Assembly: GCA_031271345.1 (NCBI GenBank)
Contig: JAISVX010000005.1
Location: 21,450-85,449 of the forward strand
Source: Lactobacillaceae bacterium
Lineage (GTDB): Bacteria > Pseudomonadota > Alphaproteobacteria > RF32 > CAG-239
Direction of reading: 5' to 3'
Length of the DNA: 64,000 nucleotides
Every line of letters starts with the position of its first letter. Position 1 is the first letter of the stretch. Positions 1 to 64,000 of the stretch are shown piece by piece. The notes below the pieces were generated by a model. That model made no database searches. It saw only the letters and a list, made by a program, of their open reading frames with translations, and was not told where the DNA came from. A program made the translations under genes and the position numbers.

Positions 1-1
1 A

Positions 2-124
2 ATGGTGCGCGGAAGCGTTCGCGCCGAAGGTTCGTCTGGATGTATCTCCGTATGGGATAAGCAGGAAATTTTTAAACTTGATTCGTTGCTGCCCGTCGGT
101 ACCCGCGTTTTTATCAGAGAATAA
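2..124 (+). CDS. C-terminal fragment of L,D-transpeptidase (YkuD-like) protein, truncated by window edge
   Basis: Frame 2 reads MVRGSVRAEGSSGCISVWDKQEIFKLDSLLPVGTRVFIRE*; SSGC resembles the YkuD catalytic Cys motif. Confidence 0.5.
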   Translation: MVRGSVRAEGSSGCISVWDKQEIFKLDSLLPVGTRVFIRE

Positions 125-201
125 TAAAAAATCCCTCACAAGGAGGGATTTTTTAATGGTGCCGGCTGAGAGACTCGAACTCCCGACCCACTGATTACAA
201 A
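125..201 (-). repeat. Direct repeat: 3' part of tRNA-Thr plus downstream terminator (att-like, distal copy)
   Basis: 77 bp identical to 4670-4746; identity stops in the anticodon loop (TTTGTA). Confidence 0.85.
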
Positions 202-327
202 GCACACGCTTTACCAAATTTTTATCTTTATAAAACAAAGAGTTGGCTCATAGATACTTTAGGCTTTTCTAATCGGTATACCACCGAGCTACTACGCCCT
301 AAATGTGTGCTTAAAAACAACAGAACT

Positions 328-1830
328 CTAGGCATTGTTTATAATTTTAGTATGTAGCTGAGTCTTTTGTTGAGTCGATATAACACCCTTTGAATATAAA
401 AATTCTAGATGCTCATCTGTCAATACATTATATTCATCAATCATATTTTCAAATGTTTTGTATTGTATTGCTCCGCGATTCATCAATTCTCTATACATTT
501 CTTGTATAGCTTTTTCTGAACCACGATGGAGTTGTGTATGTGGCGTAGGTCCTAGAACCAATAAATTATCTAATATATCAGGTCCATTTTTGCTAAATTC
601 AATTATATGGTGAGCTTCGACATAATTACGTCCATCAGGTCTTTCAAAAGTATTGGTTCCAGCCTGACATTTGTAATCCTCCCTAATCCTTGCAAGCTCT
701 GCGATAAATTGATTCCTTGCTCTTTTATCGCCTTTCATTGTAGGTTTAGAAATTACTAACTTATTTATTTTCTTAATTAAATCCTGATTAGCAACTAGAG
801 TTTTTAAAGTATCTAAATTGGCTCGAATGAGAACATCTTTCATGGTAGTATCAGAAACACTACCACCATCTAAATCCAAATCATTAATAATCTTATTTAG
901 ATCTAAAATAGATGCAGGCAAATCACCTAGTAAATTTTTAGCATGATCAGTTAAGGAATAAGTTTCATCTGCTCTATTGATAGAAATTAAGCCAAAAGCT
1001 TCTAAAAATATAAGATATGTTTGAAATTTAAACCATGGTTCTTGAGATGTTCTGTAGGTAAATAATGACTTATCATTATTTACCCATCCCATCTCTTTGA
1101 AAAACTGTTGCTGTTGTCCATTCCTATTTGTGGATGTAAGCCATCGACCAATATCTAAGGCTCGTTGCAAAATAAGATTTTCAAATTGCATACTATCGAT
1201 GCGACCAAGCAATATAGAAAGTTCAAAATCAGTAACCGAACGGTTAATCTCTTTCATATATTTTAGAATAGCTAATGTAGGATGATAATTAGCATCGGCG
1301 CGTATTGTTTCTATACCAGTTAGGTTTTTTATTAAATCATTATTTTTTATATTTATATCTAGGCTGATATTTTCCAGAAAAGTTGAAATTTGTTCTTGTT
1401 CAAGGACTACGAATGCCATACATCTGTCAAAATCAATAACTTTCTTTTGCCTGGATATTGATTTTATCATGCCCCAAAAAGCACAAGCTCCCATAAGATG
1501 TCTAAACATACGACCAGCTTCGTCGTAATGGACATCAAGATTTCTATATTTTAGATATTCATTCTCAAAATTTATATCTCTAAATTTTATATGTTCAATA
1601 TTTTTAAGGCAAGCTTCAGAAATAAGTCCCATTATCTCTTTATAGTTATTACCATTGGAAGCAACATCATTTTTTATTAACAATAGGTAAGAAGCCAAGA
1701 CTTGTAATTTATGCAAATAGTTTCTAGAGAAAGTATCTCTAGGCATATTGATTACTTGATTATGAAAAGTAGTAAAGCCAGTTATTGTATCAACATAAGA
1801 CTTATAATAGCTTCTAACGGAACCCGGCAT
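328..1830 (-). CDS. HNH endonuclease, putative restriction enzyme
   Basis: C-terminal HNH-like motif EAHHIIEFSKNGPDILDNLLVLGPTPHTQLHRG; operon with two DNA methyltransferases. Confidence 0.75.
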   Translation of the reverse strand: MPGSVRSYYKSYVDTITGFTTFHNQVINMPRDTFSRNYLHKLQVLASYLLLIKNDVASNGNNYKEIMGLISEACLKNIEHIKFRDINFENEYLKYRNLDVHYDEAGRMFRHLMGACAFWGMIKSISRQKKVIDFDRCMAFVVLEQEQISTFLENISLDINIKNNDLIKNLTGIETIRADANYHPTLAILKYMKEINRSVTDFELSILLGRIDSMQFENLILQRALDIGRWLTSTNRNGQQQQFFKEMGWVNNDKSLFTYRTSQEPWFKFQTYLIFLEAFGLISINRADETYSLTDHAKNLLGDLPASILDLNKIINDLDLDGGSVSDTTMKDVLIRANLDTLKTLVANQDLIKKINKLVISKPTMKGDKRARNQFIAELARIREDYKCQAGTNTFERPDGRNYVEAHHIIEFSKNGPDILDNLLVLGPTPHTQLHRGSEKAIQEMYRELMNRGAIQYKTFENMIDEYNVLTDEHLEFLYSKGVISTQQKTQLHTKIINNA

Positions 1831-1832
1831 AA

Positions 1833-2675
1833 TTATACTCCTGCTTTTCTGAAATTTATAATATTCTGATGCATATGGTTTATTTTAAAAGAATAGGGAT
1901 AGCCAAAAGGATATAGAGGCTTGTTATCTTGCAATAGGGCTATTGTGCCAACAAATTCGAATCCTATTTCAGTCATAAGTTTTACAATATCTGCCTGCAC
2001 ACAAATTTCTTTTTTATCAACTGTGAAATCGCTTATTATTATTGAACAATATTTATCATTTCTCAGACGATTAAAGCAATGTTTCATAACTTTTTTAAGA
2101 AGTTTTAGAAAATCTTCATAAGTATCTTGATTGCCTAAATCATTTTTATTATCAGAGTAGTATTCAACACCAATCCTTGAGCCACTTCTAAAGCCTTTGG
2201 CAGAGGAGTCTTTTCTTAAGCCCTTGGCATTGTTTTTTAAAATATTGTGATATGGGGGAGAAGTTATTACAAAATCCACCGATTCTATATTGCGTAGTTT
2301 TTCTGTAGAATCGCCAACGATATATTTATAATCTTTATTTTCTTGCATACCTTTTTTTGCGAATCGCTCAGTAGCAAGTTTTTTATATTCGTTACTTAAA
2401 TCAATTCCAATAGATAAGCGTTTTAGATTATAAGCGGCAATAGAGGTTGTGCCGGAGCCCATAAACGGGTCTAAAATAACCATACCTTCCTTTGTAAACA
2501 AGGAAATCATTTTTTCAACATCTTTAATTAAAAATGGAGCGGGATGCTTAAATGCATCTTTGTCATCAGCACACTTCTCGGAAAACAAGAAGCTTTTTGT
2601 TAGTTTTAGCCATTCTGTTCCGGTTAAATTGTTTAGTTTATTTCTTGAATCATATTTTCCCTTTGATTCGGTCAT
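1833..2675 (-). CDS. DNA methyltransferase (N4/N6 amino-MTase type)
   Basis: DPFMGSGTTSIAA SAM motif and VDFVITSPPYHN catalytic motif. Confidence 0.85.
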   Translation of the reverse strand: MTESKGKYDSRNKLNNLTGTEWLKLTKSFLFSEKCADDKDAFKHPAPFLIKDVEKMISLFTKEGMVILDPFMGSGTTSIAAYNLKRLSIGIDLSNEYKKLATERFAKKGMQENKDYKYIVGDSTEKLRNIESVDFVITSPPYHNILKNNAKGLRKDSSAKGFRSGSRIGVEYYSDNKNDLGNQDTYEDFLKLLKKVMKHCFNRLRNDKYCSIIISDFTVDKKEICVQADIVKLMTEIGFEFVGTIALLQDNKPLYPFGYPYSFKINHMHQNIINFRKAGV

Positions 2676-4177
2676 TACACAGCCCCTTCCATCTGTACAT
2701 CCGACCTTCCTAATGACAGATAGAAATCTGTTATTCCCAAGCCTAATTTATCACAAATATTGGCTTCGCTTGACCTTTTATTTTTTTGGTGCAATTTTTC
2801 TTTCAAAACCATTTTTGATTTATTGATTGCCGCCTCAAGGGCTAACCAATCATTATCATCATTGCTGTTGAATGTTAAGATCATTGTTCCATCGGGATAT
2901 AACAATAGCTGACAATTACTCAATACGCTCGTCATATCCGATATATATTGGCTGTAGTCTTTGTTTTTATTAACAATGATTTCTTTATTCAAAGATGTCT
3001 TATATTTATCGGAATATCTCTCAAGCCATACATTCCAAACTTGTGATAATTCCCCATATTGGATTATGGATCCATACGGTGGATCTGTTAAAACTAGTTG
3101 CGGTTTAAATCCAGAAGTTATTTCTTTGCTATCTTGCAGCAGGACAATTCCGTCAACTTTATCAATATCTTTTAAATCGGTAGAATATGTGTATTTGGGC
3201 AGATATGTATTACGAGACTTCAAACATTTAATAACACCAGAGTTTCCAAATATTGCTCTTTCAAACTGTATAGCAGGGTTTTGTTCCATAAAAGATTTCA
3301 GCCCTAAGTACGCAGGCCGCCCCCAACTTGTTGACAGAGGCCTGTTTGTTTTCTCACTTCTCAAAGCACACATTTTTGTTGTTAAGTGCAAAATTTGCAT
3401 AAAGGCAAACATTAACGCATCTTTTTCTACTACATTGAGATTATTTATTTCATCAAATATAAATGATAAAATTTCCAAATTGCGAGCAGTCCATAAATTA
3501 GCTATATTCTTTCCGCCAACTGTTTTTATAAACGATGGGGATATTGAAGACAAAACCTTCATATCGTAATTTGGTTTCCATAAATTGAAACTTTCAAAAC
3601 TGATATTTCCTTCATACTTGTCCGTGGTAGTCCTACCACAATGCTCACATTTATATGAGAGCGCAAAAGGAGTCGTGCCTTCGACTCTATAATTATAAAT
3701 ATCCGTTTCTTTCGCACATCTGGAGCAAACCGTTCTGAAGTTTTGTTTGTATAGTGGGCTATCTTTGAGTTTATCGACAATATATTTAGCTAGATTAGCA
3801 ACTTTATTTAAGTTGAATTGTTTTGAATATGTATCAACCAAAAATAGAGTTATCGGATTTATATCGGCTACAACAGGTTTCCTGCCGGTTTTTATGGATT
3901 CAAAAAATGTTAAGGCGCTACCCGCGAATGGATCATATACCGTATCATTGATATTTGTATTGCGGACAATTATCTCCCGCCAAATATTATGTGGCTTTTT
4001 TCCCCAATATTTTAACCCTCTGTATAAAGTAGGCCTAGTTGCCTCTTCCATATCATGTGGCAGAATAGAGTTTATACGGGTCAGCCTAGATTCCGTCTTT
4101 GTTTTCTTAATTTTATCTATAAAAACATTCGCTTTTTGCGACATTTCTGCCCCGACTCTTTGTGTAAATTTCTTCAT
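2675..4177 (-). CDS. DNA methyltransferase with internal zinc-ribbon
   Basis: DPFAGSALTFFES and VLTDPPYGSIIQYGELSQVW motifs; CSRC...CEHC cysteine pairs; overlaps the next gene by 1 nt. Confidence 0.8.
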   Translation of the reverse strand: MKKFTQRVGAEMSQKANVFIDKIKKTKTESRLTRINSILPHDMEEATRPTLYRGLKYWGKKPHNIWREIIVRNTNINDTVYDPFAGSALTFFESIKTGRKPVVADINPITLFLVDTYSKQFNLNKVANLAKYIVDKLKDSPLYKQNFRTVCSRCAKETDIYNYRVEGTTPFALSYKCEHCGRTTTDKYEGNISFESFNLWKPNYDMKVLSSISPSFIKTVGGKNIANLWTARNLEILSFIFDEINNLNVVEKDALMFAFMQILHLTTKMCALRSEKTNRPLSTSWGRPAYLGLKSFMEQNPAIQFERAIFGNSGVIKCLKSRNTYLPKYTYSTDLKDIDKVDGIVLLQDSKEITSGFKPQLVLTDPPYGSIIQYGELSQVWNVWLERYSDKYKTSLNKEIIVNKNKDYSQYISDMTSVLSNCQLLLYPDGTMILTFNSNDDNDWLALEAAINKSKMVLKEKLHQKNKRSSEANICDKLGLGITDFYLSLGRSDVQMEGAV

Positions 4178-4497
4178 AAACTTCTCTACAAATTTTTATA
4201 CATTATTAAAAAAGAAATATCTACAAGATTAATTAGCCTGTATACATTTCCCATTTAGTTCTATTTTTGTTCTAGCATAAGTTTACTTAATAGTATATTA
4301 AAAAATATAATCAACATTATATTTTCTTAGTTTATTTGTGTAAATCAATAAGTTAGATAAGCGGCGCTGTTTTTTAATCGCCAACCCATTGATTATATTG
4401 TGTTTTTTGCCAACTTTGGTATCTCGAAGTGGTATTTTTTGGTATTTTCAGGTCAAAATTTGTTGATTTTGATAAATTTTACAAAACTTAAAAATGC

Positions 4498-4525
4498 AAA
4501 AACCCTTGATTTACAAGGGCTTTGG
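4498..4525 (-). terminator. Stem-loop terminator downstream of tRNA-like remnant (minus strand)
   Basis: AAGCCCTTGTAAATCAAGGGTTTTT on minus strand. Confidence 0.55.
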
Positions 4526-4669
4526 AATGGTGCCGATTGAGAGACTGCGCCGTTACGAAAGCTAAAGCTTTCTACTTGCGCGAACAACTAAGTTGTGCTT
4601 CGGCTCCGCCTTGCAAGACTAAGAGAAGTTTCAAACTCCCTCGGAAGTTCGTACCTCAGCATGGACCAT

Positions 4670-4746
4670 TAAAAAATCCCTCACAAGGAGGGATTTTTTA
4701 ATGGTGCCGGCTGAGAGACTCGAACTCCCGACCCACTGATTACAAA
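4670..4746 (-). repeat. Direct repeat: 3' part of intact tRNA-Thr plus terminator (att-like, proximal copy)
   Basis: 77 bp identical to 125-201. Confidence 0.85.
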
Positions 4747-4777
4747 TCAGTAGCTCTACCAACTGAGCTAAGCCGGC
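4702..4777 (-). tRNA. tRNA-Thr (TGT)
   Basis: GCCGGCTTAGCTCAGTTGGTAGAGCTACTGATTTGTAATCAGTGGGTCGGGAGTTCGAGTCTCTCAGCCGGCACCA: complete cloverleaf, encoded CCA, anticodon TGT in loop TTTGTAA. Confidence 0.97.
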
Positions 4778-4910
4778 GGCAACGTGGTTTTTATATATAA
4801 AACTTCTTTCCTTGTCAATACAAAAAGTTATCATTTCTATAAAATATTTTACATTTGACCAAGCCGGCTCTTTGTAATACCATTTTACATATTTTCTATG
4901 GAGAAAGAAA

Positions 4911-5693
4911 TTGAGAAAATACGGCGTAAAACTTTGGTCATCAAACATAATAAAAAGCCCTGATTTGGTCAAAGATATTGCCAAAGCAGTCAACGGCGGA
5001 GTTTTTGACTTTGTCGAGCTTTTTGCCGTGCCTGACACTTTTGATGAGACCGCCAAAAATCTTTTTAACCTGCTTCATAAAGCAAAAGTAAACATTCACG
5101 CTTCGCACAGCGGTTTTGGTTTTGACACGGGAAACAAAGAAAAATTAAACCAAAACTTAAAACAATTTAATGAAGCCCAAAGATTTGCCGACTTGTTTAA
5201 CTCTCCGATAATCGTTACGCATACCGGCATGGGAAACTTGCCGGAAAATATTGAGGAAACCATAAGGCAGTTCAAGACGTTCAATGATAAAAGAATTGCC
5301 GTTGAGAACCTCCCTTCATACTGCTCGGACACCTATCTTCCCCTTCATGGAATTACTCCCGAAGAAATAAAATATATCAAAAATGAAGCCGGCTGCATGT
5401 TTTGTTTTGATTTTTCTCACGCAATATGTGCCGCCCACGCTCTTAAAATGGATAAGTTTGAAGCATTAAAAGGATACGCGGATATAAACCCAAGCGTTTA
5501 TCATATCAGCGACGGAGATTTTAACAGTGATTTTGACGCGCACGACCATTTTGGAGAAGGAAATTATCCCATAAAAGAAATCGTTGAAAAATATTCTGCA
5601 AACGACGCTTTACTGACAATTGAAACAGGCAGAGATATGCCTACGGGAGTTGAGCCATGGGTTAAAGATATGAATTATTTGAAAAATATTTAA
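4911..5693 (+). CDS. TIM-barrel sugar phosphate isomerase / AP endonuclease family 2-like protein
   Basis: Pattern VNIHASHSGFGFD...VTHTGMGN...AVENLPS...DFSHA...TIETG; TTG start. Confidence 0.6.
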   Translation: MRKYGVKLWSSNIIKSPDLVKDIAKAVNGGVFDFVELFAVPDTFDETAKNLFNLLHKAKVNIHASHSGFGFDTGNKEKLNQNLKQFNEAQRFADLFNSPIIVTHTGMGNLPENIEETIRQFKTFNDKRIAVENLPSYCSDTYLPLHGITPEEIKYIKNEAGCMFCFDFSHAICAAHALKMDKFEALKGYADINPSVYHISDGDFNSDFDAHDHFGEGNYPIKEIVEKYSANDALLTIETGRDMPTGVEPWVKDMNYLKNI

Positions 5694-5806
5694 AATCAGT
5701 GTTGCGAATAAAAGATAAAAATGCTATTGACTTACCAATAATTTTTATTTTTTGCACATTATTGAGTTAGTTAAAATAAAGTTTAATCTTTTAAAACCCT
5801 AAAGTT

Positions 5807-6460
5807 ATGTTTAGTAAAAAAATTGCTGAAAGCCTTTTAAAAAACAAGGCCGTAACCCTGCACCCGACGGAACCAGCGCAATGGACTTCCGGGCAGCTGA
5901 CCCCGATTTACTGCAACAACAGAAAAAACACTTTCTACGTGAAAGACCGAAAACTGATTGTTATGCAGTTAGCCTCCCGCATAAGAGAACAGTATCCCGA
6001 AACGGAAGTTATTGCCGGAGTAGCGAATGCAGGAACACCGTGGGGCGCAATGGTTGCCTATGAAATGGAGCTGCCTTACATCAGCGCCCGCGGAGAAGAA
6101 AAGAAACACGGAGCCAAAGGCAAAATCGAAGGCGAAGTGTGTCCTGGAAAAAAGGTCTTTGTTGTCGAAGACCTAATCTCTACCGGAGGTTCCAGCATAA
6201 AAGCTATCGACGCGCTGGAACAGTCTGGGTTTGAGGTTATCGGCTTGGGAGCCATTTTCACTTATGAGTTCCCGAAGGCGACCGAAATCCTGAATGAGAC
6301 AATCGGCTCAGCACATTTCGCCCTGTCCTCCTACGGTACCCTGATTGACGTGGCGCTGGAAACGGAATACATCAATCACGACCAGTACCGAATGCTTCTG
6401 GACTGGAAAACCGACCCCAACAAGTGGAGTTCTGACCGAGGCGGTCCCGAGATGTTGTAG
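5807..6460 (+). CDS. pyrE: Orotate phosphoribosyltransferase
   Basis: VFVVEDLISTGGSS PRPP-binding motif; overall OPRTase pattern. Confidence 0.9.
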   Translation: MFSKKIAESLLKNKAVTLHPTEPAQWTSGQLTPIYCNNRKNTFYVKDRKLIVMQLASRIREQYPETEVIAGVANAGTPWGAMVAYEMELPYISARGEEKKHGAKGKIEGEVCPGKKVFVVEDLISTGGSSIKAIDALEQSGFEVIGLGAIFTYEFPKATEILNETIGSAHFALSSYGTLIDVALETEYINHDQYRMLLDWKTDPNKWSSDRGGPEML

Positions 6461-6483
6461 AAAGATTTAATCTTTAAACGCGG

Positions 6484-6525
6484 ACGAGTGCAAACCAATT
6501 GGTTTGCACTCGTTGTTTTTTAACC
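6484..6525 (+). terminator. Perfect palindrome with T-tract between convergent pyrE and pyrF
   Basis: GAGTGCAAACCAATTGGTTTGCACTC followed by GTTGTTTTTT. Confidence 0.7.
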
Positions 6526-6535
6526 GTATTATCGG

Positions 6536-7354
6536 TTAAATCTCCGCGTCTTCAAGGAGCAGATTCATCTCCTCCTGAAGCGCTTTCGCTTCCATTGCCG
6601 CCCTTGTGGCAAAGTCTTCGCATTTCGAGGCATATATTATGCCGCGGGAAGAGTTTACCAGAAGACCGCACTGCGAATTCATCCCGTATTTCGCCACTTC
6701 CCGCAAACTTCCTCCCTGCGCGCCGACACCGGGGACGAGCAAGAAATGGTTCGGAACGATACGGCGAATTCCTTCGAGCATTTGCGCTTTTGTGGCTCCG
6801 ACAACATACATCATGTTGTCTTCGTTTCCCCACTCCTTCGACGTTTGGAGGACTTTCTCGTAAAAAGCGCAGCCAACCGCATCGGTTTGCATTTGAAAAT
6901 CATCGGAACCTTCGTTTGAGGTAAGCGCCAGCAAAACGGCGAACTTGTCTTCAAACTTAAGGAACGGAGCGACGCTGTCTTTGCCCATATAAGGCGCGAC
7001 CGTCACTGCGTCTGCCGGCAGATTTTCAAAAAACGTTTTGGCATACATTTCGCTGGTGTTTCCAATGTCTCCGCGCTTTGCATCGGCAATAACGAAGATT
7101 TCGGGGTAGTTTTCCTTGATGTACCCGATTGTACGTTTTAAAACATCCCAGCCGTACGTCCCCATGCTTTCGTAGAAAGCCACATTAGGCTTGAAGCAAA
7201 CCGCATACGGAGCGGTCGCGTCGATGATTGCCTGGTTGAAACCGAGCATGTCGCCGTCAAGACATTCGGGGATTTTTTTCACATCCGTGTCAAGACCAAC
7301 ACAAAGGAATGATCTCTTTGCAATGATTTGTTCAAATAACGCTTGTTTGTTCAT
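6536..7354 (-). CDS. pyrF: Orotidine 5'-phosphate decarboxylase, subfamily 2
   Basis: [39 protein letters not shown] motifs. Confidence 0.93.
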
Positions 7355-7455
7355 CTTAAATGATTTTTTAGTTAGACAATATAAATATTAAAAATAGCTG
7401 ATTGCCATCAACTATATATAAAACATACTAAAAATCAACAGATAAAACTTTTGCC

Positions 7456-9192
7456 TCAATAGCTTGCTTCAATTATTCTGCTTTTGCGCAGTTCATCAAT
7501 ATCGTAGTTCGCTTTGACATTAAGCTGCGGAGCGATGGCGCTGATGATGTTCGATGCCGTAGGCACGGTATTCCAGCCCGAGGTTACAAAATCCCAGGTT
7601 TCTTTAGAGCCTTTTGGCTCGTCAAGCATAACATATAAAGCATATTTCGGATTTGACGCGGGGAAAGTGGCAACAAAGGTTGTCATAACTTTTTTGTTTA
7701 TATACTTGCCGTTAACCAGCTTATTTGCGGTTCCTGTTTTTCCAGCCACCTCATAACCAAGAACATTTGCTCTTTTGCCGGATCCCTCAACGACAACTTC
7801 ACGAAGAAGTTTCCTCATGGTTTTTGAGGTTTTTTCCGAGACAACCCTTTTGCTTCCGCTTTTTTCCGCGCCCTTCACAAGTTTGGGAGGGTTATATATA
7901 CCGCCGTTAACCATCGCCGAAAACGATGTTATCACATGCAGCGGAGTGACGGATATTCCATATCCGTAAGAAACCGTGGCAATTGTGGACTCTCTCCACA
8001 CTTTTGGCACAATCGGATTAGCTTTTTCCGCAATTTCAATATTTAACGGAGACAAAAGCCCGACCTTATCAAGAAATTTTCTTTGTTCGTCTTTTCCCAA
8101 TTTCAAAGCTATCTGAGCCGACCCGATGTTTGAAGAATATATCAAAATTTCTGGAACAGACAGCCACCTGTTCTCTCCTCTGTAATCGCTAATTGTATTG
8201 TAGCTGATTTTAAGAGGTTTGGTCGCGTCGAATTTATCCGTAACTTTTATTTTGCCGCTGTCTAAGCCCAAGGAAGTATTGAACACCTTAAACACGGAAC
8301 CTGGCTCGTAAACGCCTTGAGTGGCAAAGTTAAACATCGCCTTATCATTCGGCAGAGTTCCCGCATTTGGGTCAAAATCAGGCAGAGACACCATAGCGAC
8401 AATCTCAGATGTGTTAACATCCATCAAAACAGCCACGCCGCCTTCCGCATCATATTTTTTAATGCCCGCCATCAATTCTTCCCGAATCGTATATTGAACC
8501 GCAGCATCAATAGTCAGATGCAAAGGAATATCCGATTGGGTCAGCCTGTCGTCAAGCTCTCTTTCAACTCCCGACAAACCTATATTATCAATATTTGTCT
8601 TTCCGATAATGTGGGAAAATAAGGATTCATGAGGATAAACTCTTTTTTCTCCATTTTCAAAATCAAGCCCCGGTATTCCCAAATCATTAATCTGCTTTTG
8701 CTGCGAGGGAGTTAAATTTCTTTTTATATAAACGAACGTCGCTTTGCGCCGGAGCTTCTCAAGCAGCTCCTTTTCATTAAACTCGGTTAGAACTTCGCTC
8801 AGTCTATACGCGGATTCTTCCGGCGAAATAACTTTTTTAGGATTCACAAATAAATTTACCGTAGGAAGAGATGTTGCGATTATGGCGCCGTTTCTATCGA
8901 CAATATCCGCTCTTTTAATTGGACGATGAGCAAAAAAACCATTTTTCTCAATAATTTCTCCAGAAGCATTTTTATTTATGTTTGGAACCACGCATATATC
9001 GAAAAGCCTTATAGTTATTACAAAAAATGCCAAAATAAAAAGAGACATGGCAAAAAAGATTCTATTTTTGCACATATAAACATGGTCTTTTTCAAAACCA
9101 TAATTAAAACTGCTGTTTTTATTTACTTTTATTTCCTGTCCCAGAGAATAAAAACTTCTTCTTTTTTTTCTGGGTAATATATTTCCAAACAT
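7456..9192 (-). CDS. ftsI: Peptidoglycan transpeptidase FtsI/PBP3
   Basis: SVFK, SSN and KTGTAN penicillin-binding motifs; location after ftsL. Confidence 0.9.
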   Translation of the reverse strand: MFGNILPRKKRRSFYSLGQEIKVNKNSSFNYGFEKDHVYMCKNRIFFAMSLFILAFFVITIRLFDICVVPNINKNASGEIIEKNGFFAHRPIKRADIVDRNGAIIATSLPTVNLFVNPKKVISPEESAYRLSEVLTEFNEKELLEKLRRKATFVYIKRNLTPSQQKQINDLGIPGLDFENGEKRVYPHESLFSHIIGKTNIDNIGLSGVERELDDRLTQSDIPLHLTIDAAVQYTIREELMAGIKKYDAEGGVAVLMDVNTSEIVAMVSLPDFDPNAGTLPNDKAMFNFATQGVYEPGSVFKVFNTSLGLDSGKIKVTDKFDATKPLKISYNTISDYRGENRWLSVPEILIYSSNIGSAQIALKLGKDEQRKFLDKVGLLSPLNIEIAEKANPIVPKVWRESTIATVSYGYGISVTPLHVITSFSAMVNGGIYNPPKLVKGAEKSGSKRVVSEKTSKTMRKLLREVVVEGSGKRANVLGYEVAGKTGTANKLVNGKYINKKVMTTFVATFPASNPKYALYVMLDEPKGSKETWDFVTSGWNTVPTASNIISAIAPQLNVKANYDIDELRKSRIIEASY

Positions 9193-9208
9193 TCAGCCTC
9201 TGTAAAAA

Positions 9209-9595
9209 CTATCTTTGAGCATTTACATAAACCTTAAGGTTTCTTTTATGCTCAGCATAATTACCAACTTTTTTCCGGGCAATCATCCGCCTATTATTGT
9301 CGAAGTTCCCATTTTCGAATGGTAACGCAGAATAGTTAATAATTTGTTCAGCTTTCACGGGATTTAATGAAATATGTTTATCAACAAGATGTTTTAGCCT
9401 TGAAGGAGAGTTCAAGTGGCTCCATTCCGCTTTCAAAACATGGATGGATTTTATATCGCTCTGAATATCGGAGTTTATTCTTTGAAGTTCTTTTTCCAAA
9501 GATTGAACCTGATTTTTCATTATAAACATGCCGAAACCAACCAGACAAGTTAAGGCAAGCCATAGACTTATTGTCGCTGTTCTTGTTCCATTCAT
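9209..9595 (-). CDS. ftsL: FtsL-like cell division protein
   Basis: 128 aa, single N-terminal TM then coiled coil; between rsmH and ftsI. Confidence 0.7.
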   Translation of the reverse strand: MNGTRTATISLWLALTCLVGFGMFIMKNQVQSLEKELQRINSDIQSDIKSIHVLKAEWSHLNSPSRLKHLVDKHISLNPVKAEQIINYSALPFENGNFDNNRRMIARKKVGNYAEHKRNLKVYVNAQR

Positions 9596-9619
9596 CTCTT
9601 GTTTCTCCTTGAAGCCATG

Positions 9620-10531
9620 TTATTTTACTCCGTACCGCAATTTTGCCGAACGAGAACGTCTGTTCGCGCTTAACTCATCCTTTGACGGCGCGATTGCTTT
9701 CGACACTTCGCTCAACACTGCTTTTTCTTTTGTAACTTCCGGCATATACCTTGACGCATTCGGGGTTTTTCCGCTTTTTTCTTTGAAAAAGTTCTTAACA
9801 ATTCTGTCTTCCAGCGAATGGAATGTCACAACAACCAGCCTTCCTCCGACATCTAACAGAGAGGCCGCCGATTCCAAACCTCTTTCAAGCTCGCCAAGCT
9901 CGTCATTAACCGCTATTCTTAAAGCTTGAAAAGTTTTTGTCGCGGGGTCTATATCTTTGCCGCCGCCTACAACTGTGCGGATTATGCTTGCAAGCTCAGT
10001 GGTTGTTTCTATCGGATTATGTTTTCTATAATCGGCAATTTTCTTTGCTATTACTCTTGATTTGCGTTCTTCGCCATAATTATAAATTAAGTCCGCCAAG
10101 TCTTTTTCCGACAAATCGTTTACCAAATCTTTTGCGGAGATTCCATCGCAAGACATTCTCATATCAAGCGGAGCTTCTTTGGAAAAGGAAAAACCTCTCG
10201 CGCCCTCATCAAGCTGCATAGATGAAACCCCAATATCAAAAACGAAACCATCCACCTGCACATCGGGAGCGATTAGTTCCGCTATATCGCCAAACCGACC
10301 CAAAATAAAATTGAATCTGCCGCCATACGCCTTTTTAAGCTCATTTGCTCTTGAGATAACATTTGGATCCCTGTCAACCGCATAAACTTTGCAGTCCGCA
10401 GATTTAAGTATCGCCTCCGAATAGCCGCCATTGCCAAATGTGCAGTCCACATAGGTCTTGCCATCTTTTATATCCAAACTTTGCAAAACCTCTTTAAGCA
10501 TTACTGGAAAATGTTTTTGCTTTTCGACCAT
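9620..10531 (-). CDS. rsmH: 16S rRNA (cytosine1402-N4)-methyltransferase
   Basis: HFPVMLKEVLQSL...YVDCTFGNGGYS...; typical MraW sequence. Confidence 0.95.
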   Translation of the reverse strand: MVEKQKHFPVMLKEVLQSLDIKDGKTYVDCTFGNGGYSEAILKSADCKVYAVDRDPNVISRANELKKAYGGRFNFILGRFGDIAELIAPDVQVDGFVFDIGVSSMQLDEGARGFSFSKEAPLDMRMSCDGISAKDLVNDLSEKDLADLIYNYGEERKSRVIAKKIADYRKHNPIETTTELASIIRTVVGGGKDIDPATKTFQALRIAVNDELGELERGLESAASLLDVGGRLVVVTFHSLEDRIVKNFFKEKSGKTPNASRYMPEVTKEKAVLSEVSKAIAPSKDELSANRRSRSAKLRYGVK

Positions 10532-11007
10532 TACTTATCTCCTTTGCCGAGAGACGGACGGTTCTTTAAAGCTTCTTTGCGAATTCTGTCTTCTTCTTTT
10601 TTCCAGTTTTCTGAATTCCAAATTTGAAACTTTTTGCCTTTACCGACAAAAACAGCGGTATCTGTAATTTCCGCATGGGACAGCAATTTTTCCGTGAGCA
10701 ATACTCTTCCTGTACTGTCGAACTGAAACCTCCTTGCGTCGCCAAAAATTATGCTGGTTAAATCATCCTGCTCCTGGGAAAAGAAATCTAACGAGGTTTC
10801 AATATCAACCGCAAGCTTGTCTAAAAGCTCTTCCGTGCAGCCCTCAATACATGGCGAAGTCAAGCTTCTGTAGCACACTATTTCAGTTGATAAATCTTTA
10901 ACTATCGCACGGTAATCCGCAGGCAAGGAAACCCTGCCTTTAGAGTCTACCTTGTTTATTACTGTATCCATGAAAAGAAAATTTCTTCTCAATATACGTC
11001 TCCGCAA
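10531..11007 (-). CDS. mraZ: Transcriptional regulator MraZ
   Basis: VDSKGRVSLPADYR and DSTGRVLL duplicated SpoVT/AbrB-like motifs; first dcw gene; likely start at the internal Met of MDTVINKVDSKGR. Confidence 0.88.
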   Translation of the reverse strand: MRRRILRRNFLFMDTVINKVDSKGRVSLPADYRAIVKDLSTEIVCYRSLTSPCIEGCTEELLDKLAVDIETSLDFFSQEQDDLTSIIFGDARRFQFDSTGRVLLTEKLLSHAEITDTAVFVGKGKKFQIWNSENWKKEEDRIRKEALKNRPSLGKGDK

Positions 11008-11036
11008 AAAGTTAAAATATATTTAAATAGTATATC

Positions 11037-11073
11037 ATGGGATTTTATGGTATGCAATGGGAATTTTTGGAAT
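11037..11073. promoter_or_regulatory. Putative MraZ-binding repeat cluster
   Basis: ATGGgatttt ATGGtatgca ATGGgaattt tTGGaat: four TGG cores at exactly 10-bp spacing upstream of mraZ. Confidence 0.5.
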
Positions 11074-11345
11074 CATAACTATTTTTTAACCGAATAATCA
11101 ATATTTGGTATATCCATAAATAAAAAACACCATATATTGACCAGCGGCATTTAAGAAATTTTAATAAATTGTTGATAAGGCTGTGCATAACATTAAAACG
11201 CGGATAAAAATGCTCAAAGAACAACCACATACACTGTATTTGTTATTCCGAATCGGAAATTAAAAACTTTAGAGCAGACAATGACAATACGGCGCATGTT
11301 TTATAAAAACACTTGCTTTTATTTACCCAAAATATTAATCTTCGG

Positions 11346-11720
11346 AAAGGTGGTCGGATAGCTGCGCCAAACATATCTCGAAAGAGGTTTGGCGAGGAAA
11401 GTCCGGACTTCATGGAGACAAAGTACCAGATAACGTCTGGCTGGGGAAACCCAAGGGAAAGTGCCACAGAAAATTACCGCCCGCCGTCGCGAAAGCTATG
11501 GTGGGTAAGGTTGAAAAGGCGGGGTAAAAGCCCACCGCAGAAATGGCAACACTTCTGGCAAGGTAAACCCTACTTGAAGCAAGACCAAGAATGGAGATTA
11601 TGCAGAGCGTTTCCACTCTGTTCCTAATGGTAGGTCGCGTTGAGCTAATATGGCGACATTTAGCCCAGATGAATAGCTATCGCTTGAAAAAGCACAGAAT
11701 CCGGCTTATAGACCACCTTA
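11346..11720 (+). ncRNA. rnpB: RNase P RNA (bacterial class A)
   Basis: GAGGAAAGTCCGGACTTCATGGAGAC near 5' end, GATGAATAGCTATC...ACAGAATCCGGCTTATAGACCACC at 3' end. Confidence 0.95.
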
Positions 11721-11745
11721 TTTTTTATTGATATGGAGTTTTAAT

Positions 11746-12600
11746 ATGCAACAGCAAACTGTAAAAGAATTTAGCATTGACGATGGGATAGGACTGCATT
11801 CCGGAAATATTGCAAAATTAAGATTTCTGCCCGCAAAAGAAAACACGGGCATTGTTTTTAGAAGAGTCGATTTAGAAAATAAACCAGAAATCAAAGCTTT
11901 ATACAGTAATGTTGTCGATACAAAAAACTCTACGAATCTCGGATTTGACGGCAAAATGTATGTCAGAACAATTGAGCATTTAATGTGCGGTTTATATATG
12001 GCGGGCGTGGACAATGCAATTGTTGAAATAGATAATGAGGAAATGCCGATTTTTGACGGAAGCGCCTCAATATTCAGCGAAATGTTCAAAAAAGATAAAA
12101 TCATTGCCCAAAATGCCCCAAGAAAGTTTTTAAAAGTAAAAAAAGCCGCGGGTTTTACAGATAACAATGGAAACACCGTATCTATCAAACCTTATAACAA
12201 CGGCTTAAAAGTAAATTTTGAAATAGAGTTTCCCTCCCCGATTGTCGGACATCAAATGTTTTCGGCAAAAATTGATAATGATATTTATCAAAAAGAGATT
12301 ATGGATTCCCGCACTTTTTGCGAAAAATATCAGGTGGATTACCTACAGTCGATAGGCTTGGCAAAAGGCGGAAGTTTAGATAACGCCGTTGTTTTAGACG
12401 GAGATAAAATCCTCAACCCCGGCGGGCTTCGCCATGAAAAAGAATGCGTCAATCATAAAGTTTTAGATATAATCGGAGACATGTATACTTCGGGATACCA
12501 TATTATCGGTGAAATAACAGCTTCTAAAACTGGACATTTTCACAGTAATGAGTTATTAAAAATATTGTTTAGCGATACTGAAAATTATGAAATAATTTAG
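11746..12600 (+). CDS. lpxC: UDP-3-O-acyl-N-acetylglucosamine deacetylase
   Basis: GIGLHSG, EHLMCGLYMAGVDN, KVLDIIGD motifs; ATG at 11746 with GGAG upstream. Confidence 0.93.
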   Translation: MQQQTVKEFSIDDGIGLHSGNIAKLRFLPAKENTGIVFRRVDLENKPEIKALYSNVVDTKNSTNLGFDGKMYVRTIEHLMCGLYMAGVDNAIVEIDNEEMPIFDGSASIFSEMFKKDKIIAQNAPRKFLKVKKAAGFTDNNGNTVSIKPYNNGLKVNFEIEFPSPIVGHQMFSAKIDNDIYQKEIMDSRTFCEKYQVDYLQSIGLAKGGSLDNAVVLDGDKILNPGGLRHEKECVNHKVLDIIGDMYTSGYHIIGEITASKTGHFHSNELLKILFSDTENYEII

Positions 12601-12609
12601 GGATAAAAA

Positions 12610-13353
12610 ATGCCAAAAATAAAAGCTTTATTATCTGCGCTGCTAGTTATGTTTGTTATAACTGGATGCGCAAGCACCCCTCAGGAAAAAAAGGAATATT
12701 CCGCCGAAGGTCTCTATATGAGAGGTTATAAATATATGGAAAGAACGTCATATAAACAGGCGGCGACGTATTTTGAGAGGCTTGAGATTGAGCATCCGTA
12801 TTCCAGATGGGCGGTAAAAGCCAAAATAATGACCGCTTACGCACATTATAAAGCCAAACAATATGACGACGCTGTTATGGCGCTGGACAGATTTATCAGG
12901 TTTCACCCGGGAAACAAAGACGTTGCTTACGCATATTACTTAAAAGCAAGGTGCTATTACGACCAAATCGGCGTTATAGAAAAAGACCAAAGCGTAACTG
13001 AAAAAGCTTTTGAAGCTCTAAATCAGGTAATTTTGCGTTTCCCATATACCGAATATGCCGAAGACGCCAGAGCCAAAGCCGTTCTCGCATTTAATTATAT
13101 GGCGGGGCAGGAAATGGAAGTCGGATACTATTACTTAACGCAGAAAAATTATCTTTCCGCATTAAACAGATTTTCAACCGTTGTAAACGAGTATCAGACA
13201 ACGACTTATATTGAAGAAGCTTTGTTCCGCCAAATTGAAGTATATGTTACTCTAGGTTTAGGCGATGAAGCCGACGGCAATTTAAGAGTTTTAGAACATA
13301 ACTATCCAAAATCCGAATGGACCAAAAAAGCTCAACAGCTTCTTAAAAAATAG
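12610..13353 (+). CDS. bamD: Outer membrane assembly lipoprotein BamD
   Basis: Lipobox TGCAS; TPR-rich YfiO-like sequence; next to recN. Confidence 0.88.
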   Translation: MPKIKALLSALLVMFVITGCASTPQEKKEYSAEGLYMRGYKYMERTSYKQAATYFERLEIEHPYSRWAVKAKIMTAYAHYKAKQYDDAVMALDRFIRFHPGNKDVAYAYYLKARCYYDQIGVIEKDQSVTEKAFEALNQVILRFPYTEYAEDARAKAVLAFNYMAGQEMEVGYYYLTQKNYLSALNRFSTVVNEYQTTTYIEEALFRQIEVYVTLGLGDEADGNLRVLEHNYPKSEWTKKAQQLLKK

Positions 13354-13360
13354 GTAAAAA

Positions 13361-15022
13361 ATGCTGCTATCGCTCGCTGTCAGAAATTTAGTTCTTATCG
13401 ATAAGTTAGATTTAGACTTTAATCAGGGTTTAAGCGTGCTTACCGGCGAAACAGGCGCGGGCAAATCTATTTTGCTTGATGCTCTCGGTTTGGTTCTTGG
13501 AGACAGGGCAGAAACATCTTTAATCAGACACGGTGAAGATAAACTGACTGTAAGCGCCATTTTTAAGGTTAACAACGCCCATCCCGTATATGCTGTTTTA
13601 GATGAATATGAAGTTGATACCGACGGCGACGAAATAAGCATTAAAAGGACTTTGGACAAGGAAGGCAAAGGGAAAATCTTTGTCAATGACCAGCCGGTTA
13701 CCGCAAAGCTTTTAAAAGAAATCGGCAAACTGCTGGTTGAAGTTCACGGGCAATTTGACAACCACGGTTTGTTAAACCCCGCCAATCATCTGGGCGTATT
13801 AGACGCTTACGGAAACTATCCCGAACTTCTTGACGCGGCAAAGACCGATTACCAGAATTATAAAATCAGCAGAACCAAGAGGATTGAAGCTTCCGCCATT
13901 TTGGAAAAAGCAAAAAAAGACGAGGAAAATCTACGCCACTGGATTAACGAGCTGGAAAAATTGAAGCTGGTTCAAAACGAGGAAGAAGTTTTAGCGAAAA
14001 AAAGACTGGAACTAATGAATGCGGAAAAGCTGATTGAGGGTCTAAATTATGCTTATAACGCATTAACTCAGGGAACGGATACTCCTTCCGCCATCAGGCA
14101 GGCAGCAGCGGCAATCTCAAAAGCCAACCAGTTTGTCGAGGGAAAATACGACGATATTATTGAAATGCTTGACCAGGCGCTGATACTTGTCAGCGAAGCG
14201 GCAAACTCTATTGAAGGCTCTGCGGAAACAATATCGTCTGACCGAAACGAGCTTGAAAATATTGAAGGCAGGTTATTTGCCCTTAAAGCCATGGCAAGAA
14301 AACATAATACCACCGTCGCCATGCTTTCGGATACTCTGGCAAATTTCAGAAACCAGTTAAGCACAATCGAACTTGGAGAAGAAAATATAAACAGCCTTCG
14401 CAAAGAAGAAGAAAAAAACAAACTGGAATTTTTAAAAACCGCAAAAGAGCTGTCGAAAAAGAGAATTGAAGCGGCAAAAAACCTTGATAAAAATGTGATG
14501 CTGGAACTTGCGCCATTAAAAATGGAAAAAGCAAAATTTATTACCATTATTGAAGAGGTCGATGAAAACTCTTGGTCTGCCAGCGGCATTGATAATGTAT
14601 ATTTTACCGTTTCAACAAATCCTAACTCTCCTCAGGGACCAATCAATAAAATTGCGTCAGGCGGCGAACTCGCAAGATTTATGCTGGCGCTAAAGTTAAA
14701 CCTCGCGCAAAGCTCAAGCGTTAAAACCATGATATTTGATGAAATTGACACAGGCATAGGCGGAGCAACCGCTCAGGCTGTCGGAGACCGACTGGCTAGG
14801 CTTGCGAAAGACGTTCAAATTTTGGTCGTTACGCATTCCCCTCAGGTTGCCGCCAAAGGCGACAACCATTTTAAAGTTGAAAAATTTACAAAAAACAATA
14901 TCACCACTACAAAAGTCGTTGAACTTGACAAAAAAGAAAAGCAGGAAGAAATCGCGCGCATGTTAAGCGGCGAGCAAATATCCGAAGAAGCAAGAGCTGC
15001 TGCGAATGTTTTAATCGGATAA
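13361..15022 (+). CDS. recN: DNA repair protein RecN
   Basis: TGETGAGKSILLDALGL Walker A; IASGGELARFMLALK signature. Confidence 0.95.
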   Translation: MLLSLAVRNLVLIDKLDLDFNQGLSVLTGETGAGKSILLDALGLVLGDRAETSLIRHGEDKLTVSAIFKVNNAHPVYAVLDEYEVDTDGDEISIKRTLDKEGKGKIFVNDQPVTAKLLKEIGKLLVEVHGQFDNHGLLNPANHLGVLDAYGNYPELLDAAKTDYQNYKISRTKRIEASAILEKAKKDEENLRHWINELEKLKLVQNEEEVLAKKRLELMNAEKLIEGLNYAYNALTQGTDTPSAIRQAAAAISKANQFVEGKYDDIIEMLDQALILVSEAANSIEGSAETISSDRNELENIEGRLFALKAMARKHNTTVAMLSDTLANFRNQLSTIELGEENINSLRKEEEKNKLEFLKTAKELSKKRIEAAKNLDKNVMLELAPLKMEKAKFITIIEEVDENSWSASGIDNVYFTVSTNPNSPQGPINKIASGGELARFMLALKLNLAQSSSVKTMIFDEIDTGIGGATAQAVGDRLARLAKDVQILVVTHSPQVAAKGDNHFKVEKFTKNNITTTKVVELDKKEKQEEIARMLSGEQISEEARAAANVLIG

Positions 15023-15027
15023 AAAAA

Positions 15028-15056
15028 TTGACAAAAATTTTGTTTAATGATATTAT
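15028..15056 (+). promoter_or_regulatory. Sigma-70-type promoter upstream of SET-domain gene
   Basis: TTGACA-17 nt-TATTAT. Confidence 0.7.
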
Positions 15057-15098
15057 GCACTCAATAAATTTTACTATTGATAACCTAAAAATATCATT

Positions 15099-15494
15099 AT
15101 GATACTAATAAGCTACGAAGTTAAAAACTCTGCTGTTCATGGAACTGGTATCTTTACAAAGGAACGCATAAAAAAAGGCTCGTTGATTGCAAAAGCCAGC
15201 CCTATGTTGGACCTGAACATACCGCCTTCCGTTTTCGAAACTCTGGAAAAAAGAGAAAAAGACGAAATTCTTTACTGGGGATACTACGACAAACGCAGCG
15301 GAAACTACCATGTTGATTTCGACAATACAAAGTTTATCAATCACTCAAAAGATGGAAATGTTACCTGGGACCCGGCTCATCAAGATATGCATCTAATCGC
15401 AAAAAGAGATATAGACATCGGCGAAGAGCTAACCCAAAACTATCTGGAGTTTGAAAGTATTGAAGAGCTTCAAAAAAGAGGCATAAGCCAGTAA
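15099..15494 (+). CDS. SET domain-containing protein
   Basis: GTGIFTKERIKKGSLI...FINHSKDGNVTWD...KRDIDIGEELTQNY SET-domain motifs. Confidence 0.8.
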   Translation: MILISYEVKNSAVHGTGIFTKERIKKGSLIAKASPMLDLNIPPSVFETLEKREKDEILYWGYYDKRSGNYHVDFDNTKFINHSKDGNVTWDPAHQDMHLIAKRDIDIGEELTQNYLEFESIEELQKRGISQ

Positions 15495-15516
15495 AACGGC
15501 GAAAAGCTGAACATTA

Positions 15517-15556
15517 AAAAGAAACTTCCCCCCAAAAAAGGGAAGTTTCTTTTTTA
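15517..15556 (+). terminator. Intrinsic terminator after SET-domain gene
   Basis: AAGAAACTTCCC...GGGAAGTTTCTTTTTT. Confidence 0.8.
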
Positions 15557-15630
15557 AATTATGTCTTGCGTAAATGTAAATTTAATATAATATTTGGGAC
15601 AAAATAAGACTGTTTTAAGGATTTGATGAG

Positions 15631-17259
15631 ATGAAAAAAGAGTTGGTTGAGAGATTAATTGGCAAAGATGTAAAAGACCTTTCTTTTTGGGAAGAAAAAT
15701 TTCCTCAAAGAAGCGCGGGAATTGTTACCAGAGTTGCGCCAAGCCCAACAGGTTTTATGCATATCGGAAACATGATTGCAGCTGTCATCCCAGAACGGTT
15801 CGCGCATAAAAACAACGGCGTGTTCATGCTTCGCATAGAAGATACGGACACCAAAAGAAAAGTTGACGGCGCTGTTGATTTGGTTATTTCATCGCTTAAT
15901 GATTTCGGCATTGTCCCAGACGAAGGTCCCGTCTCCGAAACAAAAGAAGTCGGAAACTATGGTCCATATTTTCAAAGCCAAAGAACAGACATTTATAAAA
16001 GCGGCATAAAATATCTTCTGGAAAATGATTTGGGATACCCATGTTTTTGCACCGAAGAAGAACTCGACCAAGCAAGAAAAGAGCAAACAGCTTTAAAAAT
16101 GCGTCCCGGATATTATGGCAAATGGGCAAAATACCGCAACGCGCCAGAAGAATTAATCGAAAAGCTTCTTGATGAAGGAAAGCCATACATCTTCCGTTTC
16201 AGAGCTGGCGGCGAATGGGATAAAAAACGCTATTTTGACGACGTGACCAAAGGCAAGGTTCTAATGCCTGAAAATGATATTGATATTGTAATCATGAAGT
16301 CGGACGGTCTTCCAACATATCACTTCGCTCACGCAATTGACGACCATTTTATGAGAACGACCCATGTTATCAGGGGCGACGAATGGCTGGCTTCTCTGCC
16401 TTTGCACATTCAGCTGTTTGAAGCTTTTGGCTGGACGCCTCCAAAATATGCGCATATCGCACCTATCCAAAAACTTGATGACGGCAACCGCCGCAAGCTT
16501 AGCAAGCGTAAAGACCCAGAAGCAAATATTTCTTACTATTTCGAACAAGGCTACCCTGTCGAAGCAATCAAAGAATATCTAATTAATCTGGCAAACTCTA
16601 ATTTTGAAGACTTTAAAAAAGCAAACCCTGTCAATCCTATTGAAAACTTTGATTTCAAGCTGGAAAATCTAAACAACAGCGGCGCATTGCTCGACTTTAA
16701 AAAGCTTGATAATATTTCCAAAGAGTTTATCGCGACTTTATCATCCTCCGAGCTATATGACAGGCTTCTTATCTGGGCGGAACAATATGATGAAAAGCTC
16801 GCGAAAAAGCTAAAAGAAAACAAAGACTATATCAAATCTATTTTGGCAATTGAACGCGATGGAGTAGAAAAGGTTCGCAAAGACTTTTACATCTTGTCAA
16901 AAATTAATGAAGAAATCAGCTTCTTCTTTAATGATGAATTTTCCTTTGATAAAAAAGATTTTCCTGTCAGCGAAGAATTTGTAAAAGAAATTCTCAACGC
17001 ATATATTCCGACATATAATCACTCTGCGAATAAAGAAGAATGGTTTGAAAATGTCAAAGAAACCGCCGCAAAATCAGGTTATGCAAAAAATGCGAAAGAA
17101 AAAGACAAAGACCCTGAAGCATATAAAGGAACAGTATCCGACGTCGCCACAATTTTGCGCGTTTTAATTACCGGCAGAACCCAGTCGCCGGATTTGTATG
17201 CGATTATGCAGATTTTAGGAAAAGACGAAACCTTAAAAAGGCTCAAAGCCGGACTATAA
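15631..17259 (+). CDS. gltX: Glutamate-tRNA ligase
   Basis: RVAPSPTGFMHIGN (HIGH) and RKLSKRKDPEA (KMSKS) motifs. Confidence 0.92.
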   Translation: MKKELVERLIGKDVKDLSFWEEKFPQRSAGIVTRVAPSPTGFMHIGNMIAAVIPERFAHKNNGVFMLRIEDTDTKRKVDGAVDLVISSLNDFGIVPDEGPVSETKEVGNYGPYFQSQRTDIYKSGIKYLLENDLGYPCFCTEEELDQARKEQTALKMRPGYYGKWAKYRNAPEELIEKLLDEGKPYIFRFRAGGEWDKKRYFDDVTKGKVLMPENDIDIVIMKSDGLPTYHFAHAIDDHFMRTTHVIRGDEWLASLPLHIQLFEAFGWTPPKYAHIAPIQKLDDGNRRKLSKRKDPEANISYYFEQGYPVEAIKEYLINLANSNFEDFKKANPVNPIENFDFKLENLNNSGALLDFKKLDNISKEFIATLSSSELYDRLLIWAEQYDEKLAKKLKENKDYIKSILAIERDGVEKVRKDFYILSKINEEISFFFNDEFSFDKKDFPVSEEFVKEILNAYIPTYNHSANKEEWFENVKETAAKSGYAKNAKEKDKDPEAYKGTVSDVATILRVLITGRTQSPDLYAIMQILGKDETLKRLKAGL

Positions 17260-17305
17260 AATAAAGCTCCTCTAATGAGGAGCTTTAAAAAAACATGAGG
17301 CGCAA

Positions 17306-17725
17306 ATGAAAAAGAAAATTAATGTATCCGCAGCCATAGTTGTCGACAATGGAGAGATTCTTATTGCCCAGCGCAACAGAGAAAAAACGGCTGGATTAAT
17401 GTGGGAGTTTCCCGGCGGGAAAATTGAAGATGGCGAAACCATTGAACAAAGTCTGGTTCGAGAGTTTAAAGAAGAGCTTAATATGGATATAAAAGTCGGC
17501 AAGTTTTTCAAAACCGCCGAATATGACTATGATTTCGGATACATAACCCTTCATGTTTATTTTGCAAAAACTCTCAGTGGAAGAAATGTAAATTTAACGG
17601 CGCATGAAAAAATTGCCTGGATAAGACCGAGGCAATTTAACGAATATGACATTGCGGCGGCAGATGTTATTGTTGTGCGCGAACTGCTAGAACGCCTCCG
17701 AAATAATTCTCTATCTCTCTCTTAA
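17306..17725 (+). CDS. mutT: NUDIX hydrolase, MutT-like
   Basis: Nudix box GGKIEDGETIEQSLVREFKEEL. Confidence 0.85.
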   Translation: MKKKINVSAAIVVDNGEILIAQRNREKTAGLMWEFPGGKIEDGETIEQSLVREFKEELNMDIKVGKFFKTAEYDYDFGYITLHVYFAKTLSGRNVNLTAHEKIAWIRPRQFNEYDIAAADVIVVRELLERLRNNSLSLS

Positions 17726-18146
17726 CCTGACGCGGTGAACGAACCATGCGAAGCTTTACTTTACTTGTACCCGTGCCGGAGAAAGTAATTGTTCCATAGT
17801 TAAGAATTCTGCCAATTACCGTCTGTTTGATTTCTATAGATTCAACGCGGCTTAAAAGCAGCTCTTCAGATTTTACCCAGATTACACCGGTTTTTCTGAT
17901 AACGCGTTTGTTTGTCAGCGCCATTTCAATCACGGCGACAACAAAATATTTATAAATTGTTATTATCAAAAGAACAATAAACGGTATAATTGTCGGATAC
18001 GGCAGCGTGGTAGCATATAATGACGCCAGCGTTGCGAAACCCCATAACCATGTTTCAAGCCAGACAACGATATGCATCCTTATATATACAAGTATGTATT
18101 CATCAAAGGAAAGCGAACTTCTGATATAACTCGCGTTGTAATACAT
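17667..18146 (-). CDS. PH-domain (YdbS-like) membrane protein
   Basis: Two TM segments then LTNKRVIRKTGVIWVKSEELLLSRVESIEIKQTVIGRILNYGTITFSGTG. Confidence 0.8.
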   Translation of the reverse strand: MYYNASYIRSSLSFDEYILVYIRMHIVVWLETWLWGFATLASLYATTLPYPTIIPFIVLLIITIYKYFVVAVIEMALTNKRVIRKTGVIWVKSEELLLSRVESIEIKQTVIGRILNYGTITFSGTGTSKVKLRMVRSPRQVKREIENYFGGVLAVRAQQ

Positions 18147-18254
18147 AACATCTCCCCATAGTATATTTTTTTATTTTTTTTAGTTCTTTTTTTTGATAAA
18201 GGTATTATATAGTATAAATAAACAATTTGTCTATTTAAATAAAGGAGTTTTTTA

Positions 18255-18749
18255 ATGTTTAAGAGTTTTTTCAGAGAATTTAGAACTTTCGCAATGCGCG
18301 GCAATGTTATTGACATGGCGGTCGGTATCATTATCGGCGGCGCTTTTGGAAAAATAGTCGATTCACTTGTAAAAGACATATTGATGCCGCCAATCGGACT
18401 ATTGCTTGGCAAAGTAGACTTTACAAACCTATACGTAATCTTAAAAAACCCCAACCCGGAAGCTCATTACGCTTCTTTGGCAGCCGCGCAGCAGGCGGGC
18501 GCCATAACCATTAATATCGGAATGTTTTTAAACAGCTTTATCAGTTTCTTAATTGTCGCTTTTGCCGTGTTTCTTTTGATTAAGGGCATAAACAAGCTTC
18601 AGGCGGAAGTTATGAAAGGCGAAGAACCTGCGGCTCCGAACACTAAAACCTGCCCGTATTGCTATTCTATCATTAATATTAACGCGACAAGATGCCCTAA
18701 CTGCACATCAGAGTTAAACGTCAGCAATACGCCAAAGCCAGCCAAATAA
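18255..18749 (+). CDS. mscL: Large-conductance mechanosensitive channel with C-terminal zinc ribbon
   Basis: [31 protein letters not shown]-terminal CPYC...CPNC. Confidence 0.93.
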
Positions 18750-18761
18750 TAGGAAACTTAC

Positions 18762-19694
18762 ATGGAAATTGACGTTAGTTTTGTAATGAGCGTATACAAT
18801 AAGGAATATTATCTTCCTCACGTATTAAAAGCGCTGATAAATCAGACTGGAGTTAAAAACCCGGAGTTTATTTTTGTTGACGACGTATCAAGCGATAAAT
18901 CTATCGACATAATTAAGGATATGACAAAGGGTCTCAACAACGTAACTCTCAAAATTAATGAAAAAAATATGGGAATAAGCCCGACTGTCAACAAAGCGAT
19001 TATGCTGGCAAAAGGCAAATGGGTCAGAATGCTCGACAGCGACGATATTTTTCCATTAGACTCAACGGAGAAAATGATTGAGCTTGCGGAAAAACATAAT
19101 GCCGATATTGTTTATGGAAACTTTAAAAAAACAGGCAAAAAAGCCGAAGAACTGACAAATATTTACATGGATAAAGATTTTGATTATAAGTACAGCGGCG
19201 ATACATTAATGACTATTCTCAACGGTCGCTTTACCAGAATGGGACAGCTTATAAAAAGAGAAGTTCTTCATAAAGCCAAAGGCGCGGATGAAAGAGTTTT
19301 TATCCAGGACGAGACTATCCCCCTCAGGGTCGGCATTCACGGTAGCGGTGTTATAAAAATTCACAGCGAAGTCGTTCTGGTTCCCGAAGAGATTGGAAAC
19401 TTTTCAGGAAACAAAACCCAACTAAATGCCGATAGGTTTTTAGCGTATTATCATACAATAAAAGACAATCAAAATCTCCCGCCAAAAGCTTTGAAAAGAA
19501 TGTATCAAAAAGCAGTTTCAGCATATTGGAAAGAGGTTAAGACCACAGCAAAACTTCCATATTTTACCGGCGCATTTTGGAATTATCTTGAAAATAAAAT
19601 GTTCAGACAAAAGCCAAATATCAAATATTTAGAGAAGATGAAAAAATACTTTGACAAGAAAACCAATTTCCGGCGAACCGCAAATTATACTTAA
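18762..19694 (+). CDS. Family 2 glycosyltransferase
   Basis: DVSFVMSVYNKEYYLPHVLKAL...FVDDVSSDKSIDII...MLDSDDI. Confidence 0.85.
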   Translation: MEIDVSFVMSVYNKEYYLPHVLKALINQTGVKNPEFIFVDDVSSDKSIDIIKDMTKGLNNVTLKINEKNMGISPTVNKAIMLAKGKWVRMLDSDDIFPLDSTEKMIELAEKHNADIVYGNFKKTGKKAEELTNIYMDKDFDYKYSGDTLMTILNGRFTRMGQLIKREVLHKAKGADERVFIQDETIPLRVGIHGSGVIKIHSEVVLVPEEIGNFSGNKTQLNADRFLAYYHTIKDNQNLPPKALKRMYQKAVSAYWKEVKTTAKLPYFTGAFWNYLENKMFRQKPNIKYLEKMKKYFDKKTNFRRTANYT

Positions 19695-19789
19695 ATTCAA
19701 ACAGGCGGGTTGAAATTAATTAAAAAATATGTTATATATTAAGAGTGGTGGTAAAAAACCGCCCTTAATATTAACAAAAGAGAAAGACA

Positions 19790-19954
19790 ATGAGGAAACG
19801 AAAATCAAAGTCAAACAACAGTGAGGGCCGAACGGGTACCTTACATTTCTATTCAACGGTAAACTCCGTAAGTTTATCTAATTCAACTAGTCTAAAGGCG
19901 CAGACCAATGAATTGCGCATGGTAAAAGGAAGTCAAATTCTGAAAGGAGTGTAA
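19790..19954 (+). CDS. Small ORF (54 aa) immediately upstream of GNAT gene
   Basis: MRKRKSKSNNSEGRTGTLHFYSTVNSVSLSNSTSLKAQTNELRMVKGSQILKGV*; not in ORF track because of length. Confidence 0.4.
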   Translation: MRKRKSKSNNSEGRTGTLHFYSTVNSVSLSNSTSLKAQTNELRMVKGSQILKGV

Positions 19955-19956
19955 TT

Positions 19957-20436
19957 ATGCTCTCTTTTAGAAATAAACTGACTCCGCAAGACCCTGAAAA
20001 CATTAGAGTTATTGCACAATCTACAGGTTTCTTTGATGAAAAAGATACCGAACTTAGCGCGGATATTGCACAATATATATTAGAAGAAGGCGACGACGAG
20101 GAACATGAGTTCATCTTTGCTGAGGATGACGACAAAACCGTAGCATTCGCATGTTTCGGCATGGTTCCTGATTCAGAAGCTTCATACGAGTTATATTGGC
20201 TGTCTACTCTCAATGAATATCGCGGTAAAGGAATTGGCAAAGAAGTTATTGCAAAATTGCTTAACGACATCAAAAAAGCAGGCGGCAGAAAACTGTTTTT
20301 GAAGACCTGCGGCACTGATAAATATGCCCCTACCCGTATGTTTTATGAGAAATGCGGCTTTAAGCTGGAAGGCGTACTAAAAGAATATTATGACGAAGAT
20401 GAAGACTGTTATATATATTCTTACAAATTTCATTAG
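19957..20436 (+). CDS. GNAT family N-acetyltransferase
   Basis: STLNEYRGKGIGKEVIAKLL acetyl-CoA binding motif. Confidence 0.85.
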   Translation: MLSFRNKLTPQDPENIRVIAQSTGFFDEKDTELSADIAQYILEEGDDEEHEFIFAEDDDKTVAFACFGMVPDSEASYELYWLSTLNEYRGKGIGKEVIAKLLNDIKKAGGRKLFLKTCGTDKYAPTRMFYEKCGFKLEGVLKEYYDEDEDCYIYSYKFH

Positions 20437-20466
20437 AAAAAGCCCCTCAAATGAGGGGCTTTTTTA
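20437..20466 (+). terminator. Intrinsic terminator
   Basis: AAAAAGCCCCTCAAATGAGGGGCTTTTTT. Confidence 0.8.
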
Positions 20467-20664
20467 TTGGTATCTCCACATTCGTGGATCAAACATCGCA
20501 TTTGTTGTCACAATAAGCGCGCCATAGCCAACCGTATATAAAAAATCTCGCTCACTGTAGCTATATCCTTCCACTGGTTTTTCATGCTTAACATAAACAT
20601 TTTTCTCTCTGCTCGCGCAGGAAGATATTAGAATCAGCATAAATATCAGTACCAGTTTTTTCAT
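20464..20664 (-). CDS. Small lipoprotein, unknown function
   Basis: MKKLVLIFMLILISSCAS lipobox, 66 aa. Confidence 0.6.
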   Translation of the reverse strand: MKKLVLIFMLILISSCASREKNVYVKHEKPVEGYSYSERDFLYTVGYGALIVTTNAMFDPRMWRYQ

Positions 20665-20747
20665 AGTCCTCCTGTTTGGATTATACCGAACATTATCGCC
20701 ACTATAATTAGCATTTAGGGAAAATATTATATGATGATGGATTGAAA

Positions 20748-21047
20748 GTCAAACAATCCCTAAAAATGGCGGGTCGCCCCGCCAATCACTCGTTCTTTCC
20801 GATTATTCGCGCCGTCAAACAATCCCTAAAAATGGCGGGTCGCCCCGCCTGGTGAGTTTATTAGTGCTTATTATAGCTAGTCAAACAATCCCTAAAAATG
20901 GCGGGTCGCCCCGCCTATAGCTCAAAGTATGTCACGAGGTTTACAGTCAAACAATCCCTAAAAATGGCGGGTCGCCCCGCCTATAAAATCAACAAAAGCC
21001 GCCTTGTCAAAGTCAAACAATCCCTAAAAATGGCGGGTCGCCCCGCC
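20748..21047. CRISPR. CRISPR array: 5 identical 36-bp repeats, 4 spacers of 30 bp
   Basis: Repeat GTCAAACAATCCCTAAAAATGGCGGGTCGCCCCGCC at 20748, 20814, 20880, 20946 and 21012; four different spacers, each exactly 30 bp. Confidence 0.97.
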
Positions 21048-21057
21048 CAATTCAGAG

Positions 21058-21082
21058 CAAACTGTTAATATAACAGCGTTTG
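21058..21082. other. Bulged inverted repeat between CRISPR array and neighbouring ORF
   Basis: CAAAC-TGTTA-ATA-TAACA-GC-GTTTG. Confidence 0.5.
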
Positions 21083-21139
21083 AACATAATTCTTCATTAA
21101 AAAAATAAATTTTTTCGAATGAATTAAACATAAAATACC

Positions 21140-22603
21140 TCATTTTTTTCTCAAATTCAAGTTCTTGTTCGTTTTTTTTGAACTTCTCTGGTTGACCTTT
21201 TTAGCTGCTTCAAATTCTTTCTTAAGAACCTGCCGCAAGAAATTGAGCCATTTCCATTTACCAACTTTAACATCATCTTCCCTATTATTCAAATTCTCCC
21301 GTAATTTTTCCACCTTTGCCTTTACCGCAGTTTTGATGTCTTTTTTTGTTGTCCTAATTCCGCCTTCCGGCATTGGAACACCAACCCGCACAATTTTTTT
21401 GTTTTCAGCGTAATCTTCTCGCCTTTGCTTATCGATTACCAGATACATCCAATCTTTGCTATTAATCTGCGCCTTCAATGCTTTAAGAAAATGATTTTTT
21501 ATTTCATTTGGATTCCTTAAAATATGCTCCCTATAAAACGTATCGAAAAAATCCAAAATAATTTTTATATTATTACAAAAATCTGTGGCATAGGAAGTAT
21601 TTTCTTTAGAAAACAATCTGGAATGAGAAATATTGTTGCTTAATGAATGGCTTGGTGAGTTTTTTATTTTCTTTATTATGGGCTTATTCTCTTCTTTTTT
21701 CTTTTCTAATGTGTCTAATATTCCATTTTCATAAACAACAAAATAACGCCAAAAAACAGCATTTATTTCCAAAATAAACTCGAATATCCTTACTCTTTCA
21801 TCAAAAGAAATTTTATCTATTTTCTTTTTATCGGGTTCCAAATAAATTTTTTTGATAATTCCCTTGCATTTTGCCAGATTATACTTACCGATAAACTGAT
21901 ATTCCCGAATAAAACTTAGCAATGCATAACTTTCAATACATTTTTGCTTGTATTTGATATTCTGATATTCTTTTTTCGTATTCTCATCAATTTTTAATGC
22001 AATATTTTCAATATGCTTTCGCTTTATATCTTCTGCATTTTTACGGATTTTTTCCAGACGTTCATGAAATTTCTTATATAGGCAGTCTGATTTGACTTTT
22101 TGATTAATCTCATTCGAAAACCTGCCTGGCAAAAACACAAATAAAGACTGTAACGATTTTTCAAAATTGAATTTTTTGACAATAATTTTCTTATCATTGT
22201 TTAATGTGACTTTGCCATATTTAAGAAGTCCATGCTCAAGAAGTTGCCTCAACAAGTAGACATGCCCTATCATCTCCATGAACTTGTCTTTGCGATTTCC
22301 GTTATCAATTAACAATTCTTTATACACATATTCCGCAAAATCCTGTGAGAAATAGACCGTGTCATAATATTTTAGAAAATTTGTTGTTCCAAAAATATCC
22401 AAATTATCTGGATACTCCGCATTTTCCAAATCTTCTTCGGAATCTATCCAATCTTCAACTTTTGGATATTTTTTATAAACTTCATCTTTCCTGTCGTTGT
22501 TTTTTGCTATAAATTCAAAGAAATGATAAAGCAACATTCTATCCAAACGAGATATAATCGTTATAATATAAGAACGAGTCTTTTGGGAAACAATCTTCGT
22601 CAT
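21140..22603 (-). CDS. Uncharacterised 487-aa protein; candidate miniature HEPN (Cas13-like) CRISPR effector
   Basis: Only CRISPR-adjacent unknown ORF; basic C terminus; RQLLEH (aa 119-124) and RMLLYH (aa 22-27) match Rx4H; no HNH or RuvC-type motif recognised by eye. Confidence 0.5.
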   Translation of the reverse strand: MTKIVSQKTRSYIITIISRLDRMLLYHFFEFIAKNNDRKDEVYKKYPKVEDWIDSEEDLENAEYPDNLDIFGTTNFLKYYDTVYFSQDFAEYVYKELLIDNGNRKDKFMEMIGHVYLLRQLLEHGLLKYGKVTLNNDKKIIVKKFNFEKSLQSLFVFLPGRFSNEINQKVKSDCLYKKFHERLEKIRKNAEDIKRKHIENIALKIDENTKKEYQNIKYKQKCIESYALLSFIREYQFIGKYNLAKCKGIIKKIYLEPDKKKIDKISFDERVRIFEFILEINAVFWRYFVVYENGILDTLEKKKEENKPIIKKIKNSPSHSLSNNISHSRLFSKENTSYATDFCNNIKIILDFFDTFYREHILRNPNEIKNHFLKALKAQINSKDWMYLVIDKQRREDYAENKKIVRVGVPMPEGGIRTTKKDIKTAVKAKVEKLRENLNNREDDVKVGKWKWLNFLRQVLKKEFEAAKKVNQRSSKKTNKNLNLRKK

Positions 22604-22606
22604 ATC

Positions 22607-24364
22607 TTAAACCAATTTAATACGAAGTTCCTTAAGTTGTTCTTCTGAAACGACGTTTGGCGCCTGCATCATTAAGTCTTGAGCCTTGCCGTTCATCGGG
22701 AACAAAATAACCTCGCGGATGCTCGGCTCGTCGGCAAGAAGCATAACGCTTCTATCAACGCCGGGAGCGCAGCCTGCGTGCGGTGGCGCGCCATATTTAA
22801 ATGCGCTAATCATGCCGCCAAATTTGCTGTCAACGACCTCTGGTCCATAACCGGCAATCTCAAACGCTTTATACATAATCTCCGGTCTGTGGTTGCGGAC
22901 GGCTCCTGACGAAAGCTCGACGCCGTTGCATACAATGTCATACTGATATGCTAAAATATCCAGTGGATTTTTGTTCAGCAACGCGTCCATACCACCCTGG
23001 GGCATGGAGAACGGATTGTGGGAAAACTCAATTCTTCCTGTTTCTTCATTCTGCTCAAACATGGGAAAATCGACAACCCAGCAAAAACGAAAAGCATTTT
23101 TTTCGATTAAATCCAAATCTTCTCCAAGTTTTGTTCTTGCGCGTCCCGCGAATTTTGAAACTTTTTCTTCTTCGCCAATAACGAAAAACACTGCATCGGT
23201 ATCACCAAAATTCAAAGTTTTACAAATCTCATTGAGCTTTTCCAACGAAAAGACTTTTGCAACACCTTTTACAGTTTCTTTTGCAAATGCAATATATGCC
23301 ATCCCCCCCATATCGTTTTCTTTTGCATAGGCATCCATTTTATCAAAGAATGAACGTGGTTTTTCTGCAATGCCTTTAACAACAATTGCTCTTACCTTTT
23401 TACCTTCTTTAACCATATTATCATATACGCCAAAACCGCTGTTCCCAAACAACCCGGTCGCATCCTGGATTATCAGCGGGTTTCTCAAATCTGGCTTATC
23501 GTTGCCGTATTTAAGCATAGACTCTCGAAACGGAATTCTGACAAAAGGATAATCGTCAACCTTTCTGCCGTTTGCAAATTCTTTAAACACTCCTCCCATA
23601 ACGTGTTCTACCGCAGTGAAAACATCTTCCTGCGTTGCAAAAGACATCTCTAAGTCGAGCTGATAAAACTCTCCCGGAGAACGATCCGCGCGGGGGTCTT
23701 CATCTCTAAAACATGGCGCGATTTGAAAATATTTATCAAACCCAGACACCATTATCAACTGCTTAAACTGCTGAGGAGCCTGCGGAAGAGCATAAAATTT
23801 CCCCGGATTAACGCGGGAAGGCACCAAAAAGTCTCTTGCACCTTCTGGAGAAGAGGCCGTTAAAATCGGCGTTTGATATTCGACAAACCCCTGCTCTGTC
23901 ATAAGCCTCCTCATCGCGGCAATGACTTTTGCGCGAAGCAAAATATTGTCGTGAAGCTTTTCGCGTCTTAAATCCAAAAAACGATACTTCAAGCGTAAAT
24001 CTTCCGGAGCATAGTCATCTATCGCTATTTGAAAAGGAAGAACATCCGCTTCCGAGTGTACTTCGACTGATTTTACCTGAAGCTCAATTTCGCCTGTCGG
24101 CATATTTTTATTCGCATTGCCTTCTCTCGCGACAACGGTTCCTGTCAAACCGATAACAGACTCTGCTCTAATATCCTTGATACTGGAGAAAATATCTGAC
24201 GAACTATCAATTACACACTGAGTAATGCCATAATTATCACGCAAGTCAATAAAACATAGATTTCCCAAGTTTCTTTTGCGATGTATCCATCCCGCGATTT
24301 TAACTTCTCCGCCAATATCTGACAAGCGAAGTTCTCCACAATTATGCGTACGATAAGCGTTCAT
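22607..24364 (-). CDS. aspS: Aspartate-tRNA ligase
   Basis: [43 protein letters not shown]; class II motifs [10 protein letters not shown] and [14 protein letters not shown]. Confidence 0.97.
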
Positions 24365-24510
24365 TTTTTTCCTCTTTGGTTTAAGTGCTTAGACCTATAT
24401 TTCTATTATTAAATTATGCTAAAAGCAATTAAAAAATATGAATTTTTCCTTGCTTACAACAACAAAATGGGGTTAATTATGAGTAGAAAATATATTTTAG
24501 GTTATACGAT

Positions 24511-25671
24511 ATGAAATTAATTGAAAAAACTAAAGATTTAAAAAGCTTTTGCAAAGAGTTAAGCACGCAAAAATTTATTACCGTCGACTTAGAGTTTTTA
24601 AGAGAAAAAACATACTATGCCAAACTCTGCCTTATACAAGTCGCATACAAAGGTGATTCCGCAATCATCGATCCGCTTGCGGAAGATATAGACTTGACTC
24701 CGTTTTTTGAAGTTTTGGACAACAAAAGAGTTTTAAAAATCTTTCACTCCAGCAGACAAGATATTGAAATAATATATAACCTAACAGGAAAAATCCCGTC
24801 GCCGTTATTTGATACGCAGATTGCGGCTATGGTCTGCGGGTTTGGAGAATCTGTGGGCTATGAAAGTTTGGTAAAGAAAATTTTGAAAACCGATTTGGAT
24901 AAAACATACCGCTTGTCAAACTGGAGCAAAAGACCTCTTGATGATACGCAGCTGGAATATGCTTTGTCGGATGTTACGCACCTGGTTAATGTTTATGAAT
25001 ATATGCGCGATTATTTGGAAAAAAACAACCGAATACACTGGCTGGATGAAGAAATGGAACACCTGATGGATCCAGAAACATATATTACCAATCCAGAAGA
25101 AGCCTGGCAAAAAATCAAACACCGCTCCCACAACCCCAAATATCTGACGATGCTTAGAGAACTGGCGGCGTGGAGAGAAAGAAGAGCGCAAAGAAAAAAT
25201 GTTTTAAGACAGTCTGTAATTAAGGATGAGGCTCTCTTGAACATTGCCGCGGTTGCGCCGGAAACCCATGAAGAGCTGGAAGAAATAAGAAACATGAGAA
25301 AAGATATTTTATCAGGCAAAATTGCTGATGAAATAATTGAAACCGTAAAAAAAGCCAAGGAAATTTCGCCTGAAAATTATGTGAAATTAAAAAATGAAAA
25401 AACTAACCCGGCTTTTTCATTCGCGCTCTATGAGTTATTAAAACTTCTGCTCAAAATTATCAGCCAGGAAAAAGGCGTTGTCGCAAAACTTATTGCCTCT
25501 GACGAAGACATAAAAGAGTTTTCTTCCGCAAATGACGATGAGACATCAATATTAAAAGGCTGGAGATATGAAATTTTTGGAAAGGAAGCCTTAAAACTTC
25601 GAGAAGGAAAAATAGATATTTCTTATAATCCGAAAAAAAAGAACATAAATATGAAAGAAGCCTCAGTTTGA
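24511..25671 (+). CDS. rnd: Ribonuclease D
   Basis: ITVDLEFLREKTYYAKLCLIQ...HSSRQDIEI...LSNWSKRPLDDTQLEYALSDV DEDD exonuclease motifs. Confidence 0.92.
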   Translation: MKLIEKTKDLKSFCKELSTQKFITVDLEFLREKTYYAKLCLIQVAYKGDSAIIDPLAEDIDLTPFFEVLDNKRVLKIFHSSRQDIEIIYNLTGKIPSPLFDTQIAAMVCGFGESVGYESLVKKILKTDLDKTYRLSNWSKRPLDDTQLEYALSDVTHLVNVYEYMRDYLEKNNRIHWLDEEMEHLMDPETYITNPEEAWQKIKHRSHNPKYLTMLRELAAWRERRAQRKNVLRQSVIKDEALLNIAAVAPETHEELEEIRNMRKDILSGKIADEIIETVKKAKEISPENYVKLKNEKTNPAFSFALYELLKLLLKIISQEKGVVAKLIASDEDIKEFSSANDDETSILKGWRYEIFGKEALKLREGKIDISYNPKKKNINMKEASV

Positions 25672-25701
25672 GGCTTCTTTCTTTAGTTCCCATAATCCTT
25701 A

Positions 25702-25992
25702 TTACATCTTATATGGTTTATTATACATTGTTTCTATAAGCGTTATCAGCTTTATTGCTTTATCGCTCTGTACAGAGTAAAAAATTGTCTGCGCAGCGCG
25801 CCTTGTTTTAACAATTTTTTCAGTCCTTAATATTGCCAAATGCTGCGACAGTGAAGATTGGCTTAAGCCTACTATCTTTCCTAAATCCGTCACATTTAAT
25901 TCATTTCCCATCAAAGTATAAACTATTTCCAATCTCTTTTCATTAGATAGAGCCTTTAGAAGTCTTACTCCCGCTTTAAATGCCGTTTTCAT
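25702..25992 (-). CDS. ArsR-family HTH regulator
   Basis: RLLKALSNEKRLEIVYTLMGNELNVTDLGKIVGLSQSSLSQHLAILR. Confidence 0.88.
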   Translation of the reverse strand: MKTAFKAGVRLLKALSNEKRLEIVYTLMGNELNVTDLGKIVGLSQSSLSQHLAILRTEKIVKTRRAAQTIFYSVQSDKAIKLITLIETMYNKPYKM

Positions 25993-26138
25993 ATCTTTTC
26001 CCCTTCTATAACAAGTATTTCTAATTTAGCATATAATGAAGGAGCAGAACAGTTGTGGCTCGACCAATTGATATATGTACTTTATGGTCTAGACATAAAG
26101 TTTATATGAATATAATATATCATCAAAGGAGACAAAAT

Positions 26139-26378
26139 ATGGGAAATGATGATATAAAAAACTTAAATTTTGAAGACGCTTTGCTGCAGCTTGAGAATAT
26201 TGTCAGAGAGTTAGAAGCGGGAAGAATCAAACTTGACGACGCCGTAGAAGCTTATGAAAAAGCCGTGAAATTAAAACAATTCTGCGAAAATAAATTAAAA
26301 GCGGCACAGTTGAAAATTGAAAAAATTGAAATAAAAGACGGCGAGATAAAAATATCACAATTTGAAGAAAAAGAATAA
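26139..26378 (+). CDS. xseB: Exodeoxyribonuclease VII small subunit
   Basis: LNFEDALLQLENIVRELEAGRIKLDDAVEAYEKAVKLKQFCENKL; start trimmed to the internal ATG. Confidence 0.88.
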   Translation: MGNDDIKNLNFEDALLQLENIVRELEAGRIKLDDAVEAYEKAVKLKQFCENKLKAAQLKIEKIEIKDGEIKISQFEEKE

Positions 26379-26379
26379 G

Positions 26380-27279
26380 ATGGAAAATATACAAGAAATT
26401 ATAAAAGGGTATTCAGACAAATTTAATTCAAATCTATTGGAACTGTTTAACACCACGCATGGATATGAGAAAAAAACCGTTGAGGCGATGCTTTATTCCT
26501 TAACAAACGGAGGGAAAAGGCTGCGGGCTTTTCTTGTTTTTGAAACCGCAAAATTATTTGGCATTCAATTTGAAAAATCTTTCAGAGTTTCCGCCGCATT
26601 GGAAATGATACATGCATATTCACTGATACATGACGATTTGCCGGCTATGGACAACGATGTTATGCGCAGAGGAAAACCCACATGCCATATCCAATTTGAT
26701 GAAGCCACCGCGATTTTGGCCGGGGACGGTCTGCTAACATATTCTTTTGAAATATTAAGCGATAAAAAAACCCACGAAAACCCTGAAATAAGATGTAATC
26801 TGATACAGCGCCTCGCAAATGCCGCCGGCGCATATAACGGCATGATAGCGGGACAGACTCTTGATTTATACGCCGATAACTGCCCAAAAGAACAAAAAAA
26901 TGAAAGCCTTATAAAGCATATTGAAGAGATGAAAACCGGGCGTTTAATAAGATTTGCCTGCGAGGCCGGCACAATCCTCGGACAAGCCAATGAAGAACAG
27001 TTTAAGGCATTAATAAAATATGCGCGAAATATCGGCATGGCTTTTCAAATTGCCGATGATATTCTTGATGCGGAAGGAGACCCAAAGCTTGTAGGGAAGA
27101 CCCTGCAAAAAGATAAAGACCAGGGAAAAGTCACTTTTGTAACTTTATACGGCATAGACAATGCAAAGGAAACCGCTAATCAATTAATTAACGAAGCGAA
27201 AAACACCGTTGATATTTTCAAAGACAAAGCCAAGAACTTAAAGCTTTTGGCTGACTATATAATAAACAGAAAATATTAA
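26380..27279 (+). CDS. ispA: Farnesyl/polyprenyl diphosphate synthase
   Basis: LIHDDLPAMDNDVMRRGKPTCH and FQIADDILD aspartate-rich motifs. Confidence 0.92.
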   Translation: MENIQEIIKGYSDKFNSNLLELFNTTHGYEKKTVEAMLYSLTNGGKRLRAFLVFETAKLFGIQFEKSFRVSAALEMIHAYSLIHDDLPAMDNDVMRRGKPTCHIQFDEATAILAGDGLLTYSFEILSDKKTHENPEIRCNLIQRLANAAGAYNGMIAGQTLDLYADNCPKEQKNESLIKHIEEMKTGRLIRFACEAGTILGQANEEQFKALIKYARNIGMAFQIADDILDAEGDPKLVGKTLQKDKDQGKVTFVTLYGIDNAKETANQLINEAKNTVDIFKDKAKNLKLLADYIINRKY

Positions 27280-27326
27280 TAAAAAAAGCTCTCAAACCGA
27301 GAGCTTTTTTTATTACTTGAACGTTC

Positions 27327-28040
27327 TTATTTCAAAGCGTCAATAGCACTTTGAAGATCTCTTGGTTCAAAAGACTGAACCACTTTGTTGCCAAGAATAA
27401 CTGTAGGAACGCCCTGAACTTGAAGAGCTGATGCTAAAACAGAATTTTCGGTTAAAACAGCTCCGACATTTTCAGAATTCAAATCAGCTTTATATTTTTC
27501 AACATTAACGCCGACTTTTCCAGCCAACTCGTCAATTTTCTCTTCAGTTAATTGTCCTTCATAGCCGAAAAGAGCATCGTTAAGTTCTGCAAATTTTCCT
27601 TGTAAATTTGCCGCCATTACAGCTTTAGCCGCATATTCAGAAATAGGACCTAAGAACATTAATGGTTTAAATACAAATTTAGCGTCCGGATTTCTGTCAG
27701 ACAACTCTTTAATTGTAGGATATAATCTGTGGCAGTATCCGCAAGAATAGTCATAGAACACAACTAAAACCGCTTTAGAGTTTTTGTCTCCGATAAAAGG
27801 ACTTGAAGCGTCGTTATATAATACGTCAGCATTATTTTTTATTGAATCTTCCAAAGCCTTTAATTGTTTTTCCATTGCAACTTTTTCATAGTTTTGCAAA
27901 GCATCTATTACTAATTCAGGATTTTTACTTAAAACCTCGGCAATTTTCTTTTCTTTTGACAAGCAGCAAAGAGTACACATAGTTATCGCTACCAAAGATA
28001 AAACCAAAGCCAAAGTTGATACCAAATTACCTTTTTTCAT
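27327..28040 (-). CDS. DsbA-family thiol:disulfide oxidoreductase
   Basis: VVFYDYSCGYCHRLYP CxxC motif; N-terminal TM; GVPTVILG. Confidence 0.85.
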   Translation of the reverse strand: MKKGNLVSTLALVLSLVAITMCTLCCLSKEKKIAEVLSKNPELVIDALQNYEKVAMEKQLKALEDSIKNNADVLYNDASSPFIGDKNSKAVLVVFYDYSCGYCHRLYPTIKELSDRNPDAKFVFKPLMFLGPISEYAAKAVMAANLQGKFAELNDALFGYEGQLTEEKIDELAGKVGVNVEKYKADLNSENVGAVLTENSVLASALQVQGVPTVILGNKVVQSFEPRDLQSAIDALK

Positions 28041-28208
28041 TATATAATTTCCTTAAGGTTAAAGTTTATTTTAAATACCTATTTAATCTAATCAATTATA
28101 TATTTCTTTACAAGAGAAATTTATAAGATTTGCCCCCCTATTTTTGATAACTGTTTTTTCATAAATATTATATATAATAAGCTAAAACAGACTGCGAAGA
28201 GGGAAAAA

Positions 28209-28868
28209 ATGTTTGATATAAAATTATCAATATTCTCAAAGAACAAATCTCTAGAGAAAAAAATAGACTTATTTCATGATAAGCTGATTGATGTAACGAT
28301 GATTTTTAAAAAAGCGATAAAAATCTTTCTTACAGAAAAAAGAAGCGAAGACTATAAAAAGCTCAGCAAACAAATTAAGCAGATAGAACATGACGCCGAT
28401 ATATTGAGAAGAGAAATAGAAAACGACTTATATACCAAAAATCTGATACCCGATTTAAGAGGAGACGTCCTGCAATTGGTAGAAAATCTTGACAGGGTTG
28501 TTAACAGGTTTGACGAGGTTACGTACAAATTCTATATTGAGCAGCCAGACATTCCATCCGAATATCATATAAGGCTGTCAGAATTATGTTCTCAGGTTTC
28601 CGAATGTGTCGAAAACATGGTGATTGCTTCGCGCTCTTTCTTCAGAAACACCAGCGCCGTGAGGGATTATGCCCAAAAAGTTTATTTCATCGAAAATGAA
28701 ACTGATATTTCTTCTGGAAAATTAAAAGAAGCTCTTTTTGACTCTCCGCTCGCTTTAGCCAACAAACTTCAAATTAATGCTCTTGTTTCTGCCGTGGCGG
28801 ATATTGCCGACATTGCTGAAGACTGTATTGACGAACTACTAATTTTTGTTATTAAAAGAGATGTTTAA
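28209..28868 (+). CDS. DUF47 / PhoU-like phosphate transport regulator
   Basis: Helical DUF47 pattern IEHDADILRREIENDLYTKNLIPDLRGDVLQLVENLDRVVNRFDE; next to PiT transporter. Confidence 0.85.
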   Translation: MFDIKLSIFSKNKSLEKKIDLFHDKLIDVTMIFKKAIKIFLTEKRSEDYKKLSKQIKQIEHDADILRREIENDLYTKNLIPDLRGDVLQLVENLDRVVNRFDEVTYKFYIEQPDIPSEYHIRLSELCSQVSECVENMVIASRSFFRNTSAVRDYAQKVYFIENETDISSGKLKEALFDSPLALANKLQINALVSAVADIADIAEDCIDELLIFVIKRDV

Positions 28869-29923
28869 TGGGTTACAGCTTTTTCTTTTTTCTAAGCAGC
28901 GGCTTATTTCTTGGATGGTCACTCGGAGCCAGTGACGCCTCCAATGTTTTCGGCACGGCGGTTGGAACAAAAATGATAAGGTTTAGAACGGCGGCAATAA
29001 CAGCGTCCGTTTTTGTTATCATCGGCGCTGTATACGCTGGTTCTGGAACAAGCAAAACACTCGGCGAACTCGGCAGCATCAACGCGCTTGCCGGCGCTTT
29101 TATGGTTGCTTTCGCCTCAGCTTTGACCATCTTTTTAATGGTTAAAGCCAGCCTGCCCGTATCCACATCCCATGCGATTGTCGGAGGAATTATCGGCTGG
29201 AATATATACAGCGGAAAACCTACCGACGTAGCCGTTTTTTCCAAAATCGTAAGCACCTGGATATTATGCCCCATACTCGCCGGAATTATTGCGGTAATTT
29301 TATATCTGATTATCAAATTAGTTCTTAGAAAATCTAAAATTCATCTAATAGCCCTTGACTATTATACAAGAACAGGCTTAATTCTTGCCGGCGCTTTTGG
29401 CGCCTATGCTTTGGGAGCCAACAATATCGCAAACGTTATGGGCGTGTTTGTCGACTCAAGCCCTCTTCACGGGTTTAACTGGAAAAACATTATCGAATTA
29501 AACAGCACTCAAGTCTTGTTTCTTATCGGAGGAATATCTATAGCTCTTGGAATAATAACATACTCGCAAAAAGTTATTAAAACCGTCGGCAATGATTTAA
29601 TGGCAATGTCTCCGATTATCGCTCTTATTGTCGTAATTGCTCAGGCTCTTGTATTGTTTATATTCTCTTCTACAGATTTGAGAGACTTTTTGGTTTCTCT
29701 GTCTCTTCCAGAAATCCCTCTTGTTCCTGTCTCAAGCACACAGGCTGTTATCGGCGCTATTATGGGAATAGGAATAGCTAAAGGAGGAAAAGGCATAAAA
29801 TGGTCGGTAGTCGGAAGAATCGCCATCGGCTGGGTTCTAACCCCCACATTTGCTGCTTTATCCTGCTTTATCCTTTTGTTTTTCTTAGAAAACGTCTTTA
29901 ATCAAGTTGTCTTTCTTCCATAA
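28868..29923 (+). CDS. Inorganic phosphate transporter, PiT family
   Basis: GASDASNVFGTAVGTK and GANNIANVMG signature repeats. Confidence 0.92.
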   Translation: MGYSFFFFLSSGLFLGWSLGASDASNVFGTAVGTKMIRFRTAAITASVFVIIGAVYAGSGTSKTLGELGSINALAGAFMVAFASALTIFLMVKASLPVSTSHAIVGGIIGWNIYSGKPTDVAVFSKIVSTWILCPILAGIIAVILYLIIKLVLRKSKIHLIALDYYTRTGLILAGAFGAYALGANNIANVMGVFVDSSPLHGFNWKNIIELNSTQVLFLIGGISIALGIITYSQKVIKTVGNDLMAMSPIIALIVVIAQALVLFIFSSTDLRDFLVSLSLPEIPLVPVSSTQAVIGAIMGIGIAKGGKGIKWSVVGRIAIGWVLTPTFAALSCFILLFFLENVFNQVVFLP

Positions 29924-29963
29924 AAAAGCGCCCTTTTCATGGCGCTTTTAAAATTTGATTTCT

Positions 29964-30707
29964 TTACAAGTTAAGGTTATTCCAACCGCCTGTTTTGGGA
30001 GCCGGCGCTTCTTTAACTTCGCTTTCCCAGTTTCTTATCGGACCTGTCGCAGAGCTTGAGCTGCTTTGTTTAACCTTGTTTTTTTGGTCATCCGTCTCGG
30101 CTACGCCGACAGGAACCATTTGATCAAGCAATGCTGGAGAAACGAAAGGAACGGCAACATCTTCAGCGGCAAAGATTGAAACCAATTCATCAATAACTCC
30201 CGAGCCATTGCTGAAATTATAGGTTTTTAGCTTTCCGCCGTAGAAAATTGTAAACGAATAACATGGGGATGACAGAAGAACGTCCGTATAATCCACGCCT
30301 CTTATAAATCTAAACATTAATTTTGGTCTTATAGCACATTGTTCAATCTTTGTTGATACAGCTTCTTCATTTCCTAAAATTGAACCGACGAAAATTGATT
30401 TTAACTCCTGGTCAAAAACACCGCAAAATGATTTAACCGCCATACCGTCTATTGCATAACCTTCATAGTCTGGGGCAGCCGCGTCAACGACATAACAATA
30501 TATCTGCTCGGAGTCCGTAATATTTTTCATCGCTATATTGCCCATGGAATCATATATTGTTCCCAATATTTCAGGACCTTTTGCGGTTTGCCTGCGCCAT
30601 GAATCTCTGTCTTGCTGGAAAGAGGTTACGCCTTCGCCTGTCTGAGCTGACGCGCTTACAGAAACAAACAAACTTAATATTAAAACCGTAATAGATATTT
30701 TTCTCAT
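29964..30707 (-). CDS. Secreted protein of unknown function in pilin-like locus
   Basis: Signal peptide, Cys-containing extracellular protein. Confidence 0.45.
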   Translation of the reverse strand: MRKISITVLILSLFVSVSASAQTGEGVTSFQQDRDSWRRQTAKGPEILGTIYDSMGNIAMKNITDSEQIYCYVVDAAAPDYEGYAIDGMAVKSFCGVFDQELKSIFVGSILGNEEAVSTKIEQCAIRPKLMFRFIRGVDYTDVLLSSPCYSFTIFYGGKLKTYNFSNGSGVIDELVSIFAAEDVAVPFVSPALLDQMVPVGVAETDDQKNKVKQSSSSSATGPIRNWESEVKEAPAPKTGGWNNLNL

Positions 30708-30797
30708 TTATAATAACTCCATATTAAATACATAAAGAAATAATAAGCCCCTTACCGTGAAAAAGCAAGGGGCTTATCAACTTTTTATGAACAAATC

Positions 30798-33700
30798 CTA
30801 CCAAGGATTTTTGTATTCTAAGTTTGGATCATCCAACCTGTCAACGTTTGTTGCCTTATTTGCAGAGTTGCCATAGTTTCTGACCTTATCGGTAGGATAC
30901 CTGAAAGCTTTAAGCTGATCATAGTTTGTATCTACAAAATCGCTGTCAAATCTGGTTCTGTTAAAATAGCAGTATACTGTAGAATATGCTTCCAACTCTC
31001 TATAATATACCGGGAATAAGTTCCAATAATAGTTATTCGTATCCTGCACGATATTAGCCGCGCCATAATCGTTGCCCCATTCGCTTGTTGGATAAACGAA
31101 GCCCATCAACACATACCATCCCATAAATGAAGCCTGGCTTCCAATTTGCTGCGCCCTGGTTTTAAGCCACGTACTTTTTTGGAAGTAAAGCGGATATGGG
31201 TCATTATCTGTCAATGGGTCTGGATACTGCTCTTTCGGATTAGTATGTATATAGAAATCCGTACGATTTGGACCTGGAACACCAGCCTGGGCAATATTAA
31301 AACCATAAGGGAACACCTGAACCGCCTTGTCATATCCGGGAGGACACTGCGGAGTAGGGACAACTCCCAACCATGGAGATGTAGGACATTCATAAGGATT
31401 TGCAGGATACCTTGTCGAGCAGTCGTTAGCATCCTGTCTGTTGCCTTTTACTTCTGCCGTTCCGCCGCTGGTAGAGATGCTGTATGACATGCTACCCCAG
31501 TCGCCCATAGTTTCCGCATAAGTATTATCGGCAAGGTAAATACCTTTATTTATAAAGTCCGGCAAAATATCGCTTAGTCTTGCGCCGCCGCGGGAAGTAA
31601 GTTTAATATCATGCATAACGGATGTGTATGCCGGGTTTACCATGAAAATATCATATTGCAAGAAATCGGTTCCGCCGACATTCGCAGCACCGTTATAGAA
31701 AGTTGAGTTAGCGTCCAGACCTTCTCCAACTTCCTGCGAAATCAGCATGTCCGCTCTAACATATCCCTTATCTTTTTCGTCTTTAAATGCCGGAGTAATA
31801 TATTTATCTTCATGGTTGCTTTCCAAATCAACCACGCCTCTGCGAATATATACCCCGCCTCTGCTGTCTTCAGTGTTAAGCCTGTCTATAGCAGGGTTTT
31901 CCGCATCCACGCCTTCCGGGTCAATATATAATAAAGGACCGGTATTCTCGCCAAAGACTTTAATGCTTGAGCTTTTTCTCAAAGTTAAATCAGCAGAGCC
32001 TGTGTTGACTGCATTCTGCTCCAACTCAATATTGTTGTTAGCTTCCCCAGAAGTAACATCCGCCGCTATTTTTTTAGTTGTAACCTCAATAAACGCTTCA
32101 TCGGCGCTGTCTTTTGTTGAGAATCTGCCCTGGCTGTCTTCCAAATATAACCTCGAGTTATTGTCTCCCGATTCTTTTTGAACCAACGAAAAGTCATTGT
32201 TAAAGTCAAACAATGTTCCGTCTGAACTGTCATAACCGACTATATAACTTGATGTGTTTTTCAAGTTCATTGTTATCGCGCCTGCATCGTCATTTGCAAC
32301 TTCTAACGGATATATAGTGCCATCGGGAACGCCTGCTCTTAACCCTGAAGCATAAGTATACTGATCCGCCTGGCTGACCAAAAACAAATCAAACGAATCT
32401 GCGTCATCAGAAACTAAAAGGTCGCCGCCTTTAATTTTTGTGTCGCCGGTATCATTTTGAACTGTAAATCTATCTCCGCCGACACTTAATTCCTGAGTAT
32501 CAACAATAAGAGTATAGTCATCATTATTATTGCTCATCACATCATTAACGCCCGCTCTAAGTACTCCGGCGTCTACATTGTCCGCCTTAAAATGTTTAAC
32601 TCTCAACAATCCTCTTATGAACGCGTTATCATTAACAGTCAGCTGAAACCCCGGCTCCGCCGCAGACACGCCGGAAGCAGTTAAACCTGCCAGAGCCGCG
32701 TCTCCAGAACCAACCACCGCAACGCCTTTTACGCCTAAATCTTTTTCAAAGACGCCGCTCGCTTTTGACAATAGGTTACCCCCTGCGTCAACGCTAAAGT
32801 TTGCAAAATTGCCTCCGGCTCCATCGTCGCCGTTTATTGCCGCATCGAAACTACCATCCGCGTTGACCTTAAATTTGCCATCCGCCGCTTTTACCGCTCC
32901 ATCTATAGCTGTCACCTCAAATCTGGCTGTCATTGTCGTTCCATCACCGCCAGTTACACCGCTCTTAACAGAACCGTCCTGTTCAACCCTAAATGCAGGA
33001 AGATCCTGACCATTGGCGCCAACACCTAAAACTCCGTCAACAAAAGCGCCTGCTCTGTTTTTCAGCCACAACGCTTTTTCTATGCCGCCGTCAATCGTTT
33101 CATCTGTGGCAGAAGCTTCGATTACCGCCTGATTTATGTTGACAATGTTTCGACCGGCGCTTGCGCTTGCTCCCATCAGCAATGTTGTTTCCATAGTGTT
33201 CAACTCTCTATTCGCCTGCCATTTTCTATATAAAACAGCATCGTCGTTCGAACCGCCAGAGCTTATCGGAGTTACGGAAGACGCAATAACCGCGCCGTTT
33301 TCTATATTATCAAGACCAAGTTCGGCTTCTATATTGGAAATTCCCCACATACCCTGAACGCCGAGAGCCTCGCCGTTTTCCACATAACCGCCGTTTCCGC
33401 CGATCATGGAAGAAATTCTTGACGCTCTTAGCCTAGGAAAATCCGCCCCCTGGTGAGGACTTGCGACGACAAAGCCCGTAAGAGTTTTTCTACTGTCGTT
33501 CAAACCGCCGGACTCAACTTTTTTTATCGCTACTCTAAAATTTGCATTAAAGATTTTATTATCATTAACATCACCGTTTTCGTCCAAAAAGCCATAAGGC
33601 AGATATTCGCAGAAGTGGGCAATATCAATATCAATATAATCGCCCGAAGAATTTGCGGTAAAGTCTGTATACTTAACTTCATCTTCCTTTGGACAAGCGT

Positions 33701-33935
33701 TTTTCACTGTTTCGGCGCCGGTAATTTTACCATAGTTATCCGTAATGTATTCATCCACCGCTTTTATTATGTTTCTTAATTGAGAAGCGGCGTTAACATC
33801 CTGAAGCTCCATGTTCCTCTCGGCAGCTTTTTTATAGACAATCGGGGTAACCATGGAAATCAAACCAAGCATAGCCATGGCTTCTACCATCATACTTCCT
33901 AATTCGCCTAATTTAGAAAATTTTCTTTTTAACAT
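30798..33935 (-). CDS. Giant type IV pilin-like / PilV-like surface protein (1045 aa)
   Basis: N-terminal LGELG^SMMVEAMAMLGLISMVTPIV with Glu at +5 after prepilin-peptidase Gly; repetitive beta-rich body. Confidence 0.65.
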   Translation of the reverse strand: MLKRKFSKLGELGSMMVEAMAMLGLISMVTPIVYKKAAERNMELQDVNAASQLRNIIKAVDEYITDNYGKITGAETVKNACPKEDEVKYTDFTANSSGDYIDIDIAHFCEYLPYGFLDENGDVNDNKIFNANFRVAIKKVESGGLNDSRKTLTGFVVASPHQGADFPRLRASRISSMIGGNGGYVENGEALGVQGMWGISNIEAELGLDNIENGAVIASSVTPISSGGSNDDAVLYRKWQANRELNTMETTLLMGASASAGRNIVNINQAVIEASATDETIDGGIEKALWLKNRAGAFVDGVLGVGANGQDLPAFRVEQDGSVKSGVTGGDGTTMTARFEVTAIDGAVKAADGKFKVNADGSFDAAINGDDGAGGNFANFSVDAGGNLLSKASGVFEKDLGVKGVAVVGSGDAALAGLTASGVSAAEPGFQLTVNDNAFIRGLLRVKHFKADNVDAGVLRAGVNDVMSNNNDDYTLIVDTQELSVGGDRFTVQNDTGDTKIKGGDLLVSDDADSFDLFLVSQADQYTYASGLRAGVPDGTIYPLEVANDDAGAITMNLKNTSSYIVGYDSSDGTLFDFNNDFSLVQKESGDNNSRLYLEDSQGRFSTKDSADEAFIEVTTKKIAADVTSGEANNNIELEQNAVNTGSADLTLRKSSSIKVFGENTGPLLYIDPEGVDAENPAIDRLNTEDSRGGVYIRRGVVDLESNHEDKYITPAFKDEKDKGYVRADMLISQEVGEGLDANSTFYNGAANVGGTDFLQYDIFMVNPAYTSVMHDIKLTSRGGARLSDILPDFINKGIYLADNTYAETMGDWGSMSYSISTSGGTAEVKGNRQDANDCSTRYPANPYECPTSPWLGVVPTPQCPPGYDKAVQVFPYGFNIAQAGVPGPNRTDFYIHTNPKEQYPDPLTDNDPYPLYFQKSTWLKTRAQQIGSQASFMGWYVLMGFVYPTSEWGNDYGAANIVQDTNNYYWNLFPVYYRELEAYSTVYCYFNRTRFDSDFVDTNYDQLKAFRYPTDKVRNYGNSANKATNVDRLDDPNLEYKNPW

Positions 33936-33950
33936 GGTTTACTCCTTTTC

Positions 33951-34703
33951 TTAATAAACTGGGCTGATGTAAACTAGACATTTATCGCAGCCGTAAGAAA
34001 GCATTTGGCCGTCTTCATCTTTTCTATTATCACCGCAAATGTCGCTGAATGAATATTCAACTCCCGCTAATTTTCCTTCAACAATAAATTGAGGAATTGA
34101 AATCAAATTTATATTTCTGGCTCTTATCGCCATTTTGGAATTATGAACGTTTCTGCTGTCGCTGAACTCTTCCTCGTCAAGATACTCGGCATATCCAGTT
34201 TCTGTTCCGTCAACCGCAATTCTGTGCAGCGCTTTGTAAAACTCCGGTCTCGGTTTTCCAGTTCTAACATTTCGCCATTTTCTTGGTATGCACCCAAAAG
34301 TAACAATATAGTTTGCCGAATTGGGGTCGGAGCAACAGCTGACCATGTTATTGCCGCATCCCGGCAGCTGGGTCGCTCTGGTGGCATCATTTTTATCCAG
34401 ACAGTATATCAGCGTTCTATAATCGCCCTGCTCGCGGTTATTTATAAACCCGTAAGGCAGATAATTTTTAAGATCGACCTCGGGGGTAAGCTCGCCGGGA
34501 AAATATGAGACGACATCCTGACCGTTATACTGCGGGCTGTGTCCTTCAACATATTTCTTGGCGCCTCTTTGCTGGGTAATCATTTTTCCAATAACCGCTT
34601 CCGCCTGAGGCAAAGTAAGCATTTCTTTCATATCTGCCCGATGTGAAAGATTAAATGAATAAAGCGCGACAATAAACGTTGCCAAGACAACCCATATATA
34701 CAT
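33951..34703 (-). CDS. Pilin-like secreted protein
   Basis: Shares YLPYGFINNREQGD with YLPYGFLDENGD of the neighbouring giant protein; N-terminal TM; many Cys. Confidence 0.5.
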   Translation of the reverse strand: MYIWVVLATFIVALYSFNLSHRADMKEMLTLPQAEAVIGKMITQQRGAKKYVEGHSPQYNGQDVVSYFPGELTPEVDLKNYLPYGFINNREQGDYRTLIYCLDKNDATRATQLPGCGNNMVSCCSDPNSANYIVTFGCIPRKWRNVRTGKPRPEFYKALHRIAVDGTETGYAEYLDEEEFSDSRNVHNSKMAIRARNINLISIPQFIVEGKLAGVEYSFSDICGDNRKDEDGQMLSYGCDKCLVYISPVY

Positions 34704-34960
34704 AGGAAAACCTCATAGTATTTTAATACTTATTTGTAAATGTAGCACAAAAACTAAAAACTTACCATAAAAAAAAATAAAATTAATATTTTTGTAACAT
34801 ACGCTTTCTCTGGCAAAATATCACTAAATCAATAATTAATTATTAAGAATATTTTATAATTTTTAGAAGTTTTTAATATTTAAATTTTTTATGCTTTAAT
34901 TATATGAAATATATTATAAAATATGTTTACATTTAACCCTTTTAATTGTAGGAAATCAAA

Positions 34961-36025
34961 GTGTTTATATTAAGAAATTGTTTGGCAAAAACAGTCTTCG
35001 CCGTCATAACCCTGAGCTGTTTATGCGTCAATGCCGCATACTCCCAAAATAACAACCGTACGAACGTCGGCATAGTATATGGGAAACATAAAGATTTTGA
35101 CCGTTTTGTTTTCGAATATGATAAAAAGCCAGAATATTCAATAAACAGCGACAGTTATCTAACGACATTAAAGTTTTCAGACAGCGTCAATGTTTTTGAA
35201 AAAGACAACAGTTTTGAAAACTATCCGAGAAAAGATTTATTGAACAAAGAAACCTCCAGCAGCGGGATTTCTTATATAATTCCCGCGCCAAAAATTAAGA
35301 GCTTTGAATATCAAAACAAAATTGTTGTGGACGTAGTATCTTATAAAAACATCAAAAATGAAGAGACTCCCAGCAAAAAAGCCAAAACAATGGAAGCGCC
35401 AAAAAGCTTGGAACCAAAATTGACTTTTGAATGGAATAAGGAAGTCGGATTAGCGGTTTTTTACAGAGGAGAAAACATCTGGATTGTCTTTGACGACTAT
35501 AGGCAGCTTGATATAAAGTCTTTTCCCAATCCAAACAACTATATTGAAAGCGCTATGCAGCTTCCAAGCTCCAACATCACTGTGCTGATACTTAAATTAA
35601 AGCCATTGCTGCATAACATCGACATCCAAAAAGACGGGCTTAACTGGACGATAGATTTTAGCGGAAGGTCTCCTAAGCAGAAAGAAACTCTTTCCGAAAA
35701 GATAATGACCGATAACAATGGAAGCTATTATCTGTCAATACCGACCAAAAGCGTAAAAAATGTGATTATGACATTAGACCCGATAACCGGCGATATTCTT
35801 ATGATTACGCCCGCTGTTAAAGAGAATCTCGGTTATGATAAAAAATATAAATACGTGGATTTAAGCACTATACAGACTTTTCAGGGTTTTGCCATAGAAG
35901 CATATACCGACGATATATTAATTTCCAAGGAATCGGACGGGATAACAATCCGAGGAATTGACAGAAGCTTAAATATATCTCCAAACCTTGAAGATTTGAA
36001 AAAACAAGCTTTAACAAACAAATAA
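34961..36025 (+). CDS. Secreted protein of unknown function
   Basis: Signal peptide, 354 aa, beta-rich. Confidence 0.5.
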   Translation: MFILRNCLAKTVFAVITLSCLCVNAAYSQNNNRTNVGIVYGKHKDFDRFVFEYDKKPEYSINSDSYLTTLKFSDSVNVFEKDNSFENYPRKDLLNKETSSSGISYIIPAPKIKSFEYQNKIVVDVVSYKNIKNEETPSKKAKTMEAPKSLEPKLTFEWNKEVGLAVFYRGENIWIVFDDYRQLDIKSFPNPNNYIESAMQLPSSNITVLILKLKPLLHNIDIQKDGLNWTIDFSGRSPKQKETLSEKIMTDNNGSYYLSIPTKSVKNVIMTLDPITGDILMITPAVKENLGYDKKYKYVDLSTIQTFQGFAIEAYTDDILISKESDGITIRGIDRSLNISPNLEDLKKQALTNK

Positions 36026-36046
36026 TTTAGGCGCAGTTCAAAATAA

Positions 36047-38029
36047 ATGTCTAATATGTTTAAAATCGAAAGCCCTTTTCAACCTGCCGGAGATCAGCCG
36101 CAGGCAATTAAAGAACTCGTTGAAAATCTAAAAAATGAACAAAAAAATCAGGTCCTTTTAGGCGTGACAGGGTCCGGCAAAACTTTTACCATGGCAAAAG
36201 TCATTGAAGGAACCCAGCGTCCGGCGCTGATTATGGCTCCGAATAAGGTTTTGGCAACACAATTATATACCGAAATGAAAGAGTTTTTCCCAAGTAATCA
36301 TGTGGAATATTTTGTTTCGTATTATGATTATTATCAACCCGAGGCTTATGTTCCGAAAACCGATACTTATATCGAAAAAGACTCCTCGATTAACGAACAG
36401 ATAGACCGTATGAGGCATTCGGCAACGCGTAATATTTTGGAAGAAAAAGACGTGATTATCGTTGCTTCGGTTTCATGTATTTATGGCATTGGAAGCGCGG
36501 AATATTACAGTTCTCTTGTTTTAAGGCTCAAAGTCGGCGACGTCATAGAGCCAAAAGATATTTTCAAACAGCTCGCGGCTTTGCAGTATGAAAGAAACCA
36601 AAACAACTTTATCAGAAGCACCTTCAGGGTCAGAGGCGATGTTTTAGATATATTTCCCGCGCACTATGAAGACAGAGGATGGAGAGTGTCTTTCTTTGGA
36701 GACGAGATAGAATCCATTCACGAATTTGATGTTTTGACTGGCAAAAAAACTGATGATTTAAAAGAGATAACCATATATCCCGCGAACCACTATGTGACTC
36801 CTCGTCCGGCTTTATCTCAGGCTATTCATGAAATAAAAAAAGAACTGGCTGAAAGACTGGAATACTTCAAATCAAACAACAAGCTTCTCGAAGCTCAAAG
36901 ACTGGAGCAAAGGACAAGATTTGATTTAGAAATGCTGGAAACAACAGGGCATTGCAAAGGAATAGAAAACTATTCAAGATTCCTGACAGGCAGGTCCCCC
37001 GGGGATCCTCCTCCGACAATGTTTGAATATCTGCCGGGAAACGCTCTGGTTTTTGTTGATGAAAGCCATATTTCAATACCTCAAATCGGCGGAATGTATA
37101 AAGGAGACTTCAACCGTAAATCTACTTTGTCGGAATATGGATTTAGGCTGCCTTCCTGCGTTGATAACAGACCGTTGAAATTTGAAGAATGGAATAAAAT
37201 GAGAGGCGACAGCGTTTTTGTATCCGCGACTCCCGGAGATTGGGAACTTGAGCAAAGCAAAGGCTCATTTGCGGAACAGGTTATTCGTCCGACTGGTTTG
37301 GCAGACCCTGTATGCATAATAAGACCTGTTGAAAATCAGGTTGACGACCTGATGGAAGAATGCAGAAAAATCTCTCAAAAAGGAGAAAGAGTCTTAGTTA
37401 CTACGCTTACGAAAAAAATGGCTGAAGATTTGACTGAATATTTAAACGAAAACGGCGTAAAAGTCCGTTACCTGCATTCTGATATAGACACACTTGAAAG
37501 AATGGAGATTATAAGAGACCTGCGTTTGGGAGTTTTTGATGTTCTTGTCGGAATTAACCTCCTGCGCGAAGGGCTTGATATTCCCGAGTGTTCTCTGGTT
37601 GCCATATTAGACGCTGATAAAGAAGGCTTTTTGCGTTCCGCCCGCTCGCTAATCCAAACCATCGGTCGCGCCGCCAGAAATGCGGAGGGACGCGTTATTC
37701 TCTACGCCGACAAGATAACCAGGTCTATTAAAGAAGCGCTTGATGAAACAAACAGAAGAAGAGACAAGCAGGTTAAATTCAACATTGAAAACGGCATAAC
37801 GCCTAAGACCATCAAAAAGAGTATTGCCGCCTCAATTAAGGAAATGAGCGAAGAAGACTTCATCAAAGACGACAGCGGAAGCATTCATGATTTGAAAAAT
37901 GTTGATAAAAAAATCAAAGAATATACCAAGCTTATGAAACAGGCAGCGGCTGATTTAGATTTTGAAACAGCCATGGTATACCGCGACAAATTAAGAGAGT
38001 TGGAGCTTCTCGCGATGAAAAACCTATAA
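36047..38029 (+). CDS. uvrB: Excinuclease ABC subunit B
   Basis: [44 protein letters not shown]. Confidence 0.97.
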
Positions 38030-38116
38030 AACTTCTGAAAAACTAAAAGAAATTGTTTGCAACCACAAGCATATATAACTAAACTTCCATGTATAGAAAA
38101 TTGGGAGTTTAATTTT

Positions 38117-38989
38117 ATGATTAAGAAAATTTTATTTACTGTTTTAGGATGCGCAATCTCTTTTAACGCGCATGCACAGCAAGCAGCAGAAGCACAAGAA
38201 CCGCAAAGTTCATTAAGAGCAAACTTCAAAAGAATCTCTCTTGATTTATCCAGTACGGAAGTAAAAAATGCGGACTTGTATCAAAATTCTTCCGTATCCG
38301 CATTAAGCGCCGACGGAGAAAGCATTGTCAAGGGCGTCTTTGATTTTGCCTTAGAATATCAAAAAGCCGATTCCAGATGGGACAACAGTTTGTACATGAT
38401 ATATGGAAAAAAGAAAACAAAACCATACGACGGTCCAAACATAACCAACAAAAGCGATGACCAAATCTTACTCACAACCGATTATGCCCACGGAATTTGG
38501 AACTATCACGAAGCTAAAGTCGGTCCTTTTGTTAACCTTGGATACGAAACAAATTTCACAACCGAAAACGGCGCGGCGCGCAGAAAAATTTTTCGTGGCA
38601 AGACAGGTCTGAAATTGTTTGATGGAAAATATTTTTCCGATTTATATATAGCGGCGGTCGGCGAGTATGACATGACTTATGACGATAACTCCAAGTTCGG
38701 CGCAGAGATTGGCATGAAAGCAAAATTTCCTGTGCGTGACGGGGTTGATTTTGAAGTTAACGGATATTACAGGGAGTATTTAGCTTACAGCAAATATGAA
38801 TATGAAGACTTAAAATACGACCTAAACGCCGAGGTAAGAATGAACGTTTTGATAGTTGACGATTGGAAGCTCAGCCTTTCTCCTTTTGCCAAATACAGAA
38901 TGGCAGAATCAAGAGGAGCGGGAAAAGCTGGAAGCAACTTCAGCATTGGCATATCGTTAATGTTTAACGATATATACAATATTTGGTAA
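38117..38989 (+). CDS. DUF481-like outer-membrane protein
   Basis: Signal peptide MIKKILFTVLGCAISFNAHAQQ; YYREYLAYSKYEYEDLKYDLNAEVRMNV beta-barrel-like C terminus. Confidence 0.6.
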   Translation: MIKKILFTVLGCAISFNAHAQQAAEAQEPQSSLRANFKRISLDLSSTEVKNADLYQNSSVSALSADGESIVKGVFDFALEYQKADSRWDNSLYMIYGKKKTKPYDGPNITNKSDDQILLTTDYAHGIWNYHEAKVGPFVNLGYETNFTTENGAARRKIFRGKTGLKLFDGKYFSDLYIAAVGEYDMTYDDNSKFGAEIGMKAKFPVRDGVDFEVNGYYREYLAYSKYEYEDLKYDLNAEVRMNVLIVDDWKLSLSPFAKYRMAESRGAGKAGSNFSIGISLMFNDIYNIW

Positions 38990-39016
38990 AAAATATACAT
39001 TAAGTAAAAGCCTCTA

Positions 39017-39045
39017 TTGAAAGATAGGGGTTTTTATTGTATAAT
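39017..39045 (+). promoter_or_regulatory. Sigma-70-type promoter
   Basis: TTGAAA-17 nt-TATAAT upstream of lipoprotein ORF. Confidence 0.55.
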
Positions 39046-39110
39046 ATGGGCAGCAAAAAAATTACCACTGTTCATAATTTACTCAAATATAAATTTAAAA
39101 CTCATTCATA

Positions 39111-39587
39111 ATGAAAAATTTATTTATTATTTTCATCGCCGTTTTCGCTCTGTCTTCGTGTGTCTCAAACAGCCCGAAAGAAGAAGACAAAGCAGCCGTA
39201 GCTGAAGAAAAAACACAAGAAACCACAGAGAAGGCAAGCCCGTATCTGGTGAGTTTCCGTCCTATCTCCAATAATCTGCAAATCTCAGAAAATGCAGTAA
39301 TTATTGATGTCAGCATGTGCTGCCCTTCTCTATCGAAGTATGAAGGATACTACGAAAGAACCCAGAACATCAACGTAACCTTTAAGGATGGAGACGATCT
39401 CAAAAAGAAATCGTTTCAATATGCCATAAGGCTGCGTCCCGAAGAAGCTTCGAGCTTATCGGATCTGAGAGTTTCAAAAGAAGACAGAACAAAGTTTAAC
39501 TTTCGTGTCACAGTTTCAACTACTACGGAAACAAAAAGGTTCGTTATTCTCGAAACCATTTCAGAAACCCGCAGCCTGTTTGACTAG
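39111..39587 (+). CDS. Lipoprotein of unknown function
   Basis: MKNLFIIFIAVFALSSCVS lipobox; no clear Shine-Dalgarno; own terminator. Confidence 0.6.
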   Translation: MKNLFIIFIAVFALSSCVSNSPKEEDKAAVAEEKTQETTEKASPYLVSFRPISNNLQISENAVIIDVSMCCPSLSKYEGYYERTQNINVTFKDGDDLKKKSFQYAIRLRPEEASSLSDLRVSKEDRTKFNFRVTVSTTTETKRFVILETISETRSLFD

Positions 39588-39681
39588 ATGCAAAATGGCT
39601 CCAACAACTCCTATCACTTTGATAGGAGTTGTTTTTTATTTGATTGTTGATTTTTGAGCAAATCACATTTACAATACAACC

Positions 39682-40722
39682 ATGACATACAATAGCTGGA
39701 CAAAGAAAGACCTAGAAGAAAAAAATGCACAGATGTTTGCGGCTGGAGCATTGTTAGCGCCTGTGTTTGTCGATTTTATAAAATGGTCGCTGGAACAAAC
39801 CAAGCGCCCTGCCTATTGTTTATTGCGCGATGGGCAGCCTATCTATGACATAGCGCAGCTTCTTAAAGATACGCCCGAATTTGAGCCGGTTCGCAAATGG
39901 AAAACCAAATTTCTCACAAGGTCAATGGTAAACTCATTAGAAAACCAAGATGCCGCAAAAACTTTAAATTATTTAAAATCCGAAGGTCTGACTCAGGATA
40001 AATATGTTTTTCTTGACACTGGATACCAAGGAAGCATACAGAGAGCATTAAAAAATGACTATAATGTCAATTCGCAGTCTTTGTTTATGTTTTACTTCCG
40101 TCCGGGCGAGCATAATGACAGCAATGACATTATAAAAGGATACAGAGATAAAACAAATTTTGATGAAAGAACAACGGTTAAATTCTGCTGCCAAATATTT
40201 GAGAATCTCCCCAAGATTCATAATCCTCACCCGGGACTTGCGCTGAAAGAAGAATCCGAAAAAACGAACGAGGAATCCAAAAACGAATGGCTAAAAAGAA
40301 GAATATCGAAATTGAAAAAAGCCATAATCGGTTCCGAAGACCTCGAGACTGTTTTGGTTAGCAAGCCTGTGCTGGAATCTTCAAAACAAGAGCAGGAGTT
40401 TTATAATAGCTTTATAAAAGGAGCCGCCGCTTATGTAAGCTTAATAAAAAACCAAAGAAAAATTTCTGAAACCGGCAAAATGGCTGAAGATATTTTAACC
40501 GACACAAAAATCCAAGATGTTTTAATAGATGTTTTGCGCCTGGAAGATACTGCCAGCGAACAAGATGATAAAATGAATCTTACAAAAGGCATATATAAAA
40601 AAGCAAATAAATCTACCGACATTGAGGAAATGCAAAAAAATACATTCTTAAATTGGGGAATTCTAAACAAAGAATACTCCGCATTATCAGGAAAAAGCTT
40701 AAGAGATAAAGAACTTTTGTAA
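39682..40722 (+). CDS. Uncharacterised 346-aa protein (HAD-like?)
   Basis: YCLLRDGQPIYDIAQLL...YVFLDTGYQGSIQRAL. Confidence 0.45.
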   Translation: MTYNSWTKKDLEEKNAQMFAAGALLAPVFVDFIKWSLEQTKRPAYCLLRDGQPIYDIAQLLKDTPEFEPVRKWKTKFLTRSMVNSLENQDAAKTLNYLKSEGLTQDKYVFLDTGYQGSIQRALKNDYNVNSQSLFMFYFRPGEHNDSNDIIKGYRDKTNFDERTTVKFCCQIFENLPKIHNPHPGLALKEESEKTNEESKNEWLKRRISKLKKAIIGSEDLETVLVSKPVLESSKQEQEFYNSFIKGAAAYVSLIKNQRKISETGKMAEDILTDTKIQDVLIDVLRLEDTASEQDDKMNLTKGIYKKANKSTDIEEMQKNTFLNWGILNKEYSALSGKSLRDKELL

Positions 40723-40725
40723 ATT

Positions 40726-41166
40726 TTATTCCCTGTGATAAGGATGACCGAAGATTATTGTCTGCAAGCGGTATATTTGCTCGACTAAAACCGCTCTCAT
40801 CAAGATATGAGGCAAAGTAAGCTTTCCAAAAGAAAGAATTAAATCGGCTTTTTTTCTGGTTTCTTCAAGATGCCCGTCCGCACCGCCGATTAAAAAACAT
40901 ATTTCCGAAGTTCCCGATACCTGCCATTTTTCTATTTTTTTTGCAAGCTCCATGCTGCTGAGGTTTTCGCCTCTTTCATCAAGCGCTATTACCTTAGCGT
41001 TATTAGGGATTGAATTTTGCAAAAATTTCGCTTCTTCCGCCTGATTTGCATTGTCCATTTCTTTAATCTGCAAATCCCAGTTAAGGCGTTTTTTATATTC
41101 TTCAATAACCTCCGCTTCGGGAGATTTCTTTTTTAATTTACCTATTGCAAGAATTGTGATTTTCAT
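40726..41166 (-). CDS. rlmH: 23S rRNA (pseudouridine1915-N3)-methyltransferase
   Basis: ALDERGENLSS, CFLIGGADGH, LILSFGKLTLPHILMRAVLVEQIYRL..HPYHRE. Confidence 0.95.
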   Translation of the reverse strand: MKITILAIGKLKKKSPEAEVIEEYKKRLNWDLQIKEMDNANQAEEAKFLQNSIPNNAKVIALDERGENLSSMELAKKIEKWQVSGTSEICFLIGGADGHLEETRKKADLILSFGKLTLPHILMRAVLVEQIYRLQTIIFGHPYHRE

Positions 41167-41227
41167 TTTTTATCCTCTCTAAGCCTCAGTTATACATTAC
41201 ATTTTGAACAAAATCCATTGAATAAAG

Positions 41228-41256
41228 TTGACAAAACTTTTGGCAAATGATATTCT
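41228..41256 (+). promoter_or_regulatory. Sigma-70-type promoter, near-identical to 15028-15056
   Basis: TTGACA-17 nt-TATTCT; about 24 of 29 nt shared with 15028-15056. Confidence 0.7.
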
Positions 41257-41295
41257 TACACTACAAAAATATTACTAATTTAATCTCACAAAACT

Positions 41296-41889
41296 ATGTG
41301 CATACAATTTTTGGAAAGAAAGCGGGAAGTGAGAAAAACGAACAACCTGCGTATGGGAGCAATTGAGAGAATAAATCTCTATGCCGGACTTGAAAAGGAA
41401 GTTATTGCCAAGAGGAACTCACTGCTCCGCAATGGCACGCCCGAAAAAGACATCATCGGTCTTGACTATCCTGAGCCAATGCTGATTATCGCCCTTGATG
41501 AGCCGATTTTTAACAAATTTGAGTTCATCAATGCGCTCAAAATCTTTATCTCTGGCCATATCAGCGATGAAGAACTCTGCATGGGAGAGAAAAAAGGATG
41601 GCGCTACGGCAAATTCTATTGCCGCGTAAACGACAACAAAATTTACTGCGATGCCGACGTTTCTCCAGACACTCCCGAAAACTGTGAAAAGATGAGAGCA
41701 GAAATGTTCTGCTATCCTGACGACTCTCTGTTTTTTGAGTTCAGCTTTTGCGACAAAAGAAAAGAAATCACTTCAATCTCGTTAAAGCAAAAACTAGGTA
41801 AAGACAATATTCGCACGCTCTTTACCAAGCAAAACACGGAAAGGTTATCCGCTGAGGAAATTGACGCGACAGCTTCGGTTTATATTTAA
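41296..41889 (+). CDS. Uncharacterised 197-aa protein
   Basis: ORF with own promoter and downstream hairpin; family not recognised. Confidence 0.5.
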   Translation: MCIQFLERKREVRKTNNLRMGAIERINLYAGLEKEVIAKRNSLLRNGTPEKDIIGLDYPEPMLIIALDEPIFNKFEFINALKIFISGHISDEELCMGEKKGWRYGKFYCRVNDNKIYCDADVSPDTPENCEKMRAEMFCYPDDSLFFEFSFCDKRKEITSISLKQKLGKDNIRTLFTKQNTERLSAEEIDATASVYI

Positions 41890-41944
41890 ACAAAACGAAG
41901 TTTTCATAATAAAAAAGCGACCTCTAAGGCCGCTTTTTTATTTT

Positions 41945-42331
41945 TTATTTAACTTTCTCAGGTTTTGCTGTAATCAGAGCTTTCCACATTTTTTCCAAAT
42001 TATAAAACTCTCGCACCTCCGGCTTAAAGATATGAACAATCACATCAAAAGCGTCAATCAAAACCCAGTCTGCTTTTTCTTCGCCCTCGGTTGAAGAAAC
42101 AAAGCCCTGTTTTTTCAAATCTTCCTGAAGATGCTCCGCTAAAGAAGCTACATGTCTTTGAGATGTTCCGCTTGCCACAACCATATAGCTTGCTATAGAA
42201 GTTTTTCCCCTCAGGTCAATAACTTCAACATCTTCAGCCTTATTATCATCCAAAGATTTTTTTACAATCTCTAAAATTTTGTCATCCACCGCCAATTCAG
42301 TTTCAATTTTTTTAGCCGCGCTTCTTGCCAA
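41945..42331 (-). CDS. rsfS: Ribosome silencing factor
   Basis: DLRGKTSIASYMVVASGTSQRHVASLAEHL...DWVLIDAFDVIVHIF. Confidence 0.93.
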   Translation of the reverse strand: MARSAAKKIETELAVDDKILEIVKKSLDDNKAEDVEVIDLRGKTSIASYMVVASGTSQRHVASLAEHLQEDLKKQGFVSSTEGEEKADWVLIDAFDVIVHIFKPEVREFYNLEKMWKALITAKPEKVK

Positions 42332-42348
42332 GTCTCTAACTCCTTATA

Positions 42349-43437
<1,089 letters not shown>

Positions 43438-43472
43438 TCACCCCCTCCAACCTTTATTTTTTTATAGTCGAA

Positions 43473-43724
43473 TTATTCTGTAACTACGGAAACAAACATT
43501 CCTCTAGCTTTTCTTTTAAATTCAACTTTGCCTTCGGCAACAGCAAAAATTGTGTGATCGCGACCTATACCAACATTATCACCCGGGTGATATTTGGTAC
43601 CGCGCTGACGAATGATTATGTTACCTGAAATAACCGCTTCGCCGCCAAACTTTTTAACACCTAAACGACGTCCGATTGAATCGCGTCCGTTTGATGAGCT
43701 GCCGCCTGATTTCTTATGTGCCAT
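43473..43724 (-). CDS. rpmA: 50S ribosomal protein L27
   Basis: [29 protein letters not shown]. Confidence 0.98.
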
Positions 43725-43742
43725 AGTATTATCTCCTCAATA

Positions 43743-44111
43743 TTACTCGCCAGCTGCTTCAGAAGCTGAAGCTTTCGCAACTTTTGGTTTGCTAGCTGTC
43801 TTACCAACAATGTCGGTAATTTTAACTAATGTAATTTCTTGTCTGTGACCATTTTTACGACGATAATTATGTCTTCTTTTCTTTTTGAAAATGATAACTT
43901 TTTTGTCTTTAGCCTGCTTAACAACCTGACCTTTAACAGAAGCGCCGGAAACCAATGGAGAACCAATAGTTTCACCAAGTGCTAAAACTTCGTTGAAAAC
44001 AACCTCTGAACCTTCGTCGCCAGTGATTTTTTCAATTTTAATGAGGTCGCCGCCGGCAACTTTGTATTGCTTTCCGCCTGTTTTAATTACTGCGTACATC
44101 TTTATATCCAC
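43743..44111 (-). CDS. rplU: 50S ribosomal protein L21
   Basis: [37 protein letters not shown]. Confidence 0.97.
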
Positions 44112-44179
44112 CTAATTTATTTTTAAACATAAAACGTTGTTTGCAATATACATAAGATTTTTAAGCTGTCAACAAGAAT

Positions 44180-44662
44180 CTATAAGAAATTTTTATCTTT
44201 TTTATTTCTATTTAAAACCCTGTGGAACTCCGGCTTCATAAAACGTCCCCTCCACAGTCCTCTCTTGTTTTCTCTCGCTTCCCGCTGTGCTTTGACATAA
44301 GTTTTTTCCTCGCTTCTATATAGCACCGCCCAGCCGGATTTTAAGAGCTCAATATTTATGTTAAGCTCTTCCGTAAAACACTCGCTTAAATTTCTGTCAT
44401 AGATGTCTTTTCCAAGCTTGACACACTCTATTTTCCCGCCGTTTATAATTTCAACCAGAGCGTTTTTTGCTTCTTCGCTGCAGTCATAAATGATTTCTTC
44501 CTCGTCAAAACATATCTGACGATATTCTGGAGCGTCGACTCCTATCAACCTTACTTCGCTGTCGTTAATAATCAGACTATCGCCGTCTAAAACTTTGACA
44601 TCCGCAAAAGCGGTCAGCGGATAAACTAAAAATACCAGTAAAAATTTTAAAATATGTTTCAT
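44180..44662 (-). CDS. Secreted thermonuclease (SNase-like) protein
   Basis: VLDGDSLIINDSEVRLIGVDAPEYRQ SNase pattern; signal peptide. Confidence 0.85.
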   Translation of the reverse strand: MKHILKFLLVFLVYPLTAFADVKVLDGDSLIINDSEVRLIGVDAPEYRQICFDEEEIIYDCSEEAKNALVEIINGGKIECVKLGKDIYDRNLSECFTEELNINIELLKSGWAVLYRSEEKTYVKAQREARENKRGLWRGRFMKPEFHRVLNRNKKDKNFL

Positions 44663-44857
44663 ATATAACTCTCATAAATTTCATTATTTCTCTTCTTATA
44701 TTATATTTTTTGCAAAAAAACAAAAAAAAGTAATATAAGATTAAGAGTTTAATGCTAGAATGTGTTAAAATTACTGCGTAATAGCTAAAAATCTTTGTCA
44801 TTTAAGATTTTTTGTATTATGCTTAAGCTGAATTTCATAAAAAAGGAATAAGAAGTC

Positions 44858-45643
44858 GTGTATAAAAAAATATTAGCTTTATCTCTGTTAGCTTTGATGT
44901 CTACCGGCTGTGTGGATTATCAAAACAATGAAAACTTTGAAAATGGAAACCTTAAAATGCCAAGCTCTGTGGTTGTCTGCAGGGCAAAGCAATGCGCTCC
45001 TGCCAAAGCTGCCATGTCCAGTGAATATATCTATAATAGTTTATCTCACCTGTTGACCAATAATAACCGTTCAAAAGCTCTGGTTTGCGAAAGTGATGGA
45101 GGAAGCAGAGTTTGTACCGAAGCTTTCGTTTCGCTTCCAGTAAAAGTCGGCATAACTCCAGCTCACATGTACATTGACTCTGTAAAAATCACTGATGTAA
45201 CGCTTGTCAAGGGCGCTCCTCAAATGAGTCTGGTTCTTAACTATAATGTTTCCATCAACGGTCAAACTCCAGAATGTACATCTTCCAAAACTTTATTATA
45301 TGTAAAAAGCTCGGACAATATAATTATGGAAGACAGCGGATACAACTGCAAAATGACTTCCATCGGCACAACATCAGTTAAAACCTTATTTGCGATTGAC
45401 TATATTGATTTGGATTATGGATATATCGGCGGCTACTACTCAATAGGTCTATCCGGACCGGCAAGCGGCGGCGGAACTGGATATATGCTAATAAGACTTG
45501 CCAAAGACGCTTACCCGTTAAGCCCTGCTTTGACAGCAAAAGGTGTAAACAAGCCAAGAGGCGGAGCAAACGGCTCAAGCATATTAAACACCGGACCATC
45601 TGAATCAACAGGCGGCGTAAAAATGTATCCGATAAAAAGATAA
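44858..45643 (+). CDS. Lipoprotein of unknown function
   Basis: LALMSTGCVDY lipobox. Confidence 0.55.
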   Translation: MYKKILALSLLALMSTGCVDYQNNENFENGNLKMPSSVVVCRAKQCAPAKAAMSSEYIYNSLSHLLTNNNRSKALVCESDGGSRVCTEAFVSLPVKVGITPAHMYIDSVKITDVTLVKGAPQMSLVLNYNVSINGQTPECTSSKTLLYVKSSDNIIMEDSGYNCKMTSIGTTSVKTLFAIDYIDLDYGYIGGYYSIGLSGPASGGGTGYMLIRLAKDAYPLSPALTAKGVNKPRGGANGSSILNTGPSESTGGVKMYPIKR

Positions 45644-45706
45644 ATGGATTATCAATAAAAAAAGCACCTTATCGGTGCTTTTTTTATTATTATTCAAAAC
45701 TTAATA

Positions 45707-46468
45707 CTAAGCCGAAACCGCCCTTCTTGGAACAAGAATGTTTCTAACGCCGATAAAATACAATATCGAGGCATTAGGACCAGCCAGCATACCTGAAACA
45801 TAATCGTTAAAAATGATTTTCTTTCCTTCGTAATCAGATAGAGAAATATTAATGAAATCCGTTGCAAAAAACTTGCCGTTATCCGAATTAGAATCACCTA
45901 AAAACTCCAGCGTCTCATCGCCGGAAACAAATTTTGCATATCTTACGGTAGATTTTAGAAAAGGAAACGCTTGCTTTTTCTCGGAAGAAGGAGAATCAAC
46001 AAGCTTTTCGTCAAAGATTATAAGTTTCCATTGTTTTAACTCGTCTTTTGAAAAATCCACGCCGCCGATAAACAGGCTGTTTTCCGCGCTTGAAGCTTGA
46101 AATATTTCAACGCGTCCGCTCTTTGTTACGATTTTTGTATTACCATAATCAACAGCCGATAATTCCTCAACAGCCATATTCAGACTATAATTAAAATCCA
46201 TGGACACATCTTCGGAAACATACGTTTTTTCTATATTAACGCCTTCGCCGCCAAAATCATCAATATCTATTTCTTCAATTTCTATTTCGTCAAAATCATC
46301 TGCTGAAACGCCGGCAGCTTCAAGTTCCAGAGGAGCGTCAACTGGAACCTCAATATACTCGTATTCAGAATCCTCAGGCAGTTCGTCGCCCTCTGAAATT
46401 TCGACGTATTCATATTCCCATTCTTCAGGGTTTTCTGTATTTTCAACTTTATCCGCTTCATCAGCCAT
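45707..46468 (-). CDS. Uncharacterised protein with very acidic N terminus
   Basis: First ~85 aa rich in E/D/Y. Confidence 0.5.
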   Translation of the reverse strand: MADEADKVENTENPEEWEYEYVEISEGDELPEDSEYEYIEVPVDAPLELEAAGVSADDFDEIEIEEIDIDDFGGEGVNIEKTYVSEDVSMDFNYSLNMAVEELSAVDYGNTKIVTKSGRVEIFQASSAENSLFIGGVDFSKDELKQWKLIIFDEKLVDSPSSEKKQAFPFLKSTVRYAKFVSGDETLEFLGDSNSDNGKFFATDFINISLSDYEGKKIIFNDYVSGMLAGPNASILYFIGVRNILVPRRAVSA

Positions 46469-46517
46469 GATTGTTTTTCCTTAAAAATTATTAAAGAAGT
46501 ATTTTCTAATATTATTA

Positions 46518-47879
46518 CTATAAGGGAATTGAGATGAGTACCCTCAAGCCTCCTAATGGACTATCAAGCAGTTCTATTTTTCCTCCGTGGGAGGTTATAA
46601 CGTCTTTTGCGATAGACAATCCCAGCCCGACACCGCCAGTCTCTTTATTTCTTGAGCCTTCCAGGCGATAAAAAGCTTTAAATACTTCGTCGCGTTTGCC
46701 AGCCGGAATCCCCGGACCATCATCGTCTACTTTTATTTCCATTTTGCGATTGTTGCTTTCTAAGCTAACAGAAACTGTTTTTCCATAAGTGAACGCGTTT
46801 GAAATAATGTTTGTCAAAGCTCTCTTCAATGCCTGCTCGCGACCTTGGATTGCGCTGACCTGATCATTGGTCGCATATCTTATCATCGCCTTAGTATTGC
46901 GGAATTTGTTGATTATGCTCAAAATTGTTTCGTTAACATCAATAAATGTCGATGGCTCTCCGCCCTCTCCGCTTACAAATGACAAGTATCCGTCAAGCAT
47001 TTTTTCCATTTCGGAAATATCGCTGATAAAATCGACCTTGTCTTCGCTGTCAGGTATCATTGCAAGTTGAAGCTTCATACGGGTCAGCGGAGTTCTCAAA
47101 TCATGAGAAACACCAGCCAGCATTTGGGTTCTTTCTGACATCTGGCGTTGAAGACGCTCTTTCATTTTTATAAACGCAATGCCGGCGCGCCTGACTTCCG
47201 ACGAACCATAAGGTTTGAAATCTTTGTTATCAATACCTTTACCAAAATCTTCCGCAGACTGCGCCAACTGCGCGATTGAGCGAACCTGTACCCTTAAAAA
47301 CAACGCCGCGACAACAAACAGCAGCAAGCCGGAGCCAATCATCCATGCGACGAACCCAAATGTTGATGTGCTGAAAATGTTTTTTGAAGATGTTGAAAAT
47401 TTATACGCGCCTTCATTTGCGTCAATCAAGACCGTTAAATCATGCCATTCTTTTGAGCCTCTGTTCAGATGAATGCTTGATATTTTATTTGGAAAATACT
47501 TTGCAAGAGACCCTTCCAAAAAGCCGGTAACAATTTTATTTGTATATGGCTCTCTATCAATATTTATTTCTCCATCTGGATAATATGTAAAATCAATATC
47601 CAGTTTTTGACTGGCAATAACACGCAGGCTGGCAATCTCTTCTGGATATTTTTCTGACAAAGCCACGATAAAAGACATATCGGAAACCAAGTTGTCAGAT
47701 AATCTTCTTCCAACTTTTGACCAGCTGCTGTCAAAGAACGCAAAAATCGAAACAACCTGAACAACCATCAGCGGAACAAAGATTAACAGCATTGTTCGGA
47801 AAAACAATGTCCGCGGCAAAAATTTATATTTTAACGCCTTTAACGAAGAATTTAATTTGTTTGGAAGTTTAATACGCAT
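46518..47879 (-). CDS. Sensor histidine kinase (EnvZ-like)
   Basis: GVSHDLRTPLTRMKLQLAM H-box; NAFTYG N-box; DDGPGIP; GGVGLGLSI. Confidence 0.92.
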   Translation of the reverse strand: MRIKLPNKLNSSLKALKYKFLPRTLFFRTMLLIFVPLMVVQVVSIFAFFDSSWSKVGRRLSDNLVSDMSFIVALSEKYPEEIASLRVIASQKLDIDFTYYPDGEINIDREPYTNKIVTGFLEGSLAKYFPNKISSIHLNRGSKEWHDLTVLIDANEGAYKFSTSSKNIFSTSTFGFVAWMIGSGLLLFVVAALFLRVQVRSIAQLAQSAEDFGKGIDNKDFKPYGSSEVRRAGIAFIKMKERLQRQMSERTQMLAGVSHDLRTPLTRMKLQLAMIPDSEDKVDFISDISEMEKMLDGYLSFVSGEGGEPSTFIDVNETILSIINKFRNTKAMIRYATNDQVSAIQGREQALKRALTNIISNAFTYGKTVSVSLESNNRKMEIKVDDDGPGIPAGKRDEVFKAFYRLEGSRNKETGGVGLGLSIAKDVITSHGGKIELLDSPLGGLRVLISIPL

Positions 47880-47896
47880 TCTTTAACTCCTAAGTT

Positions 47897-48586
47897 TTAA
47901 TCTGTAAGTAACATATATCCTTTTCCTCTTACAGTTTGTAAGTATCGAGGATTTTTCGAATCAACTTCGATTTTTCTGCGAAGTCTTGCTATTTGAACAT
48001 CTATTGAACGAGGGCTTTGTCCTGCGCCAAGAATCTCCGCAAGCTTTTCTCTCGTAAACACCTGAGCTGTTTTCTGCCCTAAAATAATCAACAAAGACTG
48101 CTCGACAGGCGTTATGTGTACGATATTTTCATCAATATCCATAAGTTCTTTTTTGTTTACGTCAAAGACATAATTGCCCAGCTTGAGCCTGTCTATTGGC
48201 TTTGCTTTTTCCGCAGGCTTTCTTTTTATTACATTTTTTATGCGCAGAACCAGCTCTTTAGGCTCAAAAGGCTTTGGAATATAATCGTCCGCGCCAAGCT
48301 CAAGACCGTTAATCCTGTCTCCAGTTTCACCCATGGCTGTAAGCATTATCACGGGAACGAAGCTTTCTTTTCTTAAATGCTGCAAAAACTCCAAACCTGT
48401 TTCATTCGGCATCATAATATCAACCACCAAGACATCAAACTCATAATCTTTCAGCCGGCTTCTCGCCTCACTGGTATCTTTAGCGACAGAAACATAAAAG
48501 TCATTGTCTCTCAAATATCTTTGAAGCAAAGAACGTAATCTGGTATCATCATCGACTACTAAAATATGTGATTTTTCAATGTGCAT
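47897..48586 (-). CDS. Response regulator, OmpR family
   Basis: HILVVDDDTRLRSLL...VVDIMMPNETGLE...winged HTH with QIARLRRKIEVDSKNPRYLQTVRGKGYML. Confidence 0.93.
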   Translation of the reverse strand: MHIEKSHILVVDDDTRLRSLLQRYLRDNDFYVSVAKDTSEARSRLKDYEFDVLVVDIMMPNETGLEFLQHLRKESFVPVIMLTAMGETGDRINGLELGADDYIPKPFEPKELVLRIKNVIKRKPAEKAKPIDRLKLGNYVFDVNKKELMDIDENIVHITPVEQSLLIILGQKTAQVFTREKLAEILGAGQSPRSIDVQIARLRRKIEVDSKNPRYLQTVRGKGYMLLTD

Positions 48587-48599
48587 ATTTTACAAAGCC

Positions 48600-49358
48600 T
48601 TATTTTGCCGTCTTCTTTACTGCTTTTGCAGATTTTGCTTTTTTAGATGGAGCCGCCTTTTTCTTTGGCGCTTTGTCTTTCTTTACAACTTCTTTCTTTG
48701 CCGCCGCTTTTGCCTTTTTAGCCGAAGCCTTAACGCTTTTTTTTGCGGCGTCTGTTTCGCTTACAGCTTTTGCAATTTCCGCTTTTTTATTTGATTTAGC
48801 TTTCTTATTGACCGACTTAACATAATCCAGACTTTTTTGAAAATATTCATATCCGGTGATAAATGTTAAGATACCCGCTATCCAAAGCAGCCCTTCGCCA
48901 AGATACCCAAAGAAAATAAGCCCCGGAACATATTTAAATAAAATCATCGCTAATGATGTCATTTGAAAACCTGTTTTCCATTTGGCTAATCTTGTTACAG
49001 GCATGCTGACTTTTACGTTTGCCAAAAACTCTCTTAAGCCCGAAACCAAAACCTCGCGGCATAAAATTACCATAACTGGAATGTAGCTTATCGGATGCAC
49101 CATACCGTTTGCAACTATGATTAATAAAGCGGATATTACCAAAAGCTTATCCGCTATCGGATCCAACAAACGACCAAATACAGAGGTTTCGTTTCTAACT
49201 CTTGCAAAATATCCGTCAAAATAGTCCGTTATTGCGGCCACAACAAAAAGAACAGCGGCTAACAAAGACCACCAAGCGCAATGAATATATACAGATAAAA
49301 AAATTACTGGAATTACAACAATCCTGGAAATTGTTAGAATGTTAGGCAAATTATACAC
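48600..49358 (-). CDS. pgsA: CDP-diacylglycerol-glycerol-3-phosphate 3-phosphatidyltransferase with Lys/Ala-rich tail
   Basis: NLPNILTISRIVVIPVI; DYFDGYFARVRNETSVFGRLLDPIADK CDP-alcohol phosphotransferase motif. Confidence 0.93.
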   Translation of the reverse strand: MYNLPNILTISRIVVIPVIFLSVYIHCAWWSLLAAVLFVVAAITDYFDGYFARVRNETSVFGRLLDPIADKLLVISALLIIVANGMVHPISYIPVMVILCREVLVSGLREFLANVKVSMPVTRLAKWKTGFQMTSLAMILFKYVPGLIFFGYLGEGLLWIAGILTFITGYEYFQKSLDYVKSVNKKAKSNKKAEIAKAVSETDAAKKSVKASAKKAKAAAKKEVVKKDKAPKKKAAPSKKAKSAKAVKKTAK

Positions 49359-49414
49359 GGCTGCTCCTTTATAATTATTGGTTTTTAAATATATGTAATG
49401 TTAAATTATTTTTT

Positions 49415-51223
49415 TCAATTATGGAAGTAATTATATATCTTTTCAGCCGTTTTTTTGCTGATTCCATCAACTTTCATAATATCCTCCACCGACGCTTCTA
49501 TTATCTGTTCAACGGATCCAAAATGATTTAATAAATCTTTTTTTCTTTTTGCGCCGATACCTTCCACGTCATCCAATCTTGATTTAGACATTGATTTTCC
49601 GCGTTTTTTTCTATGCGTTCCAATAGCAAAACGGTGAGCCTCATCACGCAGATTCTGCAGATAAAAAGCTATCGGCGACTGAAACGGAAGCGAAAAACTT
49701 TCTCTTCCTTTGACATGATAAAGCTCTTTTCCGGCATTTCTGTCCGAACCTTTTGACATCGCGATTACGGTTATCCCATCAAGGTTAAAACTTTTTAGAG
49801 AATCGTGAACAGCGTTTAACTGACCAAGACCACCGTCAATAATTATTACATCCGGCTTGTTTTCAGGATTGATTTTTGCAAACCTGCGGCTTAAAACTTC
49901 CCGCATCATTGCAAAATCATCATTGGTTATCTCCGAGTTTTTAATATTAAAAGTACGGTATTGTTTTTTATCAAACCCTTCTTTTGCCGCGACAACCATG
50001 GCGCCTATCGCATAGCTTCCCTGTATATGCGAGTTGTCGTATATCTCTATTCTTTCCGGCTCTGATGAAAGCCCGAAAATTTCAGCAAACTCATGAAGAT
50101 TGTTTTTTATACTGCTTTCTTCGGCAATTTTTCTATCCATCGCCTCTTTCGCATTCTTCAAAACCAGCTCCGTAACTTTTGCCTTATTGCCTTTTTTATA
50201 AACGCTGATTTTTGCCTGAATGGCGTCTTCTATAAAATCTTTATTTTCAAGCCCTAATGATATTATAACTTCTTTCGGCGGAATATGTCTTGTATAAAAA
50301 CTGCTTAAAAAAGCTTCCATAATTTCTTCGTCCGCAGCGCCTTTTATCTGCTTGGGAAAATACGGCGCATTGCCGCAGTTTTGCCCCGAGCGGATGAAAA
50401 ACACCTGAATACAGACTAAATCTCCTCTTCTTGCCAAAGCAATAAAATCCGCGGATTTTATTGCGGCATATTCCAAATTCTGACCCTGCTGGATTGTAGT
50501 TAATGTTTTTATCCTGTCGCGCAGGCTTATGGCTTTTTCATAATCAAGATTTTCGCTGGCTTTTTCCATTTCTTTGGAAAGCTCCTGCTGGAGATTTGAG
50601 TTTTTTCCTTCCAAAAATGCCGCCGCCTCATTTACTAAATGCCGATATTCTTCTTTGGTAATTTTTCCCCCAATGCAAGGCGCGGAACATCTCTTTATCT
50701 GATAAAGCATACAGGGACGATGGCGGGTGTTGAAAACGCTGTCCCGGCAGGAGCGGATTAGAAAAGCTTTTTGAATCAAGCCCAAAACATTATTTACAGC
50801 GGGAATACTTGCAAAAGGACCAAAATATTTGCTTTTGTCGTCCCTTTTTCCCCTGTATTTTCTTAAAGCGGGAAATTCTGACTGAACGTCAATAACCAAG
50901 TGGGGAAACGTTTTATCATCACGAAGAAGAATATTATATCTCGGCTCCAAACGCTTGATAAGCTCATTTTCCAAAAGCAGCGCCTTTGCTTCGGTTTCAA
51001 CAATGATAAACTCCATATCCTCTATTTCGGATACCATTCGCTGCAAACGCAGCGGGAGCTTTTCAATATGCGAATAACTTATAATGCGTTTTTTTATGTT
51101 TTTGGCTTTTCCGACGTAAAGAACTTCGCCGTCTTCTCCAAGCATTCTGTACACGCCCGGCTTTGACGGCGCATTTTTTATTTTATTTTTTAATATTTCC
51201 AGACCATGGTTTATATTTATCAT
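49415..51223 (-). CDS. uvrC: Excinuclease ABC subunit C
   Basis: GVYRMLGEDGEVLYVGKAKNIKKRI GIY-YIG; C-terminal HhH; start trimmed to MININHGLE. Confidence 0.95.
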   Translation of the reverse strand: MININHGLEILKNKIKNAPSKPGVYRMLGEDGEVLYVGKAKNIKKRIISYSHIEKLPLRLQRMVSEIEDMEFIIVETEAKALLLENELIKRLEPRYNILLRDDKTFPHLVIDVQSEFPALRKYRGKRDDKSKYFGPFASIPAVNNVLGLIQKAFLIRSCRDSVFNTRHRPCMLYQIKRCSAPCIGGKITKEEYRHLVNEAAAFLEGKNSNLQQELSKEMEKASENLDYEKAISLRDRIKTLTTIQQGQNLEYAAIKSADFIALARRGDLVCIQVFFIRSGQNCGNAPYFPKQIKGAADEEIMEAFLSSFYTRHIPPKEVIISLGLENKDFIEDAIQAKISVYKKGNKAKVTELVLKNAKEAMDRKIAEESSIKNNLHEFAEIFGLSSEPERIEIYDNSHIQGSYAIGAMVVAAKEGFDKKQYRTFNIKNSEITNDDFAMMREVLSRRFAKINPENKPDVIIIDGGLGQLNAVHDSLKSFNLDGITVIAMSKGSDRNAGKELYHVKGRESFSLPFQSPIAFYLQNLRDEAHRFAIGTHRKKRGKSMSKSRLDDVEGIGAKRKKDLLNHFGSVEQIIEASVEDIMKVDGISKKTAEKIYNYFHN

Positions 51224-52182
51224 TCTATGCTGAAAATTCCTTTTGCCATTAGGATTTGAGAAATTATGTAAACAATGTAAATAAAAATTAAAGCCAAACC
51301 GCCGGCACGGCTCACTTTTCTCTGCCGCCAAACCAAAAACATAAAGAAGACCGCGACGCCAAGCATAACCCAAAGGTCGTATCTTATCAGCTGAACGGGA
51401 ACATCAATGTTGACAAAGCTTGCGGAAGCGCCGATTATAAATAAAATATTCCAGATATTTGAACCGACAATATTGCCTAAAGCAACATCGTTTTGTTTTC
51501 TGATTGCCGCCATAACCGAAGTCGCAAGCTCTGGAAGAGACGTCCCCAAAGCAATTATTGTCAGCCCGATAATTGTTTCCGAAACACCAAGCAGCCTTGC
51601 CAAATCCACAGCCCCTGTAACTAAAATATCCGAACCATAGATGATGCCGATAAATCCAAGCGCTGTAACAGCAATTACAAACCACCATTTTTTTTCCGCT
51701 ATAGAGCTTACGGCATCCTCCGGGTCTTCTCCGCTGACTTTTGCATCCTGATAATTAAAATAAATAAAACCCGCCATTATTAGTATAAACACTATTCCAT
51801 GCCACAAGACCAATTCCCCCATCAAACAAAAAATGAGAAAAAGCGCAGAAACAAAAAACAGCATTAAATAGTCAAAGCTAAAAACTGGTTTTTTTGATAA
51901 AATTGGATGAATCAGAGCAGCCAAGCCCAGAATGAACGCTATATTCGTTATGTTGGAGCCGACGATGTTTCCCAAAGCTATGCCGGAAGCTCCTTCAAAC
52001 GCCGCTTTTATGCTCACGACAAACTCCGGCGCCGAGGTTCCGAAAGCGACGATTGTTAATCCCACTATCAAAGTTGGAATCTTTAGTTTATTCGCGATGG
52101 CTACCGAACCCATAACCGTATATTCGGCGCTTATCGTAAGCAAAACAAAACCAACAAGAATCAACGAAACAGCTATTAACAT
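51220..52182 (-). CDS. Calcium/sodium antiporter (CaCA family, YrbG-like)
   Basis: GTSAPEFVVSIKAA...GNIVGSNITN and GTSLPELATSVMAA...GNIVGSNIWN duplicated motifs. Confidence 0.9.
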   Translation of the reverse strand: MLIAVSLILVGFVLLTISAEYTVMGSVAIANKLKIPTLIVGLTIVAFGTSAPEFVVSIKAAFEGASGIALGNIVGSNITNIAFILGLAALIHPILSKKPVFSFDYLMLFFVSALFLIFCLMGELVLWHGIVFILIMAGFIYFNYQDAKVSGEDPEDAVSSIAEKKWWFVIAVTALGFIGIIYGSDILVTGAVDLARLLGVSETIIGLTIIALGTSLPELATSVMAAIRKQNDVALGNIVGSNIWNILFIIGASASFVNIDVPVQLIRYDLWVMLGVAVFFMFLVWRQRKVSRAGGLALIFIYIVYIISQILMAKGIFSIE

Positions 52183-52256
52183 TATTTAGTTCCCCAACAC
52201 AAAATTATTCTTTGAAAATACAATAAATCTTCGAAAATTACAATACCGATAAAATC

Positions 52257-52586
52257 TTAGAAAAACAAAACGGCGATAAAACTTGTCATAAGCACGCTGC
52301 TTAAAATAAGCCTGAGCGCAGAGCCAAAAACCATAAAAGACAGCTCGGCATAATCTATTTCTTCGCCGCCAAACTTATATGGGCGCTTGAAAAAGAATAT
52401 ATAGGTAAACGCGATTAAAACCGCCATAAAATAGATGTTATAGTCTTTATATACTTCAAAAACTTCCTCATAGGAAAACGATGTGTTGATAAGTATTGAA
52501 AAACCAATGCCTATCAACACCATAGGATTAAAAATAAGACCTGATGTAAACAAGGAAATAACGCCGTTTATCAAACCTTTTATCAT
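52257..52586 (-). CDS. Small membrane protein of unknown function
   Basis: Multiple hydrophobic segments, 109 aa. Confidence 0.5.
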   Translation of the reverse strand: MIKGLINGVISLFTSGLIFNPMVLIGIGFSILINTSFSYEEVFEVYKDYNIYFMAVLIAFTYIFFFKRPYKFGGEEIDYAELSFMVFGSALRLILSSVLMTSFIAVLFF

Positions 52587-53915
52587 CTATTTTCTACTTT
52601 CGAATAATGTTGTCAGTTTATATGTCATGTTATTGACGAGGTTTTCATCTTCCGCTTGCAGACACAGCCTTATTACCGGCTCTGTCCCGGACTTTCTAAT
52701 TACGACAGAACCGCCCTTCATTGCATCTCTTACTTCTTTTATAACTTTTTGAGATTCTTTGCCGTCAACAGCTTCGTTAACCTGGTCTTTATTTTCAAAT
52801 CTGATATTTGTCAGCCTCATTGGAAACGGTTTAAACACAGGAAAAACTTCGCTCATTTTTTTGCCTGTTTTCAACAATGCTTCGCAGACCTTGATACCGA
52901 CAATCAAACCGTCAACGCTTCTCGAATAGTCTCTCAAAAATATGTGACCGTTTTCTTCGCCGCCGACATTTCCGCCAATCTCGCGCATTTTGGTTATAAT
53001 ATTATATTCTCCGACATCAACGACATGATAATCCAAGCCGAGAGATTTTACATATTTTGCCATGCCGAGATTAGAAAACTCTGTGGTTACAACGCCATTG
53101 CCAGTTAATTTTCTTTCAGATTTTAAATATCCTCCAAAGAATCCTATCAACTGATCTCCCGCGACTCTATTGCCTTTTTCGTCGCAGACAATAGCTCTGT
53201 CGCCGTCGCCGTCAAGGGCTATACCAATATCGGCATCATTCGCGACAACCATTTTCTCCATTAAAACCGTGTTGGTTGAGCCGCAGTTTTTATTTATATT
53301 ATAGCCGTCGGGAAGATTGCCGATTGCAATAACTTCCGCTCCAAGTTCTTCCAAAACCTTTGGAGCAATATTTGAAAAAGCTCCGTTAGCGCAGTCGATT
53401 ACAACTTTCAGACCTTTTAAGCTTGAAAAGTTTTTGAAGATTTTTTCATAATCTTCGGAAGCATTTTCATAATATATTACCTTGCCGATTTTATCCGCAT
53501 CGATTTTTATCTCCGCCTTCGCGATTTCTTCTTCAAGTTTCGCCGTTATTTCGTTTGAAAGTTTGTCGCCTTTGTGGTCTTTCAATTTAATTCCGTTATC
53601 GAAATATGGATTATGCGACGCGGAAATTATAATCGACATATCGACGTTAAGACTCTCTGTCATTGTTGTCACCGCTGGAGTTGGAAGCACTCCCAGCAAA
53701 ACGACGTCGACGCCGACAGAAGTAAAACCCGCGGTCAGCGCCGCTTCAATCATATCTCCAGAAATTCTTGTATCTTTTCCTATAGCGACTCTTCTTTGTT
53801 TTTTCGCAACTATTTCGCCCGCAACCTGACCAAGTTTCAGCGCAAACTCCGGGACCATAGGATAAACCCCCGCTTTTCCTCTAACGCCATCTGTTCCAAA
53901 CAACCTGCCCGCCAT
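52587..53915 (-). CDS. glmM: Phosphoglucosamine mutase
   Basis: RLFGTDGVRGKAG; SIIISASHNPYFDNGIK; ALDGDGDRAI. Confidence 0.96.
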   Translation of the reverse strand: MAGRLFGTDGVRGKAGVYPMVPEFALKLGQVAGEIVAKKQRRVAIGKDTRISGDMIEAALTAGFTSVGVDVVLLGVLPTPAVTTMTESLNVDMSIIISASHNPYFDNGIKLKDHKGDKLSNEITAKLEEEIAKAEIKIDADKIGKVIYYENASEDYEKIFKNFSSLKGLKVVIDCANGAFSNIAPKVLEELGAEVIAIGNLPDGYNINKNCGSTNTVLMEKMVVANDADIGIALDGDGDRAIVCDEKGNRVAGDQLIGFFGGYLKSERKLTGNGVVTTEFSNLGMAKYVKSLGLDYHVVDVGEYNIITKMREIGGNVGGEENGHIFLRDYSRSVDGLIVGIKVCEALLKTGKKMSEVFPVFKPFPMRLTNIRFENKDQVNEAVDGKESQKVIKEVRDAMKGGSVVIRKSGTEPVIRLCLQAEDENLVNNMTYKLTTLFESRK

Positions 53916-53945
53916 AATCAATCTCCTTTAAGTTTTCTATAATTT

Positions 53946-55811
53946 TTATAATTCTGGAACCGATGATTTAGTTCTTTTTTCTTCGCTTACTGGAGCTTCG
54001 TCAGACTTATCTATTTTCTTTCCAGCAATCACGTCCTTGATTTCGTCCCCCGTTAATATCTCATACTCAATCAAAGCGCTTGCCAAAAGCTCAAATTCCT
54101 TATCATTTTCCTTAAGAATTTTTGTCGCTTTATCATACGCGTTCATAACAAGCTTTTTAACCTCAGAGTCCACAACTTTCGCAGTTTCTTCGCTCATATT
54201 TTGGTTTTGGGTAAATGTCTTGCCTAAAAACACCTCGCCGCTGTTTTCCGCATAGCGGACCGGACCAAGGACATCGCTCATTCCCCATTCCGTTACCATC
54301 GCTTTCGCAAGGTTAGTCGCCGCATTAATATCCGAAGAAGCGCCGCTTGTAACTTTGTCATAGCCAAACTTAAGCTCTTCAGCCACACGCCCCCCCATCA
54401 TAATTGTCAGGCGCGACAGCATTTTTTGTCTTGAATAAGAATACTGATCTTTTTCTGGAAGCTGCTGAACCATGCCCAAAGCTCTGCCGCGAGGGATAAT
54501 TGTCGCTTTATGTATCGGATCTGTCTCTTCAACATGCAGCGAGCAGACGGCATGACCGGCTTCATGATAAGCCGTAAGCTTTTTCTCGTTTTCATCCATT
54601 GCCATCGAACGTTTTTCCGCACCCATAAGAACCTTGTCTTTGGCATCGTCAAAATCTTTTGACGTCACTTTATTCTTGTTTTTGCGAGCGGCAAGAAGCG
54701 CCGCCTCGTTTACAAGGTTTGCTAAATCTGCGCCTGAGAAACCTGGCGTGCCGCGCGCGACTATCGACAGCTTTACGTCTTTAGCCAGCGGAACATTGCG
54801 CGTATGCACTTTTAATATTTCTTCCCTGCCCTTAACATCGGGATTTGAAACCACAACCTGCCTGTCAAAACGTCCTGGACGAAGCAGCGCAGGGTCTAGA
54901 ATGTCAGGTCTGTTCGTTGCCGCGATGATAATAACGCTTTCATTTGCGTCAAAGCCGTCCATTTCAACCAACAATTGGTTTAAGGTCTGTTCGCGTTCGT
55001 CATTACCGCCGCCAAGACCAGCTCCGCGATGACGCCCCACGGCATCAATTTCATCAATAAACAATAAGCAGGGAGCATGCTGTTTTGCCTCATTAAACAT
55101 ATCGCGGACACGAGAAGCGCCAACGCCGACAAACATTTCGACAAAATCCGAACCAGATATTGAGAAAAACGGAACGTCAGCCTCGCCGGCAACAGCTCTT
55201 GCCAGCAATGTTTTACCTGTTCCCGGAGGACCTACTAACAAAACTCCGCGGGGAATTTTGCCGCCCAAACGTTGAAACTTGCTTGGGTCTTTAAGAAAAT
55301 CAATAATCTCTTCCAAATCTCTCTTTTCTTCTTCAACGCCAGCGACATCTTTAAATGTAACTTTCTTTTTATTTTCAACCAATTTTGCGCGGGAACGACC
55401 GAATCCCATGGCTTTATTGTTGCTTGAGTTCGCCTGGTTCATAAAATAGAACCACGCGCCGATAAGCAAAATTGCCGGCAGCAGAGAAATAAAAATGCCA
55501 AGCAGCGTTCCTGCCTTGTCTTCCAACGGCTTTGCCTCAATTTTTACATCTGCTTCCCTAAGTTTTTTTATGAGATCAGGGTCATCTGTGGCATAAGTAT
55601 AAAACTCTTTTCCGTCTTTTAGCTGACCCGTTATGTTCGACCCCTCAATAACTACGCTGACGACATTTTTATTTTCAACATAGTCGAGAAATTCCGAGAA
55701 CATCATTCCTTTTTGGTTTAAAGTTTTTTGACCTGTTTGATACGCATTAGCTATAACAGAAAGCGCAATAATCAATATTGCCCAAATGATTAAATTTTTA
55801 CCTTGTCTCAT
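53946..55811 (-). CDS. ftsH: ATP-dependent zinc metalloprotease FtsH
   Basis: [28 protein letters not shown] region. Confidence 0.97.
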
Positions 55812-55858
55812 TTTTTTTCCTTTTTTGTAACCTTTAATAATATATAGGTCTGCTTGAC

Positions 55859-56983
55859 TTAAAACTCAATGGTTTTTAAAAATTTTCTAACCTTATAGGG
55901 GATTTTATTTTTTTTATACTCGGGATTTCTTTCAACAAAAGCGTCCCAGTCTTTTTTTAGTAAAACTTTGCCGTCTTTAATCTCGGGAATTATCCACAAA
56001 CTTTCGTCCGAGTTGATTATCTCGCACCCGCCTAAAGTCCTGCTTTTAAAGGCTTTGCCGTCAGCCGTTACAGCGGCGACAACCCGCTCAACATCGGAGG
56101 CTCTCGGAATATATGTTCTATCCGCAATGTCTTTTATCAGCTGACAAAGTATCCTAAAGACCATTTCTTCATGCTGCTTTTGGATTAATGATAAAGAAAT
56201 TTTCGCCGCTTTTTTACCGCCAAAAAACTTAACATTATTATTAATAAAGCTCTTTACCTGCTTTTCCAAATAGTCTTTTGTCCGCGCAATAACTTTTGAG
56301 GTCGCGGCAATTCTATCGACGCCGAGTCCGATTTTTTCATCGAGATACGGAATTAAATTTCGAATCCTAACCCGCAGAAAATCTTCGTCATAATTTGACC
56401 CGTCAACCATCCAGCTAATGTTTTTTTCTTTAAGATAGCGTTTTAACTCTTCTGGCTCAAAATCTAAAAGCGGGCGGATAACTTCCAAATTTCCAATGCG
56501 GGAAACTTCCGACATCGCGCTTAAACCATCAACCCCAGAACCTCTCTGCAAACGCATAATAAACGTTTCCGCCTGATCAAACTTATGGTGCGCAATCATC
56601 AAATATTTTATACCGTTATCCATGCAGTATTTTTCAATCAACCCATAGCGCGCCAGCCTTGCAGCCTCTTCAATTCCTGTTTTCGGCTTGCTGCCTTTCC
56701 ATGTCAGGATATGATGTTCGACGTCTGATTTCTTCATCAGCTCGCCAACATACAAAGCCTCGTCCAAAGACTCTTTGCGAAGTCCATGCTCGACCGTCAG
56801 AACAACTAATTTTTTCTTATTTTTTTTTGCCCACGGAATTAAAAGATAAACTAACGCCAAAGAATCTGCGCCGCCAGAAACGCCCACAGCAAAAACTTCT
56901 GTTTTTATACTTTTCTGTTCCAATAGTTTTGTAAGATTTTTTTGAAATTTAGTTTCTAAGTTTTCCATTGTTCTTACTTGCAA
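55859..56983 (-). CDS. tilS: tRNA(Ile)-lysidine synthase
   Basis: [17 protein letters not shown]-loop; [20 protein letters not shown]. Confidence 0.92.
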
Positions 56984-57738
56984 GAATTTTTCTTTGCCAG
57001 CTCCAAAGCTTTTGATTTTAGCGCTCCGTCAGCGTTAGGAAACTCTTTTGGCAGATTTACAAACGCGACGCACGCTTCGTCTTTTTTCTTTAACTCCACC
57101 ATGGACATACCCAGCTTAAGAAGGCTGTCGGCGCCCTTTGAACCGTTTTTATATTTTTCGTATCCCTTTGCAAAAGCGACCGCCGCTCTTTGAAAATCTT
57201 TTTGAACATAATATGTTTCGCCAAGCCAGTATTGCGCGTTTCCAGCCAGCTTATGCTCGGGATTGTCCGATAAAATTTTTGTAAAAACATTTATCGCGCT
57301 CTGATTATCTTTGGCTTTAATAGCGTCTAAGCCTTTTTGATACAGTTCGTCAATATTAGCGTCCGTTACTTTTGCCGGAGCTTGCACCGCAGGAGCTGGT
57401 TTTACCGAAGATTTTTCTTCCAGCATTTTAAAACGAACGTCAAAATCCTTATTTATCATCTCAATTTTATCTTCAAGAGATTTAATTTTATATTCTAATT
57501 CTTCAATTTTACCTGAGGTATTGCGAAAAATCTCATCCATCTGCCCTATTTTCAACTGCACATCCGACGCTTCATTTATTGAAGAATCACTGCTCCTGTA
57601 CGCGGACCTCTGCAGCGCTTCAACTTCTTCCTTAACGGCGTCAAGCTGCGTTTGCAGCGACCTGATTGTCTGCGCGTAAACCGGAGACACTGTAAATACA
57701 AATAAAAAAGTAAAAATTGATAATTTTCCAAGTTTCAT
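56974..57738 (-). CDS. cpoB: Tol-Pal system protein CpoB/YbgF
   Basis: N-terminal coiled coil, TPR: NAQYWLGETYYVQKDFQRAAVAF. Confidence 0.88.
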   Translation of the reverse strand: MKLGKLSIFTFLFVFTVSPVYAQTIRSLQTQLDAVKEEVEALQRSAYRSSDSSINEASDVQLKIGQMDEIFRNTSGKIEELEYKIKSLEDKIEMINKDFDVRFKMLEEKSSVKPAPAVQAPAKVTDANIDELYQKGLDAIKAKDNQSAINVFTKILSDNPEHKLAGNAQYWLGETYYVQKDFQRAAVAFAKGYEKYKNGSKGADSLLKLGMSMVELKKKDEACVAFVNLPKEFPNADGALKSKALELAKKNSCK

Positions 57739-57823
57739 AACAACCTCTTAAGTGTGAATTCTAGCTTATATTTAGATATATAATAAAATGTTTTCAATCA
57801 CAACAAAAATAAAAATTTTTCAT

Positions 57824-57851
57824 TTGACACAAATAATTAGTTTCATATAAT
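57824..57851 (+). promoter_or_regulatory. Sigma-70-type promoter of purC
   Basis: TTGACA-16 nt-TATAAT. Confidence 0.65.
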
Positions 57852-57928
57852 CATGGCACAAATTCATTATTATAACCACTTGAAAACTTTACGTTTTTTT
57901 TAATATAAACTTTTAAAATTTCATTATT

Positions 57929-58885
57929 ATGACAAGTGCAATCACTAAAACAGATTTTTGCTTTAACGAGCAAACAGGTATCTACAACGGCAAGGTTCGC
58001 GATGTATACAACATCGATAACCGTCTTCTCGTAATGATAGCGACAGACCGAATTTCGGCGTTTGATGTCGTTCTGCCCAAGGGAATCCCTTACAAAGGGC
58101 AGGTACTCAATCAAATCGCCGCAAAGTTTCTGCACGCTACAAGAGACATCGTCCCCAACTGGATGTTATCAACCCCCGACCCGATGGTAACCGTCGGACA
58201 CAGGTGCGAGCCATTTCCTGTTGAGATGATAGTACGCGGATACCTCACAGGAAGCTCGTGGCGTGACTACAAAGAAGGAAAAAGAGAAATATGCGGCATC
58301 CTCCTTCCCGATGGAATGAGAGAACACCAAAAGTTTCCTTCGCCGATACTCACCCCGACGACAAAAGCAGAACTCGGAAAGCACGATGAGAACATCTCCC
58401 GGGAAGAAATCATCGCGCAGGGTCTAGTCTCCGAGGAAGACTACGAACAGCTCGAGAACTATTCTTTGGATCTGTTTCAAAGAGGCTCGGAAATTGCGGC
58501 GGAACGCGGTCTGATACTCGTAGACACAAAATACGAGTTCGGGAAAATGGACGGCGCCATCTACCTAATCGATGAGGTGCATACTCCCGACAGCAGCCGT
58601 TACTTCTATGCCGAAGGCTATCAGGAACGTTTCGACAACGGCGAGCAGCAGAAGCAGTTGTCAAAAGAGTTCGTCAGAGAGTGGCTCATGGAAAACGGTT
58701 TCATGGGCAAAGAAGGACAGCAGGTTCCCGAAATGACCGAAGAAATCGTAACGGACATCAGCGAAAGGTACATCGAGCTGTATGAAACCATCACCGGCGA
58801 GCCGTTCACGCGGGAAAGTTCCGAAAACGTGCTGGAACGGGTGAAAAACAACGTCGAAGAAGAACTTCTGCACATTTTCCAATAA
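57929..58885 (+). CDS. purC: Phosphoribosylaminoimidazole-succinocarboxamide synthase, Bacteroidota-type
   Basis: [72 protein letters not shown]. Confidence 0.95.
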
Positions 58886-58902
58886 AAATGTGCAGTCCTC
58901 AC

Positions 58903-58935
58903 AAGACTTTCCTAGAAATAGGAAAGTCTTTTTTT
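58903..58935 (+). terminator. Intrinsic terminator after purC
   Basis: AAGACTTTCCTAGAAATAGGAAAGTCTTTTTTT. Confidence 0.85.
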
Positions 58936-58997
58936 AATCATAAATAAAAAAACGCGCCTCATAATTAAGGCGCGTTTTTTATACTTTTACCGTAAGA

Positions 58998-59459
58998 TTA
59001 GTTAACTTTAATTACAGTAACTGCACGACGGTTTTGAGCCCAAGCTGCTTCATTTGAACCAAGAACTTCTGGTTTTTCTTTACCATAAGAAATTGTAGAA
59101 ATTCTGTCAGCTGCAACACCGCGAGAAATCAGGTATTGTTTAGCAGCGTTTGCACGACGCTCGCCAAGAGCCAAGTTGTACTCGCGAGTACCTCTTTCGT
59201 CGGCATGACCTTGAACAACGATAGAAACGTTTTTGTTATTGTTTAACCATTTTGCTTGTGCTTTTAAGCTGTCAGCAGCATCAGAAGAAATAGCTGAGCT
59301 GTCATAAGCGAAGAATACTCTGTCTCCAGCATTCGCAATGAAATCGCGAGCTTCAGCTGAATCGCATTCAGAACCGCCGAAAAGACCGCCGTTAGAATCT
59401 GAACTAGAACATCCTGCCAGCAATGCTATCGCACAAAACAAACCTAAAATTTTTTTCAT
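58998..59459 (-). CDS. pal: Peptidoglycan-associated lipoprotein
   Basis: MKKILGLFCAIALLAGCSSS lipobox; VQGHADERGTREYNLALGERRANAAKQYL OmpA-like. Confidence 0.95.
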   Translation of the reverse strand: MKKILGLFCAIALLAGCSSSDSNGGLFGGSECDSAEARDFIANAGDRVFFAYDSSAISSDAADSLKAQAKWLNNNKNVSIVVQGHADERGTREYNLALGERRANAAKQYLISRGVAADRISTISYGKEKPEVLGSNEAAWAQNRRAVTVIKVN

Positions 59460-59660
59460 CTTATTTATCTCCATGGGGTTTAATTTGTTTACAAATTTGT
59501 TTACAACCTCTAACTTACGCAATAAAAGTAAATATTTCAATAAGAAAAACATGAAATCAAGAATATTTTTATAAAATATATAAAAACCTGCTGAATTAAA
59601 AAACCAAAATAAAAAAAGGTGTATTTCTACACCTTTTTTTACTCATTTTGTGAAAACGCT

Positions 59661-60428
59661 CTAGATAATTTCTATTATCAACGCGCCGGAATATTTTACC
59701 ACCTGAAAAATTCCGCTGTGGATGTCGACGCAAAGAAGCCTTTGCGAATATCCACCGGTGTCTTCCGCGGGTTTTCTCACCCTGATGGCGCAAACGAGGT
59801 AGTCCTTGCCCTTGATGAAATGCCCATAGCTTTCATCCAGACACAAAGAACAAACCTTGATACCCATCTCGCCTGCCGAAACTCCTTCCAGAGGCACCAG
59901 CTCAAGGCTGTATTCCTTGATGTAGTCGGCAAAAACCTTGCGGATTTTTTCCCTTTTGAGCCACTCGAAGTTTTTGAACTCGAGCGTCACGCTCTGACCA
60001 TCCCTGCTCAGGCGGTACACTTGTACGCGGCTGAAATGATAGGGCTGCTTTGTTTTCGACCGCGGCGTAATCTCATAATCGCTCGCGCTTTTGATGAGCT
60101 TGTCCCGCTTCTCTTTTATCAGCGCGCTCTGCGATGATGTGAAGTTTGCATCGATAGACCTGTTAGGTATATCCGCCACCAGACAGCTATAGCCGCGTAC
60201 CTGCGCGTTAAAGACCTCGTCGGGCGTAAACTGGCGATAGTCGGCAACGAAAAGATTTGTCATCGGAACATTCGGCGGCTGTCTGCTCGGATCAGCGCAT
60301 AAACCGACGCAAAAATATGCGCCCGGGTTAATGTCTGACAACAGCAGTTCCAAGTTTGAAAAGTTTTCAAACTCGATAAAAGGAGAGTCTTTTCTTGACC
60401 CTTCTCCTACAAATTTAACATTTTTCAT
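59661..60428 (-). CDS. Uncharacterised 255-aa protein
   Basis: ORF with TTGACT-17-TATATT promoter on minus strand (60566-60594) and no Shine-Dalgarno. Confidence 0.55.
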   Translation of the reverse strand: MKNVKFVGEGSRKDSPFIEFENFSNLELLLSDINPGAYFCVGLCADPSRQPPNVPMTNLFVADYRQFTPDEVFNAQVRGYSCLVADIPNRSIDANFTSSQSALIKEKRDKLIKSASDYEITPRSKTKQPYHFSRVQVYRLSRDGQSVTLEFKNFEWLKREKIRKVFADYIKEYSLELVPLEGVSAGEMGIKVCSLCLDESYGHFIKGKDYLVCAIRVRKPAEDTGGYSQRLLCVDIHSGIFQVVKYSGALIIEII

Positions 60429-60655
60429 AGTTTTTGTTAGCTTAGGTGTTTTAAAAAAATTATGATTTTAAGTTTAATAAAAGACAAAGTTAATCACTAA
60501 AAACCAGAATCCAAATATTGCGGAGTAAGCTTAATAATGATTAATATAATTGATTTGATGGATTGAATATAAGATAATAACAAATTAAAGTCAATTGTCT
60601 TAAAAATAAAAAAGGGAGTGAAAACACTCCCTTTAATCTTTGCCTAATATATAAA

Positions 60656-63301
60656 TTAAGCCGCTTTCTTCTCGCCTTTTTTTGCCTTAATCGCAGCTTG
60701 AGCAGCGGCAAGTCTGGCTATAGGTACGCGGAACGGAGAGCATGAAACATAGCCCATACCGCAAGATTGGAAGAAGTTGATTGATTCCGGGTCGCCGCCG
60801 TGTTCGCCGCAAACGCCTAATTTGATGTTTGGACGAGTAGCGCGGCCTTTCTCACAGCCTGTTCTTACCAGCTGACCAACGCCTTCTTGGTCTAAGGTTG
60901 CGAACGGATCGCCGACATAAACGCCTTTAGCGCGGTATTCTTCTAAAATTGCGCCGGTATCGTCACGGCTCATACCCAAAGTTGTCTGAGTCAAGTCGTT
61001 GGTACCAAAGCCAAAGAATTCAGCTGTTTCAGCAATTTCGTCAGCCAATAGGCAGGCTCTTGGAAGCTCAATCATTGTGCCGACCAAATATTTAAGAGTT
61101 TTGTTTTTCTCGCCAAACACAGTTTGCGCTGTTCCATCAATGATGGTTTTGCAAATATCAAACTCTTTCTTTGAGCCTACCAAAGGAACTTCAATTTCAG
61201 GAACAACTGAAATACCTTCTTCGCCAACTTCAATTGCAGCTTCAATAATAGCTCTAGTCTGCATTTCGGCAATTTCAGGATAAGTAATTGCAAGACGACA
61301 GCCGCGGTGACCTAACATCGGGTTGAACTCATGCAGCTTTTCAGCTCTTTCCTTAATTTTTTCAACAGTCACGCCCATTTTATGCGCAAGTTCCTGCATT
61401 TCAGCCTCAGTATGAGGAAGGAACTCGTGCAATGGCGGGTCTAACAGACGTACTGTAACAGGCAGACCATCCATAACTCTGTAAAGTTCCTTAAAGTCTT
61501 TCTTCTGATGTGGAAGAAGTTTAGCTAAAGCGCGTCTGCGGCCTTCTAATGTGTCAGCCAAAATCATTTCGCGCATGTCCTGAATACGGCTGGCATCAAA
61601 GAACATGTGTTCTGTACGAGCCAAGCCAATGCCTTCTGCACCGAAGTCGCGAGCCTGTTTGGCATCGCGAGGAGTTTCAGCGTTTGCGCGGATAGTCATT
61701 GTGCGTGCTTTGTCAACCCAAGACATGAATGTGCCGAAATCGCCGGTCATTTCAACTTGAACAGTCGGAACATTGCCTTCAATGATCTGACCCTTAGCGC
61801 CGTCAATAGATACCCACTCGCCTTCTCTGACAATTGCGCCGGAAGTAGTTGTAAATTGCTTTTTAGCATAGTCGATTTTAATATCGTTTGAGCCGGAAAC
61901 GCAAGGACGACCCATACCGCGGGCAACCACTGCCGCGTGAGAAGTCATGCCGCCGCGGGCTGTAATAATACCCTGCGCAGCATCCATGCCGCCGATGTCT
62001 TCCGGAGAAGTTTCGATACGAACAAGCATAACTTTTTCGCCTTTTTTGTTCCATTCTTCAGCAACATCCGCAGAGAACACAGCCTTGCCGACAGCAGCTC
62101 CCGGAGATGCAGGAAGACCTGTGGCAATAACTTTTTTATTAGCTTTAGGATCTAACATTGGGTGCAGCAATTGGTCTAACTGCTCGGCGCCAACTCTCAT
62201 TACCGCTTCTTCTTCGGTCAAAAGCTTTTCCTTAACCATATCAACCGCGATTTTTACCGCTGCTGTCGCAGTTCTTTTACCATTACGGGTTTGAAGCATC
62301 CAAAGTTTGCTATGCTCAATGGTAAATTCCATATCCTGCATATCTTTATAATGGTTTTCTAAGGTTTCAACGACCTTGACAAATTGATTATAGACTTCAG
62401 GATTATCTTTTTGAAGATCACTAATCGGTTTTGGGGTACGAATTCCCGCAACAACGTCTTCACCTTGAGCGTTAAATAGGTATTCACCATATAGGCCTTT
62501 TTCGCCGGTAGCAGGATTTCTTGAGAATGCTACTCCAGTTCCTGAAGTATCACCTTTATTCCCAAAAACCATGCACTGGACGTTAACAGCAGTACCCCAT
62601 GAGTAAGGAATTCCTTCACGCATACGGTAGATATTGGCCCGTGGATTATCCCAGCTTCTAAAAACTGCTTTTACAGCTTCAATTAATTGGGTATGAGGGT
62701 CTTGAGGGAAAGCTTCATTTTTAAGTTTACGATATTCAGCCTTATATAGTGCGACGATTTCTTGTAAATCACTAGCGGTTAAATCCTTATCTAATTCAAC
62801 TCCTTTTTGAGCCTTAACTTCTTTAAGAATCTTTTCAAAATAACTCTTACCAAGGTCCATGACAACATCAGCAAACATTTGAATGAAACGGCGATAGCTA
62901 TCATAAGCAAAACGAGGATTGCCAGTTAATTTTGCTAAACCTTCCGCTACTTCATCATTCATTCCTAAATTGAGGATGGTATCCATCATTCCTGGCATAC
63001 TGGCTCTTGAACCAGAACGCACTGATACTAATAAAGGATTCTTAGGATCTCCGAATTTCTTACCAATAACTGTTTCGAGTTCTGGAATCGCCCGATCAAT
63101 CTCATCAATGATATCTTGACCAATTTTCTTGCCATCATCGTAATATCTGGTGCAGGCCTCAGTAGTAACCGTAAAAGCTGGAGGAACTGGCAAACCAATG
63201 TTAAACATTTCCGCTAAGTTCGCGCCTTTACCACCTAAGAGTTCACGCATTGAGGCATTAGCCTCATTTTTAAATAACAAGTACACATATTTTTTCGACA
63301 T
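60656..63301 (-). CDS. ppdK: Pyruvate, phosphate dikinase
   Basis: GGKGANLAEM; GGMTSHAAVVARGMGRPCVSG; GVCGEHGGDPESI. Confidence 0.97.
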   Translation of the reverse strand: MSKKYVYLLFKNEANASMRELLGGKGANLAEMFNIGLPVPPAFTVTTEACTRYYDDGKKIGQDIIDEIDRAIPELETVIGKKFGDPKNPLLVSVRSGSRASMPGMMDTILNLGMNDEVAEGLAKLTGNPRFAYDSYRRFIQMFADVVMDLGKSYFEKILKEVKAQKGVELDKDLTASDLQEIVALYKAEYRKLKNEAFPQDPHTQLIEAVKAVFRSWDNPRANIYRMREGIPYSWGTAVNVQCMVFGNKGDTSGTGVAFSRNPATGEKGLYGEYLFNAQGEDVVAGIRTPKPISDLQKDNPEVYNQFVKVVETLENHYKDMQDMEFTIEHSKLWMLQTRNGKRTATAAVKIAVDMVKEKLLTEEEAVMRVGAEQLDQLLHPMLDPKANKKVIATGLPASPGAAVGKAVFSADVAEEWNKKGEKVMLVRIETSPEDIGGMDAAQGIITARGGMTSHAAVVARGMGRPCVSGSNDIKIDYAKKQFTTTSGAIVREGEWVSIDGAKGQIIEGNVPTVQVEMTGDFGTFMSWVDKARTMTIRANAETPRDAKQARDFGAEGIGLARTEHMFFDASRIQDMREMILADTLEGRRRALAKLLPHQKKDFKELYRVMDGLPVTVRLLDPPLHEFLPHTEAEMQELAHKMGVTVEKIKERAEKLHEFNPMLGHRGCRLAITYPEIAEMQTRAIIEAAIEVGEEGISVVPEIEVPLVGSKKEFDICKTIIDGTAQTVFGEKNKTLKYLVGTMIELPRACLLADEIAETAEFFGFGTNDLTQTTLGMSRDDTGAILEEYRAKGVYVGDPFATLDQEGVGQLVRTGCEKGRATRPNIKLGVCGEHGGDPESINFFQSCGMGYVSCSPFRVPIARLAAAQAAIKAKKGEKKAA

Positions 63302-63517
63302 AAAAACCTCCTTAATGTCCTTTGATATTTTATCATATTTTAAAAAATCTTTATATTAATAATATAAAAAGCCCTTTTTCTTATTTGTTAGCTTGCAGAT
63401 GATGTGTCACTAGTTTGAGGGTCATGTGAATTAGACAAACTTCATCCTAAAATTGATTCAAAACGCCACAGATGTATCGGTCTGTGGTTTTTTAATTTAA
63501 AAGGAGGAAATGGCGAA

Positions 63518-63838
63518 TTGTTACTCTTGAGGAAGGCATATCAGAAAGATGGCCAAACAAGGTTCATGCACTATGTCATGGTGAACTTTGATGGCGAATT
63601 TGTTGAGTGTGTTCTTCGACCAATCAACATGAATGACGGATATAAGCTTTTAAAATCCGGATTTCTGAATTCTGGAAAGTGTAGTGATAATAAGCCAGGA
63701 ACTCTTGATTTAGTCGTGAATAAGGCTAAGAGAAGCATCGAGGCTAAAGGATTTGATAGTAAAGGGAATCCTTTTTTGGTGCCTCTTGAAGCCTCGCGCG
63801 GCCAAGATCAAATTTATCTAAACCACGTGTTTAGTTAA
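63518..63838 (+). CDS. Uncharacterised 106-aa protein
   Basis: TTG start preceded by AAAGGAGG. Confidence 0.5.
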   Translation: MLLLRKAYQKDGQTRFMHYVMVNFDGEFVECVLRPINMNDGYKLLKSGFLNSGKCSDNKPGTLDLVVNKAKRSIEAKGFDSKGNPFLVPLEASRGQDQIYLNHVFS

Positions 63839-63858
63839 TGACAAAAGGAGGAAAAAAA

Positions 63859-64000
63859 ATGTCAAAAACAAAAAAACACCAAGAGGGTTCAACCAGAACT
63901 CTGAAGCGCAAGAATAAGGGATTGGCCATTACGGCGATCACCCTCGCTACAGTGCTGCTTGTTGGATCAGTATTGGGAATTCTAAGTCGGGGGTTCACTA
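63859..64000 (+). CDS. N-terminal part of predicted membrane/secreted protein, truncated by window edge
   Basis: AAAGGAGG SD then MSKTKKHQEGSTRTLKRKNKGLAITAITLATVLLVGSVLGILSRGFT with one TM helix. Confidence 0.5.
   Translation, partial: MSKTKKHQEGSTRTLKRKNKGLAITAITLATVLLVGSVLGILSRGFT

Follow-up and report, generated by a model that had tools for sequence, protein, structure and literature searches.

A candidate CIME-like element without an integrase gene, carrying a predicted restriction-modification operon, at a tRNA-Thr(UGU) gene

Comparison with related genomes indicates that the locus near the left end of the window (the whole 64-kb stretch of DNA analysed) is a CIME-like element situated at a defence hotspot. 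Most probably an element of about 4.3 kb (202-4546), devoid of an integrase gene and loaded with a three-gene restriction-modification cargo, entered tRNA-Thr(UGU) by recombination in the anticodon loop, with a tyrosine integrase of a prophage family acting in trans. From the distal to the tRNA end, the locus comprises the following features:

125-156, minus strand: terminator copy at the distal end, identical to 4670-4701, following the stop codon of an L,D-transpeptidase gene
157-201, minus strand: 3' half of the host tRNA-Thr (positions 32-76), now displaced; forms the distal attachment site (attR) and is identical to 4702-4746
202-302, minus strand: the element's distal att arm; arm-type sites lie at 284-295 and 273-284
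328-1830, minus strand: HNH nuclease of 500 aa, putative restriction endonuclease (HNH profile; HH...N...H)
1833-2675, minus strand: predicted DNA methyltransferase M2 of 280 aa, DPFMGSGTT followed by TSPPY (N6_N4_Mtase, 3.9e-27)
2675-4177, minus strand: predicted DNA methyltransferase M1 of 500 aa, DPFAGSA followed by TDPPYG (N6_N4_Mtase, 3.6e-16)
4410-4527, minus strand: tRNA-proximal att arm, with the element terminator at 4498-4527 and arm-type sites at 4416-4427 and 4429-4440 (plus strand)
4528-4546, minus strand: displaced element-type last 19 nt of tRNA-Thr (AGTCTCTCAATCGGCACCA), the same letters as at the tRNA end of genome G091
4547-4669, minus strand: spacer of a T-loop-bounded repeat unit, in which the tRNA 3' half recurs as a decayed, inverted copy
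4670-4701, minus strand: host-type terminator behind the intact tRNA-Thr
4702-4777, minus strand: intact tRNA-Thr(UGU), the target gene (Rfam tRNA, 71.1 bits)

An earlier note on this DNA had described the 3' part of tRNA-Thr with its terminator as perfectly duplicated around a three-gene operon of two DNA methyltransferases and an HNH nuclease, and both observations were borne out, the second by the open reading frames and by N6_N4_Mtase and HNH matches. Positions 125-201 and 4670-4746 agree in every one of their 77 nt, which comprise positions 32-76 of tRNA-Thr(UGU), from the anticodon loop to CCA, and a 32-nt terminator; in the left copy the 45-nt tRNA part occupies 157-201 and the terminator part 125-156. 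The right copy begins where the anticodon loop does on its 5' side, at tRNA position 32 (window 4746), within the only tRNA gene of the window, an intact tRNA-Thr(TGT) of 76 nt (4777-4702, minus strand). A 31-nt core motif has two matches in the 64 kb at up to three mismatches, against 0.00 expected from shuffles, and all matches of ctRNA, asX2 and miRNA models to the repeat in the Rfam search lay below gathering scores and reflect the terminator hairpin. As in tRNA-integrated islands, an intact tRNA gene is accompanied by a displaced fragment in the same orientation, with the boundary in the anticodon loop at tRNA position 32; the prophage of G091 has the same boundary, in keeping with a crossover in that loop, and in the tRNA-Thr copies of relatives it falls at positions 29-32, matching that of 157-201. 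The G+C content of 202-4546 is 0.325, lower than in each of the 275 equal-size windows to the right (0.395 ± 0.019, minimum 0.349). On the other side, the first base of the left repeat directly follows the stop codon of the L,D-transpeptidase gene, which ends at window position 124. This gene (YkuD; L007 9480-10124, window 1-124 plus upstream sequence) has its best family homologues at about 35-40% identity and no close homologue in 152 family genomes, so that the left flank itself may also have been acquired.

Since an island inserted by a tyrosine integrase should bear integrase arm-binding sites on the element side of each end, such arms were sought. In related genera, a conserved arm of about 120 bp lies beside those tRNA-Thr 3' halves whose first base falls at the same place in the anticodon loop, and it holds repeated sites (GTGGTAGCTCGG), the two nearest to the core overlapping at 11-bp spacing. 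The distal arm of the window (202-302) aligns with the arm of G008 at 74% identity over 112 nt (E 8.6e-9), and the proximal end (4410-4546) aligns with attL of the G091 prophage at 83% over 71 nt, tRNA end included (E 1.8e-12); the proximal arm is matched in G074, G131 and G158 as well. With the tRNA part left out, the distal arm scored 71 (shuffles 21.5 ± 3.8) and the proximal arm 73 (26.8 ± 4.0), and in neither test did any of 1000 shuffles reach the observed score. A site matrix built from the relatives only, and scored at all window positions on both strands, ranked 284-295 first, 4416-4427 ninth, 273-284 87th and 4429-4440 112th, the sites 284-295 and 4416-4427 being oriented as in relatives, in the same convergent arrangement. 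The match of both non-tRNA ends to prophage att arms is the strongest evidence for the claim that this is an island of a tRNA-targeting integrase. The homology also led us to abandon a reading of 202-299 as a decayed tRNA in its own right. The window arms are 74-83% identical to those of relatives, versus 85-100% for other cassettes, and may no longer be functional.

The arms also bear on the possibility of a chimeric assembly join at the tRNA repeat. Assemblers can be misled by a repeat of 77 bp, and the host assembly consists of five contigs, those of most relatives being more fragmented; nevertheless, two different, matching and correctly oriented arms lie within one contig and the same arrangement recurs in several independent assemblies, which makes such an artefact extremely improbable.

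Neither the open reading frames nor the Pfam search revealed an integrase gene inside the island, as had been claimed; attL and attR are kept, and integration and transfer genes are absent. Related complete elements with the same site and arms, integrase included, occur in relatives. In G091, a 50-kb prophage lies between tRNA-Thr and a displaced tRNA half, and in G074, the assembly of which is fragmented, the same integrase, att arm and phage genes are found behind tRNA-Thr. This integrase (391 aa, with Arm-DNA-bind_3, SAM-like and Phage_integrase domains) adjoins the tRNA gene, and beyond it come genes for an excisionase-like protein, for replication and for a terminase. The tRNA half contributed by the element can be recognised in G074 and G158, where the displaced half and the one that is part of the tRNA today are not the same. 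Intact cognate integrases at ≥86% identity are confined to G091, G008 and G074 among the 152 family genomes, while G131 holds broken copies and G157 an integrase stub at a contig end; no viral contig was found to carry the tRNA-Thr integrase or the exact arm motif. The broken copies in G131, as evidence that decay occurs in this family, and the prophage-type att ends of the island both speak for an origin as a decayed prophage, namely a tRNA-Thr prophage of which only the restriction-modification system remains after loss of the integrase and all other genes, an account that is plausible but the less likely one in view of the cargo and the cassettes described below.

A matching integrase, which the earlier note had advised seeking elsewhere in the genome, did not emerge: the host recombinases are two of Xer size and one 625-aa integrase beside tRNA-Trp, none of them close to the tRNA-Thr integrase. 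The 625-aa protein, the only one not of Xer size, was rejected as a helper; it adjoins tRNA-Trp, and the best match to the tRNA-Thr integrase in the host genome was an Xer-sized gene on contig C4 (E 2.2e-5). With no helper in the host genome, the element is probably fixed at present. That the island is decayed or mobilised in trans stands as an either/or, drawn from the relatives; its mobility itself we infer. The 625-aa integrase lies directly behind tRNA-Trp (L010 763-2852, G000:C3) and is followed by a RecQ-like helicase and a resolvase-like gene; this tRNA-Trp element is a second, integrase-bearing island of the host genome.

The tRNA-side end is more complex than a simple direct repeat. 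At 4498-4546 there is another, incomplete tRNA-Thr 3' end, the third of the locus, which has a different terminator and is homologous to the prophage end; this sequence, CAATCGGCACCA with its own terminator, is the 3' end ascribed to the element. An acceptor stem with the element-type end would have one C-A mismatch and one G-U pair, and the present stem, with the host-type end, is perfectly paired. Between the tRNA and the element end lies a T-loop-bounded repeat unit of 155 bp (4547-4701, plus the tRNA end), which carries the host-type end and terminator; inverted arms occur in this region at 4655-4682/4688-4715. Units of this kind are also present behind tRNA-Thr in G162 (twice, in tandem and identical), G160, G076, G077, G168 and G175, and similar ones at other tRNAs of the host genome. 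The 77-bp block thus could not be upheld as an att site outright, its terminator half being host-specific and the element having its own tRNA end and terminator. The terminator half requires a second event and is probably not an att footprint, a local duplication or conversion being the probable source. Extended to the whole repeat, formation in situ by duplication or gene conversion of the tRNA end, with no integrase involved, would account for the species-specific terminator inside the repeat, for the terminator details shared by both repeat copies within each of G161, G163 and G027, and for the tandem tRNA-end duplications with terminator that are common in these genomes. It leaves unexplained the att arms and arm-type sites on both sides and the sharp anticodon-loop boundary common to prophages; we therefore consider it unlikely and accept duplication or conversion in situ for the terminator part only.

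Tandem units of about 155-260 bp, each ending in the last ~19 nt of the tRNA and a terminator, with a decayed inverted tRNA half, were observed behind tRNA genes at window 4528-4701, at L248 1500-1955 (tRNA-Ser TGA, G000:C2:468 kb) and at L244 1509-1600 (near tRNA-Thr GGT), as well as in relatives (L077, L072, L073, L074, L087 and L088). Their layout resembles that of the 178-bp tyrT repeats (rtT RNA) of E. coli, tandem units behind a tRNA gene that each end in the last 19 nt of the tRNA; the sequences are unrelated, and no Rfam RtT match was obtained at E up to 1 in window 1-9000. The 5' ends of tRNAs are duplicated too: copies of tRNA-Thr positions 1-40 lie about 150-250 bp upstream of the intact tRNA (L145 5586-5547, L142 1526-1489, L233 11164-11127, L237 3269-3230 and L241 2437-2476), and the host tRNA-Ser has a shorter 5'-end copy (L248, about 1936-1953). 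In G028 and G137 (L076 9673-10131 and L137 4776-5200), a displaced tRNA-Thr half lies about 300 bp from the full tRNA-Thr in opposite orientation, with a phage-like gene beyond this inverted attachment structure.

The three cargo genes are intact, all on the minus strand, abutting or overlapping. M2 is 71-74% identical to four homologues and M1 32-53% identical to four homologues with the catalytic motifs kept, while the HNH nuclease shares 36-43% identity with its homologues, in five of which HH...N...H is invariant. The HNH profile match (402-436, E 0.0018) is below the Pfam cut-off, and in the PDB the protein matches the McrA-type HNH 6ghc (E 4.7e-7); the AlphaFold model of the protein is of low confidence (pLDDT 58, pTM 0.44). 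The PADLOC label 'Type IV mREase' was dropped as a name, as the HNH domain alone matches. The gene order M1-M2-HNH is the same in a viral contig, a Gastranaerophilales MAG, a Clostridia MAG and a Tenericutes MAG. Methyltransferase and nuclease genes are adjacent and conserved as a unit, as in Type II systems, and the operon probably encodes a Type II restriction-modification system, for which the combination of two different methyltransferases with one nuclease suggests an asymmetric (Type IIS) recognition site. Type IIS systems with an HNH nuclease, e.g., MnlI, likewise have the nuclease gene beside methyltransferase genes; unlike in these, the present putative nuclease has no Pfam match outside the HNH domain. 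Beyond weak HNH-domain matches, no relatives of the system were found in 385 genomes of the class, and none of the HNH protein on plasmids. This two-methyltransferase/HNH system is conserved, has spread horizontally and is apparently uncharacterised. On the viral contig (L067, IMGVR_UViG_3300022661_004008), a 783-aa NTPase-type ORF with a GGVGKT motif (5106-7457) lies on the opposite strand right behind the operon and is possibly a second defence gene. Elsewhere in the window, a CRISPR-like array at 20747-21052 consists of five 36-nt repeats (GTCAAACAATCCCTAAAAATGGCGGGTCGCCCCGCC) with spacers of about 30 nt and adjoins a 487-aa ORF (21140-22603, minus strand) with no Pfam match.

The occurrence of the operon on a viral contig would suit a prophage stripped down to its restriction-modification genes; against this, no phage gene remnants are visible, the operon filling the 4.3 kb between the arms. 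The wider family bears on the same question. The att arm was found at ≥85% identity in 14 of the 152 genomes, representing eight genera, at 16 places, and the arm-bearing genomes without an intact cognate integrase have for the most part small cassettes lacking an integrase, many of them with defence genes (AbiE, AbiD, Fic, DUF3800). Cassettes of this sort, between such ends, were seen in the following genomes:

G030: AbiEi/AbiEii, between two att arms, no integrase
G161: Fic protein, integrase-less cassette
G008: DUF3800 and an ankyrin protein, integrase-less cassette
G099: NERD nuclease, integrase-less cassette
G066: peptidase S51, integrase-less cassette
G109: unknown protein, integrase-less cassette
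G021: 9.6-kb set of radical SAM, aminoacyl-tRNA synthetase and MFS genes, integrase-less cassette

In addition, AbiD proteins are encoded directly next to the arm in G007 and G125. Most of the other integrase-less cassettes have no G091-type arm on the tRNA side, and the ends are not all alike; most relatives being represented by fragmented assemblies, missing integrases or second ends may be on other contigs. In G125, G158 and G131, a distal arm, a tRNA half and a proximal arm are joined in tandem, which points to accretion of several elements, and to accretion only. At least seven integrase-less cassettes with different cargo thus share the same kind of ends with the present island, and independent prophage decays would hardly be so neat. 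Because neat cassettes with different cargo recur, a travelling cassette is somewhat favoured over a stripped prophage. The tRNA-Thr pattern was found in 128 family genomes, as a single copy in 116 and as two or more copies in 12; the outcome that the earlier note had named as evidence against an island, one organisation throughout the relatives with no empty-site variant, did not appear. The only congener, G001, is among the single-copy genomes and shares the right flank of the island, its left flank being different; a closely related strain that keeps both flanks, and so would display the precise empty site, was not found.

For the CIME-like element, the following history would fit these data. 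The tyrosine integrase of tRNA-Thr prophages, with its arm-binding, SAM-like and catalytic domains, would have acted in trans at the anticodon loop, and integration would have displaced the host's 3' half and terminator to 125-201. The 3' end supplied by the element would have introduced the C-A mismatch and the G-U pair, and the 155-bp unit with its host-type end would later have restored the acceptor stem. If a helper integrase were supplied, recombination of 4746 with 201 would excise a circle of 4,545 bp, and what remained would be a clean tRNA-Thr followed by its terminator and the L,D-transpeptidase gene. Host DNA would be shielded by the methyltransferases, and DNA lacking the modification would be cleaved by the HNH protein.

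Dependence on a recombinase encoded elsewhere is known from SCC elements without ccr, whose recombinases and sites differ from those of the present island. CALIN integron arrays and MITEs (PMC11389934) are also served by recombinases encoded elsewhere, again with other recombinases and sites. The closest parallel is the CIME, defined by retention of attL and attR and absence of integration and transfer genes (PMC5704250), as in the streptococcal ICESt1-related elements, and the ssrA islands of Dehalococcoides, which lack an integration module (PMC3146451). The present element shares with these the attL/attR flanks and the absence of integration and transfer genes, related complete elements at the same site and tandem accretion in relatives; it differs in its presumed helper, a tRNA-Thr prophage in place of an ICE or serine-recombinase island, in a cargo made up mainly of defence genes, and in ends altered by the T-loop repeat unit. 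The tDNA islands detected by Islander (PMC4383910) have the same regenerated tRNA, displaced 3' fragment and anticodon-centred crossover; this program checks island candidates for an integrase gene, and an island of the present kind would consequently escape it.

Integrase-less islands are usually dismissed as decayed, and search programs that demand an integrase overlook them. Here, the ends can be linked to one particular family of prophage integrases known from other genera, and ends of this kind enclose varied defence genes, so that movement of defence cassettes in trans becomes directly testable. We tentatively suggest, as a proposal that may well prove wrong, that tRNA-Thr(UGU) is a modular defence hotspot of the family, in which short recombinase-less cassettes, each made up only of an arm, a tRNA half and one defence system, are inserted and swapped by the prophage integrase while T-loop units restore the tRNA. 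If true, the cassettes would be moved by the viruses against which their cargo may act.
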